Below, piece after piece: positions 1 to 52,605 of a DNA stretch of 52,605 nt. The notes below the pieces were generated by a model. That model made no database searches. It was given only the letters and a program-made list of their open reading frames with translations, and was not told the DNA's origin. Every line of letters starts with the position of its first letter. Position 1 is the first letter of the stretch. The DNA is from Chloroflexota bacterium (GTDB taxonomy: Bacteria > Chloroflexota > Dehalococcoidia > UBA2247 > RBG-13-53-26): positions 1 through 52,605 of the forward strand of contig VGOE01000005.1 of the NCBI GenBank assembly GCA_016876035.1, in the 5' to 3' direction. Made by a program: the position numbers and the translations under genes.

Positions 1-145
1 CGACTCACTTAACGCAGCCACTCTTCAGGCAGAACACGGGTTAGCCAACCTAGCATCCAACAGGGGAGCTCTGAAAAGCCTAACAAACTGGCCATGGATT
101 AGTGCCATGTTGAACGCTACATAGAATTAGCTACTGCACTTAATA

Positions 146-406
146 ATGAAAAGTGTGCCGGTGACAACACTCAGGGCTTACTTGCTTCTGGATATTCAAG
201 AAGGCAAGCTCAAGGAGGCAGCTAGAGTTTTGAGGAACAAGCCTGGCGTCGTGGCAGTGGACATAGTAGAGGTCCCGCCTGACGTAGTCGCTGTGGTAGA
301 AGCGCCTGAGCGCCTGGAGCTGGCGGAAACAACTTTGCAGGTCCTAGAGTCGGTAGAAAACCTGGTCGATTGTGTATCGTTGTTGCCGGTTCAAGGTGAC
401 ATTTGA
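146..406 (+). CDS. Small Lrp/AsnC-like ligand-binding domain protein
   Basis: An 86-residue protein with alternating beta strands and amphipathic helices (LRAYLLLDI, then AARVLRNKPGVVAVDIVEV). This pattern resembles the C-terminal RAM/ACT-like ligand-binding domain of Lrp/AsnC regulators, without the DNA-binding helix-turn-helix. Stand-alone domains of this kind are known to bind amino acids or to pair with full-length Lrp proteins; here that role is inference. The next gene downstream is more than 400 bases away, so there is no clear operon partner. No strong ribosome binding site is visible before the ATG. The family assignment is moderate and the coding call is reasonable. Confidence 0.6.
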   Translation: MKSVPVTTLRAYLLLDIQEGKLKEAARVLRNKPGVVAVDIVEVPPDVVAVVEAPERLELAETTLQVLESVENLVDCVSLLPVQGDI

Positions 407-824
407 CCCCTTTGCTTTCCTCGATTGGCCGCTTCCAAGGGCTGGCACAACAATGAAATTGAGATCGGCCCAGACAAGGCAAGAGCAGATGACGGCAGGA
501 TATTCGGCAGGCAGGCTAGGGCTGAGGCTTTTAAGCCCTTTTGGCCTCAGGGTGAGCGGAGGTGCGGCAAGGCTTATGACCCCCCAGCTTTGTCTTCTCT
601 GTACTAGCCTGCCTGCTCACAAAAAAGGGAGGAGCACCAGGAGCATTATGTCAGATGGTCTACCCAACAAGGTTGATAGCAGGGCAAATCTGAGGCCGTG
701 TCCTGCTCCCCGTGGTCCCGTTTACCGATCGCTTGTTATGGCGTATGTTCACATGATAAAATCCCACCTAGTCTAACAAATTGTGTAAGGGAGAAGGCGT
801 TGAATCCGCCCGGAAGGAGTCAAG
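407..824. other. Intergenic stretch without a supported gene
   Basis: About 420 bases between the Lrp-like gene and glutaredoxin. Open frames cross it, but none has a recognisable protein or a ribosome binding site. The only signal seen is a candidate promoter near its right end (733-762). Confidence 0.5.
733..762 (+). promoter_or_regulatory. Candidate promoter for the glutaredoxin-thioredoxin reductase pair
   Basis: A -35 like TTGTTA (733-738) is followed after 18 bases by TAAAAT (757-762), about 60 bases before the glutaredoxin start. It fits a sigma-70 type promoter with moderate matches to both boxes. Confidence 0.45.
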
Positions 825-1064
825 ATGAGTGCTAAGACAGTGAAGGTCTACTCCACGCCTACGTGCCCATATTGCAAGATGGCCAAGAAATTCCTGGAAA
901 CGAATAAGATTCCGTATCAGGACTTGAACGTGGCCGAGGACAAGGCAGCCCGTGAGGAAATGGTGCAAAAATCGGGGCAGATGGGTGTACCGGTGATAGA
1001 CGTTAACGGGGAGTTCGTGGTGGGGTTTAATCAGAGCTGGTTGAAAGAGAAGCTAGGGCTGTAG
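825..1064 (+). CDS. Glutaredoxin-like (NrdH-type) redox protein
   Basis: A 79-residue thioredoxin-fold protein with the redox motif TCPYC (Cys14 and Cys17), the cis-proline segment GVPVI and a GF..S C-terminal segment typical of glutaredoxin/NrdH family members. It would reduce disulfides in the cytoplasm. The gene lies 32 bases before thioredoxin reductase, which suggests the reductase recycles it as in NrdH systems; that pairing is inference from context. The start is well supported by GGAAGGAG seven bases upstream of the ATG. The length is normal for the family. Confidence 0.9.
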   Translation: MSAKTVKVYSTPTCPYCKMAKKFLETNKIPYQDLNVAEDKAAREEMVQKSGQMGVPVIDVNGEFVVGFNQSWLKEKLGL

Positions 1065-1096
1065 CAGGGAGTTGGCTTCGGGAAGGTGACGTGCTG

Positions 1097-2005
1097 ATGT
1101 ACGACCTGATCATTGTCGGGGGTGGTCCAGCCGGGATGACCGCAGCCGTTTATGCCGCCAGAAAGAGATTGAACACCTTGCTTCTGAGTAAAGATGTGGG
1201 AGGTCAGGTCCTGTGGACGATGGGGGTGGAGAACTACATGGGCTATCAGTATGTCGAAGGCCCTGAGTTGATGCAGAAGTTTGAAGAGCAGGTGAAGCAG
1301 TTTCCCCTGGAGCAGAAGATAGGGCAGGGAGCATCGACCTTGTCCCTGTCAGATGCGGGGTTTGAGGTCAGAACAGAAGCGGGGGAAAGCTACCAGGCAA
1401 GGGCAGTGATAGTAGCCACTGGAAAGCGGCCCCGGCAGCTTAATGTCCCTGGAGAGGAGAGGCTAAAGGGAAGAGGCGTGACCTACTGCGCCATTTGCGA
1501 CGGCCCCATTTTTGCTGGAGAGAAGGTAGCGGTCATAGGCGGTGGCAATTCGGCATTGGAAGCTGCCCTCGATATGGTCAAGATAGGGGATCATGTGTAC
1601 CTTGTGTCTCTGACGCCTCTAACTGGCGACCAGATACTTATCGAGAGGGCGGTGAAGTCCCCCAATCTGACCGTTTTGTTAGAGCACGAGGTGCTGAGTA
1701 TAGAGGGCCCAAATCGTGTGGAAAGCGTTAAGGTCAGGGATTTGAAAAACGGTGCCGAGAAGAAGCTTGAGGTTACTGGCGTTTTTGTTGAAATCGGGCT
1801 AGTACCTAACTCAGAGGCGGTCAGACAAATTGTCAGACTGAACAGGCTGGGCGAAATCGAAGTAAACTGTGCTTGTGAAACTGGTGTGCCGGGGCTTTTT
1901 GCCGCTGGTGATGTGACGAACGTGCCTGAAAAGCAGATCGTGGTGGCGGCTGGAGAGGGGGCCAAAGCGGCGCTTGCGGCTCATAAGTATCTCCAGAGGC
2001 TGTAA
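1097..2005 (+). CDS. trxB: Thioredoxin reductase (FAD/NADPH)
   Basis: A pyridine nucleotide-disulfide oxidoreductase of 302 residues. The N-terminal FAD-binding motif GGGPAG, the redox-active pair in CAICDG (about Cys131 and Cys134) and the NADPH-binding GGGNSALEAA are all visible, followed by the late FAD motif GLFAAGDV. The canonical CATC is CAIC here, which is tolerated in the family. It transfers electrons from NADPH to thioredoxin or to the adjacent glutaredoxin-like protein. GGAAGG at 1081-1086 is best spaced for the ATG at 1097; a GTG at 1091 would add two residues. It is co-directional with glutaredoxin and probably co-transcribed with it. Confidence 0.93.
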   Translation: MYDLIIVGGGPAGMTAAVYAARKRLNTLLLSKDVGGQVLWTMGVENYMGYQYVEGPELMQKFEEQVKQFPLEQKIGQGASTLSLSDAGFEVRTEAGESYQARAVIVATGKRPRQLNVPGEERLKGRGVTYCAICDGPIFAGEKVAVIGGGNSALEAALDMVKIGDHVYLVSLTPLTGDQILIERAVKSPNLTVLLEHEVLSIEGPNRVESVKVRDLKNGAEKKLEVTGVFVEIGLVPNSEAVRQIVRLNRLGEIEVNCACETGVPGLFAAGDVTNVPEKQIVVAAGEGAKAALAAHKYLQRL

Positions 2006-2059
2006 CAAAGAGGTAGAAGATGCTTTTATGGTCGGAGGCTATCCGAAAACCAGGGATAG

Positions 2060-2129
2060 GTCGGAGAATCCCTTCCAACCCCGCCTGGAGCATCTGCTCC
2101 AGGCTACCCTTTTCCTTCAGTTCTCGGAC
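2060..2129. repeat. MITE-like dispersed repeat, copy 1
   Basis: A 70-base intergenic element with imperfect terminal inverted repeats (GTCGGAGAAT at the left, TTCTCGGAC at the right) and an internal hairpin CCTGGAGCA/TGCTCCAGG. Its reverse complement matches the element at 42692-42780, including GGGTAGCCT, GAGCA..TGCTC and GGTTGGA in the same order. Confidence 0.6.
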
Positions 2130-2293
2130 ATCCTCGAGCAAAGGAAGGAGATAGTTGTGACGGGGTGATGGCAAGGGAGATTGGGGGTGGTACATTGGTC
2201 TGTTTGTGATCAAGGTTCGGTTTTTCCTTTTTGGGAGAATAGTAGCTTCTCAAGACACATGAGGTGTCTGAGACTATAGAAAGGGGGGTAAAT

Positions 2294-2974
2294 ATGCTTG
2301 TACGCGATATCATGACGAGCAATGTTATTAGTGTGTCTAGCGACACTTTGATGACAGAGGCTGGAAAGACGATGGAATTTCATCGAATCGAGCGTTTGCC
2401 GGTGGTTGACCGGGGGAACCTGGTGGGTATCGTGACCAAAAGTGATTTGGAGAGGGCTGCTCCTTCAAAGGCCACCTCTCTCACCAGATGGGAGCTAAGC
2501 CACCTGCTGGGTAAGATGAAGATAAAAGAGATTATGAAGACCAAGGTTGTTACTATTGATGCCGACGCCACGGTGGAGTGTGCCATAGCTACAGCACAAA
2601 GCAACAGGGTTGGCTCCTTACCTGTCATGGAAAAAGGGCGTTTGGTAGGCATCCTTACCACCAACGACTTCTTCTATAAGATTCTGAATCCCCTGATGGG
2701 AATCGGAGAAGATGGCTCACGCATCATGGTCTACGGGGCGGGTGGGGCGGAGCAAATAAGCAGGGTGACAGAGTGCCTAAGCAAGAATGGTGTAGGGATA
2801 AAGGCCATCTGTACTGTGTTATCTCCAGACAGCAAGAAGAATGACCTGTTAGTCCACCTAGACATAGTGGATGCCAGCAAGGTGATCACGGAGCTCAAGA
2901 AGCTTGGTTTCTCGGTGGATGCCAGGGAGTTTAGGCCCTGCCCGGTGGACATTGGAACCTTCAAACCCTGCTAA
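2294..2974 (+). CDS. CBS-domain pair protein (possible nucleotide sensor)
   Basis: A 226-residue protein with two CBS domains: residues about 1-55 (VRDIMTSNVISV, RLPVVDRGNLVGIVTKSD) and about 75-130 (IKEIMKTKVVTI, LPVMEKGRLVGILTTND). A C-terminal alpha/beta region follows (about 140-226) and may be ACT-like. CBS pairs usually bind adenosine nucleotides or SAM and regulate partner proteins; no fused effector is present, so the target is unknown. The ATG at 2294 is preceded by AAGGGGGG at good spacing, which is better than an upstream in-frame GTG at 2264. It is a single gene between a dispersed repeat and superoxide dismutase. Confidence 0.85.
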   Translation: MLVRDIMTSNVISVSSDTLMTEAGKTMEFHRIERLPVVDRGNLVGIVTKSDLERAAPSKATSLTRWELSHLLGKMKIKEIMKTKVVTIDADATVECAIATAQSNRVGSLPVMEKGRLVGILTTNDFFYKILNPLMGIGEDGSRIMVYGAGGAEQISRVTECLSKNGVGIKAICTVLSPDSKKNDLLVHLDIVDASKVITELKKLGFSVDAREFRPCPVDIGTFKPC

Positions 2975-3178
2975 AGGAGGCTGTTCAATAGGTGTCACCG
3001 TTTCTAGAGGGAAGAGTTGGTGATCGAGGCGGGCCTTCTCCTGACCGGTGGTGGATTTCGGCTTGTGCGGGAACAACAAGAAGAGAAAGCACGTTGGTCT
3101 GAGAAGCGAGGGTATGATCCTTCGGCACGGGGCAATGAAGTACGCTATGCAAACATAAATAGGAAAGGGGGAAAAGCG

Positions 3179-3757
3179 ATGGCTTATGCGGCTAAAGATT
3201 ATGGTCACCTGGTAGGAATGGAAGGATTTAGCAAGACATTGCTCAATAATCATTTCACCTTATATCAGGGCTATGTGACCAATACGAACAAGGTGCTGGA
3301 CTCTCTAGCTGCAATGGTGAAGGAAGGGAAAGTCGGCAACCCTGAGTATGCTGAACTGAAGAGGCGGCTGGGCTTTGAGTTCAATGGGATGCGTCTTCAC
3401 GAGTACTGTTTCGAGAACCTTGGTGGGAAGGGAACCCTGGATAGATCAGGGAGACTGGGCAAGAGACTTGCGCAGGACTTTGGCAGCTATGAAGACTGGG
3501 AAAAGGATTTCAGGGGTACGGCAGCGATGCGAGGCATTGGCTGGGCCATTCTGTATCTGGACAACATCGCCGGAAGACTAATCAACCAGTGGATCAATGA
3601 GCATGAAACGGGCCACCTTGCTGGTGGTACCCCCATACTGGTGCTGGATGTCTTTGAACATGCTTTCATGATCGACTACGGACTAAAGCGCGCTGACTAC
3701 ATTGAAGCCTTCTTCAAGAATGTTAACTGGGCTGCGGTGGAGGGCCGCCTGAAATAG
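3179..3757 (+). CDS. Superoxide dismutase, Fe/Mn family
   Basis: A 192-residue protein of the Fe/Mn superoxide dismutase family. Metal-ligand segments are visible: the N-terminal His (LLNNHFTLYQ), the second His (MRLHEYCFENL) and DVFEHAF with the Asp and His ligands. The usual Trp of DVWEHAY is Phe here. It would dismutate superoxide in the cytoplasm, as expected for an anaerobe exposed to oxygen. The ATG at 3179 is preceded by AGGAAAGGGGG; an upstream extension of the frame to 3017 has no homology. A terminator-like hairpin follows at 4027-4058. Metal specificity cannot be settled by eye. Confidence 0.93.
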   Translation: MAYAAKDYGHLVGMEGFSKTLLNNHFTLYQGYVTNTNKVLDSLAAMVKEGKVGNPEYAELKRRLGFEFNGMRLHEYCFENLGGKGTLDRSGRLGKRLAQDFGSYEDWEKDFRGTAAMRGIGWAILYLDNIAGRLINQWINEHETGHLAGGTPILVLDVFEHAFMIDYGLKRADYIEAFFKNVNWAAVEGRLK

Positions 3758-3848
3758 ACTGATGAATTGCCACTGTACTTCGGCGCTTGGTGAGTCGATT
3801 CGAAGGGTGCAGGTGTAGTGAAGTGGTGGGTTTCGTCCGCCTGAGAGT

Positions 3849-3923
3849 TTGTGAAGAAATGCGGGCCGTAGCTTCGGCCCCTCACGATTTCCAGCTTTGA
3901 AGGGGCAATAAATTCACAGCCTC
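3849..3923 (+). repeat. Dispersed repeat, inverted copy at 44286-44363
   Basis: About 75 bases that include an inner hairpin GGGCCGTAGCTTCGGCCC. The reverse complement occurs at 44286-44363 with only a few differences. It lies in intergenic DNA at both sites. Confidence 0.75.
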
Positions 3924-4026
3924 TGATGCGGACTTCACCCACCCTACAAATGGATTCCCGCTTGCGCGGGAATGACAGGTGGAAGGATATGGATGATAAT
4001 ATCCACAATGAGCAGGACAATATTGG

Positions 4027-4058
4027 GTAGAGTGCCTGACGTCGGGCACTCTACTTTT
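4027..4058 (+). terminator. Terminator-like hairpin after sod
   Basis: Inverted repeat GTAGAGTGCCTGAC / GTCGGGCACTCTAC (one G-T pair) followed by TTTT. The core TGCCTGACGTC is shared with the perfect palindrome at 43379-43420. Confidence 0.6.
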
Positions 4059-4144
4059 GGCAGGTATTTTAGTGGCTGTGGTTGTGGGAGACTCATGGCT
4101 GAGCAGTACCAGCAAATGCCTGAGTTTGGAGGGAAAGGGGAAAT

Positions 4145-5332
4145 ATGAGGAAGGTCTATCTGGATAATGCGGCCACCACGCCGTTACTGCCCGAGGTACT
4201 GGACGCTATGCTGCCCTATCTCAAAGAGGTGTACGGCAATCCCCAATCTCTGCATAGCTGGGGAGATGAGGCTAGGGAAGCGATAGAGGATGCCCGGAGC
4301 AAGGTTGCCGTTCTCATCGGTGCTCAGCCAGAGGAGGTTATCTTCACTTCCAGCGGCACTGAGTCAAATAACTTTGCTATCAAGGGGTTGGCCATGGCAC
4401 AGCAGGCTAACGGCAGGCATGTTGTTGTTTCCGCCATCGAGCACTTCTCGGTGTTGCACTCGGCTAGAACCCTGCAGAAGCAAGGTTTTGAAGTGACCGA
4501 GGTTCCGGTGGACAGGCACGGCGTGGTGAGCCCGGATGATGTGGCTAGAAGCCTCAGGAAGGATACGATTCTAGTCTCCATCATGCAGGCCAACGGCGAG
4601 GTGGGCACCATCGAGCCTATTGCCGAGATAGCCAAGGTGGTGAAAAAAACGAAGGCACTGTTTCACACTGATGCTGTGGCTGCTGCGGGCACAATACCTG
4701 TCGATGCTAGAGAACTGGGAGTTGACGCTCTCAGCCTGGCGGGCAATCAGTTCTACGGGCCCAAAGGGGCTGGTGCACTCTGGATCAGGAAAGGGGTGCG
4801 TATCATCCCCTTCCTAGAAGGTGGGGTGCAGGAGGGGGGGCGAAGGGCGGGGACTGAGAATGTGCCGGCCATTGTGGGGATGGGGAAAGCGGCGGAGCTG
4901 GCCAAACGAGACATGGAGGCCCGGATGAAGCATCTCTCCACCCTACGAGACATGCTGATTAGCAAACTGCCGTCTCGGATCGAGCATGTGATTCTCACCG
5001 GCCATCCCACCCAGCGCCTCCCTGGTCATGCCAGTTTCTGCATCGAGTTCATTGAGGGCGAGTCCATGTTAATGCTGATGAATCTCCAGGGAGTAGCGGC
5101 AGCCAGCGGTTCTGCCTGCACCTCCAGGGCACTCAAGGCTTCGCATGTGCTCACCGCTATGGGGCTCCCCCACGAAATAGTCCATGGCTCGCTCCTGTTC
5201 AGCTTCGGCCTGGGAAATACCGCCGAGGATGTTGACTACGTATTGGATGTGCTGCCGCCTATTGTAGACCGGCTACGGCAGATGTCACCGCTATATGCCA
5301 AATACTCCAAAGGCCAGAAAGGGGGGATTTAA
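4145..5332 (+). CDS. Cysteine desulfurase homologue (IscS/NifS family) lacking the PLP lysine
   Basis: A 395-residue class V aminotransferase-fold protein that aligns along its whole length with IscS/NifS (YLDNAATTP, GTESNN, IEHFSV, FYGPKG, ASGSACTS). The mobile-loop cysteine that carries the persulfide is present (Cys325). The PLP-binding pocket is altered: the SGHK signature reads AGNQ, so the Schiff-base lysine is Gln202 and the preceding His is Asn201. NNEIG reads NGEVG, the Gln of DAxQ is Ala, and SIRFSLGR reads SLLFSFGL, losing both arginines. Classical PLP-dependent desulfuration therefore looks impossible or heavily changed, while sulfur transfer through Cys325 could remain. Archaeoglobus fulgidus IscS is a known precedent for a lysine-less homologue paired with IscU. 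The ATG follows a purine-rich GGAGGGAAAGGGG, and iscU starts one base after the stop. Confidence 0.9.
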   Translation: MRKVYLDNAATTPLLPEVLDAMLPYLKEVYGNPQSLHSWGDEAREAIEDARSKVAVLIGAQPEEVIFTSSGTESNNFAIKGLAMAQQANGRHVVVSAIEHFSVLHSARTLQKQGFEVTEVPVDRHGVVSPDDVARSLRKDTILVSIMQANGEVGTIEPIAEIAKVVKKTKALFHTDAVAAAGTIPVDARELGVDALSLAGNQFYGPKGAGALWIRKGVRIIPFLEGGVQEGGRRAGTENVPAIVGMGKAAELAKRDMEARMKHLSTLRDMLISKLPSRIEHVILTGHPTQRLPGHASFCIEFIEGESMLMLMNLQGVAAASGSACTSRALKASHVLTAMGLPHEIVHGSLLFSFGLGNTAEDVDYVLDVLPPIVDRLRQMSPLYAKYSKGQKGGI

Positions 5333-5333
5333 T

Positions 5334-5753
5334 ATGCCTGCTTACAGCGAGAAAGTGATGGATCACTTCATGCATCCCCGCAATGTGGGGGAAATAGAGG
5401 ATGCTGATGGCATCGGCGAGGTAGGCAACCCCGTCTGCGGGGACATGATGACCTTCTACATCAAGGTGAAGGATGATCGCCTCAGCGACATCAAGTTCAA
5501 GACCTTCGGCTGTGGGGCGGCCATTGCTGTGTCCAGCATCGTAACGGAGATGGGTACAGGAAAGACGCTGGAAGAAGCCAGGCAGATAACTCCGGAATTG
5601 GTGGCGAAGGAGCTTGAAGGATTGCCCAAGAACAAATTCCATTGCTCCAATCTCGGTGCGCAAGCTCTGAACAAGGCCATTGATAACTACCTGGAGAAGC
5701 AGGGCCGGCTAGTGAAAAACCCGAAGGAGGAGACAGAACATGAAGAAGAGTAA
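5334..5753 (+). CDS. iscU: IscU/NifU-N type Fe-S cluster scaffold
   Basis: A 139-residue scaffold protein. It has YSEKVMDHFMHPRNVG at the N terminus and all three cluster cysteines, in PVCGDMM, TFGCGAAI and KFHCSNLG. The conserved Asp after the first cysteine is also present. It assembles Fe-S clusters from iron and persulfide sulfur delivered by a desulfurase. The gene starts one base after the stop of the lysine-less desulfurase, so the two are almost certainly co-translated partners. An acidic tail (EETEHEEE) extends the usual length slightly. The upstream frame reaching to 5295 lies inside the desulfurase gene and was not used. The 3' end overlaps the next gene by 14 bases. Confidence 0.93.
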   Translation: MPAYSEKVMDHFMHPRNVGEIEDADGIGEVGNPVCGDMMTFYIKVKDDRLSDIKFKTFGCGAAIAVSSIVTEMGTGKTLEEARQITPELVAKELEGLPKNKFHCSNLGAQALNKAIDNYLEKQGRLVKNPKEETEHEEE

Positions 5754-5937
5754 AGAGACAAAGGGAAAGAAGCAGAAGAATATTTGCCCCTATTGTGAGA
5801 GTGACATTGCCACGGCCCGGCTTCCCTACTGTCAGCCTTGTGGGGTAACCCTGCGCTACTGCGCCAAATGCGAGATAGCGGTGGAGAGGGAGGCGAAGGT
5901 CTGTCCTCGCTGCGGGGGCGAGTTGGAGTGGAAATAA
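5740..5937 (+). CDS. Small double zinc-ribbon protein
   Basis: A 65-residue protein with a lysine-rich N terminus and eight cysteines in four CxxC-type knuckles (CPYC, CQPC, CAKC, CPRC), enough for two zinc ribbons or rubredoxin-like metal sites. It overlaps the end of iscU by 14 bases and lies 12 bases before the DsrE-family gene, so it belongs to the sulfur cluster operon. Its function is unknown. Metal storage, protein-protein docking or a redox role are all possible. Confidence 0.75.
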   Translation: MKKSKETKGKKQKNICPYCESDIATARLPYCQPCGVTLRYCAKCEIAVEREAKVCPRCGGELEWK

Positions 5938-5949
5938 GGGAGGTCTGCC

Positions 5950-6426
5950 ATGGCCGAAAAGGTTACTCTGGTGGTATTCAGTGGCGAGTCAGATAGGGCG
6001 CTGGCGGCCTTCAATATAGCTATTGGGGCTGTTTCCATGGGGATGGAAGTGAGCATGTTTTTCACGTTTTGGGGGCTAAATATTATTAAGAAAAACGAAG
6101 GCTCGATCAAGAGCAAGGGGATCATGAGGAAGATGCTCAACTTCATGAACCGGGGTGGTTCAAAGAGGCTACCTTTATCCAAGTTCCACATGTTTGGTCT
6201 AGGCAAGTGGATGATGGGGAAGCTGATGCGGGATGCCAAATTTCCTTCCGTGGGGCAGATGATAGTCCTGGCCAAGCAAAGCGGGGTCAAGTTCATAGCC
6301 TGCACCACCAGCATGGGGATCATGGGGATTTCGAAAGAGGCTTTCATTCCTGAGGTAGACAGCTTTGCGGGAGTAGCCACCTATCTGGCCGAGGCCAAGG
6401 AAAGCAAGGTTAATCTGTTTGTCTAG
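5950..6426 (+). CDS. DsrE/DsrF-like family protein (DsrE2 type)
   Basis: A 158-residue protein that begins KVTLVVFSGESDRALAAFNIA and contains a conserved-looking cysteine in FIACTTSMGIMGI, matching the DsrE2 branch of the DsrEFH/peroxiredoxin-like family. Members of this family carry or receive persulfide sulfur together with TusA. Several Met-rich hydrophobic stretches (GAVSMGMEVSMFFTFWGLNII) suggest membrane association or a buried core. GGGAGG precedes the ATG. TusA lies 350 bases downstream, across a repeat island. The sulfur-transfer role is inferred from family and context. Confidence 0.85.
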   Translation: MAEKVTLVVFSGESDRALAAFNIAIGAVSMGMEVSMFFTFWGLNIIKKNEGSIKSKGIMRKMLNFMNRGGSKRLPLSKFHMFGLGKWMMGKLMRDAKFPSVGQMIVLAKQSGVKFIACTTSMGIMGISKEAFIPEVDSFAGVATYLAEAKESKVNLFV

Positions 6427-6776
6427 AGGTCGGGTAAAAGTGCAATTGGAGGGCCGAGCCCAGCCGACTATTCTGGATTCCCGCTTGCGCGGGAATCCGT
6501 CATGCCCATTTACATGGGCACCACGAAGTAGGAAAATGGCTGTGCGCTGGCAATGGAAGGAGTTCGTCTTGCCATTGGTGCCGCGAGCCTGAGCGCCTAT
6601 TTTCGGAAGAATGACAAATAGAACGTACAGAAGGATGGAAATGAAAGGCGGTTGGTGGGCGTAGCCCACACTGTGGATGATGACGTCCACAGCGAACAGC
6701 CCAGGTCAGGTCGGGGACCTGACACTCACAGCTAAGTTGGTGGGCCGAGCCCACCCTACTCTAAGGAGGCGGAGTT
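6427..6776. other. Intergenic repeat island between dsrE2 and tusA
   Basis: No gene is seen. The stretch holds the 144-base direct repeat (6473-6616), two copies of a TTGGTGGGC..AGCCCAC motif (about 6651-6670 and 6737-6758) and a small hairpin with arms GTCAGGT/ACCTGAC near 6703-6722. Confidence 0.6.
6473..6616 (+). repeat. 144-base dispersed repeat, copy 1
   Basis: It begins CTGGATTCCCGC and ends AAGAATGACA. It is identical to 51535-51678 apart from a few bases in the loop of the first hairpin (TTGCGC here, GGAAGC there). It also contains an internal palindrome ATGCCCATTTACATGGGCA. It is non-coding, and the terminal GGATTCCCGC..GCGGGAAT resembles widespread REP-like intergenic palindromes. 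Confidence 0.85.
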
Positions 6777-7007
6777 ATGAAAGCGGATGCCACTCTGGAC
6801 TGCGTCGGGTTGTACTGCCCTATGCCCATTTACAACACCGCCACCAAGCTGAAGCAGATGAAGGCAGGGCAGGTGCTGGAGATCCTGGCTGATGATGAGG
6901 GGATAAAGGCAGACGCACCGGCCTGGTGCCGCACCACTGGAAATGAGCTATTGGGGATCGAGGAGGAAGGTAAGACATACAAGGTGTACATCAGGAAATC
7001 TGGGTAG
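6777..7007 (+). CDS. TusA/SirA-family sulfur carrier
   Basis: A 76-residue TusA-like protein with the CPxP motif CPMP (Cys14) after a short first strand, plus a second cysteine at position 9 and a third in PAWCRTTGN. TusA proteins carry persulfide from cysteine desulfurases to DsrE-type acceptors. Its position after a DsrE2 protein and an IscU-desulfurase pair supports a sulfur relay. AAGGAGG seven bases upstream gives a strong start. A perfect hairpin at 7122-7154 follows. Confidence 0.92.
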   Translation: MKADATLDCVGLYCPMPIYNTATKLKQMKAGQVLEILADDEGIKADAPAWCRTTGNELLGIEEEGKTYKVYIRKSG

Positions 7008-7121
7008 TCCTGATTTTGAATTGATAGAGGATGGAGGGCATTTGGCAATTGAATATGTTATGGTGATCCTTACCGAAGGAAGGAGAAGTAATCTGGTGAG
7101 GTGATGCCCCACCGCCCTGGG

Positions 7122-7154
7122 ATTACTACGCTCGCCTGCGGCGAGCGTAGTAAT
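7122..7154. repeat. Perfect 15-bp-arm palindrome between tusA and the rubredoxin fusion
   Basis: ATTACTACGCTCGCC - TGC - GGCGAGCGTAGTAAT, followed by GACA. No T-run follows, so a simple intrinsic terminator is not shown. Its form (palindrome ending in AAT then GACA) matches the REP-like hairpins at about 3954, 6476 and 51539. Confidence 0.6.
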
Positions 7155-7182
7155 GACAAATAAACACCATTGAGGAGATGAA

Positions 7183-7869
7183 ATGGATCTTAAAGCGCTG
7201 CACGCCATCAGCTATGGTATGTATGTCATAGGTTCGAGGAAAGGGGAGAGGATCAATGGTCAGATTGCCAATACGGTGATGCAGGTGTCCTCAGAGCCAC
7301 CGAAGATTTCGGTGTGTATCAACAAGGGAAATCTGACCCATGAGTTCATCAAGGATAGCGGGGTGTTTACGGTATCGATCCTGAGCCAGGATACGCCTTT
7401 AAGCTTTATCGGGGGCTTCGGATTCAAGTCGGGGAGAGAGACGAACAAATTTGATGGCGTCAACTACAAGTTGGGGGTAACCCAGGCACCAGTAGTGCTG
7501 GATAATGCCCTGGCTTACCTGGAAGCTAAGGTGATAAGCGAAACTGATGCGGGAACGCATACCGATTTCATCGGCGATGTGGTGGCTGCGGAGGTCCTGA
7601 AGAACGGTGAGCCGATGACCTACGCTTATTATCACCAGGTGAAGCGGGGCACCACGCCCAAGGCAGCCCCCTCCTATGTCAGTGAGAGAAAGGAGGCCCC
7701 TGTCAAGATAGCTAAGTATGAATGCAGTGTCTGCGGTTATATCTATGACCCGGAAGCAGGTGACCCGGAGAATGGTGTTGCCGCAGGGACTCCTTTTGAG
7801 AAGCTGCCGGAGGATTGGGTATGCCCCATGTGTGGGGCTGGGAAGGACGAGTTTACCAAGGTGGGGTGA
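7183..7869 (+). CDS. High-molecular-weight rubredoxin: flavin reductase fused to rubredoxin
   Basis: A 228-residue fusion. Residues about 1-160 form an FMN-binding flavin reductase-like domain ([30 protein letters not shown]-like segment). Residues about 175-228 form a rubredoxin with [15 protein letters not shown] and [11 protein letters not shown], giving all four iron ligands. In Moorella, a protein of this architecture (Hrb) passes electrons from NADH to a flavodiiron NO/O2 reductase; no flavodiiron gene is visible here. GAGGAG lies upstream of the ATG. It ends the plus-strand run and faces the minus-strand activase operon. Confidence 0.92.
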
Positions 7870-8143
7870 AGTAGCGACTGGCATTAGTGGCCCGGGCCCA
7901 CCAAGGCAACAGAGGTCCGCCCACAGGCGTCCAGTGATAAGCTAGCTGGCATAGGCCTGTTGGCCCCATCTGCCCAATTGAGTGGTCAATACCAAAGAAG
8001 CTCCCGTGCGGCGCCAGGTTCTTCGTGCGCAGATTGTCATAGGGGCTATTATCATCGACGCCGAGGATTGTTATCCCAAGTCATGTCGGCAGCATGCCTC
8101 TGCCAGATCCAGATGCTGATCAGGTTCCTGGCAAACTCCTTCT

Positions 8144-9115
8144 TCAAACACCGGCTGCTCCGCTTCTCTCCCAGAGGTCACACCGACCGCCCCATTGGGC
8201 AACAACCCGTCCATCCATGGAAAGCCGAGCTATCTCACAAAGATTGGGGCAGGATCGGCACTCAAAGGTCGAAGTATGGTACTGGGTGTCGCTGACGCTG
8301 AACCCTTGAAATTTGCTTTCGGAGCGATTGCTAACTATTTCTTCATGCACCAGAAGAGCAGCCCCGATAGCGCCCATGATTTCGTGGTGAGGTGGGACGG
8401 TGATTTCGGTGTCGAGTCCCTCCTGAAGAGCCTTTACTATTCCCTTGTTGAAGGCTACTCCGCCCTGGAATACAACGGGAGGCTGGATGTCCTTTCCTAA
8501 GGCCACATTATTGAGATAGTTCCGTACCAGCGCCTGGCACAGTCCGTAGAGAATATCCTCAGTGCGATGCCCCATCTGCTGTTTGTGGATCATGTCCGAC
8601 TCAGCGAAAACAGTGCAACGCCCCGCAATTCGCACCGGGTTCTTGCTTTGCAGCGCTCTCTCGCCGAAATCCGAGATACTCATATTTAACCGCAGCGCCT
8701 GGTGGTCGAGAAAGCTGCCGGTACCGGCGGCGCAGATGGTATTCATGCCGAAGTCCGTGACCACTCCATCCCTGATAATGATAATCTTGCTGTCCTGTCC
8801 TCCGATTTCCACCACAGTCTGCACCTCAGGGATACAGAACTGGGCAGCCACTGCATGGGTAGTGATCTCGTTTTTCACCAGATCAGCACCGAGGATGACG
8901 CCAGCCAAGTATCGGGCACTCCCGGTAGTGCCCACGCCACAAATGCGAGCGCCTTCAGGCAACTGCTGTTGGATTTCTTTCAGGCCACACTGCACCGATT
9001 CAATCGGCTTACCCTCAGTCAGCAGGTAGAGGTTGGCCACCAGTTCGTTATTCTGATTGAGTAAGGCGAACTTAGTGCTTACCGAGCCAACATCAACACC
9101 CAAATAGACTTCCAT
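8144..9115 (-). CDS. BadF/BcrA/HgdC-type ATPase activator of 2-hydroxyacyl-CoA dehydratase
   Basis: A 323-residue ASKHA-fold ATPase with DVGSVSTKFAL, GTTGSARYLAG, EIGGQDSKII and the Fe-S ligand segments CAAGTGSF and AGRCTVFAESDM. These activases use ATP to inject a low-potential electron into 2-hydroxyacyl-CoA dehydratases or benzoyl-CoA reductases. A C-terminal addition after residue about 275 has a cysteine-rich segment CRSCPNLCEI and GGRCDLWER, as seen in activases that work with DUF2229 proteins. The DUF2229 gene ends 13 bases upstream, so the two form an operon. No dehydratase alpha/beta subunits are seen in the window. Confidence 0.9.
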   Translation of the reverse strand: MEVYLGVDVGSVSTKFALLNQNNELVANLYLLTEGKPIESVQCGLKEIQQQLPEGARICGVGTTGSARYLAGVILGADLVKNEITTHAVAAQFCIPEVQTVVEIGGQDSKIIIIRDGVVTDFGMNTICAAGTGSFLDHQALRLNMSISDFGERALQSKNPVRIAGRCTVFAESDMIHKQQMGHRTEDILYGLCQALVRNYLNNVALGKDIQPPVVFQGGVAFNKGIVKALQEGLDTEITVPPHHEIMGAIGAALLVHEEIVSNRSESKFQGFSVSDTQYHTSTFECRSCPNLCEIARLSMDGRVVAQWGGRCDLWERSGAAGV

Positions 9116-9128
9116 TGCAACATGCTCC

Positions 9129-11318
9129 TCAGACCATTATCGGCTGAAGCTTACGATTACGTCGCCTGCGCTCCAGGAGATCAGCAAAGGCCTCCAACCT
9201 GGTCAACATACCAGTGTCACTTAACTGTTCATCACAAATCACAGTCAAGACTGGCATATCCTCCTCAGTTCTGAGCAAGGTATTCTGCGCTATTGTCTCA
9301 GGCATGCATGTGAAGGGTACCACATGAACGAGCCCATCGAATCCTTCGCGTGCCAAGCGCACTTTTTCGGCCACGGTTTCAAGGCCGTGTCCGCCGACAT
9401 CATGCCTGAGGTAAGGGCGAGCATAATCGGCTAGCTTTTGTTTCTCACTATTGAGGACATTAAGGTACGACTTGAAGCTGGTGTACTCTGAAAAGAAGGT
9501 GGTTCTATTGCGTCTGGTCTCAATCCCCAGCTTGCCCAGCTCGGCCGCCAGGTTCAAGTTAACAAAAGGCTCCATCACCACATACAGCTCCCCGACAATG
9601 CCCACCTTAAGTGGCGTAACTGTGGAGTCTCTCGGCAACTGGTCCAGCTTCTTGAAATAGGCGCGCGCTGCGTGCTTCAGTGAGGAGAGGCTCTTGGCAG
9701 CATCAATTGCCCGGATCGCCTCCTGGAAAAGGCGCTCGGCTTCACTTTTGTCGATCGCGACGGGACGGATCCTGGCCACCTTTCGTTCCAGGTCGTCCAG
9801 GGCCTTGAGCTTAGCCGTGCCCAATCGGTAGGCAGCGATCACCTTAAGCCAGGGGGCATCGTTGGTGAAGCTCTTGACCCTGCTTAGAATAGCAGCCAGC
9901 CCCTTGGCTGAACTCGAGTGTCTCAAGAACTTGAACTCATAGCCCATGTCGCGGAGGATTTCCTCGTGAACCTTGGAGTAGTAGCCCATCCGACAGGCAT
10001 TGGAGCTGGTCACCATGAACAGGGTATCCGCCCCTTGCTCCAGGCATTCAATAAAGGTACCCAGTATCATTTTGAAAGGAAGACAGGCGTATTCCGGCGA
10101 GTTTCTGGTACCTAACGAGATGGTGCGCTTGGTCACCGGTGGTGCAATGAGACGAACATCCAAGAGCTCCGCGGACGCTCTGAAAGCAGGAGCTACCAGC
10201 CCCAGGTTGGGTATACCCAATATGCCAACGCCTTCCTTTTCCTCGTGTTTCCGCAGACTGAGCGGAATATGTTTGGCGGGCGGGCGTCTTCTGCGGCGGG
10301 CCATGTCAACAAAGGCTTCGATCCGAGTGACCAACCCCCCATCTGCAGTATGCTCATCAAAGACCAGGTTGAGGAAGGGCTTCCCCACCCTCTTGGCAGC
10401 CCGCTGCACTAGCTCCAGCATCACCGAGTCTGGGCCACAGCCGAAGGCGGAGACAGAGATCAAGCCATCAGCATCACTTCGCAGGTAGTGGGCTGCTGCT
10501 CCAATGATCTCCTCCTCATAGCCCCAATAGGGCCGCTCCACCAGGTCTGACATCGAGGCTAGGAGTCGCTCCTTTCCCACCCTGTCTGACAAAAGTACGT
10601 TCACGTCCATCTTTCTCAGGCGTTGCAGAAGCCGATGGTTGACATGGTGGTCGTAGAGGAGGTAGCGGTGTCCTATGACGGCAATAGTGATGTTCGAGGC
10701 AGGATTGCCATACGAAGGTTCCTCTGCCAGATCAGATTCAGGGAACATTCTCTGGATGGCCTGCGGAGGGAGCAACTCCTGAGACTCCATCTGTAGACGG
10801 TAGGCACGATGGGCCTCCAGCGCCTTGTTCGCGGCGCGCTCCACCTCTGCTGGGACGTCTGTCAGGAAGCGGCCCACACTTTGGATGGCTTCATAAAGTT
10901 GACCGGCTCCCCTGTTCACATCAATATCGGGATCAATAACGGGAGGGCATTCCGGAACAGTTGCTCTGACGATGTCTGGCGCCCCAATGAACTTGGGACA
11001 GTTGTAGACCTTCGGTTGCATGCTGTGGAGGGATGGGATGAAGAGGTAATCGCACTTGCCTGCTAGCGAGAGCGCGTGACCACAGAAAACCTTGACCGGT
11101 AGACAGATGTCGCCCACGGCGCGGGAGCAACCGGCGGCCAGCGTCTGCTCGTTGGTTGGGGGTGAAACAACTACTTCTGCACCCAGCCCGCTGAAAAACG
11201 TCTTCCACATGGGGAGATAGTGATAGTAGAGCAAGGCCCTGGGAATGCCTATCCGCACCCCTCTCTCTTTGAGTGGAGAAGACACCATCGTTGACGCTTG
11301 AATTTGTCTTGGTTGCAT
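9129..11318 (-). CDS. DUF2229 acyl-CoA dehydratase activase-related protein
   Basis: A 729-residue protein with an N-terminal DUF2229-like region (RVGIPRALLYYHYLPMW-type opening; CSRAVGDICLPVKVFCGH with conserved cysteines) and a C-terminal half that again resembles 2-hydroxyacyl-CoA dehydratase D subunits (VGIVGELYVVMEPFVNLN, HVVPFTCMPETIAQ). Such proteins always occur with HgdC-type activases and are thought to form a reductase of unknown substrate; that role is inference. Two candidate starts exist, at 11318 and 11287. The first Met at 11318 has no clear ribosome binding site, while the sequence from the second (VSSPLKERGVRIGIPRA) fits the family opening. Confidence 0.85.
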   Translation of the reverse strand: MQPRQIQASTMVSSPLKERGVRIGIPRALLYYHYLPMWKTFFSGLGAEVVVSPPTNEQTLAAGCSRAVGDICLPVKVFCGHALSLAGKCDYLFIPSLHSMQPKVYNCPKFIGAPDIVRATVPECPPVIDPDIDVNRGAGQLYEAIQSVGRFLTDVPAEVERAANKALEAHRAYRLQMESQELLPPQAIQRMFPESDLAEEPSYGNPASNITIAVIGHRYLLYDHHVNHRLLQRLRKMDVNVLLSDRVGKERLLASMSDLVERPYWGYEEEIIGAAAHYLRSDADGLISVSAFGCGPDSVMLELVQRAAKRVGKPFLNLVFDEHTADGGLVTRIEAFVDMARRRRRPPAKHIPLSLRKHEEKEGVGILGIPNLGLVAPAFRASAELLDVRLIAPPVTKRTISLGTRNSPEYACLPFKMILGTFIECLEQGADTLFMVTSSNACRMGYYSKVHEEILRDMGYEFKFLRHSSSAKGLAAILSRVKSFTNDAPWLKVIAAYRLGTAKLKALDDLERKVARIRPVAIDKSEAERLFQEAIRAIDAAKSLSSLKHAARAYFKKLDQLPRDSTVTPLKVGIVGELYVVMEPFVNLNLAAELGKLGIETRRNRTTFFSEYTSFKSYLNVLNSEKQKLADYARPYLRHDVGGHGLETVAEKVRLAREGFDGLVHVVPFTCMPETIAQNTLLRTEEDMPVLTVICDEQLSDTGMLTRLEAFADLLERRRRNRKLQPIMV

Positions 11319-11617
11319 TAGCTGTCGTTACCAGTCTTCTTAAGATGGAGCTACGCCCTTGCCGTCCGCACCCTTAACCTCACTGCCAAAAGCCACACGT
11401 GGGTTTCTTTCTTCGCTTCAATATACTAGAACCCCTTGCTTCATCGCTCTAGCTACCGATGGTACACCCAGGGCACCTGGCCGTCAAGCCTGAGAGAGAG
11501 GAACGACAGGTTGACTGACAACCTGCACCGCACATGCAAGTGTTGACAATGGTCTTGGTGGCTTGCAAGAATATGCTCAGTCGCTGCTGAAGTCTACGCG
11601 TTGTTTCGAGGTGCCGC
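11319..11617. other. Divergent intergenic region, weak promoter only
   Basis: It separates the minus-strand activase operon from the PAP2 gene. A TTGACA at 11543-11548 followed after 18 bases by AAGAAT is a weak promoter candidate for the PAP2 gene. Nothing else is recognised. Confidence 0.4.
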
Positions 11618-12445
11618 TTGACAAGCGAAGAAAAGGCGAAAGGCAAGAGTTGGCTGACAGGGCTATTCAGGTGGCGCAAGGGATTCAATGAGGTCCTGAT
11701 AGTTGGTCTTGTCTATGGAGCCTACCGGCTGGCCAGCGGCTCCATAGATGCCAAGAAAATAGTTGCCCTTGAGAATGCCCATGACGTTATACATTGGGAA
11801 AGGCGTATGGGGCTTTTCCATGAGCCGGATTTTCAGGCCTTTTTCTTAAGGAACAAGATTCTTCTCAACATAGCCGATACACTCTACACCCTTTTGTATT
11901 ATCCAGCTCTCGTCCTGTTCTTCTTCTGGGCCTACAACCGCCATCGGAAGGAGTATTACATAGCGCGCAATGTCTTCCTTGTTTCCGCCGGCATAGCGTT
12001 TCTATGTTTCGCTTTTTATCCTGTGGCCCCGCCCAGGATGTTACCCATATTTGGCTTTGTTGATACCATGAAGGGCTATGGCGTGGTAAACTACGACTCA
12101 CCAATCTTGCGAAATCTGGCCAATCCCTACGCAGCTATGCCGAGCCTCCACTTCGCCTGGACACTGCTGGTGGGAATAGGCATCTTCTGCATAGTGAAGG
12201 CCTGGTGGGGGAAAGTGCTGGGTGTCTTCGTACCCCTGGGGATGTTCGTGGCCATAGTAGCTACGGCCAACCACTTCATCCTCGATGCTGTTGCCGGGGC
12301 CGTGCTTCTCGGGCTGTCCTACGGTGTGGTAATGCTCTTTAGCGCTTTGAGGCATCGTGTCAGCTTTGCTGAACTCAGGGCAATGCTTCCCAAGAGGGCA
12401 CGGGCTGCCTCCAAGAGCGGCGAAGTCCAAGGACTTGACGGATGA
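11618..12445 (+). CDS. PAP2-family (inositolphosphotransferase-like) membrane protein
   Basis: A 275-residue protein with about six hydrophobic segments. The PAP2 phosphatase motifs are visible as AMPSLHFAWTL (motif 2, catalytic His) and ANHFILDAVAGA (motif 3). The order and the FYPVAPPRM segment resemble the PAP2_3 branch that contains inositolphosphorylceramide synthase AUR1-like enzymes and bacterial lipid phosphatases, so it probably acts on phospholipid head groups in the membrane. The start is a TTG preceded by GAGGTG. Its last codons overlap the -35 box of the promoter at 12435-12463, so the following leader RNA is transcribed separately. Confidence 0.85.
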   Translation: MTSEEKAKGKSWLTGLFRWRKGFNEVLIVGLVYGAYRLASGSIDAKKIVALENAHDVIHWERRMGLFHEPDFQAFFLRNKILLNIADTLYTLLYYPALVLFFFWAYNRHRKEYYIARNVFLVSAGIAFLCFAFYPVAPPRMLPIFGFVDTMKGYGVVNYDSPILRNLANPYAAMPSLHFAWTLLVGIGIFCIVKAWWGKVLGVFVPLGMFVAIVATANHFILDAVAGAVLLGLSYGVVMLFSALRHRVSFAELRAMLPKRARAASKSGEVQGLDG

Positions 12446-12463
12446 CCTTTATTATGGTATATT
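12435..12463 (+). promoter_or_regulatory. Strong sigma-70 promoter for the leader RNA
   Basis: TTGACG (12435-12440), a 17-base spacer and TATATT (12458-12463). It overlaps the 3' end of the PAP2 gene. The expected transcription start is near 12470, about 45 bases before a short ORF and the structured leader. Confidence 0.75.
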
Positions 12464-12513
12464 CGAGCCAGAGCAGGATTGGACCATCCGGAATAAAGAT
12501 CGGGAGGTGTACC

Positions 12514-12558
12514 ATGAAGCTCAATCTAAGATATGGGGTCTGGCAGTTTATTAGGTAA
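12514..12558 (+). CDS. 14-codon leader ORF (MKLNLRYGVWQFIR)
   Basis: A short frame with a strong Shine-Dalgarno GGGAGGTG at 12502-12509 directly before its ATG. It ends in AGG TAA at the exact point where the structured leader begins. The product has one Trp, one Phe, one Tyr and no repeated codon of the kind seen in classical attenuator peptides. It follows the promoter at 12435-12463. Its translation could affect folding of the downstream hairpins. It is too short to judge coding by composition; the evidence is the ribosome binding site and its position. Confidence 0.5.
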   Translation: MKLNLRYGVWQFIR

Positions 12559-12645
12559 TGCCCTGTCTGACGAGGGCAGGGCGGGCAAAGCCAGTAGGCG
12601 GCTGGGAGCCTACGTTTAGGTGGCATAGGTCACCTTAGAGCTAGA
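12553..12645 (+). ncRNA. Structured leader RNA, c-di-GMP-I (GEMM)-like aptamer candidate
   Basis: Consecutive elements match the order of a class I c-di-GMP aptamer: AGGTAAT, a hairpin GCCCTG..CAGGGC (12560-12582), then GGGCAAAGCC (12583-12592), a second hairpin GTAGGC..GCCTAC (12594-12613), and TAGGTGGCATAGGTCACC. In the known aptamer the equivalents are GGCAAA, a tetraloop hairpin, GACGCAAAGCC and AGGTAGC..GGTTACC. GGU would pair with GCC around the first hairpin. The first hairpin has a long loop rather than a plain GAAA, so this would be a variant. A third hairpin and a terminator follow. No covariance search was possible. Confidence 0.45.
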
Positions 12646-12660
12646 ACCCGTGAGGTCTAG
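12641..12660 (+). promoter_or_regulatory. Leader hairpin between aptamer and terminator
   Basis: CTAGA(A)CC - CGTGA - GGTCTAG forms a stem just before the terminator. It could be part of an antiterminator or simply a spacer stem. Confidence 0.4.
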
Positions 12661-12682
12661 CCAAAAAAGCAAAGGACTGCGG

Positions 12683-12718
12683 TGGAGGGCACTTCAAGAA
12701 GTGCCCTCCAGTCTTTTT
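12683..12718 (+). terminator. Intrinsic terminator of the leader RNA
   Basis: TGGAGGGCACTTC / GAAGTGCCCTCCA is a perfect 13-base inverted repeat, followed by GTCTTTTT. The hairpin ends the transcript that starts near 12470, about 240 bases before cysS. Confidence 0.85.
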
Positions 12719-12954
12719 CTGAGAGCGGCCCAAAGGGAGTGGAAAATCAAAACTAAACAACCTTGAGAAGGAAAACTGGTTTTGAAACAAAAGACAGCCA
12801 TGCTAAAATGAGAGACAAAGTCAATCCTTCCCCATAAGCCTTTATCGGTCCCAGACGAGGCAAAATCAACCGCCCGGATCAAAAGGTCTTTGTGGGATGC
12901 AAACCTGACCGTTGCGAAATTTCTTCCTCTGCTGAAAGGAGTCCAAGGAAGACG

Positions 12955-14319
12955 ATGAAGATATTTAGCACGCTCTCTGGTCAGAAGGAAGAATTCAGTC
13001 CCCAGGGTGAGCTGGTCAAAATATACGTCTGTGGCGTTACTCCCTACTCCGATTGCCACATCGGTCATGCCATGAGCTACATCACCTTCGATGTGGTGCG
13101 GCGCTACCTGGAGTTCAAAGGCTACCAGGTGAAGTACGTCCAGAACTTCACCGATATTGATGACAAGATCATTGACCGAGCTCAACAGTTTGGAGTTGCC
13201 CCTGCCGAGCTAGCTGAGAAGTTCATTGCCGGGTACTTCGCCGACATGGACGCGCTCAACATCAGAAGGGCTGATGTTTATCCACGAGCCACTCAGGAAA
13301 TCCCCACGATTATCGAGGTGATCCGGGGCTTGATTCACAAGGGGCATGCCTATGAGGCCCAGGGCAGTGTCTATTTCAGGGTGAAGAGTGTGTCGGACTA
13401 TGGGAAGCTGGGCCACCAGGATCTGGATAGCCTTCAGGCTGGGGCCCGGGTGGAGGCAGGCAGTGAAAAGGAACACCCTCTTGATTTCGCCCTGTGGAAG
13501 GCGGCCAAGCCCGGTGAGCCTTACTGGGAAAGCCCCTGGGGCAAGGGCAGGCCTGGCTGGCATATTGAGTGCAGCGCCATGTCTTTGAGGCACCTGGGCC
13601 AGACCCTGGATATCCATGGTGGGGGGCGGGATCTCATCTTCCCGCATCATGAGAACGAGATAGCCCAGTCGGAGAGTTTTACCGGCGTTGTTCCCTTCGT
13701 CAGGTACTGGATGCACAACGGGTTATTGCAACTCGGCGGCGAGAAAATGAGTAAGTCCTTAGGAGTTCTGGTCACCATTAAAGAGGTCTTGCAGCGCTTC
13801 AGCCCTGATGCCGTCAGGCTGTTTATCCTCAGTTCTCACTACCGCAGCCCGTTGAGCTTCAGCGAGGAGGGGTTAGAGGCTGCCGAGAAGGGGGTGGAGA
13901 GGTTGCGTTTGACGGCGCATGTGGAGGGTGGGCGTGGCAGTGCAGATGCCATCGACATCGCCGCGTTTCACCAGGGCTTCGTAGCAGCTATGGATGACGA
14001 CTTCAACACCGCCCAGGCGATTGCCTCGGTGTTCGATCTGGCGCGGGAGATCAACCGCGCCGCCAGCGAGGGTATGGACATAAGACAAGCCCAGCAGACG
14101 TTGCTCGAACTGTGCAGCGTGCTCGGCCTGACCCTGAAAGAAAGGGAGACCAGCCAGGAAGAGAAGTTGGTGATCGAAGCAATGGTAACCGCTCGCAACA
14201 ACGCCAGAAAGCAGAAGAACTGGCAGGAGGCCGACAGGATCCGCGCTGACCTGGAGAAAATGGGGATAGTGCTGGAGGACACACCAAAAGGGTCAGTGTG
14301 GCGGAGACGCGGGGCCTAA
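12955..14319 (+). CDS. cysS: Cysteine--tRNA ligase
   Basis: A 454-residue class I aminoacyl-tRNA synthetase. It shows the zinc/cysteine site VCGVTPY, the HIGH box as CHIGHA, the mid-region WHIECSAMS zinc ligands, [10 protein letters not shown] and the KMSKS loop GEKMSKSLG. It charges tRNA-Cys. The ATG at 12955 gives the standard opening [14 protein letters not shown]; the frame extended to 12892 has no homology. AAGGAG lies about 15 bases upstream with a nearer GGAAGA. The terminated leader RNA sits 240 bases upstream, so control by that leader is possible but not shown. Confidence 0.96.
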
Positions 14320-14456
14320 GATGGCTATTCAGCGCTGGCAGGTTCTATCGGCGTGATTTCGGCACCACTTGGGGTGCACATGCATTGCACACAATGCACA
14401 CTGGGTAGCGCCATTGCCTCCTATTCAGTCGGCTGGCAATGACGCTCCCGCTGCTG

Positions 14457-15278
14457 TCATCGGTTGTTTATTTCCACCTCGTCTCCGATTTTGACGCCGA
14501 GCAAGGCGGCGGCGCTGCCGTTCCGCACCGCCACCTCCACGTAGCCGCTGCTGCCCACCACCGCATGTAGCTGGTCAATTTCAGCATTGGCATAGGTGGC
14601 TGCCAGCGATTCAATACGCCGCCCGGCTATCTGAAGGTGGAACCGGCCGGGGCGGAGGTCTTGCTGGCGGATGCTGGTAATAACGTTGCCGAAGATGTCA
14701 ACATGGAGTACTTGCCCTACTAGCTCTCCTCCTGGCCCGAGTCGCGGTCGCGGCGGGGGGAAGACCTGGAGAGACATGGTTGGCTCACCGAATTCCTGGA
14801 GTGGCACGCCAAGGGAGAGATGGGCTGTCACCGGAGCAAAGATGTCACGACCATGAAAGGTGGTGCTCACTGGATGATGCCAGAATTTGGGATTGGTAAT
14901 TTCCACGGCCATGACCCCTGGTGGCAGTACCGTCAGTGCTGCTTCAGAGGACATCCCTCCCGGGGAGGCATGGTGAAGGACGTAGCTCAGCACCCCATTG
15001 TCTGGGGCGACGAAAAGGGCCTCTTGGGTTTTTAGAATAATAGCACGGCGTCGGCTACCCACTTCGGGGTCAACGATGACCATATGAATGGTGTCCCTGG
15101 GGAAATAGCAGTAGACGGTACCCAGGACGAAGGCCGCCTGCCTGATGTTTTGCGGCTCAATGAAGTGAGAAATGTCCACGACTGTGGCCTTGGGGTTGAT
15201 GCCCAGGATAACGCCCTTCACGGCTGCCACATAGGCATCCCGAAGGCCAAAATCGGTGGTGAGAGTGATGGGTTGCAT
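14457..15278 (-). CDS. SAM hydroxide adenosyltransferase (DUF62 family)
   Basis: A 273-residue protein of the DUF62/SAM-dependent halogenase fold. It has LTTDFGLRDAYVAAVKG at the N terminus, VDPEVGS, APDNGVL and the C-terminal beta domain with HVDIFGNVITSI. Family members hydrolyse SAM to adenosine and methionine; chlorinases and fluorinases are specialised relatives. The gene is the last of a gatB-secG-DUF62 minus-strand operon, starting 16 bases after secG. Its physiological role is unclear throughout the family. Confidence 0.9.
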   Translation of the reverse strand: MQPITLTTDFGLRDAYVAAVKGVILGINPKATVVDISHFIEPQNIRQAAFVLGTVYCYFPRDTIHMVIVDPEVGSRRRAIILKTQEALFVAPDNGVLSYVLHHASPGGMSSEAALTVLPPGVMAVEITNPKFWHHPVSTTFHGRDIFAPVTAHLSLGVPLQEFGEPTMSLQVFPPPRPRLGPGGELVGQVLHVDIFGNVITSIRQQDLRPGRFHLQIAGRRIESLAATYANAEIDQLHAVVGSSGYVEVAVRNGSAAALLGVKIGDEVEINNR

Positions 15279-15294
15279 TCACCGCCGATTGAGG

Positions 15295-15513
15295 CTAAGC
15301 GATTCTGACGCTCACTACAGCTAGAATGACGAAAATCACCACCAGGGCGATAGTGAATTGGAAGAGGGTCTTTTCCACCCCCCTTCGGGTGCGGAAGGTG
15401 GTATCTGCTTGACCGAAGATGCCCCCCAGCCCCCCTCCTCTTACCTGGAGCAAAACGATCGCAATTAGTACTATCCCGACCATTATTTGGGCGATGTTAA
15501 GATAAGTCTGCAT
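15295..15513 (-). CDS. secG: Preprotein translocase subunit SecG
   Basis: A 72-residue protein with two transmembrane helices (about residues 6-22 and 50-70) separated by a glycine-rich loop RGGGLGGIFG, the typical SecG layout. It assists the SecYE channel during export. Its ATG overlaps the gatB stop (TAATG), which indicates translational coupling. Length is normal. Confidence 0.93.
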   Translation of the reverse strand: MQTYLNIAQIMVGIVLIAIVLLQVRGGGLGGIFGQADTTFRTRRGVEKTLFQFTIALVVIFVILAVVSVRIA

Positions 15514-16976
15514 TATCCTGCCTCAAGCTCTCGCTGTAGTATTTCGGTTGCCATCTTGGGGTTAGCCCGTCCTTTAGTTTCCTTCATCACCTGTCCTACT
15601 AGGAATTTTATTGCTTGTTCTTTTCCTGCCTTATAATCTGCCACCGCTTGCCTGTTGTTGCTGATCACCCGTCTCACCACCTCGGCTACTGCCGCACCAT
15701 CGCCAATCTGGGTCAATCCCTCCTCGGCAGCAATTTGCTTGGCAGGCTTACCGGTATTGAACATCTCTTCGAAGACCTTCTTGGCAGCGGGTCCGCCGAG
15801 AATGCCCTGGTCTGTCAGCTCGAGAAGCTCCACCAGTTGGGCCGGCGCCACCCTGGATTCGCTGATCTCCATTTCGTTCAGGTTAAGCAGACGGGCAAAG
15901 TCTCCCAGTAGCCAGTTGCTTACGGTCTTGGCTCTCTTTCCAGCCGGGCCTTCTTGGGACAAGCGGACACAAGTTTCAAAGTAATCGGCCAGGGCCTTGG
16001 AATTGGTGAGGAGATTGGCGTCGTAGAGGGGCAAGCCGTATTGGGACATGAACCGGTCTCTCTTGGCCTCGGGGAGCTCCGGCAGCCGCGACCTGATTTC
16101 CTCCACCCACGATGGACTGAGGGTCAACGGGGGAAGGTCAGGCTCAGGGAAGTACCGGTAGTCGTGTGCGTATTCCTTGCTCCGCTGAGATTGGGTTATC
16201 CCTCGCTCCTCTACCCATCCCCTGGTTTCCTGAACAAGACGCCCGCCTTCCTCAGCCACCTTTCGCTGCCTTTCGGCCTCATATTCCAAGGCACGGTACA
16301 CTGCCTTAAAACTATTCATGTTCTTCACTTCAACCTTAGCCAAGCTCTCGCTGGAGCCTGCCGGCCTGATACTGACATTAGCATCACACCGGAAGCTGCC
16401 CTCCTCCATGTTCCCGGTGGATACTCCTAAGTATCGCAGAATGTTACGTAACTTGACAAGGTATTGCTTGGCTTCTTCGGCGGAGCGCAGGTCAGGCTCA
16501 GAGACAATCTCCATCAACGGCACTCCAGCACGGTTGACATCCACCAAGCTCACCGATTCACCCCAGGGAGTGGCGCGATGCAGCAGTTTTGCCACGTCCT
16601 CCTCCATGTGAACCCGCGTAATGCCGATGCGTTTCTCCTGGCCGTTGGCTTCGATCGTCAGCCAGCCCCGGACACCTATGGGGGCATCATACTGGGAGAT
16701 CTGGTAGCCCTTCATCAGATCCGGGTAGGGATAGTTCTTGCGGTCGAATTTGGTAAACGGTGGTATGGTGCAGTTCAGTGCCAGCGCCGTCATTACGGCA
16801 TATTCTATCGCCTTCTTGTTAATGACAGGCAATACCCCTGGCATGCCCAAGCACACTGGACAGACATGGGTGTTAGGCGGAGCATCAGCGTAGTCCGCTG
16901 AACAGCTACAGAACATTTTGCTGCGTGTCAAGAGCTGGACGTGCACCTCCAGGCCGATAATGGTTTCATATTCCAT
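15513..16976 (-). CDS. gatB: Aspartyl/glutamyl-tRNA(Asn/Gln) amidotransferase subunit B
   Basis: A 487-residue GatB protein. It opens with YETIIGLEVHVQL, contains FCSCSADY and HVCPVCLGMPG (zinc ligands), KNYPYPDLMKGYQISQYDAPIG and a C-terminal YqeY-like domain ending GRANPKMATEIL. It transamidates misacylated Glu-tRNA-Gln or Asp-tRNA-Asn together with GatA and GatC, which are not in this window. A promoter lies just upstream at 16996-17024. It starts the operon with secG and the SAM hydrolase. Confidence 0.96.
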   Translation of the reverse strand: MEYETIIGLEVHVQLLTRSKMFCSCSADYADAPPNTHVCPVCLGMPGVLPVINKKAIEYAVMTALALNCTIPPFTKFDRKNYPYPDLMKGYQISQYDAPIGVRGWLTIEANGQEKRIGITRVHMEEDVAKLLHRATPWGESVSLVDVNRAGVPLMEIVSEPDLRSAEEAKQYLVKLRNILRYLGVSTGNMEEGSFRCDANVSIRPAGSSESLAKVEVKNMNSFKAVYRALEYEAERQRKVAEEGGRLVQETRGWVEERGITQSQRSKEYAHDYRYFPEPDLPPLTLSPSWVEEIRSRLPELPEAKRDRFMSQYGLPLYDANLLTNSKALADYFETCVRLSQEGPAGKRAKTVSNWLLGDFARLLNLNEMEISESRVAPAQLVELLELTDQGILGGPAAKKVFEEMFNTGKPAKQIAAEEGLTQIGDGAAVAEVVRRVISNNRQAVADYKAGKEQAIKFLVGQVMKETKGRANPKMATEILQRELEAG

Positions 16977-16995
16977 GATTTAGCACAGATTTCCT

Positions 16996-17024
16996 ACTAT
17001 AGCACAGACGATAGGGCGTGTCTA
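16996..17024 (-). promoter_or_regulatory. Promoter for gatB-secG operon
   Basis: On the minus strand TAGACA (17024-17019), a 17-base spacer and TATAGT (17001-16996), placing the transcript start about 13 bases before the gatB ATG. Confidence 0.65.
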
Positions 17025-17081
17025 TTTGGCGGTGTGCGCTGGACGCAGGGACAGGGCTGTATCCCTTCACGGGACCTACGA

Positions 17082-17106
17082 CTAACCTTTTGTTCGCTTT
17101 TTCGTT
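17082..17106 (+). promoter_or_regulatory. ECF-type promoter motif upstream of the sigma gene
   Basis: CTAACCTTT at 17082-17090 and CGTT at 17103-17106 (AACC-N15-CGTT). The same motif with the same spacing occurs at 18523-18547. ECF promoters typically have an AAC element at -35 and CGT at -10, so this is a candidate autoregulatory site. Confidence 0.6.
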
Positions 17107-17165
17107 TATATTGTATGCACCTGACACCGCAGGACTCGGTCAGGCCTGATCAGAGAGGTAATCAG

Positions 17166-17714
17166 GTGCATGAAGAAAGCTTAGTACAACGTGCCAAACG
17201 GGGAGAGCCGGAGGCCTTCGAGCAGCTATACGAGGCAAACTTCGACAGAATATATCGATATCTGTGCCTGAAGATGAGAAACCGTGCTGATGCAGAGGAC
17301 ATGACACAGCAGGTCTTTCTCAAAGCGCTGGAGTCAGTCGGTTCCTTTCACTGGCGTGGAGTGTCCTTCTCTGCCTGGCTGTTTCGCATTGCTCACAATC
17401 AGGCGGTGGACCACTTCAGGACGAAAGGGAAACAAATGACGCTGCCTCTTGACGAAACAAGATCAGCCTCTATGGCTGACCTTGATCCGGTGGCACTTGC
17501 CGAGCAGAAGCTTAGGATCGAAGAGTTGGCGGTGGCTTGCCAGCGTCTTTCTGAGGCACAGCGGGAAGTCATCTCGCTGCGCTTTGCGGGTGGACTGTCC
17601 GTGGCTGAAACAGCCAAGGCGATGGGCAAGAGTGAGGGAGCCGTAAAGGTCTTGCAGCACGACGCCATAGTGAAGCTGCGCCGCATCCTTTCTGCGAGTG
17701 ATGGGGAGAAATAG
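17166..17714 (+). CDS. ECF-type RNA polymerase sigma factor
   Basis: About 182 residues with region 2 (EAFEQLYEANFDRIYRYLCLKM, DAEDMTQQVFLKAL, FSAWLFRIAHNQAVDHFR) and region 4 (LSEAQREVISLRFAGGLSVAETAKAMGKSEGAVKVLQHDAI), the domain pair of extracytoplasmic-function sigma factors. The GTG at 17166 has AGAGAGG upstream; an ATG at 17115 in the same frame lies almost at the predicted transcript start and is the alternative. The gene ends directly before a DUF5667 membrane protein, which is the likely anti-sigma or signal partner. The ECF-type motif at 17082-17106 suggests autoregulation. Confidence 0.9.
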   Translation: MHEESLVQRAKRGEPEAFEQLYEANFDRIYRYLCLKMRNRADAEDMTQQVFLKALESVGSFHWRGVSFSAWLFRIAHNQAVDHFRTKGKQMTLPLDETRSASMADLDPVALAEQKLRIEELAVACQRLSEAQREVISLRFAGGLSVAETAKAMGKSEGAVKVLQHDAIVKLRRILSASDGEK

Positions 17715-18497
17715 ATGGCGAAAGAGTTTGAAGATATTTTGAACGAGTGTATTGACCGCCTGCTTCAGGGGGAAAGCCTGGAGCAGTGTCTACAGCAATA
17801 TCCGGAGCAGGCGGCGGAGCTCAGGCCCTTGCTTGAGGTGGCCCTGGCTGCCCAGCACGCCTCTGCCGTCGAGCCGCGTCTGGAGTTCAAGGCCGAAGCC
17901 AGGTACCAGATGCACTCTCTGCTTCACGCCAAGGAGCGCAGACGCCAGCCGAAGCAGATCCCTGTCTTAAGCTGGTTGCCACGTTGGGCGACCATTACGC
18001 TGGTTGCTGTCTTCGTTTTTTTTGCGGCGGGCAGCGGCACGGTAGCTGCTGCCTCTGGCAGCCTACCCGGTGATACTCTCTATGCGGTGAAGCTGGCGAC
18101 GGAGCGGGTGCGGCTCGCCTTCACCTTTTCGGGTGCAGGCAAGGCCAAACTTGAGGCCAAGTTTGCCGGGAAACGTGTTGAGGAGATGGCGCGGATAGCG
18201 GAGAGAGACGATACTGAGAAGGTAGAAGCGCTTCTATCCCGTTTAGAGGGCCACCTGAGGCATGTGGAGAAATTGGCAGCCAAGGTCGGGGAAGGAGAGT
18301 CAGGAGACGAGAAGCGGGTCTCTGCACTGAGGCAGCACTTGCAGCGAGAGGCCGTGGAGGATCTGGATATTCTTGAAGTGGCGGAAGGGGCATCCCCCGA
18401 CCAGGCCAGACGTGTCATCACCGAAGCCAAGGAGAAGCTGGTCCAGAGTTACTTGACTGCTCTTGACGCTCTGGAAGGCGATGGGGCTGGGGGATGA
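17715..18497 (+). CDS. DUF5667 membrane protein, probable partner of the sigma factor
   Basis: A 260-residue protein. Residues 1-75 are a cytoplasmic helical region (DILNECIDRLLQGESLEQCL, YPEQAAELRPLLEVAL) common to DUF5667 proteins. One transmembrane helix lies near 92-112 (ATITLVAVFVFFAAG). An extracytoplasmic helical domain begins SLPGDTLYAVKLATERVRLAF and continues with charged coiled-coil-like segments. It starts at the base after the sigma stop. Membrane topology and gene order suggest an anti-sigma or signal-sensing role, which is inference because no canonical zinc anti-sigma motif is seen. Confidence 0.82.
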   Translation: MAKEFEDILNECIDRLLQGESLEQCLQQYPEQAAELRPLLEVALAAQHASAVEPRLEFKAEARYQMHSLLHAKERRRQPKQIPVLSWLPRWATITLVAVFVFFAAGSGTVAAASGSLPGDTLYAVKLATERVRLAFTFSGAGKAKLEAKFAGKRVEEMARIAERDDTEKVEALLSRLEGHLRHVEKLAAKVGEGESGDEKRVSALRQHLQREAVEDLDILEVAEGASPDQARRVITEAKEKLVQSYLTALDALEGDGAGG

Positions 18498-18522
18498 GGG
18501 GAGGGCTTGTTGGTGGTTTACC

Positions 18523-18547
18523 CTAACCTTTGGCCCCCCTCTTCGTT
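18523..18547 (+). promoter_or_regulatory. Second ECF-type promoter motif
   Basis: CTAACCTTT at 18523-18531 and CGTT at 18544-18547, with exactly the same 15-base gap between AACC and CGTT as the motif before the sigma gene. It lies about 45 bases before the exported protein at 18594. Confidence 0.6.
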
Positions 18548-18593
18548 ATAAGGAGTGGAGGGTCGATAAGTTGGAAACAAAGGAGATGCTGTC

Positions 18594-18935
18594 TTGAATA
18601 AGAAGTGGCTGATAGCAGGTGTGGCTTTTCTTGTTGCCCTGGCGGTGGCTTTGCCACTCATTTTCGTAGGTGGGGGGAAAGACGCGGGGCTTTCTCTGAA
18701 GGTGACCAGCCCGCAGGATGAGAGCATCGTCTATACCTTTGAGACTGTGGTGGCGGGTGTCACTGCTCCTGATGCTGTGGTGAGCGTGAACGGGATTCTG
18801 GTGGACGTGGATGCCCACGGTGAGTTCAGCACCACCATCAGCCTAGAAGAAGGACCAAACTCTATTGAGGTCATTGCCAGTGACTATGAAGGCCATGAGG
18901 CAAGCAAAATTCTGACCGTCATCTATTTAGCTTAG
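18594..18935 (+). CDS. Exported Ig-like domain protein
   Basis: A 113-residue protein with an N-terminal signal or anchor helix (WLIAGVAFLVALAVALPLIFV). A single beta-sandwich domain of the bacterial Ig/glucodextranase-B type follows (VTSPQDESIVYTFETVVAGVTAPDAVVSVNG, GPNSIEVIASDYEG). No enzyme motif is present; adhesion or structural use is likely. The start is a TTG with AAAGGAG eight bases upstream. The ECF-type motif at 18523-18547 suggests control by the neighbouring sigma factor. Confidence 0.75.
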   Translation: MNKKWLIAGVAFLVALAVALPLIFVGGGKDAGLSLKVTSPQDESIVYTFETVVAGVTAPDAVVSVNGILVDVDAHGEFSTTISLEEGPNSIEVIASDYEGHEASKILTVIYLA

Positions 18936-18949
18936 GGAGGAACTGAAAC

Positions 18950-20293
18950 ATGGGCAAGATCTTGTTGGTTGTTATGTCATTGGTTTTGGTCTGTGGGCTG
19001 GTGCTGGGCAGTGCAGCCAGTGCCACAGCCCAGGGCACCGAGGAGACTGCGGCGCCGCGCGGCCTTTTCGGGACGGTGGAGTCCATCAGCGTCGATGCCT
19101 ATGGCAACGGCTCTATCACCCTGAAGGATGTGGAGCAGCCAGTGATCGTTAACGCGGATACCAGGTATCACATCCCCACCGTTGTCCCGCCGTGGCAGGT
19201 CTGGAGTGAACTCTCGGACGAGGGGAAACTCCGCGTGCAGGGCGCTGTTCGGGTAGCGATACTTCTGGCGGAGCCTGCCAGCGAGCGGATAGCTTTGAAG
19301 GTGATGGTGATCCCTCAGCGGCCAGTGTACAGCCACCAGGTGGGCGTGGTCGTCAGCGTAGATGGGGACACGGTCACTATCCTGAACAAAGCAGGGAAAG
19401 AGGTTACCATCGCGCTACCTGAGGGTGTCGAGGTAACCCCTGGAGAGTTTGTCATTCTGGTTGCTGGGAGGTTTGCCAATCAGGCCCGTCTGAGGGTGAT
19501 GGCGGCCCACGAAATTTCGCAGCTCGCTAATCGGCTGCAAAACCAGATGGAGGCGGCCCAGGGGCCGCAGGACTTCGGCCGCTTGAGCGACTTGCTGGAG
19601 AAGACCTATGAAAGGCATAGGAGGGTTCTGGAGCGTGTCAGGGCCAAACTGGAAGAGAGGCATCAGGTGCAGATGAGAGCCATCGAAGCAGTTGAACAGG
19701 CGATGAATAGGTGGAGAGTCCACCACGAAAACGCTCTTCAGAGGATGGAGCAGATCAGAGAGAGGATCAGGGCTGGCTGGGAAGAGTGGAAGGCGCAGTG
19801 GGGTAAGGTTGAAGGCACCATCGTCAGTGTGGATCTCGATGAGCAGACAGTGACCATCGCTCCTGGGGAAGGGATACAGGTTGCACTGAAAGTCACCGAA
19901 TCCACCCAGATAGTTAAGGACGGTAGGCCTGCTACCCTGGCCAATCTGGCCGAGGACGATGTGGTCAGGGAGGCAATCTATTCCGCCGAGACCCTCGAGG
20001 CCCGGGTTATTGTGGTTGGTGCCCCGCAATGGAAGGCGCGCTGGAGCCAGGTTACCGGTGCCATCGCCGATGTGGACCCTGATGCGCAAACAGTCACCAT
20101 AACCTCCATAAAAGGGGATACCGTCACCTTGAAAGTCGTAGCCTCCACCCGGATAGTAAAGGATAACAGGCATGCTACACTCGGTGATTTGGAGCCGGGC
20201 GATATCGTCAGAAACGCGGTCTACCTAACGGACACGCTGGAGGCCAAACTTATTATTGTCGGTACCCCAAAGGCTGGGCCTGGGCGACCTTAG
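18950..20293 (+). CDS. Secreted DUF5666-like repeat protein
   Basis: A 447-residue exported protein with a signal peptide ending near ASATAQG. It contains small beta-barrel-like repeats of the DUF5666 type: one at about 40-180, a charged coiled coil at about 205-280 (LLEKTYERHRRVLERVRAKL), then two repeats of about 75 residues with the shared frame VDxDxQTVTI, STxIVKD and AxLxxLxxxDIV. It lies 14 bases after the Ig-like gene and probably shares its promoter. Function is unknown; a periplasmic or surface role is inferred. Confidence 0.75.
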   Translation: MGKILLVVMSLVLVCGLVLGSAASATAQGTEETAAPRGLFGTVESISVDAYGNGSITLKDVEQPVIVNADTRYHIPTVVPPWQVWSELSDEGKLRVQGAVRVAILLAEPASERIALKVMVIPQRPVYSHQVGVVVSVDGDTVTILNKAGKEVTIALPEGVEVTPGEFVILVAGRFANQARLRVMAAHEISQLANRLQNQMEAAQGPQDFGRLSDLLEKTYERHRRVLERVRAKLEERHQVQMRAIEAVEQAMNRWRVHHENALQRMEQIRERIRAGWEEWKAQWGKVEGTIVSVDLDEQTVTIAPGEGIQVALKVTESTQIVKDGRPATLANLAEDDVVREAIYSAETLEARVIVVGAPQWKARWSQVTGAIADVDPDAQTVTITSIKGDTVTLKVVASTRIVKDNRHATLGDLEPGDIVRNAVYLTDTLEAKLIIVGTPKAGPGRP

Positions 20294-20430
20294 ACCGGAA
20301 GTGCACCTCCTGAAGCTGGCTGGCATGCCGTTGGCTGGTGCTTATTTGTGGAAGTACCGTTACAAATATCATGAGTGCGTTTAGCTTGAGCCAGTGTGGT
20401 AACATTCGCACAATTAGGCACTAGTCTTGA

Positions 20431-20464
20431 AGGGCGAGGGCTGGCGGATGCCAGCCCTCGCCCT
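20431..20464. terminator. Bidirectional terminator-like hairpin
   Basis: AGGGCGAGGGCTGGC - GGAT - GCCAGCCCTCGCCCT, a perfect 15-base-arm hairpin between two convergent genes. The T tract is short (GTTT). Confidence 0.7.
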
Positions 20465-20469
20465 GTTTA

Positions 20470-21807
20470 CTACTTTCCCACGCAGAATTTACTGAAGATC
20501 GCTTCCAGGAGGTCATCCTGCACCGTCTCGCCTGTAATCTCTCCCAAGGCGCTGGCTGCGACGCCGAGGTCAATGGTAATGAAATCATCGGGCGTGCCCG
20601 CAGCGATACCTGATAACGCCTGGCTCAGGCTTCGCTCTGCTCTTTCCAGGGCTTCCTTCTGGCGGACGTTCTGCACCAGCAGGCCATCGGAGACCAGAAC
20701 CCCGCCCCCCAAAGCCAGGTCTACCATCCTTTCCTCCAGTTGCACCAGGCCTTCTCCCGTTAGGGCTGAGATGCGCACCACCTCCCATCTCAGTCCCCTC
20801 AGCACGGCTTGCTGAGGCAAGTCGCACTTGTTGGCTGTCACCAGGACCGTCTTCTTACCCAGAAGATCCATTATCTCTCTATCGGCGGCGGTCAGTGGCT
20901 CGCTGATATCGATCACCAGAAGAATAAGGTCGGCCTGCTCTATGGCTTTCCGGCTGCGCTCCACCCCCAGGGATTCCACCAGGTCCTTACTGCGGACGAT
21001 TCCGGCGGTATCCACCAGGAGAAAAGGGACGCCCTTCAGGTTTACCACCTCTTCAATGGTATCCCGCGTAGTCCCGGGAAATGCGGTGACGATGGAGCGA
21101 TCCTGGCGGAGTAGCCGGTTCAGGAGGCTGGACTTGCCAACGTTAGGTCGGCCCACAATGGCTGTCCTCACCCCCTGACGGTACACGATTCCGGCATCAG
21201 CGCTGGCGATCAACCCCCGCAGGCTCTGTAGTGCCTCGCTCAGCGGCCTGACGATATCCTGCGGCTCTATCTCATCATCAGGGAAATCTATCCTGGCGGC
21301 AAGGTAGGCCAGGGCCGACATGACCTGGTTGCGGATCGCTCTGACTGATGCCGAGAGGCCTCCCTCCAGTCCCTGCACAGCCAGCCGCAGGCTAGCCTCT
21401 GTCCGGGCGCTGACTATGCCCAGCACTGACTCAGCCTGGGCGAGGTCAATACGGCCGTTGAGGAAGGCTCTCAGGGTGAACTCACCTGGGTTAGCCAGCC
21501 TCGCCCCGTAGCGTAGTACCAATTGCAGCGTGCGTTGCAGGGGCAAAGGCCCGCCATGGCAGTTGATCTCCACTATGTCTTCTCTGGTATAGGTATGCGG
21601 GGCAGGCATATAGGAGATCAGCACCTCGTCCACTACCTCACCCTGGTCAGGATCGATGATATGCCCGTAGGCGAGTCGGCGATGGGAGAGCTTTCCCCGG
21701 AAAACCGTCTTGGCGATGGGAAGAGCATCCTTCCCGCTGAGGCGGACGATCCCTATCCCCCCCTCCCCCAGGGGCGTGGAAATGGCCGCAATGGTATCCT
21801 GGTACAT
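20470..21807 (-). CDS. mnmE: tRNA modification GTPase MnmE
   Basis: A 445-residue MnmE/TrmE protein. The N-terminal tetrahydrofolate-binding domain begins YQDTIAAISTPLGEGGIGIVRLSG. The GTPase domain has GRPNVGKSSLLN (P-loop), DTAGI and ANKCDL. The C terminus is FCVGK with the conserved Cys of the CxGK motif. With MnmG it makes 5-carboxymethylaminomethyl-uridine in wobble positions. It is a single gene on the minus strand, ending at the shared hairpin. Confidence 0.96.
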   Translation of the reverse strand: MYQDTIAAISTPLGEGGIGIVRLSGKDALPIAKTVFRGKLSHRRLAYGHIIDPDQGEVVDEVLISYMPAPHTYTREDIVEINCHGGPLPLQRTLQLVLRYGARLANPGEFTLRAFLNGRIDLAQAESVLGIVSARTEASLRLAVQGLEGGLSASVRAIRNQVMSALAYLAARIDFPDDEIEPQDIVRPLSEALQSLRGLIASADAGIVYRQGVRTAIVGRPNVGKSSLLNRLLRQDRSIVTAFPGTTRDTIEEVVNLKGVPFLLVDTAGIVRSKDLVESLGVERSRKAIEQADLILLVIDISEPLTAADREIMDLLGKKTVLVTANKCDLPQQAVLRGLRWEVVRISALTGEGLVQLEERMVDLALGGGVLVSDGLLVQNVRQKEALERAERSLSQALSGIAAGTPDDFITIDLGVAASALGEITGETVQDDLLEAIFSKFCVGK

Positions 21808-22018
21808 TTTCTTGTTCTCAATAATATCACGTGGTGGACTGAAGAAGTAGGCCAGTAGCTAAGGGCGAAGTATTTGCGGCGAATGGCCTAACGGTTGCTA
21901 ACATCAGTGGCTAGGACTGCCTCTGGACAAGGGGAGGGTCGATTTCAGTTTGCTACGGTCGGGACTGGCGTTGGAAGAACCGCGCTGCTGTGATCAGGGC
22001 TCCTACTTGCCCGGCGCC

Positions 22019-22861
22019 CTATTCGATGCTCTCGATCTGGTACTGGCGCTCCCCTACCGGAGCGACCACTTTTGCCACATCGCCTTGACGCCGGTTTAGC
22101 AGGGCTCTACCTATGGGCGAGACCATCGAAATCCTGTTGTTGGCCGGGTTGGCCTCGTTCTTGGTGACCAATGTGTAGGTTACCTTCACCCCTGAGGCGA
22201 TATCGCACACGGTGACCTTGCTCCCCAGCCTCACGATAGTCGCTTCCGTGTGTTCTTCGTTCTGCACCAGCACGCCGGTACTGATGGCTGTCTGTATTTC
22301 CCTGATTCTGGCCTCTATCTGGTCTCGCTGCTCTCTCGCTGCCTGCAAGGGGGCATTTTCACGAAAGTCCTTGTCTGCTGCGGCGCGACGCAATTCCTCG
22401 GCAATTTGGGCACGCTCCTCCTCCAAAGTAGCCAGTCGCGCCTTCAGTTTGACGTGGTCTTCCGGGGTCAGAATGACCTCTTGTTTTGGCGCGACCCGCA
22501 CCCGGCTCCTGGTGACAGTCTTTTTTGTCCGCAGGTGCGTAGCCAGAGTGGTCTTGACCAGTTTTTCCTTCTTGGCGTAGGTCAGAAAGCTTCTGACTGG
22601 TTCCAGTCTCTTGGAGACGTCACCAGTAGATTTTGCCACCCACTCGGCGTAGTTCTCGATCTCCAGGGGGGTGATTGCGCCTACCGGGCGGTTCTTGCCA
22701 TACCACTGGACGAACCTGTTGATTTCCTGCTGCTTATCCTTGCTTTCCTCAGCCGGCAGTGAGGTGAGGAAAGCAAGCACTGCCTCTCCCAGGTTTAAGC
22801 CTTGCCTCTCCATACCCACGGCCTGCCATTTTATCACAAAAGGCCGCAGTTTACCAACCAT
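22019..22861 (-). CDS. GreA-family elongation factor with an extra N-terminal integrase-like helical domain
   Basis: A 280-residue protein. Residues about 125-280 match GreA/GreB: LTPEDHVKLKARLATLEEE, a coiled coil with tip AADKDFRENAPLQAA (the Asp and Glu of GDLSENAEY are kept), and a C-terminal FKBP-like domain with GSKVTV, ISMVSPIGRALLNR and GDVAKVVAP. Residues about 20-105 (GEAVLAFLTSLPAEES, RFVQWYGKNRPV, LEIENYAEWV, VRSFLTYAKKEKLV) resemble the SAM-like core-binding domain of tyrosine recombinases, without any catalytic domain. Ordinary GreA is about 158 residues. Met17 (22813) is an alternative start; neither has a clear ribosome binding site. It overlaps the upstream phosphoesterase stop. 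Confidence 0.8.
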   Translation of the reverse strand: MVGKLRPFVIKWQAVGMERQGLNLGEAVLAFLTSLPAEESKDKQQEINRFVQWYGKNRPVGAITPLEIENYAEWVAKSTGDVSKRLEPVRSFLTYAKKEKLVKTTLATHLRTKKTVTRSRVRVAPKQEVILTPEDHVKLKARLATLEEERAQIAEELRRAAADKDFRENAPLQAAREQRDQIEARIREIQTAISTGVLVQNEEHTEATIVRLGSKVTVCDIASGVKVTYTLVTKNEANPANNRISMVSPIGRALLNRRQGDVAKVVAPVGERQYQIESIE

Positions 22862-23585
22862 AGCTCAGGCGATCTGCCAGGAGGCGCGGCAGGCCTGCCT
22901 TCAGCATTTTTTGCTGAGTGATCGGGATGTTGTACCGCACCCTGTAGTGGTGGATCGCCGCCGCGTCCGTATCCAGAATGGCGTAGCTAGCCCGCGGGTC
23001 GCCATCCCTGGGCTGGCCAACCCCGCCGCAGTTGATGATGAGGCGGTTCCTTCCCTCCTTGAGGAAGAGCTCGCCGGGAAGCTGCCGCACCCGGCAAAGG
23101 TCGTCCTGGTCAAGCTCGAAGATGAGCGGGACGTGAGAGTGACCTACGAGGCAGAATCTGGTATCGAAGCAGGCGAAGTTGGCCCTGGCAATTTCAGTGG
23201 ACATAACGTATTCCCAGATGGGCTCGCGGGGGCTGCCATGGGCTAAGGTGAAATCGTCCCGTTGCAGGGTCTGGGGCAGACTGCGCAGATAGTTAACATC
23301 CTCAGGGCTGAGCTGCTTAGCCGTCCAGTGGGCGGCCGCCGCTGCCTCGGGGTTGAAGTCCCTGGTATCGAGCCTGCCTATAGCGGCCCAATCATGATTC
23401 CCGGCAACACAGAGGTGGCGATGCTGGCACAGGAGCTGGATACATTCTCTGGGGTCAGGGCCGTAGCCCACCACATCCCCCAGGCACCAGATCTCCTCGA
23501 AACCGCCTCTCCTCTCTGCATCCTCCAGCACCGCCTGGAAGGCGGCCAGGTTGGCGTGAATGTCCGCCAGGATGGCACAGCGCAT
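22851..23585 (-). CDS. Metallophosphoesterase, YfcE-like
   Basis: A 244-residue calcineurin-like phosphoesterase with the full metal-site series DIHAN, GDVVGYG, GNHD, LAHGSP and GHSHVP. It probably acts on nucleotides or phosphodiesters in the cytoplasm; the substrate is not predictable. It overlaps the start of the GreA-family gene by 11 bases, so both are in one operon. Length is normal. Confidence 0.9.
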   Translation of the reverse strand: MRCAILADIHANLAAFQAVLEDAERRGGFEEIWCLGDVVGYGPDPRECIQLLCQHRHLCVAGNHDWAAIGRLDTRDFNPEAAAAAHWTAKQLSPEDVNYLRSLPQTLQRDDFTLAHGSPREPIWEYVMSTEIARANFACFDTRFCLVGHSHVPLIFELDQDDLCRVRQLPGELFLKEGRNRLIINCGGVGQPRDGDPRASYAILDTDAAAIHHYRVRYNIPITQQKMLKAGLPRLLADRLSYGW

Positions 23586-23619
23586 ATCAAATCCTGGTGA
23601 ACTATAGCAGGTTTGAAGT

Positions 23620-23648
23620 TTGTTCGCCAGCTCGCATTTGCGTATAAT
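23620..23648 (+). promoter_or_regulatory. Promoter for the lipoprotein gene
   Basis: TTGTTC (23620-23625), a 17-base spacer and TATAAT (23643-23648), about 50 bases before the GTG start at 23700. Confidence 0.65.
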
Positions 23649-23699
23649 GGGAAAACCAGCGTGAGGCTGCGTACAACAGGTGTAGCTGAAGGAGGTACA

Positions 23700-24551
23700 G
23701 TGAAATCGATAAGAATCGTCTCAATCGTTGTTTTGGTGTTGATGTTAGCCTCAGCTGGTGCCGGCGTGGGTTGTGGCGGCAAGGGGGGAGGCGGGGCAGG
23801 GGGAGGAACGGCAGCCCGTATGATGAGCATGATTCCTGAGGATGCCAGCCAGTTCATGTTCGTGGACATCAAAACACTACAAGGTGATGAAGACCTGGAG
23901 AGTCTCTACGAGGACATGTTCAGCGATATTGATGAAATGCTGGCAACCTTCGGCACACAGGTTGGCGATATACGTCGTATCGCCGGGAGTGGTGAGCAGT
24001 TGCTCCTTCTCGATGGTAGTTTCAAGCTAAGCGAGGTAAGGGATACGCTGGAGGACCAGGGTTTTGATAAGAGCGAATATAAAGGTGTAGAGGTGTGGGA
24101 AGACCCCAGTGGATATGCATGGGTGGCTGTGATGGGGAATCTCATTGTTGTTGGAAGCAAGGATGCTGTTGAAGATTGCATCGACGTAATCAAGGGAGGG
24201 GAAAGCTCATTGCGAGACAACCGGGATGCCAGAGAGGTGATGGATCGGCTGCCGAGTGGGATAGTTATGGGGTTGGGAATAGGTGAGGCCTTCAGCGAAA
24301 TAATAGACCAAGAGTATGAAGGCCTTAAGGTTGGAGGTATGTCGCTGGCCAAGAAAGACAAGAACACTCTGAGGGCGGCAGCGGTAATGAAGTTTGAGGA
24401 TAGCGACGCCGCTCAGAATGCTGCGGACAGAATTAAGGACGACTTAGAGGAAGAGAACTTCAAGAACATCAAGATTGACCGTGATAACGAGTTCGTGAAG
24501 GTAACGGCTGAGATAGCTATCGAGGATTTCCTTGCGCAGAATAATGACTAG
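23700..24551 (+). CDS. Predicted lipoprotein of unknown function
   Basis: A 283-residue protein. The signal peptide IVSIVVLVLMLASAGAGVG is followed by a lipobox-type Cys and a Gly-rich linker ([11 protein letters not shown]). The mature part is acidic alpha/beta (FMFVDIKTLQGDED, VAVMGNLIVVGSKDAVEDCI, LRAAAVMKFEDSDAAQNAADRI) and faintly resembles DUF3352-like surface lipoproteins. The GTG at 23700 has AAGGAGGT at good spacing and puts the signal peptide at the very N terminus, so the longer frame from 23613 is rejected. It has its own promoter and no clear operon partner. Confidence 0.8.
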   Translation: MKSIRIVSIVVLVLMLASAGAGVGCGGKGGGGAGGGTAARMMSMIPEDASQFMFVDIKTLQGDEDLESLYEDMFSDIDEMLATFGTQVGDIRRIAGSGEQLLLLDGSFKLSEVRDTLEDQGFDKSEYKGVEVWEDPSGYAWVAVMGNLIVVGSKDAVEDCIDVIKGGESSLRDNRDAREVMDRLPSGIVMGLGIGEAFSEIIDQEYEGLKVGGMSLAKKDKNTLRAAAVMKFEDSDAAQNAADRIKDDLEEENFKNIKIDRDNEFVKVTAEIAIEDFLAQNND

Positions 24552-24595
24552 TGCTTTCTTGCCGAAGTCGGCGAAGGGTCTCAGGTTACGAAGCA

Positions 24596-25017
24596 CTAAT
24601 CCCTGGCTGGTCTGGCATTGTCTTGAGTGAGTATCGTGTCCCGGATCTGGCACCCCCTTATGCCCTGCTGACTTCGCTGGCCCTCGCTGCTGGCTCCCCA
24701 CGGCACCGGGCTGGGATCGAAGAGGTTCAGAGCTAGCCAGCCCATATTCTCCAGCGAGGGGTCTTTCGCCATTTGGTAGGCGTCGTACCCTATGCTGGCG
24801 ACGGCTACTACCGCAAGGATGATGGCGAAGAAAAAGTGCCCGCTGGGGTCGGTGTACTTGAGCGGGTTGTTGAGGCAGTATGTGTACCTGTTAAGGTTCT
24901 GCGGATCGGAAGGATCAGGGACTATGCTGTCGGCACTGATGAACCTCCCGATCGAGGCGTCGTAGTACCTGGCATTATAAAAGTAAAGGCCGCTATCGTC
25001 AAGCCGCTGGCCGCTTG
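24596..25017 (-). pseudogene. Rhs-family core fragment (5' truncated)
   Basis: On the minus strand an open frame reads GQRLDDSGLYFYNARYYDAS, then IGRFISADSIVPDP, QNLNRYTYCLNNPLKY and TDPSGH, which is the end of the Rhs/YD-repeat core. A short hydrophobic C-terminal module follows (FFFAIILAVVAVASIGYDAY) up to a TAG at 24596-24598. The preceding thousands of bases of an Rhs gene are missing. Homology stops at a TTGGTGGGC..AGCCC dispersed repeat. No start codon or ribosome binding site exists. It is a relic of a contact-toxin or surface protein. Confidence 0.8.
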
Positions 25018-25040
25018 GTGGGCGAAGCCCGCCCTACTCT
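25018..25040 (+). repeat. TTGGTGGGC..AGCCC dispersed repeat at the Rhs break
   Basis: A short hairpin-forming motif (GGTGGGCGAAGCCCGCC) followed by CTACTCT. Related copies lie near 6651, 6737 and 51689. Confidence 0.55.
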
Positions 25041-25096
25041 ACTTGACACGGTAATGCCAACTTATCCACACAATTTAGCATACATCCGCTAAATGA

Positions 25097-25125
25097 TTGA
25101 CGGATTGGAAAAGGTTCGTTATGAT
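25097..25125 (+). promoter_or_regulatory. Promoter for the small membrane protein gene
   Basis: TTGACG (25097-25102), a 17-base spacer and TATGAT (25120-25125), about 30 bases before the ATG. A perfect DnaA-box sequence TTATCCACA (25062-25070) lies just upstream. Confidence 0.65.
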
Positions 25126-25157
25126 AAGGTCGAAAGACTCCTTGCCAGGAGGGTCAG

Positions 25158-25508
25158 ATGTTAATCGCGGCCATGGTATTGGGGCTTCTGGTAGGTGTGG
25201 GGGAATTCCTGGGCGGGCTAGGATATTTGGCAGCCATTGCTGCTGATTCGGGAGTCATTCATTGGTGGGCAGTGGCGCTTGTACCCATAGGTCTGGTCGC
25301 TACCCTTGGAGGTGTTTTAGCGTTGTCGAGGCCCGGCATGGCGGCGATTCTATTGCTGTCGTCCTGCGTTGCAAATGCTGTTGTCGGGCTGGTTTCAATA
25401 GGGCTCGATGAAATCGGAGGAAGTTTTCTTCTTTGGCCAGCCGTGTTTCTAGCCCTGGCAGGAGCGCTGGCTTTAGGCAAACAACTTAGAAGACCGCCTT
25501 CGGCGTAG
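25158..25508 (+). CDS. Small integral membrane protein, unknown
   Basis: A 116-residue hydrophobic protein with about four transmembrane segments (LIAAMVLGLLVGVGEFLGG, WWAVALVPIGLVATLGGVLAL, MAAILLLSSCVANAVVGL, LLWPAVFLALAGALALG). No family is recognised. The ATG follows CAGGAGGGTC, a good ribosome binding site, and a well-formed promoter is upstream, which together support a real gene. No operon partner is evident. Confidence 0.7.
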   Translation: MLIAAMVLGLLVGVGEFLGGLGYLAAIAADSGVIHWWAVALVPIGLVATLGGVLALSRPGMAAILLLSSCVANAVVGLVSIGLDEIGGSFLLWPAVFLALAGALALGKQLRRPPSA

Positions 25509-25820
25509 TGTTCGAGTCGTCTGAGGAATCCTGTCCTTGCAGGTGAGCACCTCTATCCTCCGGCTCCTGACCACCCTATTCTCCATCCCCCTGCAATGAG
25601 TGCGTAGCCAGTACTCATCTGTGGAACAGCCCACACCGCAGCGATTGCCATCAGTGGCCGCAGGGTGAATACAGTCATTCCCCTTGAAAGGACTAAGACC
25701 ACCCCCTCTTGAAAGAAAGCCAAGCCATCAGTGGAACTATGGTGGTTTCCGCCCTGTCCATTACCCCGCGCCGCTCCGTGCGATTGAGGTTATGACCCCA
25801 ATTGAAATATAATCTTGCCC
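25509..25820. other. Intergenic stretch, thiL promoter only
   Basis: About 310 bases without a recognisable gene or repeat. The only signal is the promoter at 25784-25813. Confidence 0.5.
25784..25813 (+). promoter_or_regulatory. thiL promoter, apparently giving a leaderless mRNA
   Basis: TTGAGG (25784-25789), an 18-base spacer and TATAAT (25808-25813). The ATG of thiL is at 25821, eight bases after the -10 box, so transcription should begin at or next to the start codon. Confidence 0.6.
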
Positions 25821-26828
25821 ATGAAGGTCTCGGAACTGGGGGAGTTCAAACTCATCGATTTGCTTTCGGAGATAGTCTCCCGTGGCGTGGCAGACCCGCG
25901 CATCCTGATAGGGCCTGGCGATGATGCCGCCGCCTGGCGGGTGGGCGATGCCACCTTACTGGCTACCACCGACACCATGGTCCAGGGGGTGCATTTCACG
26001 GCGGAGAGCCCCTGGAAGGAGGTGGGCTGGAAAGCGCTGGCCAGTAATCTGAGCGACATTGCAGCCATGGGGGGCGTCCCGCAGTATACCCTGGTGTCCC
26101 TCTGCCTCCCGGGAGACACGGAAGTCGATGACGTTGTCCAGCTTTGCCAGGGGATGATGGAGGTGGCAGACCGTTTCCAGGTGGCAGTGATCGGGGGCAA
26201 CATCAGCAGTGCTCCCGTGGCGGTAGTCACCCTGACAGTGATAGGCCAGGCCCAACCTGAGGGTATCCTTACTAGATCAGGGGCAGCGCCCGGCGACCTT
26301 GTAGCCGTCACCGGCTATCTGGGCTCCTCGGCGGCAGGCTTGAAGATGCTGACCGATCATCTGCAGTTCACGCCGCAGACCACGGCTTTTCTGAGGAAGG
26401 CCCACCTTCAGCCGTGGCCGAGGATTGCCGAAGGGCAGCTCCTGGCGCAGCAGGGGGTGCGGGCTGCCATAGACATCAGCGACGGCCTGATGGCCGACCT
26501 GGGTCACCTCTGTAAAGCCAGCCGGGTGGGGGCGGTGGTAAAGGCGGATGCTATTCCTATCCACCCGGAGGTGAGGGCAGCCTTCCCGCAAGAATGCCTG
26601 GGTTTCGCTCTGGCCGGAGGCGAGGACTATGAGCTTCTGTTCACCGCCAGCGACGAGGTTATCGGCCGGGTGAAAGCCGCGATGGAACGGTCAGAGCATG
26701 CCGCCGATTGCCCCGTAACGTTGATTGGTGAAATAACCCGCGCGGGTGGTGTATCCGTGGTTGATAAGGAGGGCGAGCCTCTAGTGGCAGGCGGGAAAGG
26801 CTGGGATCATTTCAAGAAAGGGGGCTGA
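25821..26828 (+). CDS. thiL: Thiamine-monophosphate kinase
   Basis: A 335-residue PurM-like kinase. The N terminus has ELGEFKLIDLL and GPGDDAAAW (Mg/ATP site), then TTDTMVQGVHF, SDIAAMGG and the C-terminal DISDGLMADLGH and GGEDYELLF. It phosphorylates thiamine monophosphate to thiamine pyrophosphate. The ATG at 25821 fits the family opening; the TTG two codons upstream is unlikely because the -10 box ends at 25813. Downstream ndk starts four bases later, so the two are co-transcribed. Confidence 0.95.
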   Translation: MKVSELGEFKLIDLLSEIVSRGVADPRILIGPGDDAAAWRVGDATLLATTDTMVQGVHFTAESPWKEVGWKALASNLSDIAAMGGVPQYTLVSLCLPGDTEVDDVVQLCQGMMEVADRFQVAVIGGNISSAPVAVVTLTVIGQAQPEGILTRSGAAPGDLVAVTGYLGSSAAGLKMLTDHLQFTPQTTAFLRKAHLQPWPRIAEGQLLAQQGVRAAIDISDGLMADLGHLCKASRVGAVVKADAIPIHPEVRAAFPQECLGFALAGGEDYELLFTASDEVIGRVKAAMERSEHAADCPVTLIGEITRAGGVSVVDKEGEPLVAGGKGWDHFKKGG

Positions 26829-26831
26829 AAA

Positions 26832-27248
26832 GTGGAGAGAACCCTGGTATTTGTCAAACCCGATGGAGTACAGAGGCGGTTGGTGGGCGAGATAATCTCC
26901 CGCCTGGAAAGGAAGGGCCTGAAGATCGTGGCCCTGAAGATGCTTCGGATGGATAGAGCAATGGCGGAGCGCCACTATGGTATCCATCGGGACAAGCCCT
27001 TTTTCTCTTCACTGGTGGACTTTATCACTTCCGGCCCCATCGTCGCCGCAGTGGTGGAAGGGAGGCAAGCTGTGGACGTAGTCCGCCGCCTGATGGGTGA
27101 GACCGATCCTCTTAAAGCTGCTCCAGGGACAATAAGGGGGGACTTGGGGATGGAGGTCCAGGAAAACCTCATCCACGGCTCTGATTCGGAGGAAAACGCC
27201 CGAAAAGAAATAAGCCTCTTTTTCTCCGACAAGGAAATAATCGGCTAG
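26832..27248 (+). CDS. ndk: Nucleoside diphosphate kinase
   Basis: A 138-residue enzyme that opens [21 protein letters not shown] and contains the catalytic histidine in [17 protein letters not shown] stands where GD(Y/F)G.. is common. It transfers gamma-phosphates between nucleotides. The start is a GTG three bases after the thiL stop, and an alpha/beta hydrolase follows 20 bases downstream. Length is standard. Confidence 0.96.
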
Positions 27249-27268
27249 CAGCGTGGCTGAGTGATGCG

Positions 27269-28057
27269 ATGACTAATCAGTCGGACTACGCTGCCCTGGA
27301 CAGGCCGGAGCTGGTTCAATTCGTTTTCTATCCGCGGCAAGACTTCACCACCCCTCCCGCCGGCGCCACCGACCACCTCATCCCTGTGGGCAAGAACGCC
27401 TCCATTTCATGCCGCTTCTATGTTCATTCCTTCAATTCGCCTAACATCCTCTTCTTTCACGGCAATGGCGAAGTGGTCAGCGACTATGATTTCATCGCCC
27501 CGATGTACCACCGCATCGGCATGAACCTCTTCGTGGCTGACTACCGGGGCTACGGCGCCAGCAGTGGAAGGCCGAGTTTCAGCACCATGGTGGCTGACTC
27601 CCATCCCATCTTCGCTGCTTTCCAGGAAATGCTGTGCCGCGACGGCCACGGTGGCCCGCTCTTTGTCAAAGGTCGCTCTCTGGGGAGCGTTTCCGCCATC
27701 GAACTGGCCTCCTCTTATGGCGACAGGATAGCAGGCCTGATCATCGAAAGCGGGTTTGCCAGCACGATCAGGCTGATGACCCGCCTCGGCTATCCGCCGG
27801 ACTTACTGGGCATCAAGGACTCGGGCTTTCCCAACCGCACCAGGATACGCACCGTGAACTTGCCCACCCTGATCCTGCACGGTGAATACGACAGCCTCAT
27901 TCCGCTGGAGGAAGCCAGAGACCTGTACGATAATGTGGCTACAGAGCATAAGCACCTGGTGGTCATTCCCGGGGCGGACCACAACGACATCCTGATCCGC
28001 GATATGGCCCTTTACTTCGGCGCTGTGGAGGAATTTGTCCGCGCCCACGCCCGTTAG
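27269..28057 (+). CDS. Alpha/beta hydrolase
   Basis: A 262-residue serine hydrolase. The oxyanion segment is FFHGNGE, the nucleophile elbow is GRSLGS, and the probable acid and histidine are in LHGEYDSLI and GADHND. It resembles small cytosolic esterases or lysophospholipase-like proteins. The substrate is unknown. It is the last gene of the thiL-ndk run and converges on the M20 peptidase gene with only 11 bases between them. Confidence 0.88.
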   Translation: MTNQSDYAALDRPELVQFVFYPRQDFTTPPAGATDHLIPVGKNASISCRFYVHSFNSPNILFFHGNGEVVSDYDFIAPMYHRIGMNLFVADYRGYGASSGRPSFSTMVADSHPIFAAFQEMLCRDGHGGPLFVKGRSLGSVSAIELASSYGDRIAGLIIESGFASTIRLMTRLGYPPDLLGIKDSGFPNRTRIRTVNLPTLILHGEYDSLIPLEEARDLYDNVATEHKHLVVIPGADHNDILIRDMALYFGAVEEFVRAHAR

Positions 28058-28068
28058 CCTCCCAGTGG

Positions 28069-29175
28069 TTACAGGGACAGAGCCAGGTTGAGATAGAACC
28101 GAGCGGCCTGTACCACCTGGTCGAAAGAAACCGATTCCTCTGGAGTGTGGGCCGCCTCCAGGCGGCCAGGGCCCAGGATGATGGGGTCCACCCCCGCGCT
28201 CCAGAGCACGTTGCCATCCGAGTGGCTTCTGAAGTCCTGTGGCTCCCAGGGCAGCGAGGTTTTCTGATAGACCTCTTTCAGCTTTTCCACCAGGGGCCTC
28301 TCCGGCGAAATGCGGTAGCCGGAATAGGTTTCTTCGAATCTGACATAGGCATCAAGATGGGGGATACTCTGGCTGGCCGTCCCCACCAACTGCTCAATCT
28401 CCGCCCTCAGAAGGTCGATGCTGGCATCAGGCGGCAGGTGAAGGTCCAGCCAGGCTTCACACGTGTCAGGCACCACAAACCCGCCGGGGAAGCCCGAAAG
28501 TTCCCTGATATTGTACACCAGCCCGTAGGGCACAGAAGTGGTATACTCTGTGACCTTCAAAAGGAGCTTCAGCATCGTTTCGATGGCGTTTTGCCCCAGT
28601 TCCGGCATGGAAGAGTGGGCCCTTTTGCCACTGGTGCGCAGGAGGACCTCGAGATAGCCGTAATGCCCCAGACAGGGCGTCATGTTGGTCGGCTCGCCGA
28701 CCACAGCCCAGGGAAAACTGTATTCGCGGACGAGGGCTTTGGCCCCATCGCTGTCTTCCTCTTCGCCCACCACCAGGGCCAGGCCCACCGGTGGCAACGC
28801 ACCGCTCTTGCTGGCCAGCGTGGTGAAGGCCTCTATCATAGCAGCGCAACCGGCTTTCATATCCGCGGTACCCAGGCCGGAAGCCACGCCCTTCTCCTCC
28901 TGGAACTCGTAGTCCAAAATGTCGTGGGCCGTAGCGGTGTCCAGGTGTCCGACGAAGCACAGGCTCACCTCATCTGCCTTGTCGGGCAGCACCAGCAGGT
29001 TGAAGCGGTTCTCGTCAACCTCCTGCTTGATGGGAGCCAGGCCGTGCCTTTTGAGGTATTTCGCCGTGTATTTCAGGATCTCTTCTTCTTTTCCCGATGG
29101 GCTGTAGATGTCCACCAGGTCCTGAAGGAGATTCCTCAGTCTTTCGGGTTGCACATCCACGGGTTTGTCAGGCAT
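28069..29175 (-). CDS. M20-family metallopeptidase / deacylase (ArgE/DapE type)
   Basis: A 368-residue di-zinc amidohydrolase. Visible motifs are FVGHLDTA, GLGTADMKAGCAAM, VVGEEEDSDGA and GEPTN, with the catalytic and zinc ligands in the expected order. Relatives include acetylornithine deacetylase, succinyl-diaminopimelate desuccinylase and LysW-lysine hydrolase; the exact substrate cannot be chosen from sequence alone. It lies 30 bases downstream of a GNAT gene on the same strand. Confidence 0.88.
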   Translation of the reverse strand: MPDKPVDVQPERLRNLLQDLVDIYSPSGKEEEILKYTAKYLKRHGLAPIKQEVDENRFNLLVLPDKADEVSLCFVGHLDTATAHDILDYEFQEEKGVASGLGTADMKAGCAAMIEAFTTLASKSGALPPVGLALVVGEEEDSDGAKALVREYSFPWAVVGEPTNMTPCLGHYGYLEVLLRTSGKRAHSSMPELGQNAIETMLKLLLKVTEYTTSVPYGLVYNIRELSGFPGGFVVPDTCEAWLDLHLPPDASIDLLRAEIEQLVGTASQSIPHLDAYVRFEETYSGYRISPERPLVEKLKEVYQKTSLPWEPQDFRSHSDGNVLWSAGVDPIILGPGRLEAAHTPEESVSFDQVVQAARFYLNLALSL

Positions 29176-29205
29176 GGTCTCGACTGCCGTTCGTTGGCTT
29201 CTTTG

Positions 29206-29769
29206 TCATATCTGTGGCTTTGGCTGTTTATGGCTAGTGGAGGGCCGGTGCTTTTTCTTCGCTGCTTTCCTCGGCGGCAACCCCAAGGTCTTGGCCAGCC
29301 AGACGTGCTCACTGCGGGGAGAGAAGCCCAGCGCTTCAAAGAAGGCGATGGCCCTTGCATTGTTGCCTTCGGTATCGGCGATGATCATCCTCACCCCCTC
29401 CTCCTCCAGCCTGTCCTCCAGCCTGGCATAGAGACGGCGTGCCAGGTTGGTTCCCTGGAAAGCCTCATCCACCCCTATCCAGCCCACGTAGCCGTATTTT
29501 TTCCAGGCGGTGCCTTCTTTCTCGATGGTAGTACCCAGTATGAAGCCGACCACCCTTTCATCGAGCTCGGCCACCAAACAGTAATCCGGGTCAGAGGTGA
29601 AGTAGTCGGCCACCTCGTAGCCATCCCAGGTGCGGTACAGGATGGGGAAGTCTTCGCTGGTGAACAGTCTCTCCCCCAGGTGGTAGACAGCAGCGACATC
29701 GTCTATGTCCATCTGCCTGATATCTATCTCGTGCTTTTCTTTCTCTTCGGTATTGTTGTCTGGTGGCAT
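29206..29769 (-). CDS. GNAT-family N-acetyltransferase
   Basis: A 187-residue protein with an N-terminal acidic leader and the GNAT fold from about residue 15 (IDIRQMDIDDVAAVYHLGE). The acetyl-CoA loop region is WIGVDEAFQGTNLARRLY, followed by ARAIAFFEALGFSPRSE. It may acetylate a protein N terminus (RimI-like) or a small amine. A basic tail (RKAAKKKHRPSTSHKQPK) is unusual. It is co-oriented with the M20 gene and the hicBA module. Confidence 0.85.
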   Translation of the reverse strand: MPPDNNTEEKEKHEIDIRQMDIDDVAAVYHLGERLFTSEDFPILYRTWDGYEVADYFTSDPDYCLVAELDERVVGFILGTTIEKEGTAWKKYGYVGWIGVDEAFQGTNLARRLYARLEDRLEEEGVRMIIADTEGNNARAIAFFEALGFSPRSEHVWLAKTLGLPPRKAAKKKHRPSTSHKQPKPQI

Positions 29770-29796
29770 TATGCAGTCCTCTTTATGCTCAGAACT

Positions 29797-29952
29797 TCAT
29801 TTACGGAGAAGCCTCTGAAACTCCTCCGGCGTGATCTCGATGTCGTCGTAGTAAACCGCGTGGCTCCCTTTCTGGTGGTCAAAGACAAACCCTGGTTTAG
29901 TGGCTACACGAACCACATCCCTGGCCTTGACCGCCGGGAGCTTTGGACTCAA
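29797..29952 (-). pseudogene. hicA: hicA toxin with an internal in-frame deletion
   Basis: A 51-codon frame starts with TTG overlapping the hicB stop (CTTTGAGT). It reads SPKLPAVKARDVVRV, then GFVFDHQKGSHAVYYDD and immediately IEITPEEFQRLLRK. Intact HicA has about 25-30 more residues between the GSHxVY strand and the ITxEEF helix (the TVPxH...GTLxxIL part). Those are missing without a frameshift. The catalytic-type His of GSH is kept. The toxin is probably inactive, although a shortened working form cannot be excluded. Confidence 0.75.
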
Positions 29953-30173
29953 AGGGCAACCTCAACGGGCTTGATGAGGATATCTGCCCCGGGCGCCGCT
30001 TCACCATGCTTCTGGAGGCTCTCCAGATAGGCCTCTATTGCCTCGCGGACATTGGCCAGGGCCTCCTCCAGGGTATCTCCCTGGGTATGGCACCCTTTAA
30101 GAGCAGGGCAGAAGGCATGGTAACCACCGTCCTCCTCCCGCTCCAGAATTACCGTATAATGATGCCTTTGCAT
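29949..30173 (-). CDS. hicB: HicB-type antitoxin
   Basis: A 74-residue HicB domain protein: YTVILEREEDGGYHAFCPALKGCHTQGDT, then EEALANVREAIEAYLESL. HicB blocks the HicA mRNA-degrading toxin. No C-terminal DNA-binding domain is present, so self-regulation would need another protein. CAGGAGG lies before the ATG. The stop overlaps the start of the deleted hicA gene. Confidence 0.88.
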   Translation of the reverse strand: MQRHHYTVILEREEDGGYHAFCPALKGCHTQGDTLEEALANVREAIEAYLESLQKHGEAAPGADILIKPVEVAL

Positions 30174-30417
30174 ATCTGCCTCCTGCGGTCACCTCTTTTC
30201 ACTCGCGAGGCGACTCTCACCCTACTCCAGACCCAGTATAGTGGGTTACGGTGGTTGTTATCAAGAACTGTTGTCTACTCGGGTTGAAGAAAAGGAGAAT
30301 GCCTTTGTTTCATTTGCTGGGCAAGAAGCAATAATAGCTTCAGAAGCTCATACCTGGCTCTATGCCATCCCCGTTGCTCATCGTCGGCTGGCAGAGGTAA
30401 AGCCCACGTTGCTCCCG

Positions 30418-30891
30418 CTATGTCCTCTCCACCGAGGCAACCGCATGTACCGCTATCCCCTCCCCCTGTCCCAGAAACCCCAGGCCCTTGGATGTAGTGC
30501 TCTTCACGCTCACCTGATCCACACTGATTGCCAGGGTCTCAGCGATGGCCTGCCTCATCAGGGGGATGAAGGGAGACAGCAGTGGACGCTCGGCCACAAT
30601 AGTGGCATCGATATTGCTTATCTGCCAGCCCTGGGTGCGGAGAAGCGTGCCAGTGTGTCGGAGGAGGTTCACACTGGAAACATCCTTGTACTTTGGATCA
30701 GAGGAGGGAAAGTGGGCGCCAATGTCTCCTAAAGCGGCGGCACCCAGCAGAGCATCGATAATAGCATGGACCAGGACGTCCGCATCGCTGTAGCCATCCA
30801 GACCCTTGTCACAAGGTATCTCCACTCCTCCCAGCACCAGCCTCCTCCCCCGTATCAACGGGTGAACGTCATACCCGACGCCGACCCTCAT
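30418..30891 (-). CDS. ispF: 2-C-methyl-D-erythritol 2,4-cyclodiphosphate synthase
   Basis: A 157-residue IspF: RVGVGYDVHPL (metal ligands Asp and His), GYSDADVLVHAIIDALLGAAALGDIG, and the C-terminal KSTTSKGLGFLGQGEGI. It converts CDP-ME-2-phosphate to the cyclodiphosphate in the MEP isoprenoid pathway. It overlaps the end of ispD by four bases, a translational coupling seen in many bacteria. Confidence 0.96.
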   Translation of the reverse strand: MRVGVGYDVHPLIRGRRLVLGGVEIPCDKGLDGYSDADVLVHAIIDALLGAAALGDIGAHFPSSDPKYKDVSSVNLLRHTGTLLRTQGWQISNIDATIVAERPLLSPFIPLMRQAIAETLAISVDQVSVKSTTSKGLGFLGQGEGIAVHAVASVERT

Positions 30892-31565
30892 CCCCTCCTC
30901 CCCAAGATGATTTCCGCCAGAACCAGATCCTCCGAGGTAGTGATTTTGATATTGTCGTAGGAACCCATGTAGACCTTCACCTTGTATCCCAGGGCCTCCA
31001 CCAGGGCGGCGTCATCTGTCACCTCTCCACTTCTGGCGCCGTAGGCCTCAATTATTATATCAGAGCGGAATATCTGGGGGGTCTGAGCTACCCACAACTT
31101 CTCTCGATCGGGGGTGTTCTCAATGACTCCCTGGGCATCAACTATCTTCACCGTCTCCTTCACTGGCACAGCGGCAATAGCTGCCCCGGTGCGGCGAGCT
31201 TCTGCCAGCCCGCGCCCGATTAGATCGGCGGTGAGGCAGGGTCGCGCCCCATCGTGAATCACCACCCACTGACAGCCCTCCAGCCTTTTAAGCCCCTTGG
31301 ACACCGAATCCTGCCGCCGTCTCCCACCACGGCATACGTCTGTCACCTTAGAAAACCCGCGCTCTGCCACCAGCCTCTTTCCGCGCTCCAGGCCAGCTTC
31401 GTTCAACACAACGACTATCTGGTCAACTGCATCACACCCCTGGAAGACATTGAGCACGTGGGTCAGAACGGGCTTGCCAGCCACGACGGCAAATATCTTG
31501 TCCACCCCGCCTAGCCGCTGGCTGCTGCCAGCCGCCGCAATAACAACACCTACCTTGTCTCGCAT
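30888..31565 (-). CDS. ispD: 2-C-methyl-D-erythritol 4-phosphate cytidylyltransferase
   Basis: A 225-residue IspD with the nucleotide-binding opening VGVVIAAAGSSQRLGG, GGRRRQDSVSKGL and VVIHDGARPCL, VKETVKIV and TPQIFRSDII. It makes CDP-methylerythritol from MEP and CTP. Followed by ispF in an overlapping pair. The gene begins about 50 bases from the divergent tRNA-His. Confidence 0.96.
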   Translation of the reverse strand: MRDKVGVVIAAAGSSQRLGGVDKIFAVVAGKPVLTHVLNVFQGCDAVDQIVVVLNEAGLERGKRLVAERGFSKVTDVCRGGRRRQDSVSKGLKRLEGCQWVVIHDGARPCLTADLIGRGLAEARRTGAAIAAVPVKETVKIVDAQGVIENTPDREKLWVAQTPQIFRSDIIIEAYGARSGEVTDDAALVEALGYKVKVYMGSYDNIKITTSEDLVLAEIILGRRG

Positions 31566-31617
31566 AGCCTGCTTACCTTGATATTCGTCTCCCTCAGATG
31601 TTAGAATGGGCTCGTGT

Positions 31618-31695
31618 GGTGGGCGTAGCCGAGGGGTTTAAGGCGCCAGGTTGTGGCCCTGGAGATCGAGGGTTCGAATCCCTCCGTCCACCCCA
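31618..31695 (+). tRNA. tRNA-His (anticodon GTG)
   Basis: The acceptor GTGGGCG pairs with CGTCCAC, and the anticodon stem CCAGG/CCTGG encloses the loop TTGTGGC. The T arm is GAGGG-TTCGAAT-CCCTC. A G at -1 (31618) faces discriminator C73, the hallmark of tRNA-His. CCA is encoded (31693-31695). Confidence 0.95.
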
Positions 31696-31704
31696 GTCAC
31701 CTGA

Positions 31705-31781
31705 GCGCCTATAGCTCAGTGGAACAGAGCATCGGTCTTCGGAACCGAGGGTCGTGGGTTCGAATCCCTCTAGGCGCGCCA
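31705..31781 (+). tRNA. tRNA-Arg (anticodon TCG)
   Basis: The acceptor GCGCCTA pairs with TAGGCGC, and the anticodon stem TCGGT/ACCGA encloses CTTCGGA, giving anticodon TCG for codon CGA. The T arm contains GGTTCGAATCC. Discriminator G and an encoded CCA (31779-31781) end the gene. Confidence 0.93.
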
Positions 31782-32124
31782 GCATTTGAAATCAGAAACT
31801 CCTCAAGAAGTTTATGCTATTGTCCACAAGTATTCTACCAGGAGAGGCCTCCTAGTTCACAACAGCGCACCCTGCATTTTGTGATCTTTGTGTAATCTTT
31901 TTGTGATTTCGTCCCCGCCGGATTCGCTTCTAAAAAGCCAACACAACATAAACAGGAGGCCTTGACCGCCTAAAAGAGCCAGGGCTTAAACTTACTATGG
32001 CTTTTGGGGGTGAACCCCAAAAGGCTTCAAAGGTAGCCCTTAAATTAAACGAATCCCGTTCTTCACTGTGGCTTCTTCTTTGTTAATGCCAACTAACGGG
32101 TAGGTTATTATCTTATAAGTCCAT
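31782..32124. other. dnaA upstream region with DnaA-box and iteron-like repeats
   Basis: Before dnaA lies about 340 bases without a gene. It holds TTGTCCACA (31820-31828, one mismatch to the DnaA box), three tandem TTTGTGATC-like units (31877-31910) and a hairpin CTTTTGGGG-GTGAA-CCCCAAAAG (32001-32023). It could be an origin or an autoregulatory region. An AT-rich unwinding element is not clearly seen. Confidence 0.45.
31877..31910 (+). repeat. Three tandem TTTGTGATC-like iterons
   Basis: TTTTGTGATC, TTTGTGTAATC and TTTTTGTGATTTC follow one another directly in the dnaA upstream region. Spacing is 10-13 bases. Confidence 0.45.
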
Positions 32125-33477
32125 ATGAAGTCAGCTAAAGAGATCTGGGAGACAGCAAAAGGTTCCCTTCAGGTTCAGGTAAACAAAGCTAATTACGAGA
32201 CCTGGATCAAGGATACCGTCGGCATTAGCTACCAAACGGGCCGCTTTGTTGTCGGCACTCCCAAAGCCTTCGCCAAGGAGTATTTGGAGAAACGCCTTCG
32301 CTCCTTGATTGAGAAGACGCTGATCAGCATCCTGGGACATGAGACGGAAGTGTGTTTTGAGTTGTGCGCCCGTCCAGATCCAGGAGTTGACAGCACTGCA
32401 CCACGCGACTATACTTCGGCCCCCGGCCAACAGAGGTTGCCTTTACACAAACTCAACCCACGGTACACCTTCGGAGCCTTCGTTGTGGGCAACTCTAATC
32501 GCCTCGCCTACGCCGCAGCTCTCGCCGTAGCTGAAGAGCCGGGGGCCCAATACAACCCCCTCTTCCTCTACGGGGATGCCGGTGTCGGTAAGAGCCACCT
32601 AGCTCACGCTATAGGGAATGAGGCCTGTGAGAATGGGCTTTGTGTCGCTTATGCCAGCGGCGAGCAATTCACCTCCGACTTCGTGAAGGCCATTAAGGAG
32701 AGAACGTCTGACCAGTTTCGCCATAAATTCGTCGGCGTTGATCTCTTTATCATCGAAGATATCCAGTTCATCATCGGCAAGCCCCAGACACAGAGTAGTC
32801 TGTTCCATATTCTCGATGATCTCCAGAATGCCAACCGCCAGGTAGTGTTGACAGGGAACCACCCACCCCAGTCGCTGGCGCCTTTACAGAACGAGTTCCG
32901 ATCCCGACTCGAGTGTGGTCTCATCGCTAGGCTGCGGCTACCCGATTTCCAAACACGTCTAGCCATACTGAAAGCAAAAGCTGAAAAGCAAAAGGTGCAG
33001 ATTGACAATGCGGTTTGCGAATTCATCGCTGAGCAATGTCAGGCCAACATCCGAAACCTCGAGGGACTCCTGAACAGGGTTGTTGCCTACTCTAAAATCT
33101 GGCGAAAGCCTCTCTCCGCAGCACTAGCGAGGGAGGCCCTGCAAGCTATAACCCCAGAAGCCAGTGAGCAAAACACGTCTGCTTCTGCCTTTACCCCAGC
33201 ATCCATATTGACCGCTGTATCCAACCACTTCAACATCAGCCCTGAAGGCATGAAGGGTAAAAGCAGAGATGCCACCTCAACATTGGCACGTCAGGTTGCT
33301 ATTTACCTCATCCGTGAGAAAACCAGTTCTGCCTGGCAGGATATCGGCCAGCTACTAGGAGGAAGGGATCACTCCACAGTTATCCGAGGTTACCAGAGAG
33401 TGTCAACCTTCATCCCTACTGATGCCACCATCCAAAATCATATCAGCCAAATCCTCAAGAGCCTCGAACTCCATTAG
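32125..33477 (+). CDS. dnaA: Chromosomal replication initiator protein DnaA
   Basis: A 450-residue DnaA. Domain I begins SAKEIWETAKGSLQVQVNKANYETW. Domain III has FVVGNSNRLAYAAALAVAE, Walker A GDAGVGKSH, Walker B LFIIEDIQFI and arginine-finger region EFRSRLECGL. Domain IV has GKSRDATSTLARQVAIYLIRE and GGRDHSTVIRGYQ. Small departures from consensus are Walker A (usually GGVGLGKTH), an E for the first D of LIDDIQ, and SDRPP read as GNHPP. It binds DnaA boxes and opens the origin. The next genes downstream are not dnaN, so this is not a classical dnaA-dnaN operon. Confidence 0.93.
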   Translation: MKSAKEIWETAKGSLQVQVNKANYETWIKDTVGISYQTGRFVVGTPKAFAKEYLEKRLRSLIEKTLISILGHETEVCFELCARPDPGVDSTAPRDYTSAPGQQRLPLHKLNPRYTFGAFVVGNSNRLAYAAALAVAEEPGAQYNPLFLYGDAGVGKSHLAHAIGNEACENGLCVAYASGEQFTSDFVKAIKERTSDQFRHKFVGVDLFIIEDIQFIIGKPQTQSSLFHILDDLQNANRQVVLTGNHPPQSLAPLQNEFRSRLECGLIARLRLPDFQTRLAILKAKAEKQKVQIDNAVCEFIAEQCQANIRNLEGLLNRVVAYSKIWRKPLSAALAREALQAITPEASEQNTSASAFTPASILTAVSNHFNISPEGMKGKSRDATSTLARQVAIYLIREKTSSAWQDIGQLLGGRDHSTVIRGYQRVSTFIPTDATIQNHISQILKSLELH

Positions 33478-33621
33478 TACCTCGCCCCAGCACCAGTATT
33501 TCTACCAACGCCTAATATTACTATTATATGTGTGCCCAATCCTGGAAAGTGTGTTAATATTCTCTTGTATAGGTAAGTGCATAACATGTGGTGACTTGAG
33601 TGCGCTGTTCGCGTTGTTACG

Positions 33622-34227
33622 ATGGTAGGTATATCGCAGAAAAGGAAGTTTTGGGCGCGGGTGGCGATAATTGCGTTAGTGGTTTTGGTGGTGTCCTCGG
33701 CGCTGCTGGTGCGTCAGATTCGCCTCCCTTCAGTTCACCCTACTGAAGATATGCTTCAGCCAGGAGACATCATTTTTGTAGAGCTTTACAAGGGATGGTG
33801 CGCGGCGACGTATTGGGATCACATGGCTATCTATGTCGGGGATCAGGATGTGGCAGGAGGGAAAGCGAGTGTGGGGGTAGTGGAAGCCACTTTTAATGCT
33901 GGCATTCAACGCACTTCACTCCGCAGATTTCTGGAAAGGGATGAGGGGGCCAGGATGGCTGTGAGAAGGCTGACAGATATGCCGTCCCGTGACGAAGTTA
34001 TCCAGAAGGCCATAGACTACGCGCTGGCCCAGGTGGGGAAGCCCTTTGATTTCACGGCGACAGCAGGGATTCCTTTGAAGGTAAATTCGGCCAATCTCCA
34101 TTGTGTGGAGGTGATATGGAGGGCATACAAGGCTGGTGGGATAGACCTTGACTTCAATAATGGTTTCCTTCTGTATCCAGACGACGTATACTTCAGCTCC
34201 AAGCTGAGGCCGGTGGGGGAATCATGA
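33622..34227 (+). CDS. YiiX-like permuted NlpC/P60 cysteine hydrolase, membrane-anchored
   Basis: A 201-residue protein. An N-terminal transmembrane helix (ARVAIIALVVLVVSSALLV) precedes a papain-like domain with circularly permuted layout: QPGDIIF, the histidine in YWDHMAIYVG and the nucleophile in ANLHCVEVIWRAY. Members of this family hydrolyse peptide or lipid amide bonds at the envelope. Its stop overlaps the nadD start by four bases. The ribosome binding site is weak. The exact substrate is unknown. Confidence 0.82.
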   Translation: MVGISQKRKFWARVAIIALVVLVVSSALLVRQIRLPSVHPTEDMLQPGDIIFVELYKGWCAATYWDHMAIYVGDQDVAGGKASVGVVEATFNAGIQRTSLRRFLERDEGARMAVRRLTDMPSRDEVIQKAIDYALAQVGKPFDFTATAGIPLKVNSANLHCVEVIWRAYKAGGIDLDFNNGFLLYPDDVYFSSKLRPVGES

Positions 34228-34847
34228 CAGCAGGCGGAACAGGTGTTTTCGGAGGCACCTTTGATCCCATTCATCGAGGGCACTTGGTTGTGGCGGAAGA
34301 GATAAGAGATGAACTGGGTCTAACAGAAGTCTTTTTTGTCCCGACGGGGCAGCCATGGCTTAAGTCCCACAGGGCTATCTCCCCTGCCCAGCAGCGGCTG
34401 GAAATGGTGCGGCTCGCCACCAGAGCCAACCCGCATTTCAAGGTGTCTACCATTGAGATTGACAGGTCGGGGCCGTCCTACACCGTCGACACTATGAAGA
34501 TGCTGCGGCAGCAAGCAGGCGATGAAGCAGAGCTGTGGTTTTTCTTGGGCAGCGATGTCCTGGCGGAGCTTCCGAAATGGAGGGAACCGCAGCGGCTGAT
34601 TCAGCTTTGTCGGCTGGCAGCCTTTGCCAGGCCGGGCTTTCCCCTGCCGCGGCTAGAGGGCCTAGAGGTGGCCATTCCTGGGCTATCACAGCGTGTTACC
34701 TTTGTGGAGGTTTCACAAATAGACATCAGCGGCACCGATATTCGTCGCCGCCTGGCACAGGGTGCTTCTATCCATAACCTGGTGACTGAGGCGGTAGAGA
34801 AGTACATACAGGAGCACGGGCTTTACAAAGAAGGCCAGCAAAGGTGA
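34224..34847 (+). CDS. nadD: Nicotinate-nucleotide adenylyltransferase
   Basis: A 207-residue nucleotidyltransferase with GGTFDPIHRGHLVVAEE (the HxGH motif) and the C-terminal ISGTDIRRRL, which is the ISSTxIR motif. It makes deamido-NAD from nicotinate mononucleotide. The ATG overlaps the upstream stop (ATGA) and its own stop overlaps the next GTG, showing a tight three-gene operon. Confidence 0.95.
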   Translation: MTAGGTGVFGGTFDPIHRGHLVVAEEIRDELGLTEVFFVPTGQPWLKSHRAISPAQQRLEMVRLATRANPHFKVSTIEIDRSGPSYTVDTMKMLRQQAGDEAELWFFLGSDVLAELPKWREPQRLIQLCRLAAFARPGFPLPRLEGLEVAIPGLSQRVTFVEVSQIDISGTDIRRRLAQGASIHNLVTEAVEKYIQEHGLYKEGQQR

Positions 34848-35482
34848 GCGAGTCTTCAAGCCTGCCCCTGTTTCTGGCCTCGGTTGTCAGCATCTCTCTC
34901 AGCGGGGTGATGATGCCCGGCCCGGTCACCGCGGTCACTATTGCCCACGGAGCCAGGCACAAAGCTGCGGGAGCGCTGGTGGCTGTGGGGCATGGCTTGG
35001 TGGAAATACCGCTGATAGTGCTCATTTACTTTGGGTTCGCTCATTTTCTGAGACTGACCGGCGTGAAAATTGGTGTCGGCCTGGCTGGGGGCTTGGTACT
35101 TATGTGGATGGCGCTGCAGGTTTTCCGCCTCGAGGCCGTGTCCTTGAGTGACAGGCAGCAACGGCCAGGCCGGGGTGCCATAGCCGCAGGCCTGGTAACG
35201 AGCGCTACTAACCCTTACTTCTTCGTGTGGTGGGCTACTATCGGGGCGGCGCTCCTGGTGAATGCCCGGGACTTCGGTAATGCCGGCGTGGTTGCTATGG
35301 GTGCAACTCACTGGCTGTGCGATGTAGGCTGGCTTTTTCTCATCTCCTGGGTGGTGTTTAGGTCAAAGCATCTCTGGACGCTGAGGGTGCACCGCTCTGT
35401 ATTCGGTGTCTGCGCCCTTGTCCTGGCCGGATTTGGGGCCTGGTTTATTTTTTCTGCTGTTGAGCTGGCGGTGCGCGGCTAG
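34844..35482 (+). CDS. LysE/RhtB-family amino acid exporter
   Basis: A 212-residue membrane protein with six hydrophobic segments and the family opening SLSGVMMPGPVTAVTIAHGARH. It exports amino acids or their analogues across the membrane. The GTG start overlaps the nadD stop. NPYFFVWWATIGAALL is another family-like segment. Confidence 0.88.
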   Translation: MSESSSLPLFLASVVSISLSGVMMPGPVTAVTIAHGARHKAAGALVAVGHGLVEIPLIVLIYFGFAHFLRLTGVKIGVGLAGGLVLMWMALQVFRLEAVSLSDRQQRPGRGAIAAGLVTSATNPYFFVWWATIGAALLVNARDFGNAGVVAMGATHWLCDVGWLFLISWVVFRSKHLWTLRVHRSVFGVCALVLAGFGAWFIFSAVELAVRG

Positions 35483-35549
35483 CCACGGCCAACACATATA
35501 CCGGCCCTGTGGGGATCCTGCGAGTCAGGCCTGGGAGGCTGACCTCAAG

Positions 35550-37124
35550 CTAGAGCTTCACTACCTTGGCCGTGTAGACATCGGGAAGGGACAGGATCTG
35601 TTGGAGGTATTCTTCTTTCAGCGGTTCGTCCAACTCCAGCACCATCAATGCCTGGCCACGGGGCTTCAGGCGGCTGAGTTGCATGGAACTGATATTGATA
35701 TCAGCATTGCCAGTTATCATGCCTACCGCTCCAATAAGCCCGGGGCGGTCGCGGTGATCGCTGAAAAGGAAATAGCCTCCTCTGGGTACCAGGTCAATCC
35801 AGTAGCTATTAACCCTGACAACGTGAGGCTCCCCGCGCATCACTGTACTGGCCACCGTAGTCACCCCGGCGCTAGTAGTCACGGAGACAGTTATCAGGCT
35901 GGCATAGTTTTCGCAGGTGAGGTCCTTATGCTCAGTTACCTTCAAGCCGCGCCTCTGAGCAATGATGTTAGCATTGACAACGTTAATCCGCTCCTCACTC
36001 ACGCCTTCCAGCAGACCGCCGATAACAGCCGCTTTCAGGGCGGTAAGGTCATAGTTGGCTATCTCTCCCTTGTACTCGATGTCAATGCTGCTTGCCTGGC
36101 CTTCCGTCAGTTGTGCCGCCAGTCTTGCCGCCAGGAAGGCGACTGTCACGAAAGGCCCAATGACCGAAAGGGTCTCCTGGGGAATCAGGGGGGCGTTGAC
36201 TGCATACCTGGCAGGCTGTCCGCTAAGCACTGCCACCACCTGTTCGGCAGCGTCTATGGACACGTTTACCTGTGCTTCCTGCGTTGAAGCCCCGAGATGA
36301 GGCGTGCAGATCACTTTATCGCACTTCAGGAGAGGATTTCCCACGGGGGGTTCCTGAGAGAAGACGTCCAGGGCAGCACCAGCCACCCGGCCCTCCTCGA
36401 GAGCCTGGGAGAGGGCCTGTTCATCGATCAGTACACCCCGGGCGCAGTTGATGATCCGCACTGAAGGCTTGACCAGCGAAAGCTCCTTCGCTCCAATCAA
36501 CCCTCTGGCTGAAGGCGTCAGGGGGAGATGAAGGGTGATAAAATCGGATCTCTTGAGCAGGTCTTCAAGAGAAACCAACTCTGCCCCCAGGTTTTGAGCA
36601 TACTCTGGAGAGATAAAGGGATCGTGGGCGATGACCTTCATCTGGAGGCCTTTTGCCCTTCGGGCTACCTCTGAGCCGACATTGCCGAGGCCGATGATCC
36701 CCAGAATCTTATTTCTCACTTCTACCCCGACGAAGGTGTGGCGCAGCCACTCCTCTCGCTTGAGGTGGGCATGAGCTTCGGGTATATGCCTGGCTAGAGC
36801 AAACATAAGAGCGATAGTATGTTCAGCGGCGGCAATGGTATTAGCTGCAGGAGCATTGACGACGACAATGCCTCTCTGGGTAGCTGCATCGAGGTCAATG
36901 TTGTCCACGCCTACGCCAGCGCGGGCGATGACCTGAAGCTTCCTTCCTGCCTCGATGACCTGGCGGGTAACTTTTGTCTCACTACGCACCATCAGGGCTT
37001 CGTACTCCCCTATGAGGGAAAGGAGCTGATCGGGCTTCAGCCCCAGCTTGACATCTACCTCAGCTTCCTGGCGGAGGAGATCGAGCCCTTCATTGGCGAT
37101 GGGTTCTGTAACCAGTACTTTCAT
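35550..37124 (-). CDS. serA: D-3-phosphoglycerate dehydrogenase
   Basis: A 524-residue long-form SerA. It has a substrate domain (MKVLVTEPIANEGL), the NAD-binding GIIGLGNVGSEVARRA, active-site arginine and histidine regions (NCARGVLIDEQAL and CTPHLGASTQEA), then an allosteric-substrate-binding domain (about 315-450) and a C-terminal ACT domain (DRPGLIGAVGMITGNADINISSMQLSR). It starts serine biosynthesis. The ATG at 37124 fits the family; a TTG five codons upstream is less likely. A -10-like TATAAT (37144-37139) lies just before it. It is the last gene of the aroH-to-serA run. Confidence 0.95.
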   Translation of the reverse strand: MKVLVTEPIANEGLDLLRQEAEVDVKLGLKPDQLLSLIGEYEALMVRSETKVTRQVIEAGRKLQVIARAGVGVDNIDLDAATQRGIVVVNAPAANTIAAAEHTIALMFALARHIPEAHAHLKREEWLRHTFVGVEVRNKILGIIGLGNVGSEVARRAKGLQMKVIAHDPFISPEYAQNLGAELVSLEDLLKRSDFITLHLPLTPSARGLIGAKELSLVKPSVRIINCARGVLIDEQALSQALEEGRVAGAALDVFSQEPPVGNPLLKCDKVICTPHLGASTQEAQVNVSIDAAEQVVAVLSGQPARYAVNAPLIPQETLSVIGPFVTVAFLAARLAAQLTEGQASSIDIEYKGEIANYDLTALKAAVIGGLLEGVSEERINVVNANIIAQRRGLKVTEHKDLTCENYASLITVSVTTSAGVTTVASTVMRGEPHVVRVNSYWIDLVPRGGYFLFSDHRDRPGLIGAVGMITGNADINISSMQLSRLKPRGQALMVLELDEPLKEEYLQQILSLPDVYTAKVVKL

Positions 37125-37169
37125 GTTTCGTTTCTTCAATTATAGCAGTTATGGCGTCCTGCCAGGTGG

Positions 37170-38252
37170 TCAGCGTCGTGACCGAGGTAAAGCCACCTTC
37201 AGCGCGCTGACGACTTCTGTCATGTCCGCTTCAGTTACCAGCCCCAGGTGACCGATGCGGAAGATTTTGCCGTCCAGTTTCTGCTGGCCTCCAGATAGAA
37301 TGACGCTGTGCTCCTCTCTAAGTATTTGCAGCAGTCGCTTCACGTCCAGGTCTGCCGGGGCGTTGACAGCAGTGATGGTATTAGAGGCGCAAGCTTCGTT
37401 GGGGAAAAGGGTTAGCCCGAGGGATTTCATTCCCTTTCTGGCCGCCTGGGCTACCCGGGCATGACGGGCAAAGACCTTGGGTAGTGTTTCCTGAGCCACC
37501 ATGTCCAGGGCGACGGCCATACCATAAAAGACAGAGATAGCCGGTGTCCAGGGAGTCTCGCCTTTTTCTTCCAGGAAGCGTTTGGCCTTACCGAGGTCCC
37601 AGTAGTAACGGGGCATTTTGGCTTGGGCATGTGCCTGCCAGGCCTTCTGGCTGACGCTGACCATGGCCAGCCCTGGGGGAACCATCCAGCCCTTCTGCGA
37701 AGCGGTGACTACGACATCGCACTGCCAGTCGTCCACCGGCAGGTCTATGGAGCCGACGCTGCTGACGCCGTCAACGAGAACGAGCAGGTCGAATTCTTTG
37801 GCCACGGCGCTGAGAGAAGCCAGGTCGTTGGTCACACCGGTGGAGGTCTCATTATGGGTAACGAGCATGGCTTTCATTGGTGAGTTCGCTTTTAGTGACC
37901 GACGTACCGTGTCGGGGTCGGCTGCCGATCCCCACTCGAAGCCAAGCCTCTTGACCTCGGCGCCATACTGCTGAGCGATATCGGCAAAACGGTCGCCGAA
38001 GGAGCCGATGGAAACGGAAAGCACCTTGTCGCCAGGTGAAAGGGTATTGACCACAGCAGCTTCCATCCCACCGGTGCCCGAGCCGGTGAGGATAAGTACA
38101 TCTCCTTTGGTCTGGAAGAATCCTTTGAGCTGATCGGTTATGCGGCGAAGCAGCTCACGAAACTCCTTGCCGCGGTGGTTTATCATCTGCCTTTTCATAG
38201 CCTCGAGGACTTCATCGGGGCAGGGGGTCGGTCCGGGTATACGTAGTTGCAT
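37170..38252 (-). CDS. Class V aminotransferase (serine/alanine-glyoxylate family)
   Basis: A 360-residue PLP enzyme: RIPGPTPCPDEVL, TGSGTGGMEAAV, VDGVSSVGSIDLPVDDW and the PLP lysine in TASQKGWMVPPG. Family members act as serine-pyruvate, alanine-glyoxylate or phosphoserine-like transaminases. Its place directly before serA suggests a role in serine or glycine metabolism. The ATG at 38252 has AGAAGGAG upstream; the longer frame from 38309 lacks homology. Note that this gene, unlike the desulfurase homologue at 4145, keeps its PLP lysine. Confidence 0.93.
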   Translation of the reverse strand: MQLRIPGPTPCPDEVLEAMKRQMINHRGKEFRELLRRITDQLKGFFQTKGDVLILTGSGTGGMEAAVVNTLSPGDKVLSVSIGSFGDRFADIAQQYGAEVKRLGFEWGSAADPDTVRRSLKANSPMKAMLVTHNETSTGVTNDLASLSAVAKEFDLLVLVDGVSSVGSIDLPVDDWQCDVVVTASQKGWMVPPGLAMVSVSQKAWQAHAQAKMPRYYWDLGKAKRFLEEKGETPWTPAISVFYGMAVALDMVAQETLPKVFARHARVAQAARKGMKSLGLTLFPNEACASNTITAVNAPADLDVKRLLQILREEHSVILSGGQQKLDGKIFRIGHLGLVTEADMTEVVSALKVALPRSRR

Positions 38253-38268
38253 GTTATGCTCCTTCTGG

Positions 38269-39504
38269 TTAAGATTCAACGACTTCCCAAGTCCGTTTGT
38301 TGGCGTCAATTATTCTTAAGAAACGGCGCTTACCCACCTTGATAATGCTACCATCCCTCAAGTCGACGTGAGTGCTGGTGGGCTTTTGCCCATCAACGTC
38401 GATAGCTCCTTGCTCCAGTAGCCGTCTTGCTTCTGATCGGCTTTTGGCAAGCCTGGCATCAAATATTAGGTTGACGATGTCTCTTTGAACCTCGATTGTG
38501 GCCGTAACCTTACTCCTGGTCTCCATGTGTGCCTTCAGGGGTACCTCCCTTTTCTGGTGCACTCTGGTGAAATGCTCCTCTGCCTCCCGCGCTGCTTCAT
38601 CGTTGTGAAACTGGGCCACAATCTCTCTGGCTAGGCGCTTCTTGAACAGCATAGGGTTGACTGATTGAGAATCAAGTTGCTGACTCATCTCTGCCAGTTC
38701 CTTATCGGGCACATCGGTGAGCAGTTCGAAATAAGGCATGATAAGGTCGTCTGGTACGGACATCGTCTTGCCGTACATATCGTTGGGTGGGTCATCAACG
38801 CCGATGTAGTTGCCCAGGCTCTTACTCATCTTCTGGCCGCCGTCTGTTCCTATCAGCAGTGGGACGAGGAATACCTGCTGAGGGCGTTGTCCCATGATGG
38901 CCTGAAGCTCCCTGCCCACCAGGCAATTGAACTTCTGGTCGACGCCTCCGAACTCCACGTCAGCCTGGATGGCCACCGAATCGTAGGCCTGGAGCAAAGG
39001 GTATAGCAGCTCAGTAATGGCTATAGGGCGGCCCTCTTTGAACCGTTTGCTGAAGTCCTCCCGGGCCAGGAACTGGGCCACGGTGAACTTGCTGGTCAGC
39101 CTGATAACGTCACTCAGGTCGAACTTGCCAAACCACTCGGTCTGCCATCTGACCTGGGTCTTTCCTCTATCCACTACTTTGAAGAACTGCTTCATGTAGG
39201 TCTCGGCGTTGCGCCTCACGTCCTCAGGGGTGAGCATAGGCCGGGTGACCGACTGGCCGCTGGGGTCTCCGATCTGGGCTGTCCAGTCACCGACGATAAG
39301 GATAACCTGATGCCCTAAGTCCTGGAACTGGCGCAGTTTTCTCAGTCCCACCACATGCCCCAGGTGAATATCGGGGCAGCTAGGATCAAAGCCCTGCTTC
39401 AAACGCAGTGGCTTCCCCGACTCCAGTAGTGGCGTAAGTTCCCGTTCAATGATGATCTCAGCTACGCCGCGCTTCAGCAGCGAGGTAAGCTCGGGGGTTG
39501 TCAT
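38269..39504 (-). CDS. tyrS: Tyrosine--tRNA ligase
   Basis: A 411-residue class I synthetase with HLGHVVGLRKL (HIGH box), GDWTAQIGDPSG, GRELQAIMGQ and KMSKSLGNYIGV, plus a C-terminal S4 RNA-binding domain (ARLAKSRSEARRLLEQGAI). It charges tRNA-Tyr. It overlaps ribF by four bases and precedes the aminotransferase gene. Confidence 0.95.
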   Translation of the reverse strand: MTTPELTSLLKRGVAEIIIERELTPLLESGKPLRLKQGFDPSCPDIHLGHVVGLRKLRQFQDLGHQVILIVGDWTAQIGDPSGQSVTRPMLTPEDVRRNAETYMKQFFKVVDRGKTQVRWQTEWFGKFDLSDVIRLTSKFTVAQFLAREDFSKRFKEGRPIAITELLYPLLQAYDSVAIQADVEFGGVDQKFNCLVGRELQAIMGQRPQQVFLVPLLIGTDGGQKMSKSLGNYIGVDDPPNDMYGKTMSVPDDLIMPYFELLTDVPDKELAEMSQQLDSQSVNPMLFKKRLAREIVAQFHNDEAAREAEEHFTRVHQKREVPLKAHMETRSKVTATIEVQRDIVNLIFDARLAKSRSEARRLLEQGAIDVDGQKPTSTHVDLRDGSIIKVGKRRFLRIIDANKRTWEVVES

Positions 39505-40427
39505 TTCTGTGTCTCCAGTATAGACCTGGCTTGTTGTACATCGCGGCTTATCTGAGCCTTGAGCTCTTCTGGGTTGGGGAAGCGTTTTTCGGCTCGCAAG
39601 TGCTCTATCAGTTCCAGGCGAAGTTCCTGGCCATAGAAGGTACCTTCGAAGTCGATGAGGTAGACCTCCACCGTGCGCTCTCCTTCTCCAAAGGTCGGGC
39701 GTACGCCGATGTTGGTTACCGAAGGATGGCTATGGCCGGCAACTTTGGCTCTGGTGGCGTATACTCCGTCGCTGGGTAGCGCCTGGCTGGAGTTTATCTC
39801 CAGGTTTGCTGTAGGGAAACCCAATTGTCTGCCCCGTTCCGCACCGTGCCCTACCCGCCCGATGAGAGCGTGAGGACGCCCCAATAGCCGCTTGGCTTTT
39901 GCGGTGTCACCTTTAGCCAGAGCTTGGCGAATGGAGGTGCTGCTTACTACCTCTCCGTTGATTATCTTGGGGGGAATGACGTCCACCCAGAAACCCAGCT
40001 CCTTTCCCAGAGAGTGAAGGGCAGAAACATCCCCTTCTCTACTTCGCCCCAGGGCGAAGTCTGGGCCGATGACTAGCCCCCGCATCTTGAGATGCTTTTG
40101 CAGCAGGGCGACAAAATCCCGAGATGGCAAATGAGCTACTTCGGGAGTGAAAGACAGGGGGACAACAAGCTCAATCCCGAGGTTATGGAGGAGCCTGATG
40201 CGCTCTTCCAGGCTAGTTAGACGGGGCAGGCGCGTCTGGGGTGATAATACCTCCACAGGGTGATTGCGGAAAGTCACCACACCGGGAAGATAGTCCCTTA
40301 CTAGGGCCTGCCTTTTGAGATAGTCTATTAGCTGCTGGTGTCCCAGATGGACACCGTCAAAAACGCCAATAGTGAGCACAGTCTCTTGGCGAGGGGCAAA
40401 CGCAGCCAGCTCCGCCTCGATCTGCAT
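39501..40427 (-). CDS. ribF: Bifunctional riboflavin kinase/FAD synthetase
   Basis: A 308-residue RibF. The N-terminal FAD synthetase domain has TIGVFDGVHLGHQQLI and GPDFALGRSREGD; the C-terminal riboflavin kinase domain has GRVGHGAERGRQLGFPTANLE and FGEGERTVEVYLIDF. It makes FMN and FAD. Overlap with tyrS suggests coupling. Length is normal. Confidence 0.96.
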   Translation of the reverse strand: MQIEAELAAFAPRQETVLTIGVFDGVHLGHQQLIDYLKRQALVRDYLPGVVTFRNHPVEVLSPQTRLPRLTSLEERIRLLHNLGIELVVPLSFTPEVAHLPSRDFVALLQKHLKMRGLVIGPDFALGRSREGDVSALHSLGKELGFWVDVIPPKIINGEVVSSTSIRQALAKGDTAKAKRLLGRPHALIGRVGHGAERGRQLGFPTANLEINSSQALPSDGVYATRAKVAGHSHPSVTNIGVRPTFGEGERTVEVYLIDFEGTFYGQELRLELIEHLRAEKRFPNPEELKAQISRDVQQARSILETQK

Positions 40428-40440
40428 ACCCTGTCTTTCC

Positions 40441-41475
40441 TCAGCCTCCTTTGCCGGCTACCCTGCGTCCCACTGAGGCAGCCACTGGGGCCAGTTGGGC
40501 CATAAGCCTCTCGAACTGCTCAAAGTCAAGGGATTGGGCACCGTCTTTGAGAGCGGTATCAGGCGTGGGGTGAACTTCTATAAGCAGGCCATTTGCCCCG
40601 GCGGCTACGGCAGCCAGGGCCAGAGGAGCCACCAGTTCCCGCCTCCCGGTGCCGTGACTTGGGTCAGCGATAATCGGCAGGTGACTCAGCTTCTGAATGC
40701 TGGGGATGGCGCTGATATCCAGCGTGTTGCGCGTATAAGTTTCGAAGGTTCTGATGCCTCTTTCGCACAGGATCACCTGGCGATTGCCTTCAGATAGGAC
40801 ATATTCTACTGCGAGTAACCATTCCTCCAGGGTGGCCGACATGCCTCTCTTGAGTAGCACAGGCTTCTGGGTCTTTCCCACTTCGTCCAGGAGGATAAAG
40901 TTCTGCATGTTGCGCGCTCCTACCTGGAGAATGTCGGCGTACTGTACTACGAGCTGGACGTCCGCCGGGGTGAGCACCTCCGTCACCAGGGGTAAACCAG
41001 TTTCCTCTTTAGCACTGGCCAGAATCTTCAGCCCTTCTTCGCCCAAGCCGCGAAAGCTATAAGGGGAGGTGCTGGGTTTGAAGGCCCCGCCGCGCAAGAC
41101 GCTGGCTCCGGCGGCCTTCACCGCTCGCGCGGTGCTGATGGCCTGATCCTCTGTTTCCACGGCGCAAGGGCCAGCCATTACCACTACCTCGTTTCCACCG
41201 ATACTGACATTGCCAATCTTTATCACCGTATCCTCGGGCTGAAATTCGCGGCTGGAGAGCTTGTACGGCTTGCCAATGCGCACCACCTCCTCCACCCCGG
41301 GCATCAGTGCCAGGCTCTCACGCAGATCCTGAAACATAGGGGATACACCTACTACCCCGATCACCGTCCGTTCTACACCTTCAGACAAGTGAGCCTGCAG
41401 ACCAGCGGCCTCAATCCGCTTGACAATATCAGCGATTTCTTTTTCTCCGGACTTCTTATTCATGACTACAATCAT
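40441..41475 (-). CDS. aroF: 3-deoxy-7-phosphoheptulonate synthase (AroF, class Ib type)
   Basis: A 344-residue DAHP synthase. An N-terminal ACT-like regulatory region of about 70 residues (EIADIVKRIEAAGLQAHLSEG) precedes the barrel with MAGPCAVE, GGAFKPSTSPYSFRG, QVGARNMQNF, LKRGMSATLEEWL and ADPSHGTGRR. It starts the shikimate pathway. The first ATG has GGAG about nine bases upstream; the gene overlaps aroH by 20 bases. It lies directly after a chorismate mutase, so both ends of the aromatic pathway are co-expressed. Confidence 0.95.
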   Translation of the reverse strand: MIVVMNKKSGEKEIADIVKRIEAAGLQAHLSEGVERTVIGVVGVSPMFQDLRESLALMPGVEEVVRIGKPYKLSSREFQPEDTVIKIGNVSIGGNEVVVMAGPCAVETEDQAISTARAVKAAGASVLRGGAFKPSTSPYSFRGLGEEGLKILASAKEETGLPLVTEVLTPADVQLVVQYADILQVGARNMQNFILLDEVGKTQKPVLLKRGMSATLEEWLLAVEYVLSEGNRQVILCERGIRTFETYTRNTLDISAIPSIQKLSHLPIIADPSHGTGRRELVAPLALAAVAAGANGLLIEVHPTPDTALKDGAQSLDFEQFERLMAQLAPVAASVGRRVAGKGG

Positions 41476-41878
41476 GTTTCATGCTCCTCGGTTCTCCATC
41501 CCTTGCCCGGAGCGCTTCAGCTCCTCTGATATAGACATGTGTCATTTGCTCTGCCGTTTTCTCGGTGTTGAACAGGACGAGGACGCGGATGCACCGGGAA
41601 AGGCTATGGGGCACGTTCATTTCCTGAGCACACATGAGGGCCACCTCCGTCCAGCCTAATTGGCGTGCTGCCAAAGCGGGAAACTCCGCATTCAGGTCTG
41701 GGGTGGTAGTAAAGAACGCACAAACCACCGCCTCCTTCTTGATCTCATTCGATTCAATTATAGCTTGAAGCAATTCTGTTGTTGCTGTCAAGATATCCTC
41801 TCTGGTATTGGCTGCCGCCAAAGTGGCGCCCCTGATACCTCTACACCACATTGCCTTGCTTTGAGTTTCGATTGCCAT
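41456..41878 (-). CDS. aroH: Chorismate mutase, AroH class
   Basis: A 140-residue AroH-type mutase: MWCRGIRGATLAAANTREDI, ESNEIKKEAVVCAFFTTTPDLNAEFPALAARQLGW and SLSRCIRVLVLFNT. It rearranges chorismate to prephenate. The ATG at 41878 fits the family; an in-frame extension to 41908 overlaps only weak upstream sequence. It is the first gene of a minus-strand run aroH-aroF-ribF-tyrS-aminotransferase-serA. Confidence 0.93.
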   Translation of the reverse strand: MAIETQSKAMWCRGIRGATLAAANTREDILTATTELLQAIIESNEIKKEAVVCAFFTTTPDLNAEFPALAARQLGWTEVALMCAQEMNVPHSLSRCIRVLVLFNTEKTAEQMTHVYIRGAEALRARDGEPRSMKHDCSHE

Positions 41879-42085
41879 AATTATGACATAATTAGCTGCG
41901 GCCAACAAGGGCGATGCTGTGGAGTCCGCTTCTCAACAAGTTCATGCTTCAGGGTGGGCATGGAGAGAGGCGTACTGTGGTCATTCTGAAGGCCCGGGTC
42001 GCTATTGCTTCGTGCCACTAGACCCTTCGCTACCCCTTGCCTTTCCCTTCGTGAGGGGTCAGGGCTTCGGCTCAGGGTGACAGCA

Positions 42086-42652
42086 TCAGTACTGAGGCTG
42101 GCCGTACAGCGATTCCCTTTCCAAAGGATCAACACAGTGGACCAGGCCCAGCTCCAGGCACAGGCTCTTGATGGTCGTCTCATGCCAGTCGCCGCGAGGC
42201 TCCCACACCAAGAGAAACCCCGTGTCCTTCGCAATCCTGAAGAACCTCCGCATGTTGTCCATGTTTTCCGGCGTCTCTCCGAAGCTCGGCGGGCACTGAA
42301 AGACGATAACTCTGGCCTGTAGCGCCTGGGCGAATCTCCTGGTCTCCTCCCAGGCCTGGCGCACCTCTTCGCTGGGTCTGAAGAAGCCGTAACGCTCCGC
42401 GCTGTCTGGCGGGATCTTCAGGCCTGCCTTGCGGTAGGTGGGGCTGGTGGTGGGGTGGGTTATCAATTACCAGGCCTTGAGGGTGAACTCGAAGTCAGCG
42501 GGCGCTTGGGAGCGCCACTTGAGTGCCGTTTCGAGTTTGGGCAGCTTGTAGAAGGTCTGCTGCACCTCCACCAGTCTGAAGTGGCCGAAGTAATTTCTCA
42601 TGCCGCCGGAAAAACCGCAGCAGCCAACCTTAACTTCCGGCAACTGCTTCAC
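42086..42652 (-). pseudogene. Broken DUF72 (YecE-like) gene
   Basis: The N-terminal part (42652-42467) reads VGCCGFSGGMRNYFGHFRLV and ends FEFTLKAW followed by TAA. In the same frame after the stop the protein continues LITHPTTSPTYRKAG, GFFRPSEEVRQAWEET and LLVWEPRGDW. Intact DUF72 proteins usually read KAWQxITH, so one glutamine codon has become TAA. The C terminus is also lost after VDPLERESLYGQP, where dispersed-repeat sequence (CTGTCACCCTGAGCC) begins. No function is expected. Confidence 0.85.
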
Positions 42653-42691
42653 CTGCGAGGTTGCTTATTAACGTCGTTCTGATCTGAGGGT

Positions 42692-42780
42692 GTCTGAGAA
42701 CTTACTGAAACGGGTAGCCTAGAGCATCTGCTCTAGGCGAGGTTGGAGCGGATGCTCCAACCTACCCCAAGTTCTCGGAC
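42692..42780. repeat. MITE-like element, copy 2
   Basis: An 89-base element with terminal inverted repeats GTCTGAGAACTT / AAGTTCTCGGAC. Two internal hairpins, CCTAGAGCA/TGCTCTAGG and GGTTGGAGC/GCTCCAACC, are present. Its sequence matches the reverse complement of 2060-2129. No coding frame. Confidence 0.65.
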
Positions 42781-42822
42781 TGCCTCGATTTTCCCAAGGG
42801 AAGGACGACGGAGATTGATTGG

Positions 42823-43158
42823 CTAGTCGGTTACCTGGCAGCCACCAAGGATACTGATGGCATTTATATGTATTGCCTTTGGGGAGGCCGGAAGCGCTTC
42901 TTTGGTGCGAGCGCGCTTCACCTCTCTGCCTCCCAGTATGGAAACCCCGGAGAGGCTGACTGGTGTATTCTCTGGCACAAGAAACTTGTTACCCCCGAAG
43001 AAGGAGAATGCCACAACCCGTGTCACGTCCTCTTCCAACTCGGCCTGACGAAAATCGACTTCCGCACCGCCCACAATAGCAATCGACCAGAACTTCTTAC
43101 CCGGACGCCAGGGGCCCTGCCCCAGCTTTGAGCCACCCAAAAAGGCGAAGTTCATCAC
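42823..43158 (-). CDS. LiaF-like C-terminal domain protein
   Basis: A 111-residue beta-helix-like protein with repeated hydrophobic-Gly-Gly turns: AFLGGSKLG, IAIVGGAEVDFRQAEL, AFSFFGGNKFLVPENTPV and VSILGGREVKRAR. These match the cell-wall-active-antibiotic response domain at the C terminus of LiaF/VraT, without the membrane N terminus. It may be a cytoplasmic sensor or structural domain; the role is unknown. AAGGAGG lies upstream but at long distance. Confidence 0.8.
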   Translation of the reverse strand: MMNFAFLGGSKLGQGPWRPGKKFWSIAIVGGAEVDFRQAELEEDVTRVVAFSFFGGNKFLVPENTPVSLSGVSILGGREVKRARTKEALPASPKAIHINAISILGGCQVTD

Positions 43159-43378
43159 CGTTTGTGCCTCCTTATGTCAGAATTGCCCGCGTGCTGGGTG
43201 CCAGAGGGCGATAATTTCCCTAAGCGACAAGGGGGGATGGAAGGCGGGCACATTCTGGTTATATCATGGCGATGAAAGTCGTGTCAATTGCCGGTGTGGT
43301 GAGTGATTTTATCAATTTCCCATTCCCCTTGAAGGTTCGTTGAGAGTCTGTCTTGGCAGTCGAAGGCAAGGAAGAATC

Positions 43379-43420
43379 CGATGGGGTAGATTGCCTGACG
43401 TCAGGCAATCTACCCCATCG
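43379..43420. repeat. Perfect 42-base palindrome downstream of lepB
   Basis: Both arms are 21 bases (CGATGGGGTAGATTGCCTGAC and its exact complement) with no loop. It shares TGCCTGACGTC with the hairpin at 4027-4054. No T-run follows on either strand. It may act as a transcription end or protein site. Confidence 0.7.
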
Positions 43421-43446
43421 CTAACCAGTGTTACGGCGCTTCGCTC

Positions 43447-43977
43447 TCAGGCAGTAATTGGCACCGGGCCAGCCGAGTATTTGGGCGAAAAACCCCAGTC
43501 CGACGGCGGCCAGTAAGTAACCCATACCCGGCCCACTATCTTGCTGCGCGGCACGGGGCCGAAGACATGGGAGCCCGTGGTACTGCTGCGGTTATCGCCG
43601 ATAACCCAATAGTGGCCCTTAGGAACCGTTACTGAGTAATCTGGGTAGGGGATGGAAGAAAAACCCGGTTTCTCCTGAAGCCGGTAGCCATTGATATAGA
43701 GCTCGCCCCCCTTGATCTCCACCTTCTCTCCTGGCATACCGATTATCCTTTTGATCAGAAGGACTCCGTTTGACTGGGGGTTGTGGAAGACGATGACATC
43801 GCCTCTTGCCGGAGAGCGGAAATGGTAGGTTAACTTGTCCACTATCAGGTACTCCCTATTGTGAAAGAGGGGCTCCATGCTGCTTCCCTCCACTTTGTAG
43901 CTCTGCAGGCTGAATCGCAGCATGCCAAAGATGAGCAAGAACGCAAGTATTAAGAGTATGACCTGGCGTAGATTCAC
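43447..43977 (-). CDS. lepB: Signal peptidase I
   Basis: A 176-residue membrane protease. The N-terminal anchor (VILLILAFLLIFGMLRFSL) precedes the catalytic serine in VEGSSMEPLF, the lysine in LIKRIIGMPGEKV and the GDNRSSTTGSHVFGPV box. It cleaves signal peptides from exported proteins at the outer face of the membrane. It is a single gene flanked by repeat-rich DNA and a perfect palindrome. Confidence 0.95.
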   Translation of the reverse strand: MNLRQVILLILAFLLIFGMLRFSLQSYKVEGSSMEPLFHNREYLIVDKLTYHFRSPARGDVIVFHNPQSNGVLLIKRIIGMPGEKVEIKGGELYINGYRLQEKPGFSSIPYPDYSVTVPKGHYWVIGDNRSSTTGSHVFGPVPRSKIVGRVWVTYWPPSDWGFSPKYSAGPVPITA

Positions 43978-44112
43978 CTCTATCCTCTTCGCTTTCTAAC
44001 TATACAGGGAATTGTAAGCCATTTGGCCACGCTATTCCAGTCCGAGTCCCATGGTTGTTTATCAATGTCATTCTCACGAAAATACCGGTAGAGAGGCTAC
44101 CTTCCAGACTGT

Positions 44113-44275
44113 CATCCCCGCGGAAGAGGGAATCCAGGAACCCTGTGACGGCAGCCCGCCGCGTCATTTTCATTCCTTGTGGTGCTGGCTGCAAGCCAGA
44201 ATGAGAAATTGCTAAGAGAGCCCGCCGCTTTCATGTCTTGTGGTGCTGGCATGAGCCAGCATGGGTGATTCTGAG
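44113..44275 (-). repeat. Dispersed repeat block, inverted relative to 51455-51560
   Basis: Shared pieces in inverted order include the GGATTCCC hairpin, CTGCCGTCACAGGGTTCC, CCAGCACC and CAGAATCACCCATGCTGG. The copies are diverged, unlike the 144-base repeat. TGGTGCTGGC occurs twice in this copy, so part of it is duplicated. Confidence 0.6.
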
Positions 44276-44285
44276 GAGTCCGCCT

Positions 44286-44363
44286 CAGAGGCTGTGAATT
44301 TAGTGCCCCTTCAAAGCTGGAAATCGTGAGTTGCCGAAGCTACGGCCCGCATTTCTTCACAAG
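44286..44363 (-). repeat. Inverted copy of the repeat at 3849-3923
   Basis: About 75 bases that read as the reverse complement of 3849-3923 with only a few differences. Key shared pieces are CGATTTCCAGCTTTGAAG and GAAATGCGGGCCGTAGC. Confidence 0.75.
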
Positions 44364-44446
44364 CTCTGCGGCGGCTCAGGGTGACACGACTGCGTTGATA
44401 AACAATCTCAGTCTCGTGGGGGGTAGTGGGGTTATAGCCAAGGACA

Positions 44447-44830
44447 TCACCTGTCCTTCCGCCCACGACCTCTGGATTCTATCCTCCGCAATGACTGCTC
44501 ATCGAAGCCGAAGTGGTGGGCTATTTCATGTTGGAGAACCCTTCGTATCTCGGCGGCAATCTCTTTGTCGCTGTGGCACTTGTACTCAATGGGCTTTTGG
44601 AAAAGGGTTATCTTATCCGGCGGCACCATGCTGTATCCTCTGGTGCGTTCTATCTGAGGCACTCCTTCATAAAGGCCGAGCAGGGTCATGCCGGGTCGTG
44701 TCCTGCCGAGTTGCGCCCGGGTAGGATAGTCTTGCACCGTCACATCGACATTGTCCAGCATATCCCGAAACTCCTCGGGCAGCTCACTCAATGCCGTGGC
44801 TACTAACTCTTCAAACTGTTCTCTCTCCAA
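44447..44830 (-). CDS. Minimal zincin-type metallopeptidase family protein
   Basis: A 127-residue protein with LSELPEEFRDMLDNVDVTVQDYP at the N terminus, LLGLYEGVPQIER and the zinc motif QHEIAHHFG (HExxH), which match the small metallopeptidase family formerly DUF1025. No secretion signal is seen, so it is cytoplasmic. Substrate unknown. It lies about 120 bases after GAPDH on the same strand. Confidence 0.88.
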   Translation of the reverse strand: MEREQFEELVATALSELPEEFRDMLDNVDVTVQDYPTRAQLGRTRPGMTLLGLYEGVPQIERTRGYSMVPPDKITLFQKPIEYKCHSDKEIAAEIRRVLQHEIAHHFGFDEQSLRRIESRGRGRKDR

Positions 44831-44951
44831 GGCTTATCCCTTTCCGGTGCTGACGGGGACTGGCGAGGCAGAACGCTAAGCTACGGAGTATCCGGATCGA
44901 CATGCCGTCCCCAACCGAAAATTGTTTAGGCTGAAGTTGGCCCAGGACCAG

Positions 44952-46001
<1,050 letters not shown>

Positions 46002-46067
46002 TTACGCCACAGAGAACTGCCTATGGCAGCCTAAAACGTATATATGCTGGTTTTCCCGAGCACAGAT

Positions 46068-46163
46068 TTACTTATGTCGTCTTGCCCAGCGGGTCTTCTT
46101 GAGCAACTTCTTGTGCTTGTGTTTTGCCATTTTCTTCTGGCGCCACTTACGCACCGAGCCCAT
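46068..46163 (-). CDS. bS22 / AURKAIP1-COX24 domain ribosomal protein
   Basis: A 31-residue, very basic protein that begins MGSVRKWRQKKMAKHK and ends KKTRWARRHK. It closely follows the pattern of actinobacterial bS22 and the COX24/AURKAIP1 domain (GSVxKxRxxKMxKxKHxKLLxxTRxxRR), a small protein at the decoding centre of the 30S subunit. AAAGGTAAC lies upstream of the ATG. The gene is too short for routine calling and has no operon partner within 70 bases. Confidence 0.88.
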   Translation of the reverse strand: MGSVRKWRQKKMAKHKHKKLLKKTRWARRHK

Positions 46164-46440
46164 AAGAGTTACCTTTCATACAGTCTCCTGCTTGCCTACT
46201 ACTCGTTGACCACACCTTGGCATAATACCATATCCAGGGAGTCCCTGCCTTCGTGCCAGATGTGGTGTCAATACTTAATCAGGATTTCCTTCTTCAGGGT
46301 CATAACTGCGAGACACCTGCATCCTGAAATATGATAGCACCAATGCGTCAATAGCAAAAGTCCCGAACGTAGTGGACGACTTTTGTAGCCCGGCGGCGCT
46401 GCAATTCCGTCAGAAACAGAGATGGTGACAGCGGCGAGCC

Positions 46441-49236
<2,796 letters not shown>

Positions 49237-49320
49237 TTATACGGTCTTGCTATAGATGCACTCCTGGCTCAGCCAAGCCCGGCGGGCGAATCATAACATT
49301 CCGCCTGGAGCAACTCCTTC

Positions 49321-49542
49321 TCAATACTCGATGATGGCTATTACCATCCCTGTCTTAACTGTTTGACCCGAGGAAACCTGGATCTCCTTCACCACGCCTG
49401 AAACGGGAGAGAGTATGGGATTCTCCATCTTCATCGATTCCAAGACACAGAGGACATCTCCTTCACTAATACGGCTTCCCACACTTACATGGACTTCCAT
49501 TATCTTTCCAGCTAGAGGCACCTTCACAGTCTCGAGTGCCAA
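49321..49542 (-). CDS. Stand-alone biotinyl/lipoyl carrier domain protein
   Basis: A 73-residue biotinyl domain: ETVKVPLAGKIMEVHVSVG, GDVLCVLESMKMEN (biotinyl lysine at Lys38) and GVVKEIQVSSGQTV. It would carry CO2 on biotin for a carboxylase or decarboxylase whose other subunits are not in this window. AAAGGGGGGC lies upstream. Alternatively it is a spare BCCP-like domain. It follows the AMMECR1 gene at about 185 bases. Confidence 0.9.
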   Translation of the reverse strand: MALETVKVPLAGKIMEVHVSVGSRISEGDVLCVLESMKMENPILSPVSGVVKEIQVSSGQTVKTGMVIAIIEY

Positions 49543-49726
49543 GGTACTGCCCCCCTTTCATCAAGGATTAAACATGAGGCCTTTAAGGATTATAGTTCCC
49601 CCTCACTCATGCAGTCAATTTGGTTCGCGGGATATGTTGCCCTGCAAGCCTGTCACTTCTCCGGTCCATCATGTCGTCAGGCGTGACACAGGCCAGACGC
49701 CCAGGTTCAAGTAGGGCGAGGATCGC

Positions 49727-50269
49727 CTACTCTTGGGAGTATCTTCTGACCTCGAAGCGATACAATTTCACAGGTTCGCGGGCTGGAATGCCCGCTTTGC
49801 GGCGGCAAATATCGATTTGTTCCTCTACGGTGTTAACCCCTTCCAAATCGGGGAGGAGAAGCCCCCTGCGCCCCCCGCTCTGCACAATGACCCCATATCT
49901 TTTCGGATCAAGCTGATCAGGGCCCGACACTGGCTCCGGCGGGGTGAGAATGTCCACACTGTAACGCAGGTGAGGAAGCTCAGCAGTATTCACTGGAAGA
50001 AAACGAGGATCACGGGTGGCCGAGCTTACAGCATTATTGATGATCTCCTCAGCCACGTTTGTTGTGGCAGGCTCGAAGGTGCCGATGCAGCCTCGGAGTT
50101 CGCCGTGCATTTTTATGGAAACGAATACGCCGGCGCGCTCCTTCATCTCAGGGGCAAGTTCTTTAGGACGAGGCAGCCGCCTTTCTCTGACGTAGCTTTC
50201 CACTGTCTCCTTGGCCAGGCGAACCACGGGATGCAGTTCTTTCTTCTTTTTCTCACCGTCAGGACTCAT
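49727..50269 (-). CDS. AmmeMemoRadiSam system protein A (AMMECR1 domain)
   Basis: A 180-residue AMMECR1 protein with [15 protein letters not shown], a conserved segment around [17 protein letters not shown] and a C-terminal [17 protein letters not shown]. It begins immediately after the stop of the radical SAM gene, which is its usual partner. The Memo-type member of the trio is not within the window. The biochemical role is unknown. Confidence 0.92.
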
Positions 50270-51319
50270 CTATCCCCTCCCTTCAGCGGCGCTTCTCCTG
50301 ATATTGAGGTCAGCACCGCAAAACTTGCATCTGGAATCTTGATCTTGCAAGCCGACCAAACGGGTATGGTAGCCTACCCGGTCTATGACCAGATGGCCGC
50401 AGGAATAACACAGGGTACTCTCGTTGGCGTGACCGGGCACGTTTCCCGTGTAGATGAAACGTAACCCCTCCTGCTTTCCGATAGCCACGGCCCGTTCCAG
50501 GGTGGCTACCGGGGTGGGGGGCAAATGATCCATGCGGTACTGGGGATAGAAGCGGGTGACATGCCAGGGCGTTAGCTCTCCCAGGTCGTCCCTGATCCAG
50601 GTGGCTATCCCCCTCAGTTGCTCCTCATCGTCGTTCATGGTGGGGATGATATTGGTGACCACCTCGACGTGCATGCCCCATTTCTCTTTGGCACGCTTGG
50701 CGACTTCCAGGATGCCCCGCCACTGCGATATTTTGGCCAAGCGGCGATAAAGTTCATCGGAGAAGCCTTTGATGTCCACTCTCCAGGCATCAAGATAGGG
50801 GCCGATGGCATCCAGCGCCTCCGGCGTGGCGTAGCCGTTGGTGACATAGACGGTGTAGAGATGGCTTTCCTTTGCCAGCCTGGCCGAATCCAGGGTGTAT
50901 TCGAACCAGATGGCTGGCTCATTGTAGGTCCAGGCGATACCCTGGCAATGGCGGCGCTTGGTCGAGTCTATGGCGGCCTGGGGGAGGATCAGGTCAGGGC
51001 CGGAACCCGAAGGCAGCTCGGTGCAAGAGATCTGCCAGTTTTGACAGTGCTGGCAGTGGAAATTACACCCCCAACTGCCCAGGGAGAAGACCTGGGTGCC
51101 AGGGAAGAAATGGAAGAGAGGTTTTTTCTCGATGGGATCAGCGGCGACTGAGGAGACCCGGGCATAGTTCAGGGTGTAGAGCTTGCCATCCTTGTTCTGG
51201 CGCATCTTGCATACCCCGAGCTTGCCGGGGCCGATAGCACAGCGCCACTGACAGACATGGCAGCGCACCCGGGAACCGGGGAGCCTGTCATAGAGGAGCG
51301 CCTCATGCGAGTCTTCCAC
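50270..51319 (-). CDS. AmmeMemoRadiSam system radical SAM enzyme
   Basis: A 349-residue radical SAM protein (PflA-like). An N-terminal segment has CHVCQWRCAI and GVCKMRQNKDGKL; the cluster motif CNFHCQHCQNW follows LGSWG. It then has GIAWTYNEPAIWFEYTLD and a C-terminal zinc-like CYSCG and CKFCGADL. It is directly joined to the AMMECR1 gene, forming the conserved pair. The product is unknown. Confidence 0.93.
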   Translation of the reverse strand: MEDSHEALLYDRLPGSRVRCHVCQWRCAIGPGKLGVCKMRQNKDGKLYTLNYARVSSVAADPIEKKPLFHFFPGTQVFSLGSWGCNFHCQHCQNWQISCTELPSGSGPDLILPQAAIDSTKRRHCQGIAWTYNEPAIWFEYTLDSARLAKESHLYTVYVTNGYATPEALDAIGPYLDAWRVDIKGFSDELYRRLAKISQWRGILEVAKRAKEKWGMHVEVVTNIIPTMNDDEEQLRGIATWIRDDLGELTPWHVTRFYPQYRMDHLPPTPVATLERAVAIGKQEGLRFIYTGNVPGHANESTLCYSCGHLVIDRVGYHTRLVGLQDQDSRCKFCGADLNIRRSAAEGRG

Positions 51320-51534
51320 ACCCCCACTATAAACCTACAGCGGTTATTAATCAACCCCCCTCGCCAAGGGGGAGAGGGAGGAAAGCACTGGCAGGTAGCT
51401 ATATAGTTCCGCGTAGCAGCCGGGATTCTTCACTCCGCTCAGAATGACATACTTGGCTCAGAATCACCCATGCTGGCTCACACCAGCACCGCCAAAGAAC
51501 GAAAATGACGAGGCAGGCTGCCGTCACAGGGTTC

Positions 51535-51678
51535 CTGGATTCCCGCGGAAGCGGGAATCCGTCATGCCCATTTACATGGGCACCACGAAGTAGGAAAATG
51601 GCTGTGCGCTGGCAATGGAAGGAGTTCGTCTTGCCATTGGTGCCGCGAGCCTGAGCGCCTATTTTCGGAAGAATGACA
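51535..51678 (+). repeat. 144-base dispersed repeat, copy 2
   Basis: Direct copy of 6473-6616, identical except for the loop of the first hairpin. Orientation is the same although the copies are 45 kb apart. Confidence 0.85.
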
Positions 51679-51903
51679 GCGGAATTGGTAGGCCGAGCCC
51701 ACCCTACCGGCTGTCACTTGACCATCGCGGGCGGGCAGGTTGGGAAACCTGCCCTACGGCTCAGAATGACATGCTCCGCTCAGAATGGCATATATGGACG
51801 CTGTCACCTGTCACCCTGAGCCGCCGCAGGCGGAGAGGGGGGCGCACTTCGTGGATCAAGGTGACTGTCATTTCGGCAAGTAAGCGCTAGTTGGGCATAA
51901 TGA

Positions 51904-51942
51904 GTGAGGTTCTTCTCCGCTTGGGGCGGAGAAGAACCTCAC
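51904..51942. terminator. Strong hairpin after the IPTL surface protein gene
   Basis: GTGAGGTTCTTCTCCGC - TTGGG - GCGGAGAAGAACCTCAC, perfect 17-base arms. It lies 3' of the minus-strand surface protein gene. No T-run follows, so terminator activity is likely but not certain. Confidence 0.6.
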
Positions 51943-51970
51943 GTTAACGGAGCACCAGTTATCTTCTACA

Positions 51971-52605
51971 TTACCTGACGCCGGTGGCGAGCCTTCTCCT
52001 CACTATCCAGATTAGGGACCCACCGAAGATGATTGCCATGGCAATCATCCCCCACCGGGATAGGCCAGGAACTGCCTGGACCGGGATGGGTGGAGGCTCT
52101 TTGAAGGTGATCGTATTGGAGCCGGTATCGGTCACTTCGGGGCCGGTCGGCGGTATGCCCACTGCCGTAGCGCTGTTGTCCACTCGGCCAGCGTTGATAT
52201 CGTCCTGGGTTAAGGTGTAGCTGCCGGTGAAGGTGGTGCTGTCGGAGGCACCGGGAGCCAGAGAGGCAATGAGGCCACCCTGTACCGTTACCTTGGGATC
52301 GGTCACCACGACATTGGTCAGGGTGACATTGCCGGTGTTGGTCACCGTGAAGGTGTAGTTGATCTTATCGCCCGGGTTGGCCTGGTCGTCAGGAGCTACC
52401 ACCGTCATATCCAGGGTGCCATTCTTCACTATGGATATGGACTTCACCTGGGGGGATGGTGACCGTCTTGGAGCCGTGATTGGTCACATCGTTGTTGCCA
52501 GGGTCCTTACCCGTGGCGGTAGCCGTGTTGTCCACCTGGCCGGCGTTGATATCGGCCTGGGTTAGAGTGTAGCTGCCGGTGAAGGTGGTGCTGTCGGAGG
52601 CGCCC
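51971..52605 (-). pseudogene. IPTL-CTERM surface protein with DUF7507 repeats, frameshifted, partial
   Basis: The minus-strand frame ends with [14 protein letters not shown] and a membrane helix plus RRR, the IPTL-CTERM sorting signal of exported proteins. Upstream is a DUF7507/DUF11-type beta domain ([46 protein letters not shown]). A second copy ([27 protein letters not shown]) continues to the window edge in another frame. Removing one base from a run of six G (52450-52455 on the plus strand) joins them as [14 protein letters not shown]. The nucleotide repeat period is 352 where 351 (117 codons) is expected. The shift may be a real mutation, a phase-variable tract or an assembly error. The 5' end is outside the window. 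Confidence 0.8.

Follow-up and report, generated by a model that had tools for sequence, protein, structure and literature searches.

Architecture of the window locus

The window (the whole stretch of Chloroflexota DNA analysed here, 52,605 nt in length) carries, upstream of its cysS gene, a compact series of expression signals around a very short reading frame. The features are as follows.

12435-12463, + strand: sigma-70-type promoter, TTGACG-17-TATATT with TG ahead of the -10 box; 10 of 12 consensus matches
12502-12509, + strand: Shine-Dalgarno (SD) sequence GGGAGGTG, read from the sequence
12514-12558, + strand: 14-codon small open reading frame (sORF) encoding MKLNLRYGVWQFIR and a stop; a member of the M[RK]L(H)xxYGVWQVDx-stop family in which FI replaces the consensus VD
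12553-12559, + strand: 7-nt spacer from the position of the consensus Asp codon (here ATT, 12550-12552) to hairpin P1; contains the stop codon
12560-12582, + strand: hairpin P1, GCCCTGTCT/GGGCAGGGC, nine pairs; from folding, covariation (helix 1) and a covariance-model match
12584-12664, + strand: 3' structured domain; from folding and comparison with relatives
12594-12613, 12618-12635 and 12640-12661, + strand: separate hairpins of the 3' domain, where most relatives have stem P2 enclosing P3 and P4
12683-12718, + strand: intrinsic terminator, TGGAGGGCACTT-CAAG-AAGTGCCCTCCA, GTCTTTTT; 12 pairs and a T run

These features delimit a predicted transcript of about 250 nt with its own predicted promoter and terminator. 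The original prediction had called the promoter, a strongly initiated 14-codon ORF, hairpins behind it and the terminator, and had named cysS as the next gene; all of these were borne out. The RNA is predicted to fold more stably than all 200 of its dinucleotide shuffles (z = -3.96 for the transcript and -3.25 for 12548-12668), the terminator ranks strongest among the 16 candidates in the first 20 kb, and cysS, recognised by its match to TIGR00435 (E = 1.3e-164), lies approximately 170-240 nt beyond the RNA. A second promoter-like site (TTGAAA-16-TAAAAT with TG, 12782-12809) is found between the terminator and cysS.

A family of related units in the Chloroflexota

Might such a layout have arisen by chance? 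That it exceeds chance is argued by a paralogue in the same genome (G000, contig C34:10054–10284), which is 82% identical and encodes MKLQARYGVWQVDK, and by a homologous family that extends across the phylum. In a distant relative, L005 (peptide MRLHVRYGVWQVDW), the order of promoter, SD, ORF, hairpin and terminator is kept and the remaining sequence has changed. What the family conserves is the ORF, the hairpin that follows it at 7 nt, a long-range stem and the terminator. TTGACA-type boxes occur at the equivalent position in most relatives, a GGAGGT-type SD (5 or 6 of 6 positions) in nearly all, together with the start codon, and most of the RNAs are closed by similar terminators.

A degenerate peptide pattern was found in 41 of 393 Dehalococcoidia genomes and its reversed version in none; records of this class that carry the peptide include JAQUOC010000019.1, JAUVWM010000019.1, DIFA01000026.1 and DAOWDD010000070.1. 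A covariance model, R1, built from an alignment of 36 Dehalococcoidia loci, matches the window at 12498-12630 (57.5 bits, E = 1.8e-16), 83 of the 393 Dehalococcoidia genomes and, among 340 genomes of the phylum Chloroflexota, 26 that belong to other classes. R1 includes the ORF and P1, and its matches are thus no independent evidence for those parts; the loci found by the peptide pattern only, without use of the hairpin, are independent for the hairpin. When 22 of the matches in other classes were inspected, a GVWQVD-like core was rightly placed in 21, as in the peptides MYPLKSPQVAWGVWQVDR and MVRLHKVFGVLQVD; the remaining one, L179, is degenerate. Every sampled member of clades f51, f67 and f80 has the family, and none is listed for f18, f24 or f47. 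Because presence follows clades in this way, vertical inheritance is suggested.

The family was found neither in Rfam nor in the open literature that we searched. On these comparisons we regard it as close to certain that the family is real, translated, structured, phylum-wide and undescribed in Rfam and in the open papers searched.

Selection on the encoded peptide

The peptide core, [Y/F/L/W]GVWQVD, occupies approximately codons 7–13 of the ORF, and its Asp codon is codon 13 in 77 of 88 distinct units. Within these 88 units, the core residues are conserved as G in 81, V in 86, W in 68, Q in 78, V in 71 and D in 74, and the synonymous codons are widely mixed: the third position of the first Val codon has an entropy of 1.90 of 2 bits (GTA 36, GTG 20, GTT 15, GTC 15), Tyr is encoded by TAT in 24 and TAC in 23, and Asp by GAC in 49 and GAT in 25. 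Because the amino acids are kept while third codon positions vary freely, we conclude from the alignments that the sORF is translated and under selection as a peptide. The strongly covarying structure described below would also be expected of a pure noncoding RNA with an ORF present by chance, but the codon-position pattern, the conservation at the protein level across classes of the phylum and the retention of the SD make that explanation very improbable. In one locus (L171:111-185), the core is duplicated within a single ORF (AFLGAWQVDQAFLGVWQVD), and a hairpin again lies 7 nt past the last Asp codon.

A covarying fold at a fixed distance from the Asp codon

The conserved fold consists of a hairpin after the ORF (P1), followed by a long stem (P2) that encloses two hairpins (P3 and P4). 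This structure was defined by hand from one row of the 36-locus alignment (L046) and applied to all of it. With the partners in register, 82.3% of the paired cells can pair, as against 33–49% when they are slid by 1–3 columns; the derivation from L046 favours the unslid version in this comparison, and the compensatory counts are less exposed to the bias. Changes on both sides were observed in 31 of the 39 pairs, and compensatory cells number 133, where shuffles give 58±7. In P1, 90% of cells are paired; P2 joins segments approximately 90 columns apart and has both-side changes in 12 of its 13 pairs. In other classes, the outer pairs of P2, aligned by eye, read UCAGG/CCUGA, UCGGG/CCCGA, UCGAG/CUCGA and UCCGG/CCGGA. 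The P1–P4 fold is therefore conserved by the computed comparison in the Dehalococcoidia set and by eye in the other classes. Comparison of homologous loci, which the original prediction had named as a check, thus found both the ORF and a fold conserved among relatives. In the core clade, a pairing of the terminator arm GTGCCCTCC with the SD region or with P1 looks possible; as a feature of the family this alternative pairing was rejected, since it is not preserved in the terminators of other clades.

How is the hairpin placed relative to the reading frame? In the 88 units, the distance from the Asp codon to the start of P1 is 7 nt in 48 and 6 nt, usually with one extra pair, in 26. The pattern-only set (n = 49) has P1 at 7 nt in 27 loci and at 6 nt in 16. 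In 61 of the 88 units, one codon separates Asp from the stop; in the other 27 the stop falls elsewhere, and P1 still begins at 7 nt in 12 of them and at 6 nt in 6. Where the stop immediately follows Asp, in loci of other classes (L168, L171, L175, L177 and L178), a conserved GCCC begins 7 nt on. Because the spacing from Asp to P1 holds wherever the stop codon falls, it is, as judged from these alignments, the distance from ribosome to hairpin that is constrained, and not the end of the peptide.

Genomic surroundings

By approximate counts based on gene calls from a simple script, the next gene is convergent at about 35 and co-directional at about 51 of about 86 loci. The downstream genes are functionally unrelated and differ from clade to clade. 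Because the next genes vary in this way and are often convergent, the RNA is in most cases a free-standing gene, which supports in substance the earlier suggestion of a separate small RNA. A cis-regulatory role for the whole family was rejected because of the orientation and function of the neighbours.

A constant downstream gene in cis, as expected of an arrest leader, was found only in one divergent clade and in the operonic copies of clades f77 and f78. In the divergent clade, an orotate phosphoribosyltransferase (OPRT, pyrE-like) gene is co-directional in 12 loci (L126, L128, L130, L137, L138, L139, L144, L146, L147, L160, L162 and L166), some of which are the same genome counted twice, and, at the loci recovered, it follows the start of the sORF by 200-280 nt. 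Here the RNA may serve as a cis leader, and at some of these loci the last hairpin is succeeded by weak T runs. A wider association with pyrimidine genes, outside this clade, was considered and rejected: the neighbour in L078, with GAF and phosphoribosyltransferase domains, is no homologue of the OPRT gene, and a PyrK-like neighbour in L068 is isolated. In f77 and f78 (L060, L061, L141, L142, L148 and L041), the sORF and hairpin are found inside operons that encode small secreted proteins unmatched in Pfam; one such copy follows a gene pair that resembles an ECF sigma factor and an anti-sigma factor.

Other neighbourhoods are shared more locally. In f51 (L054, L057, L058, L059, L064 and L065) the RNA lies directly behind a prolyl-tRNA synthetase gene and shortly upstream of nusA, in conserved synteny. 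L117 and L050 share an upstream GreA-like gene and a downstream histidine kinase, and this kinase is distantly related to one that adjoins the paralogue in the window genome (L073).

Relation to known RNA classes

The original prediction had read the order AGG.AA ... GGCAAAGCC ... AGGTxGC..GGTxACC in the leader as that of a class I c-di-GMP aptamer. This reading did not survive. Local strings of the window copy, GGCAAAGCC and GGTxACC among them, do resemble that aptamer, but relatives lack the order, and even the 82% paralogue has lost the strings, with GCCAAAGCT at that place. The Rfam covariance scan returned no match to RF01051 (gathering threshold 35 bits) in the window or in 20 relatives; at E<=10 the window region itself had none, and at loose thresholds neither did the canonical relatives. 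A whole-genome search for RF01051 gave no match in its positive controls either and so carries no weight here. At the gathering threshold, Rfam reports two tRNAs in the window and nothing else; at E<=10, the RNA region has a single irrelevant snoRNA match. More generally, no known Rfam family gave a useful match in the window, the 20 relatives or the canonical members; the sole near match, in which one relative's P1 hairpin resembled an L31-Firmicutes leader below threshold (22.4 bits against a gathering cut-off of 33.3), was taken as chance. Such a riboswitch stands in cis before the gene that it regulates, and the frequent convergent neighbours (about 35 of about 86 loci) do not fit this. 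The likeness to the c-di-GMP-I riboswitch is thus confined to a handful of short strings at the window locus; the family differs from that class in fold, in distribution and in covariance score, and we consider it, or any other known aptamer, the least probable explanation of all.

Several other origins were considered and rejected. For tmRNA or a tmRNA replacement, RF00023 gave no match on the RNA, and a separate tmRNA scores above the cut-off in 15 of the 16 genomes searched. For a phage origin, two scans for viral contigs gave no match. For a trp-type attenuator, the ORF has a single Trp codon and no codon run, and the neighbouring genes are unrelated.

A proposed mode of action

We propose that the family combines a micropeptide mRNA with a structured RNA, in which peptide and P1 pause the ribosome and the 3' part acts mostly in trans; we give this reading a probability of about 0.5. 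The nascent chain ending in YGVWQVD would fill the exit tunnel as Asp occupies or enters the P site, and P1 would then stand at the mRNA entry of the ribosome. Peptide and P1 would jointly pause or arrest the ribosome, and the paused or released state would determine how the structured 3' part folds, how stable it is or how active; in most genomes, this part would act in trans. In the two side branches with OPRT and with small secreted proteins, the same sORF-hairpin cassette would act in cis. A coupling between a translated ORF and the RNA structure that it meets had already been raised in the original prediction, and in substance the comparison supports it.

When the Asp codon occupies the P site, 10 nt separate P1 from the first base of that site. 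At distances of 11–12 nt, hairpins have been reported to block A-site binding, slow translocation and pause ribosomes (PMC7282821, PMC8861025), and the ErmBL peptide stalls when Val9-Asp10 are at the P site (PMC4935803). The conserved GVWQVD at a fixed distance from P1 would fit arrest-peptide residues beside the peptidyl-transferase centre, if the ribosome does stop at a defined codon there. Because of the fixed Asp-to-P1 geometry, the published pausing by hairpins and the Val-Asp arrest of ErmBL, ribosome pausing by peptide and hairpin is likely by analogy. Against pausing, P1 has about 8-9 bp, whereas the stem length reported to be best for pausing is 11-12 bp, and it stands 1 nt nearer than the tested distances. 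The co-directional OPRT gene, conserved in its clade, fits a cis leader and counts against action in trans, and the window copy, without VD and the canonical P2–P4, counts against the model at that locus. A narrower version, in which a 13-residue arrest sequence, the sole protein product of the gene, is locked to a hairpin 7 nt away and forms a stand-alone device that would monitor the ribosome's state and pass the signal on in trans through the 3' domain, and not to a gene in cis, is put forward tentatively, as a possible but doubtful specialisation.

The conserved peptide could instead act after release. It would then be the product itself, with a role as effector or signal inside the cell, while the hairpins would do no more than stabilise a tiny mRNA and end transcription. 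The free-standing genes, a peptide more strongly conserved than the RNA sequence and the existence of trans-acting 14-aa leader peptides (peTrpL, PMC7298713) agree with this. Yet the C-terminus is not fixed: of the 27 stops that fall elsewhere, some lie immediately behind Asp and others up to 75 nt away, reached through variable sequence, and what is fixed instead is the distance from Asp to the hairpin. The detailed covariation of P2–P4 also exceeds what an mRNA stabiliser needs, and we judge a released product to be unlikely. Quite unlikely, too, is a transcription or translation attenuator, in which stalling on the sORF would control read-through into the next gene. An sORF with alternative hairpins and a terminator is the typical layout of such devices, and the OPRT gene of the divergent clade and the secreted-protein genes that follow in f77 and f78 would be fitting targets; but convergent neighbours are frequent, the downstream genes share no function, the terminators are strong and look unconditional, and in the window itself cysS is set apart by its distance and by the additional promoter-like site. 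The family may act as a trans regulator, as a peptide effector or, in some clades, as a cis leader; pausing with a mostly trans-acting 3' part is the reading that we prefer.

Divergence of the window copy

The peptide of the window keeps GVWQ and has FI instead of VD (GVWQFIR), and the RNA lacks the canonical P2–P4, its 3' domain having been remodelled. By comparison with its relatives, the window copy is thus evidently a diverged paralogue, which may work differently or be decaying. In another genome, G138, six paralogues (L120-L123, L136 and L023) differ after GVW or its equivalent, with QVTS, IFPS, LEYQ, MEVYS, KYPE and LEIQ. Diversification of the peptide end after GVW is thus a recurrent feature.

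Comparison with known systems and significance

As in dual-function small RNAs, most units are free-standing, with a promoter and terminator of their own by sequence consensus, an ORF under selection at the protein level and a conserved RNA fold. The closest parallel in form is rnTrpL of Sinorhizobium meliloti, a small terminated attenuator RNA with a 14-aa ORF, in which both the RNA and the peptide peTrpL are reported to act in trans (PMC7298713). That transcript is leaderless and comes from a trp operon leader (PMC7298713), whereas the Chloroflexota RNA carries a promoter of its own and a strong SD, encodes another peptide, is followed by no constant gene and is conserved across the phylum. 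ErmBL is likewise a short peptide with Val-Asp, arresting at the P site with Lys in the A site; it differs as the cis leader of a resistance gene that needs a macrolide, and a hairpin at a fixed distance is not part of its definition (PMC4935803). The two peptides have no homology beyond VD.

The hairpins of dnaX and HIV, which act in frameshifting and pausing, also stand at the mRNA entry channel with a given codon in the P site (PMC7282821, PMC8861025); by comparison, the Chloroflexota RNA shows no slippery sequence, has a shorter stem and pairs its hairpin with a conserved nascent peptide. The cyanobacterial downstream-peptide and yfr6 RNAs join a structured element to a short conserved ORF in about 250 nt (PMC2864571), but there the aptamer lies 5' of the ORF, whereas here the structure lies 3' of it, and sequence and fold are unrelated. 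The toiL uORF senses the state of the ribosome through stalling, as is proposed here, but it is a cis uORF of topAI and not free-standing (PMC12121999).

The family is a gene that annotation has missed, too short for protein calling and too coding for the discovery of noncoding RNA, although it is conserved across classes of a major phylum. Its fixed geometry of peptide, spacer and hairpin makes a sharp and testable prediction of the site at which the ribosome would pause. If the proposed mode of action is true, the repertoire of arrest peptides would gain a form that is free-standing and acts in trans, and the family would point to an unknown translation-linked regulator in these mostly uncultured bacteria.
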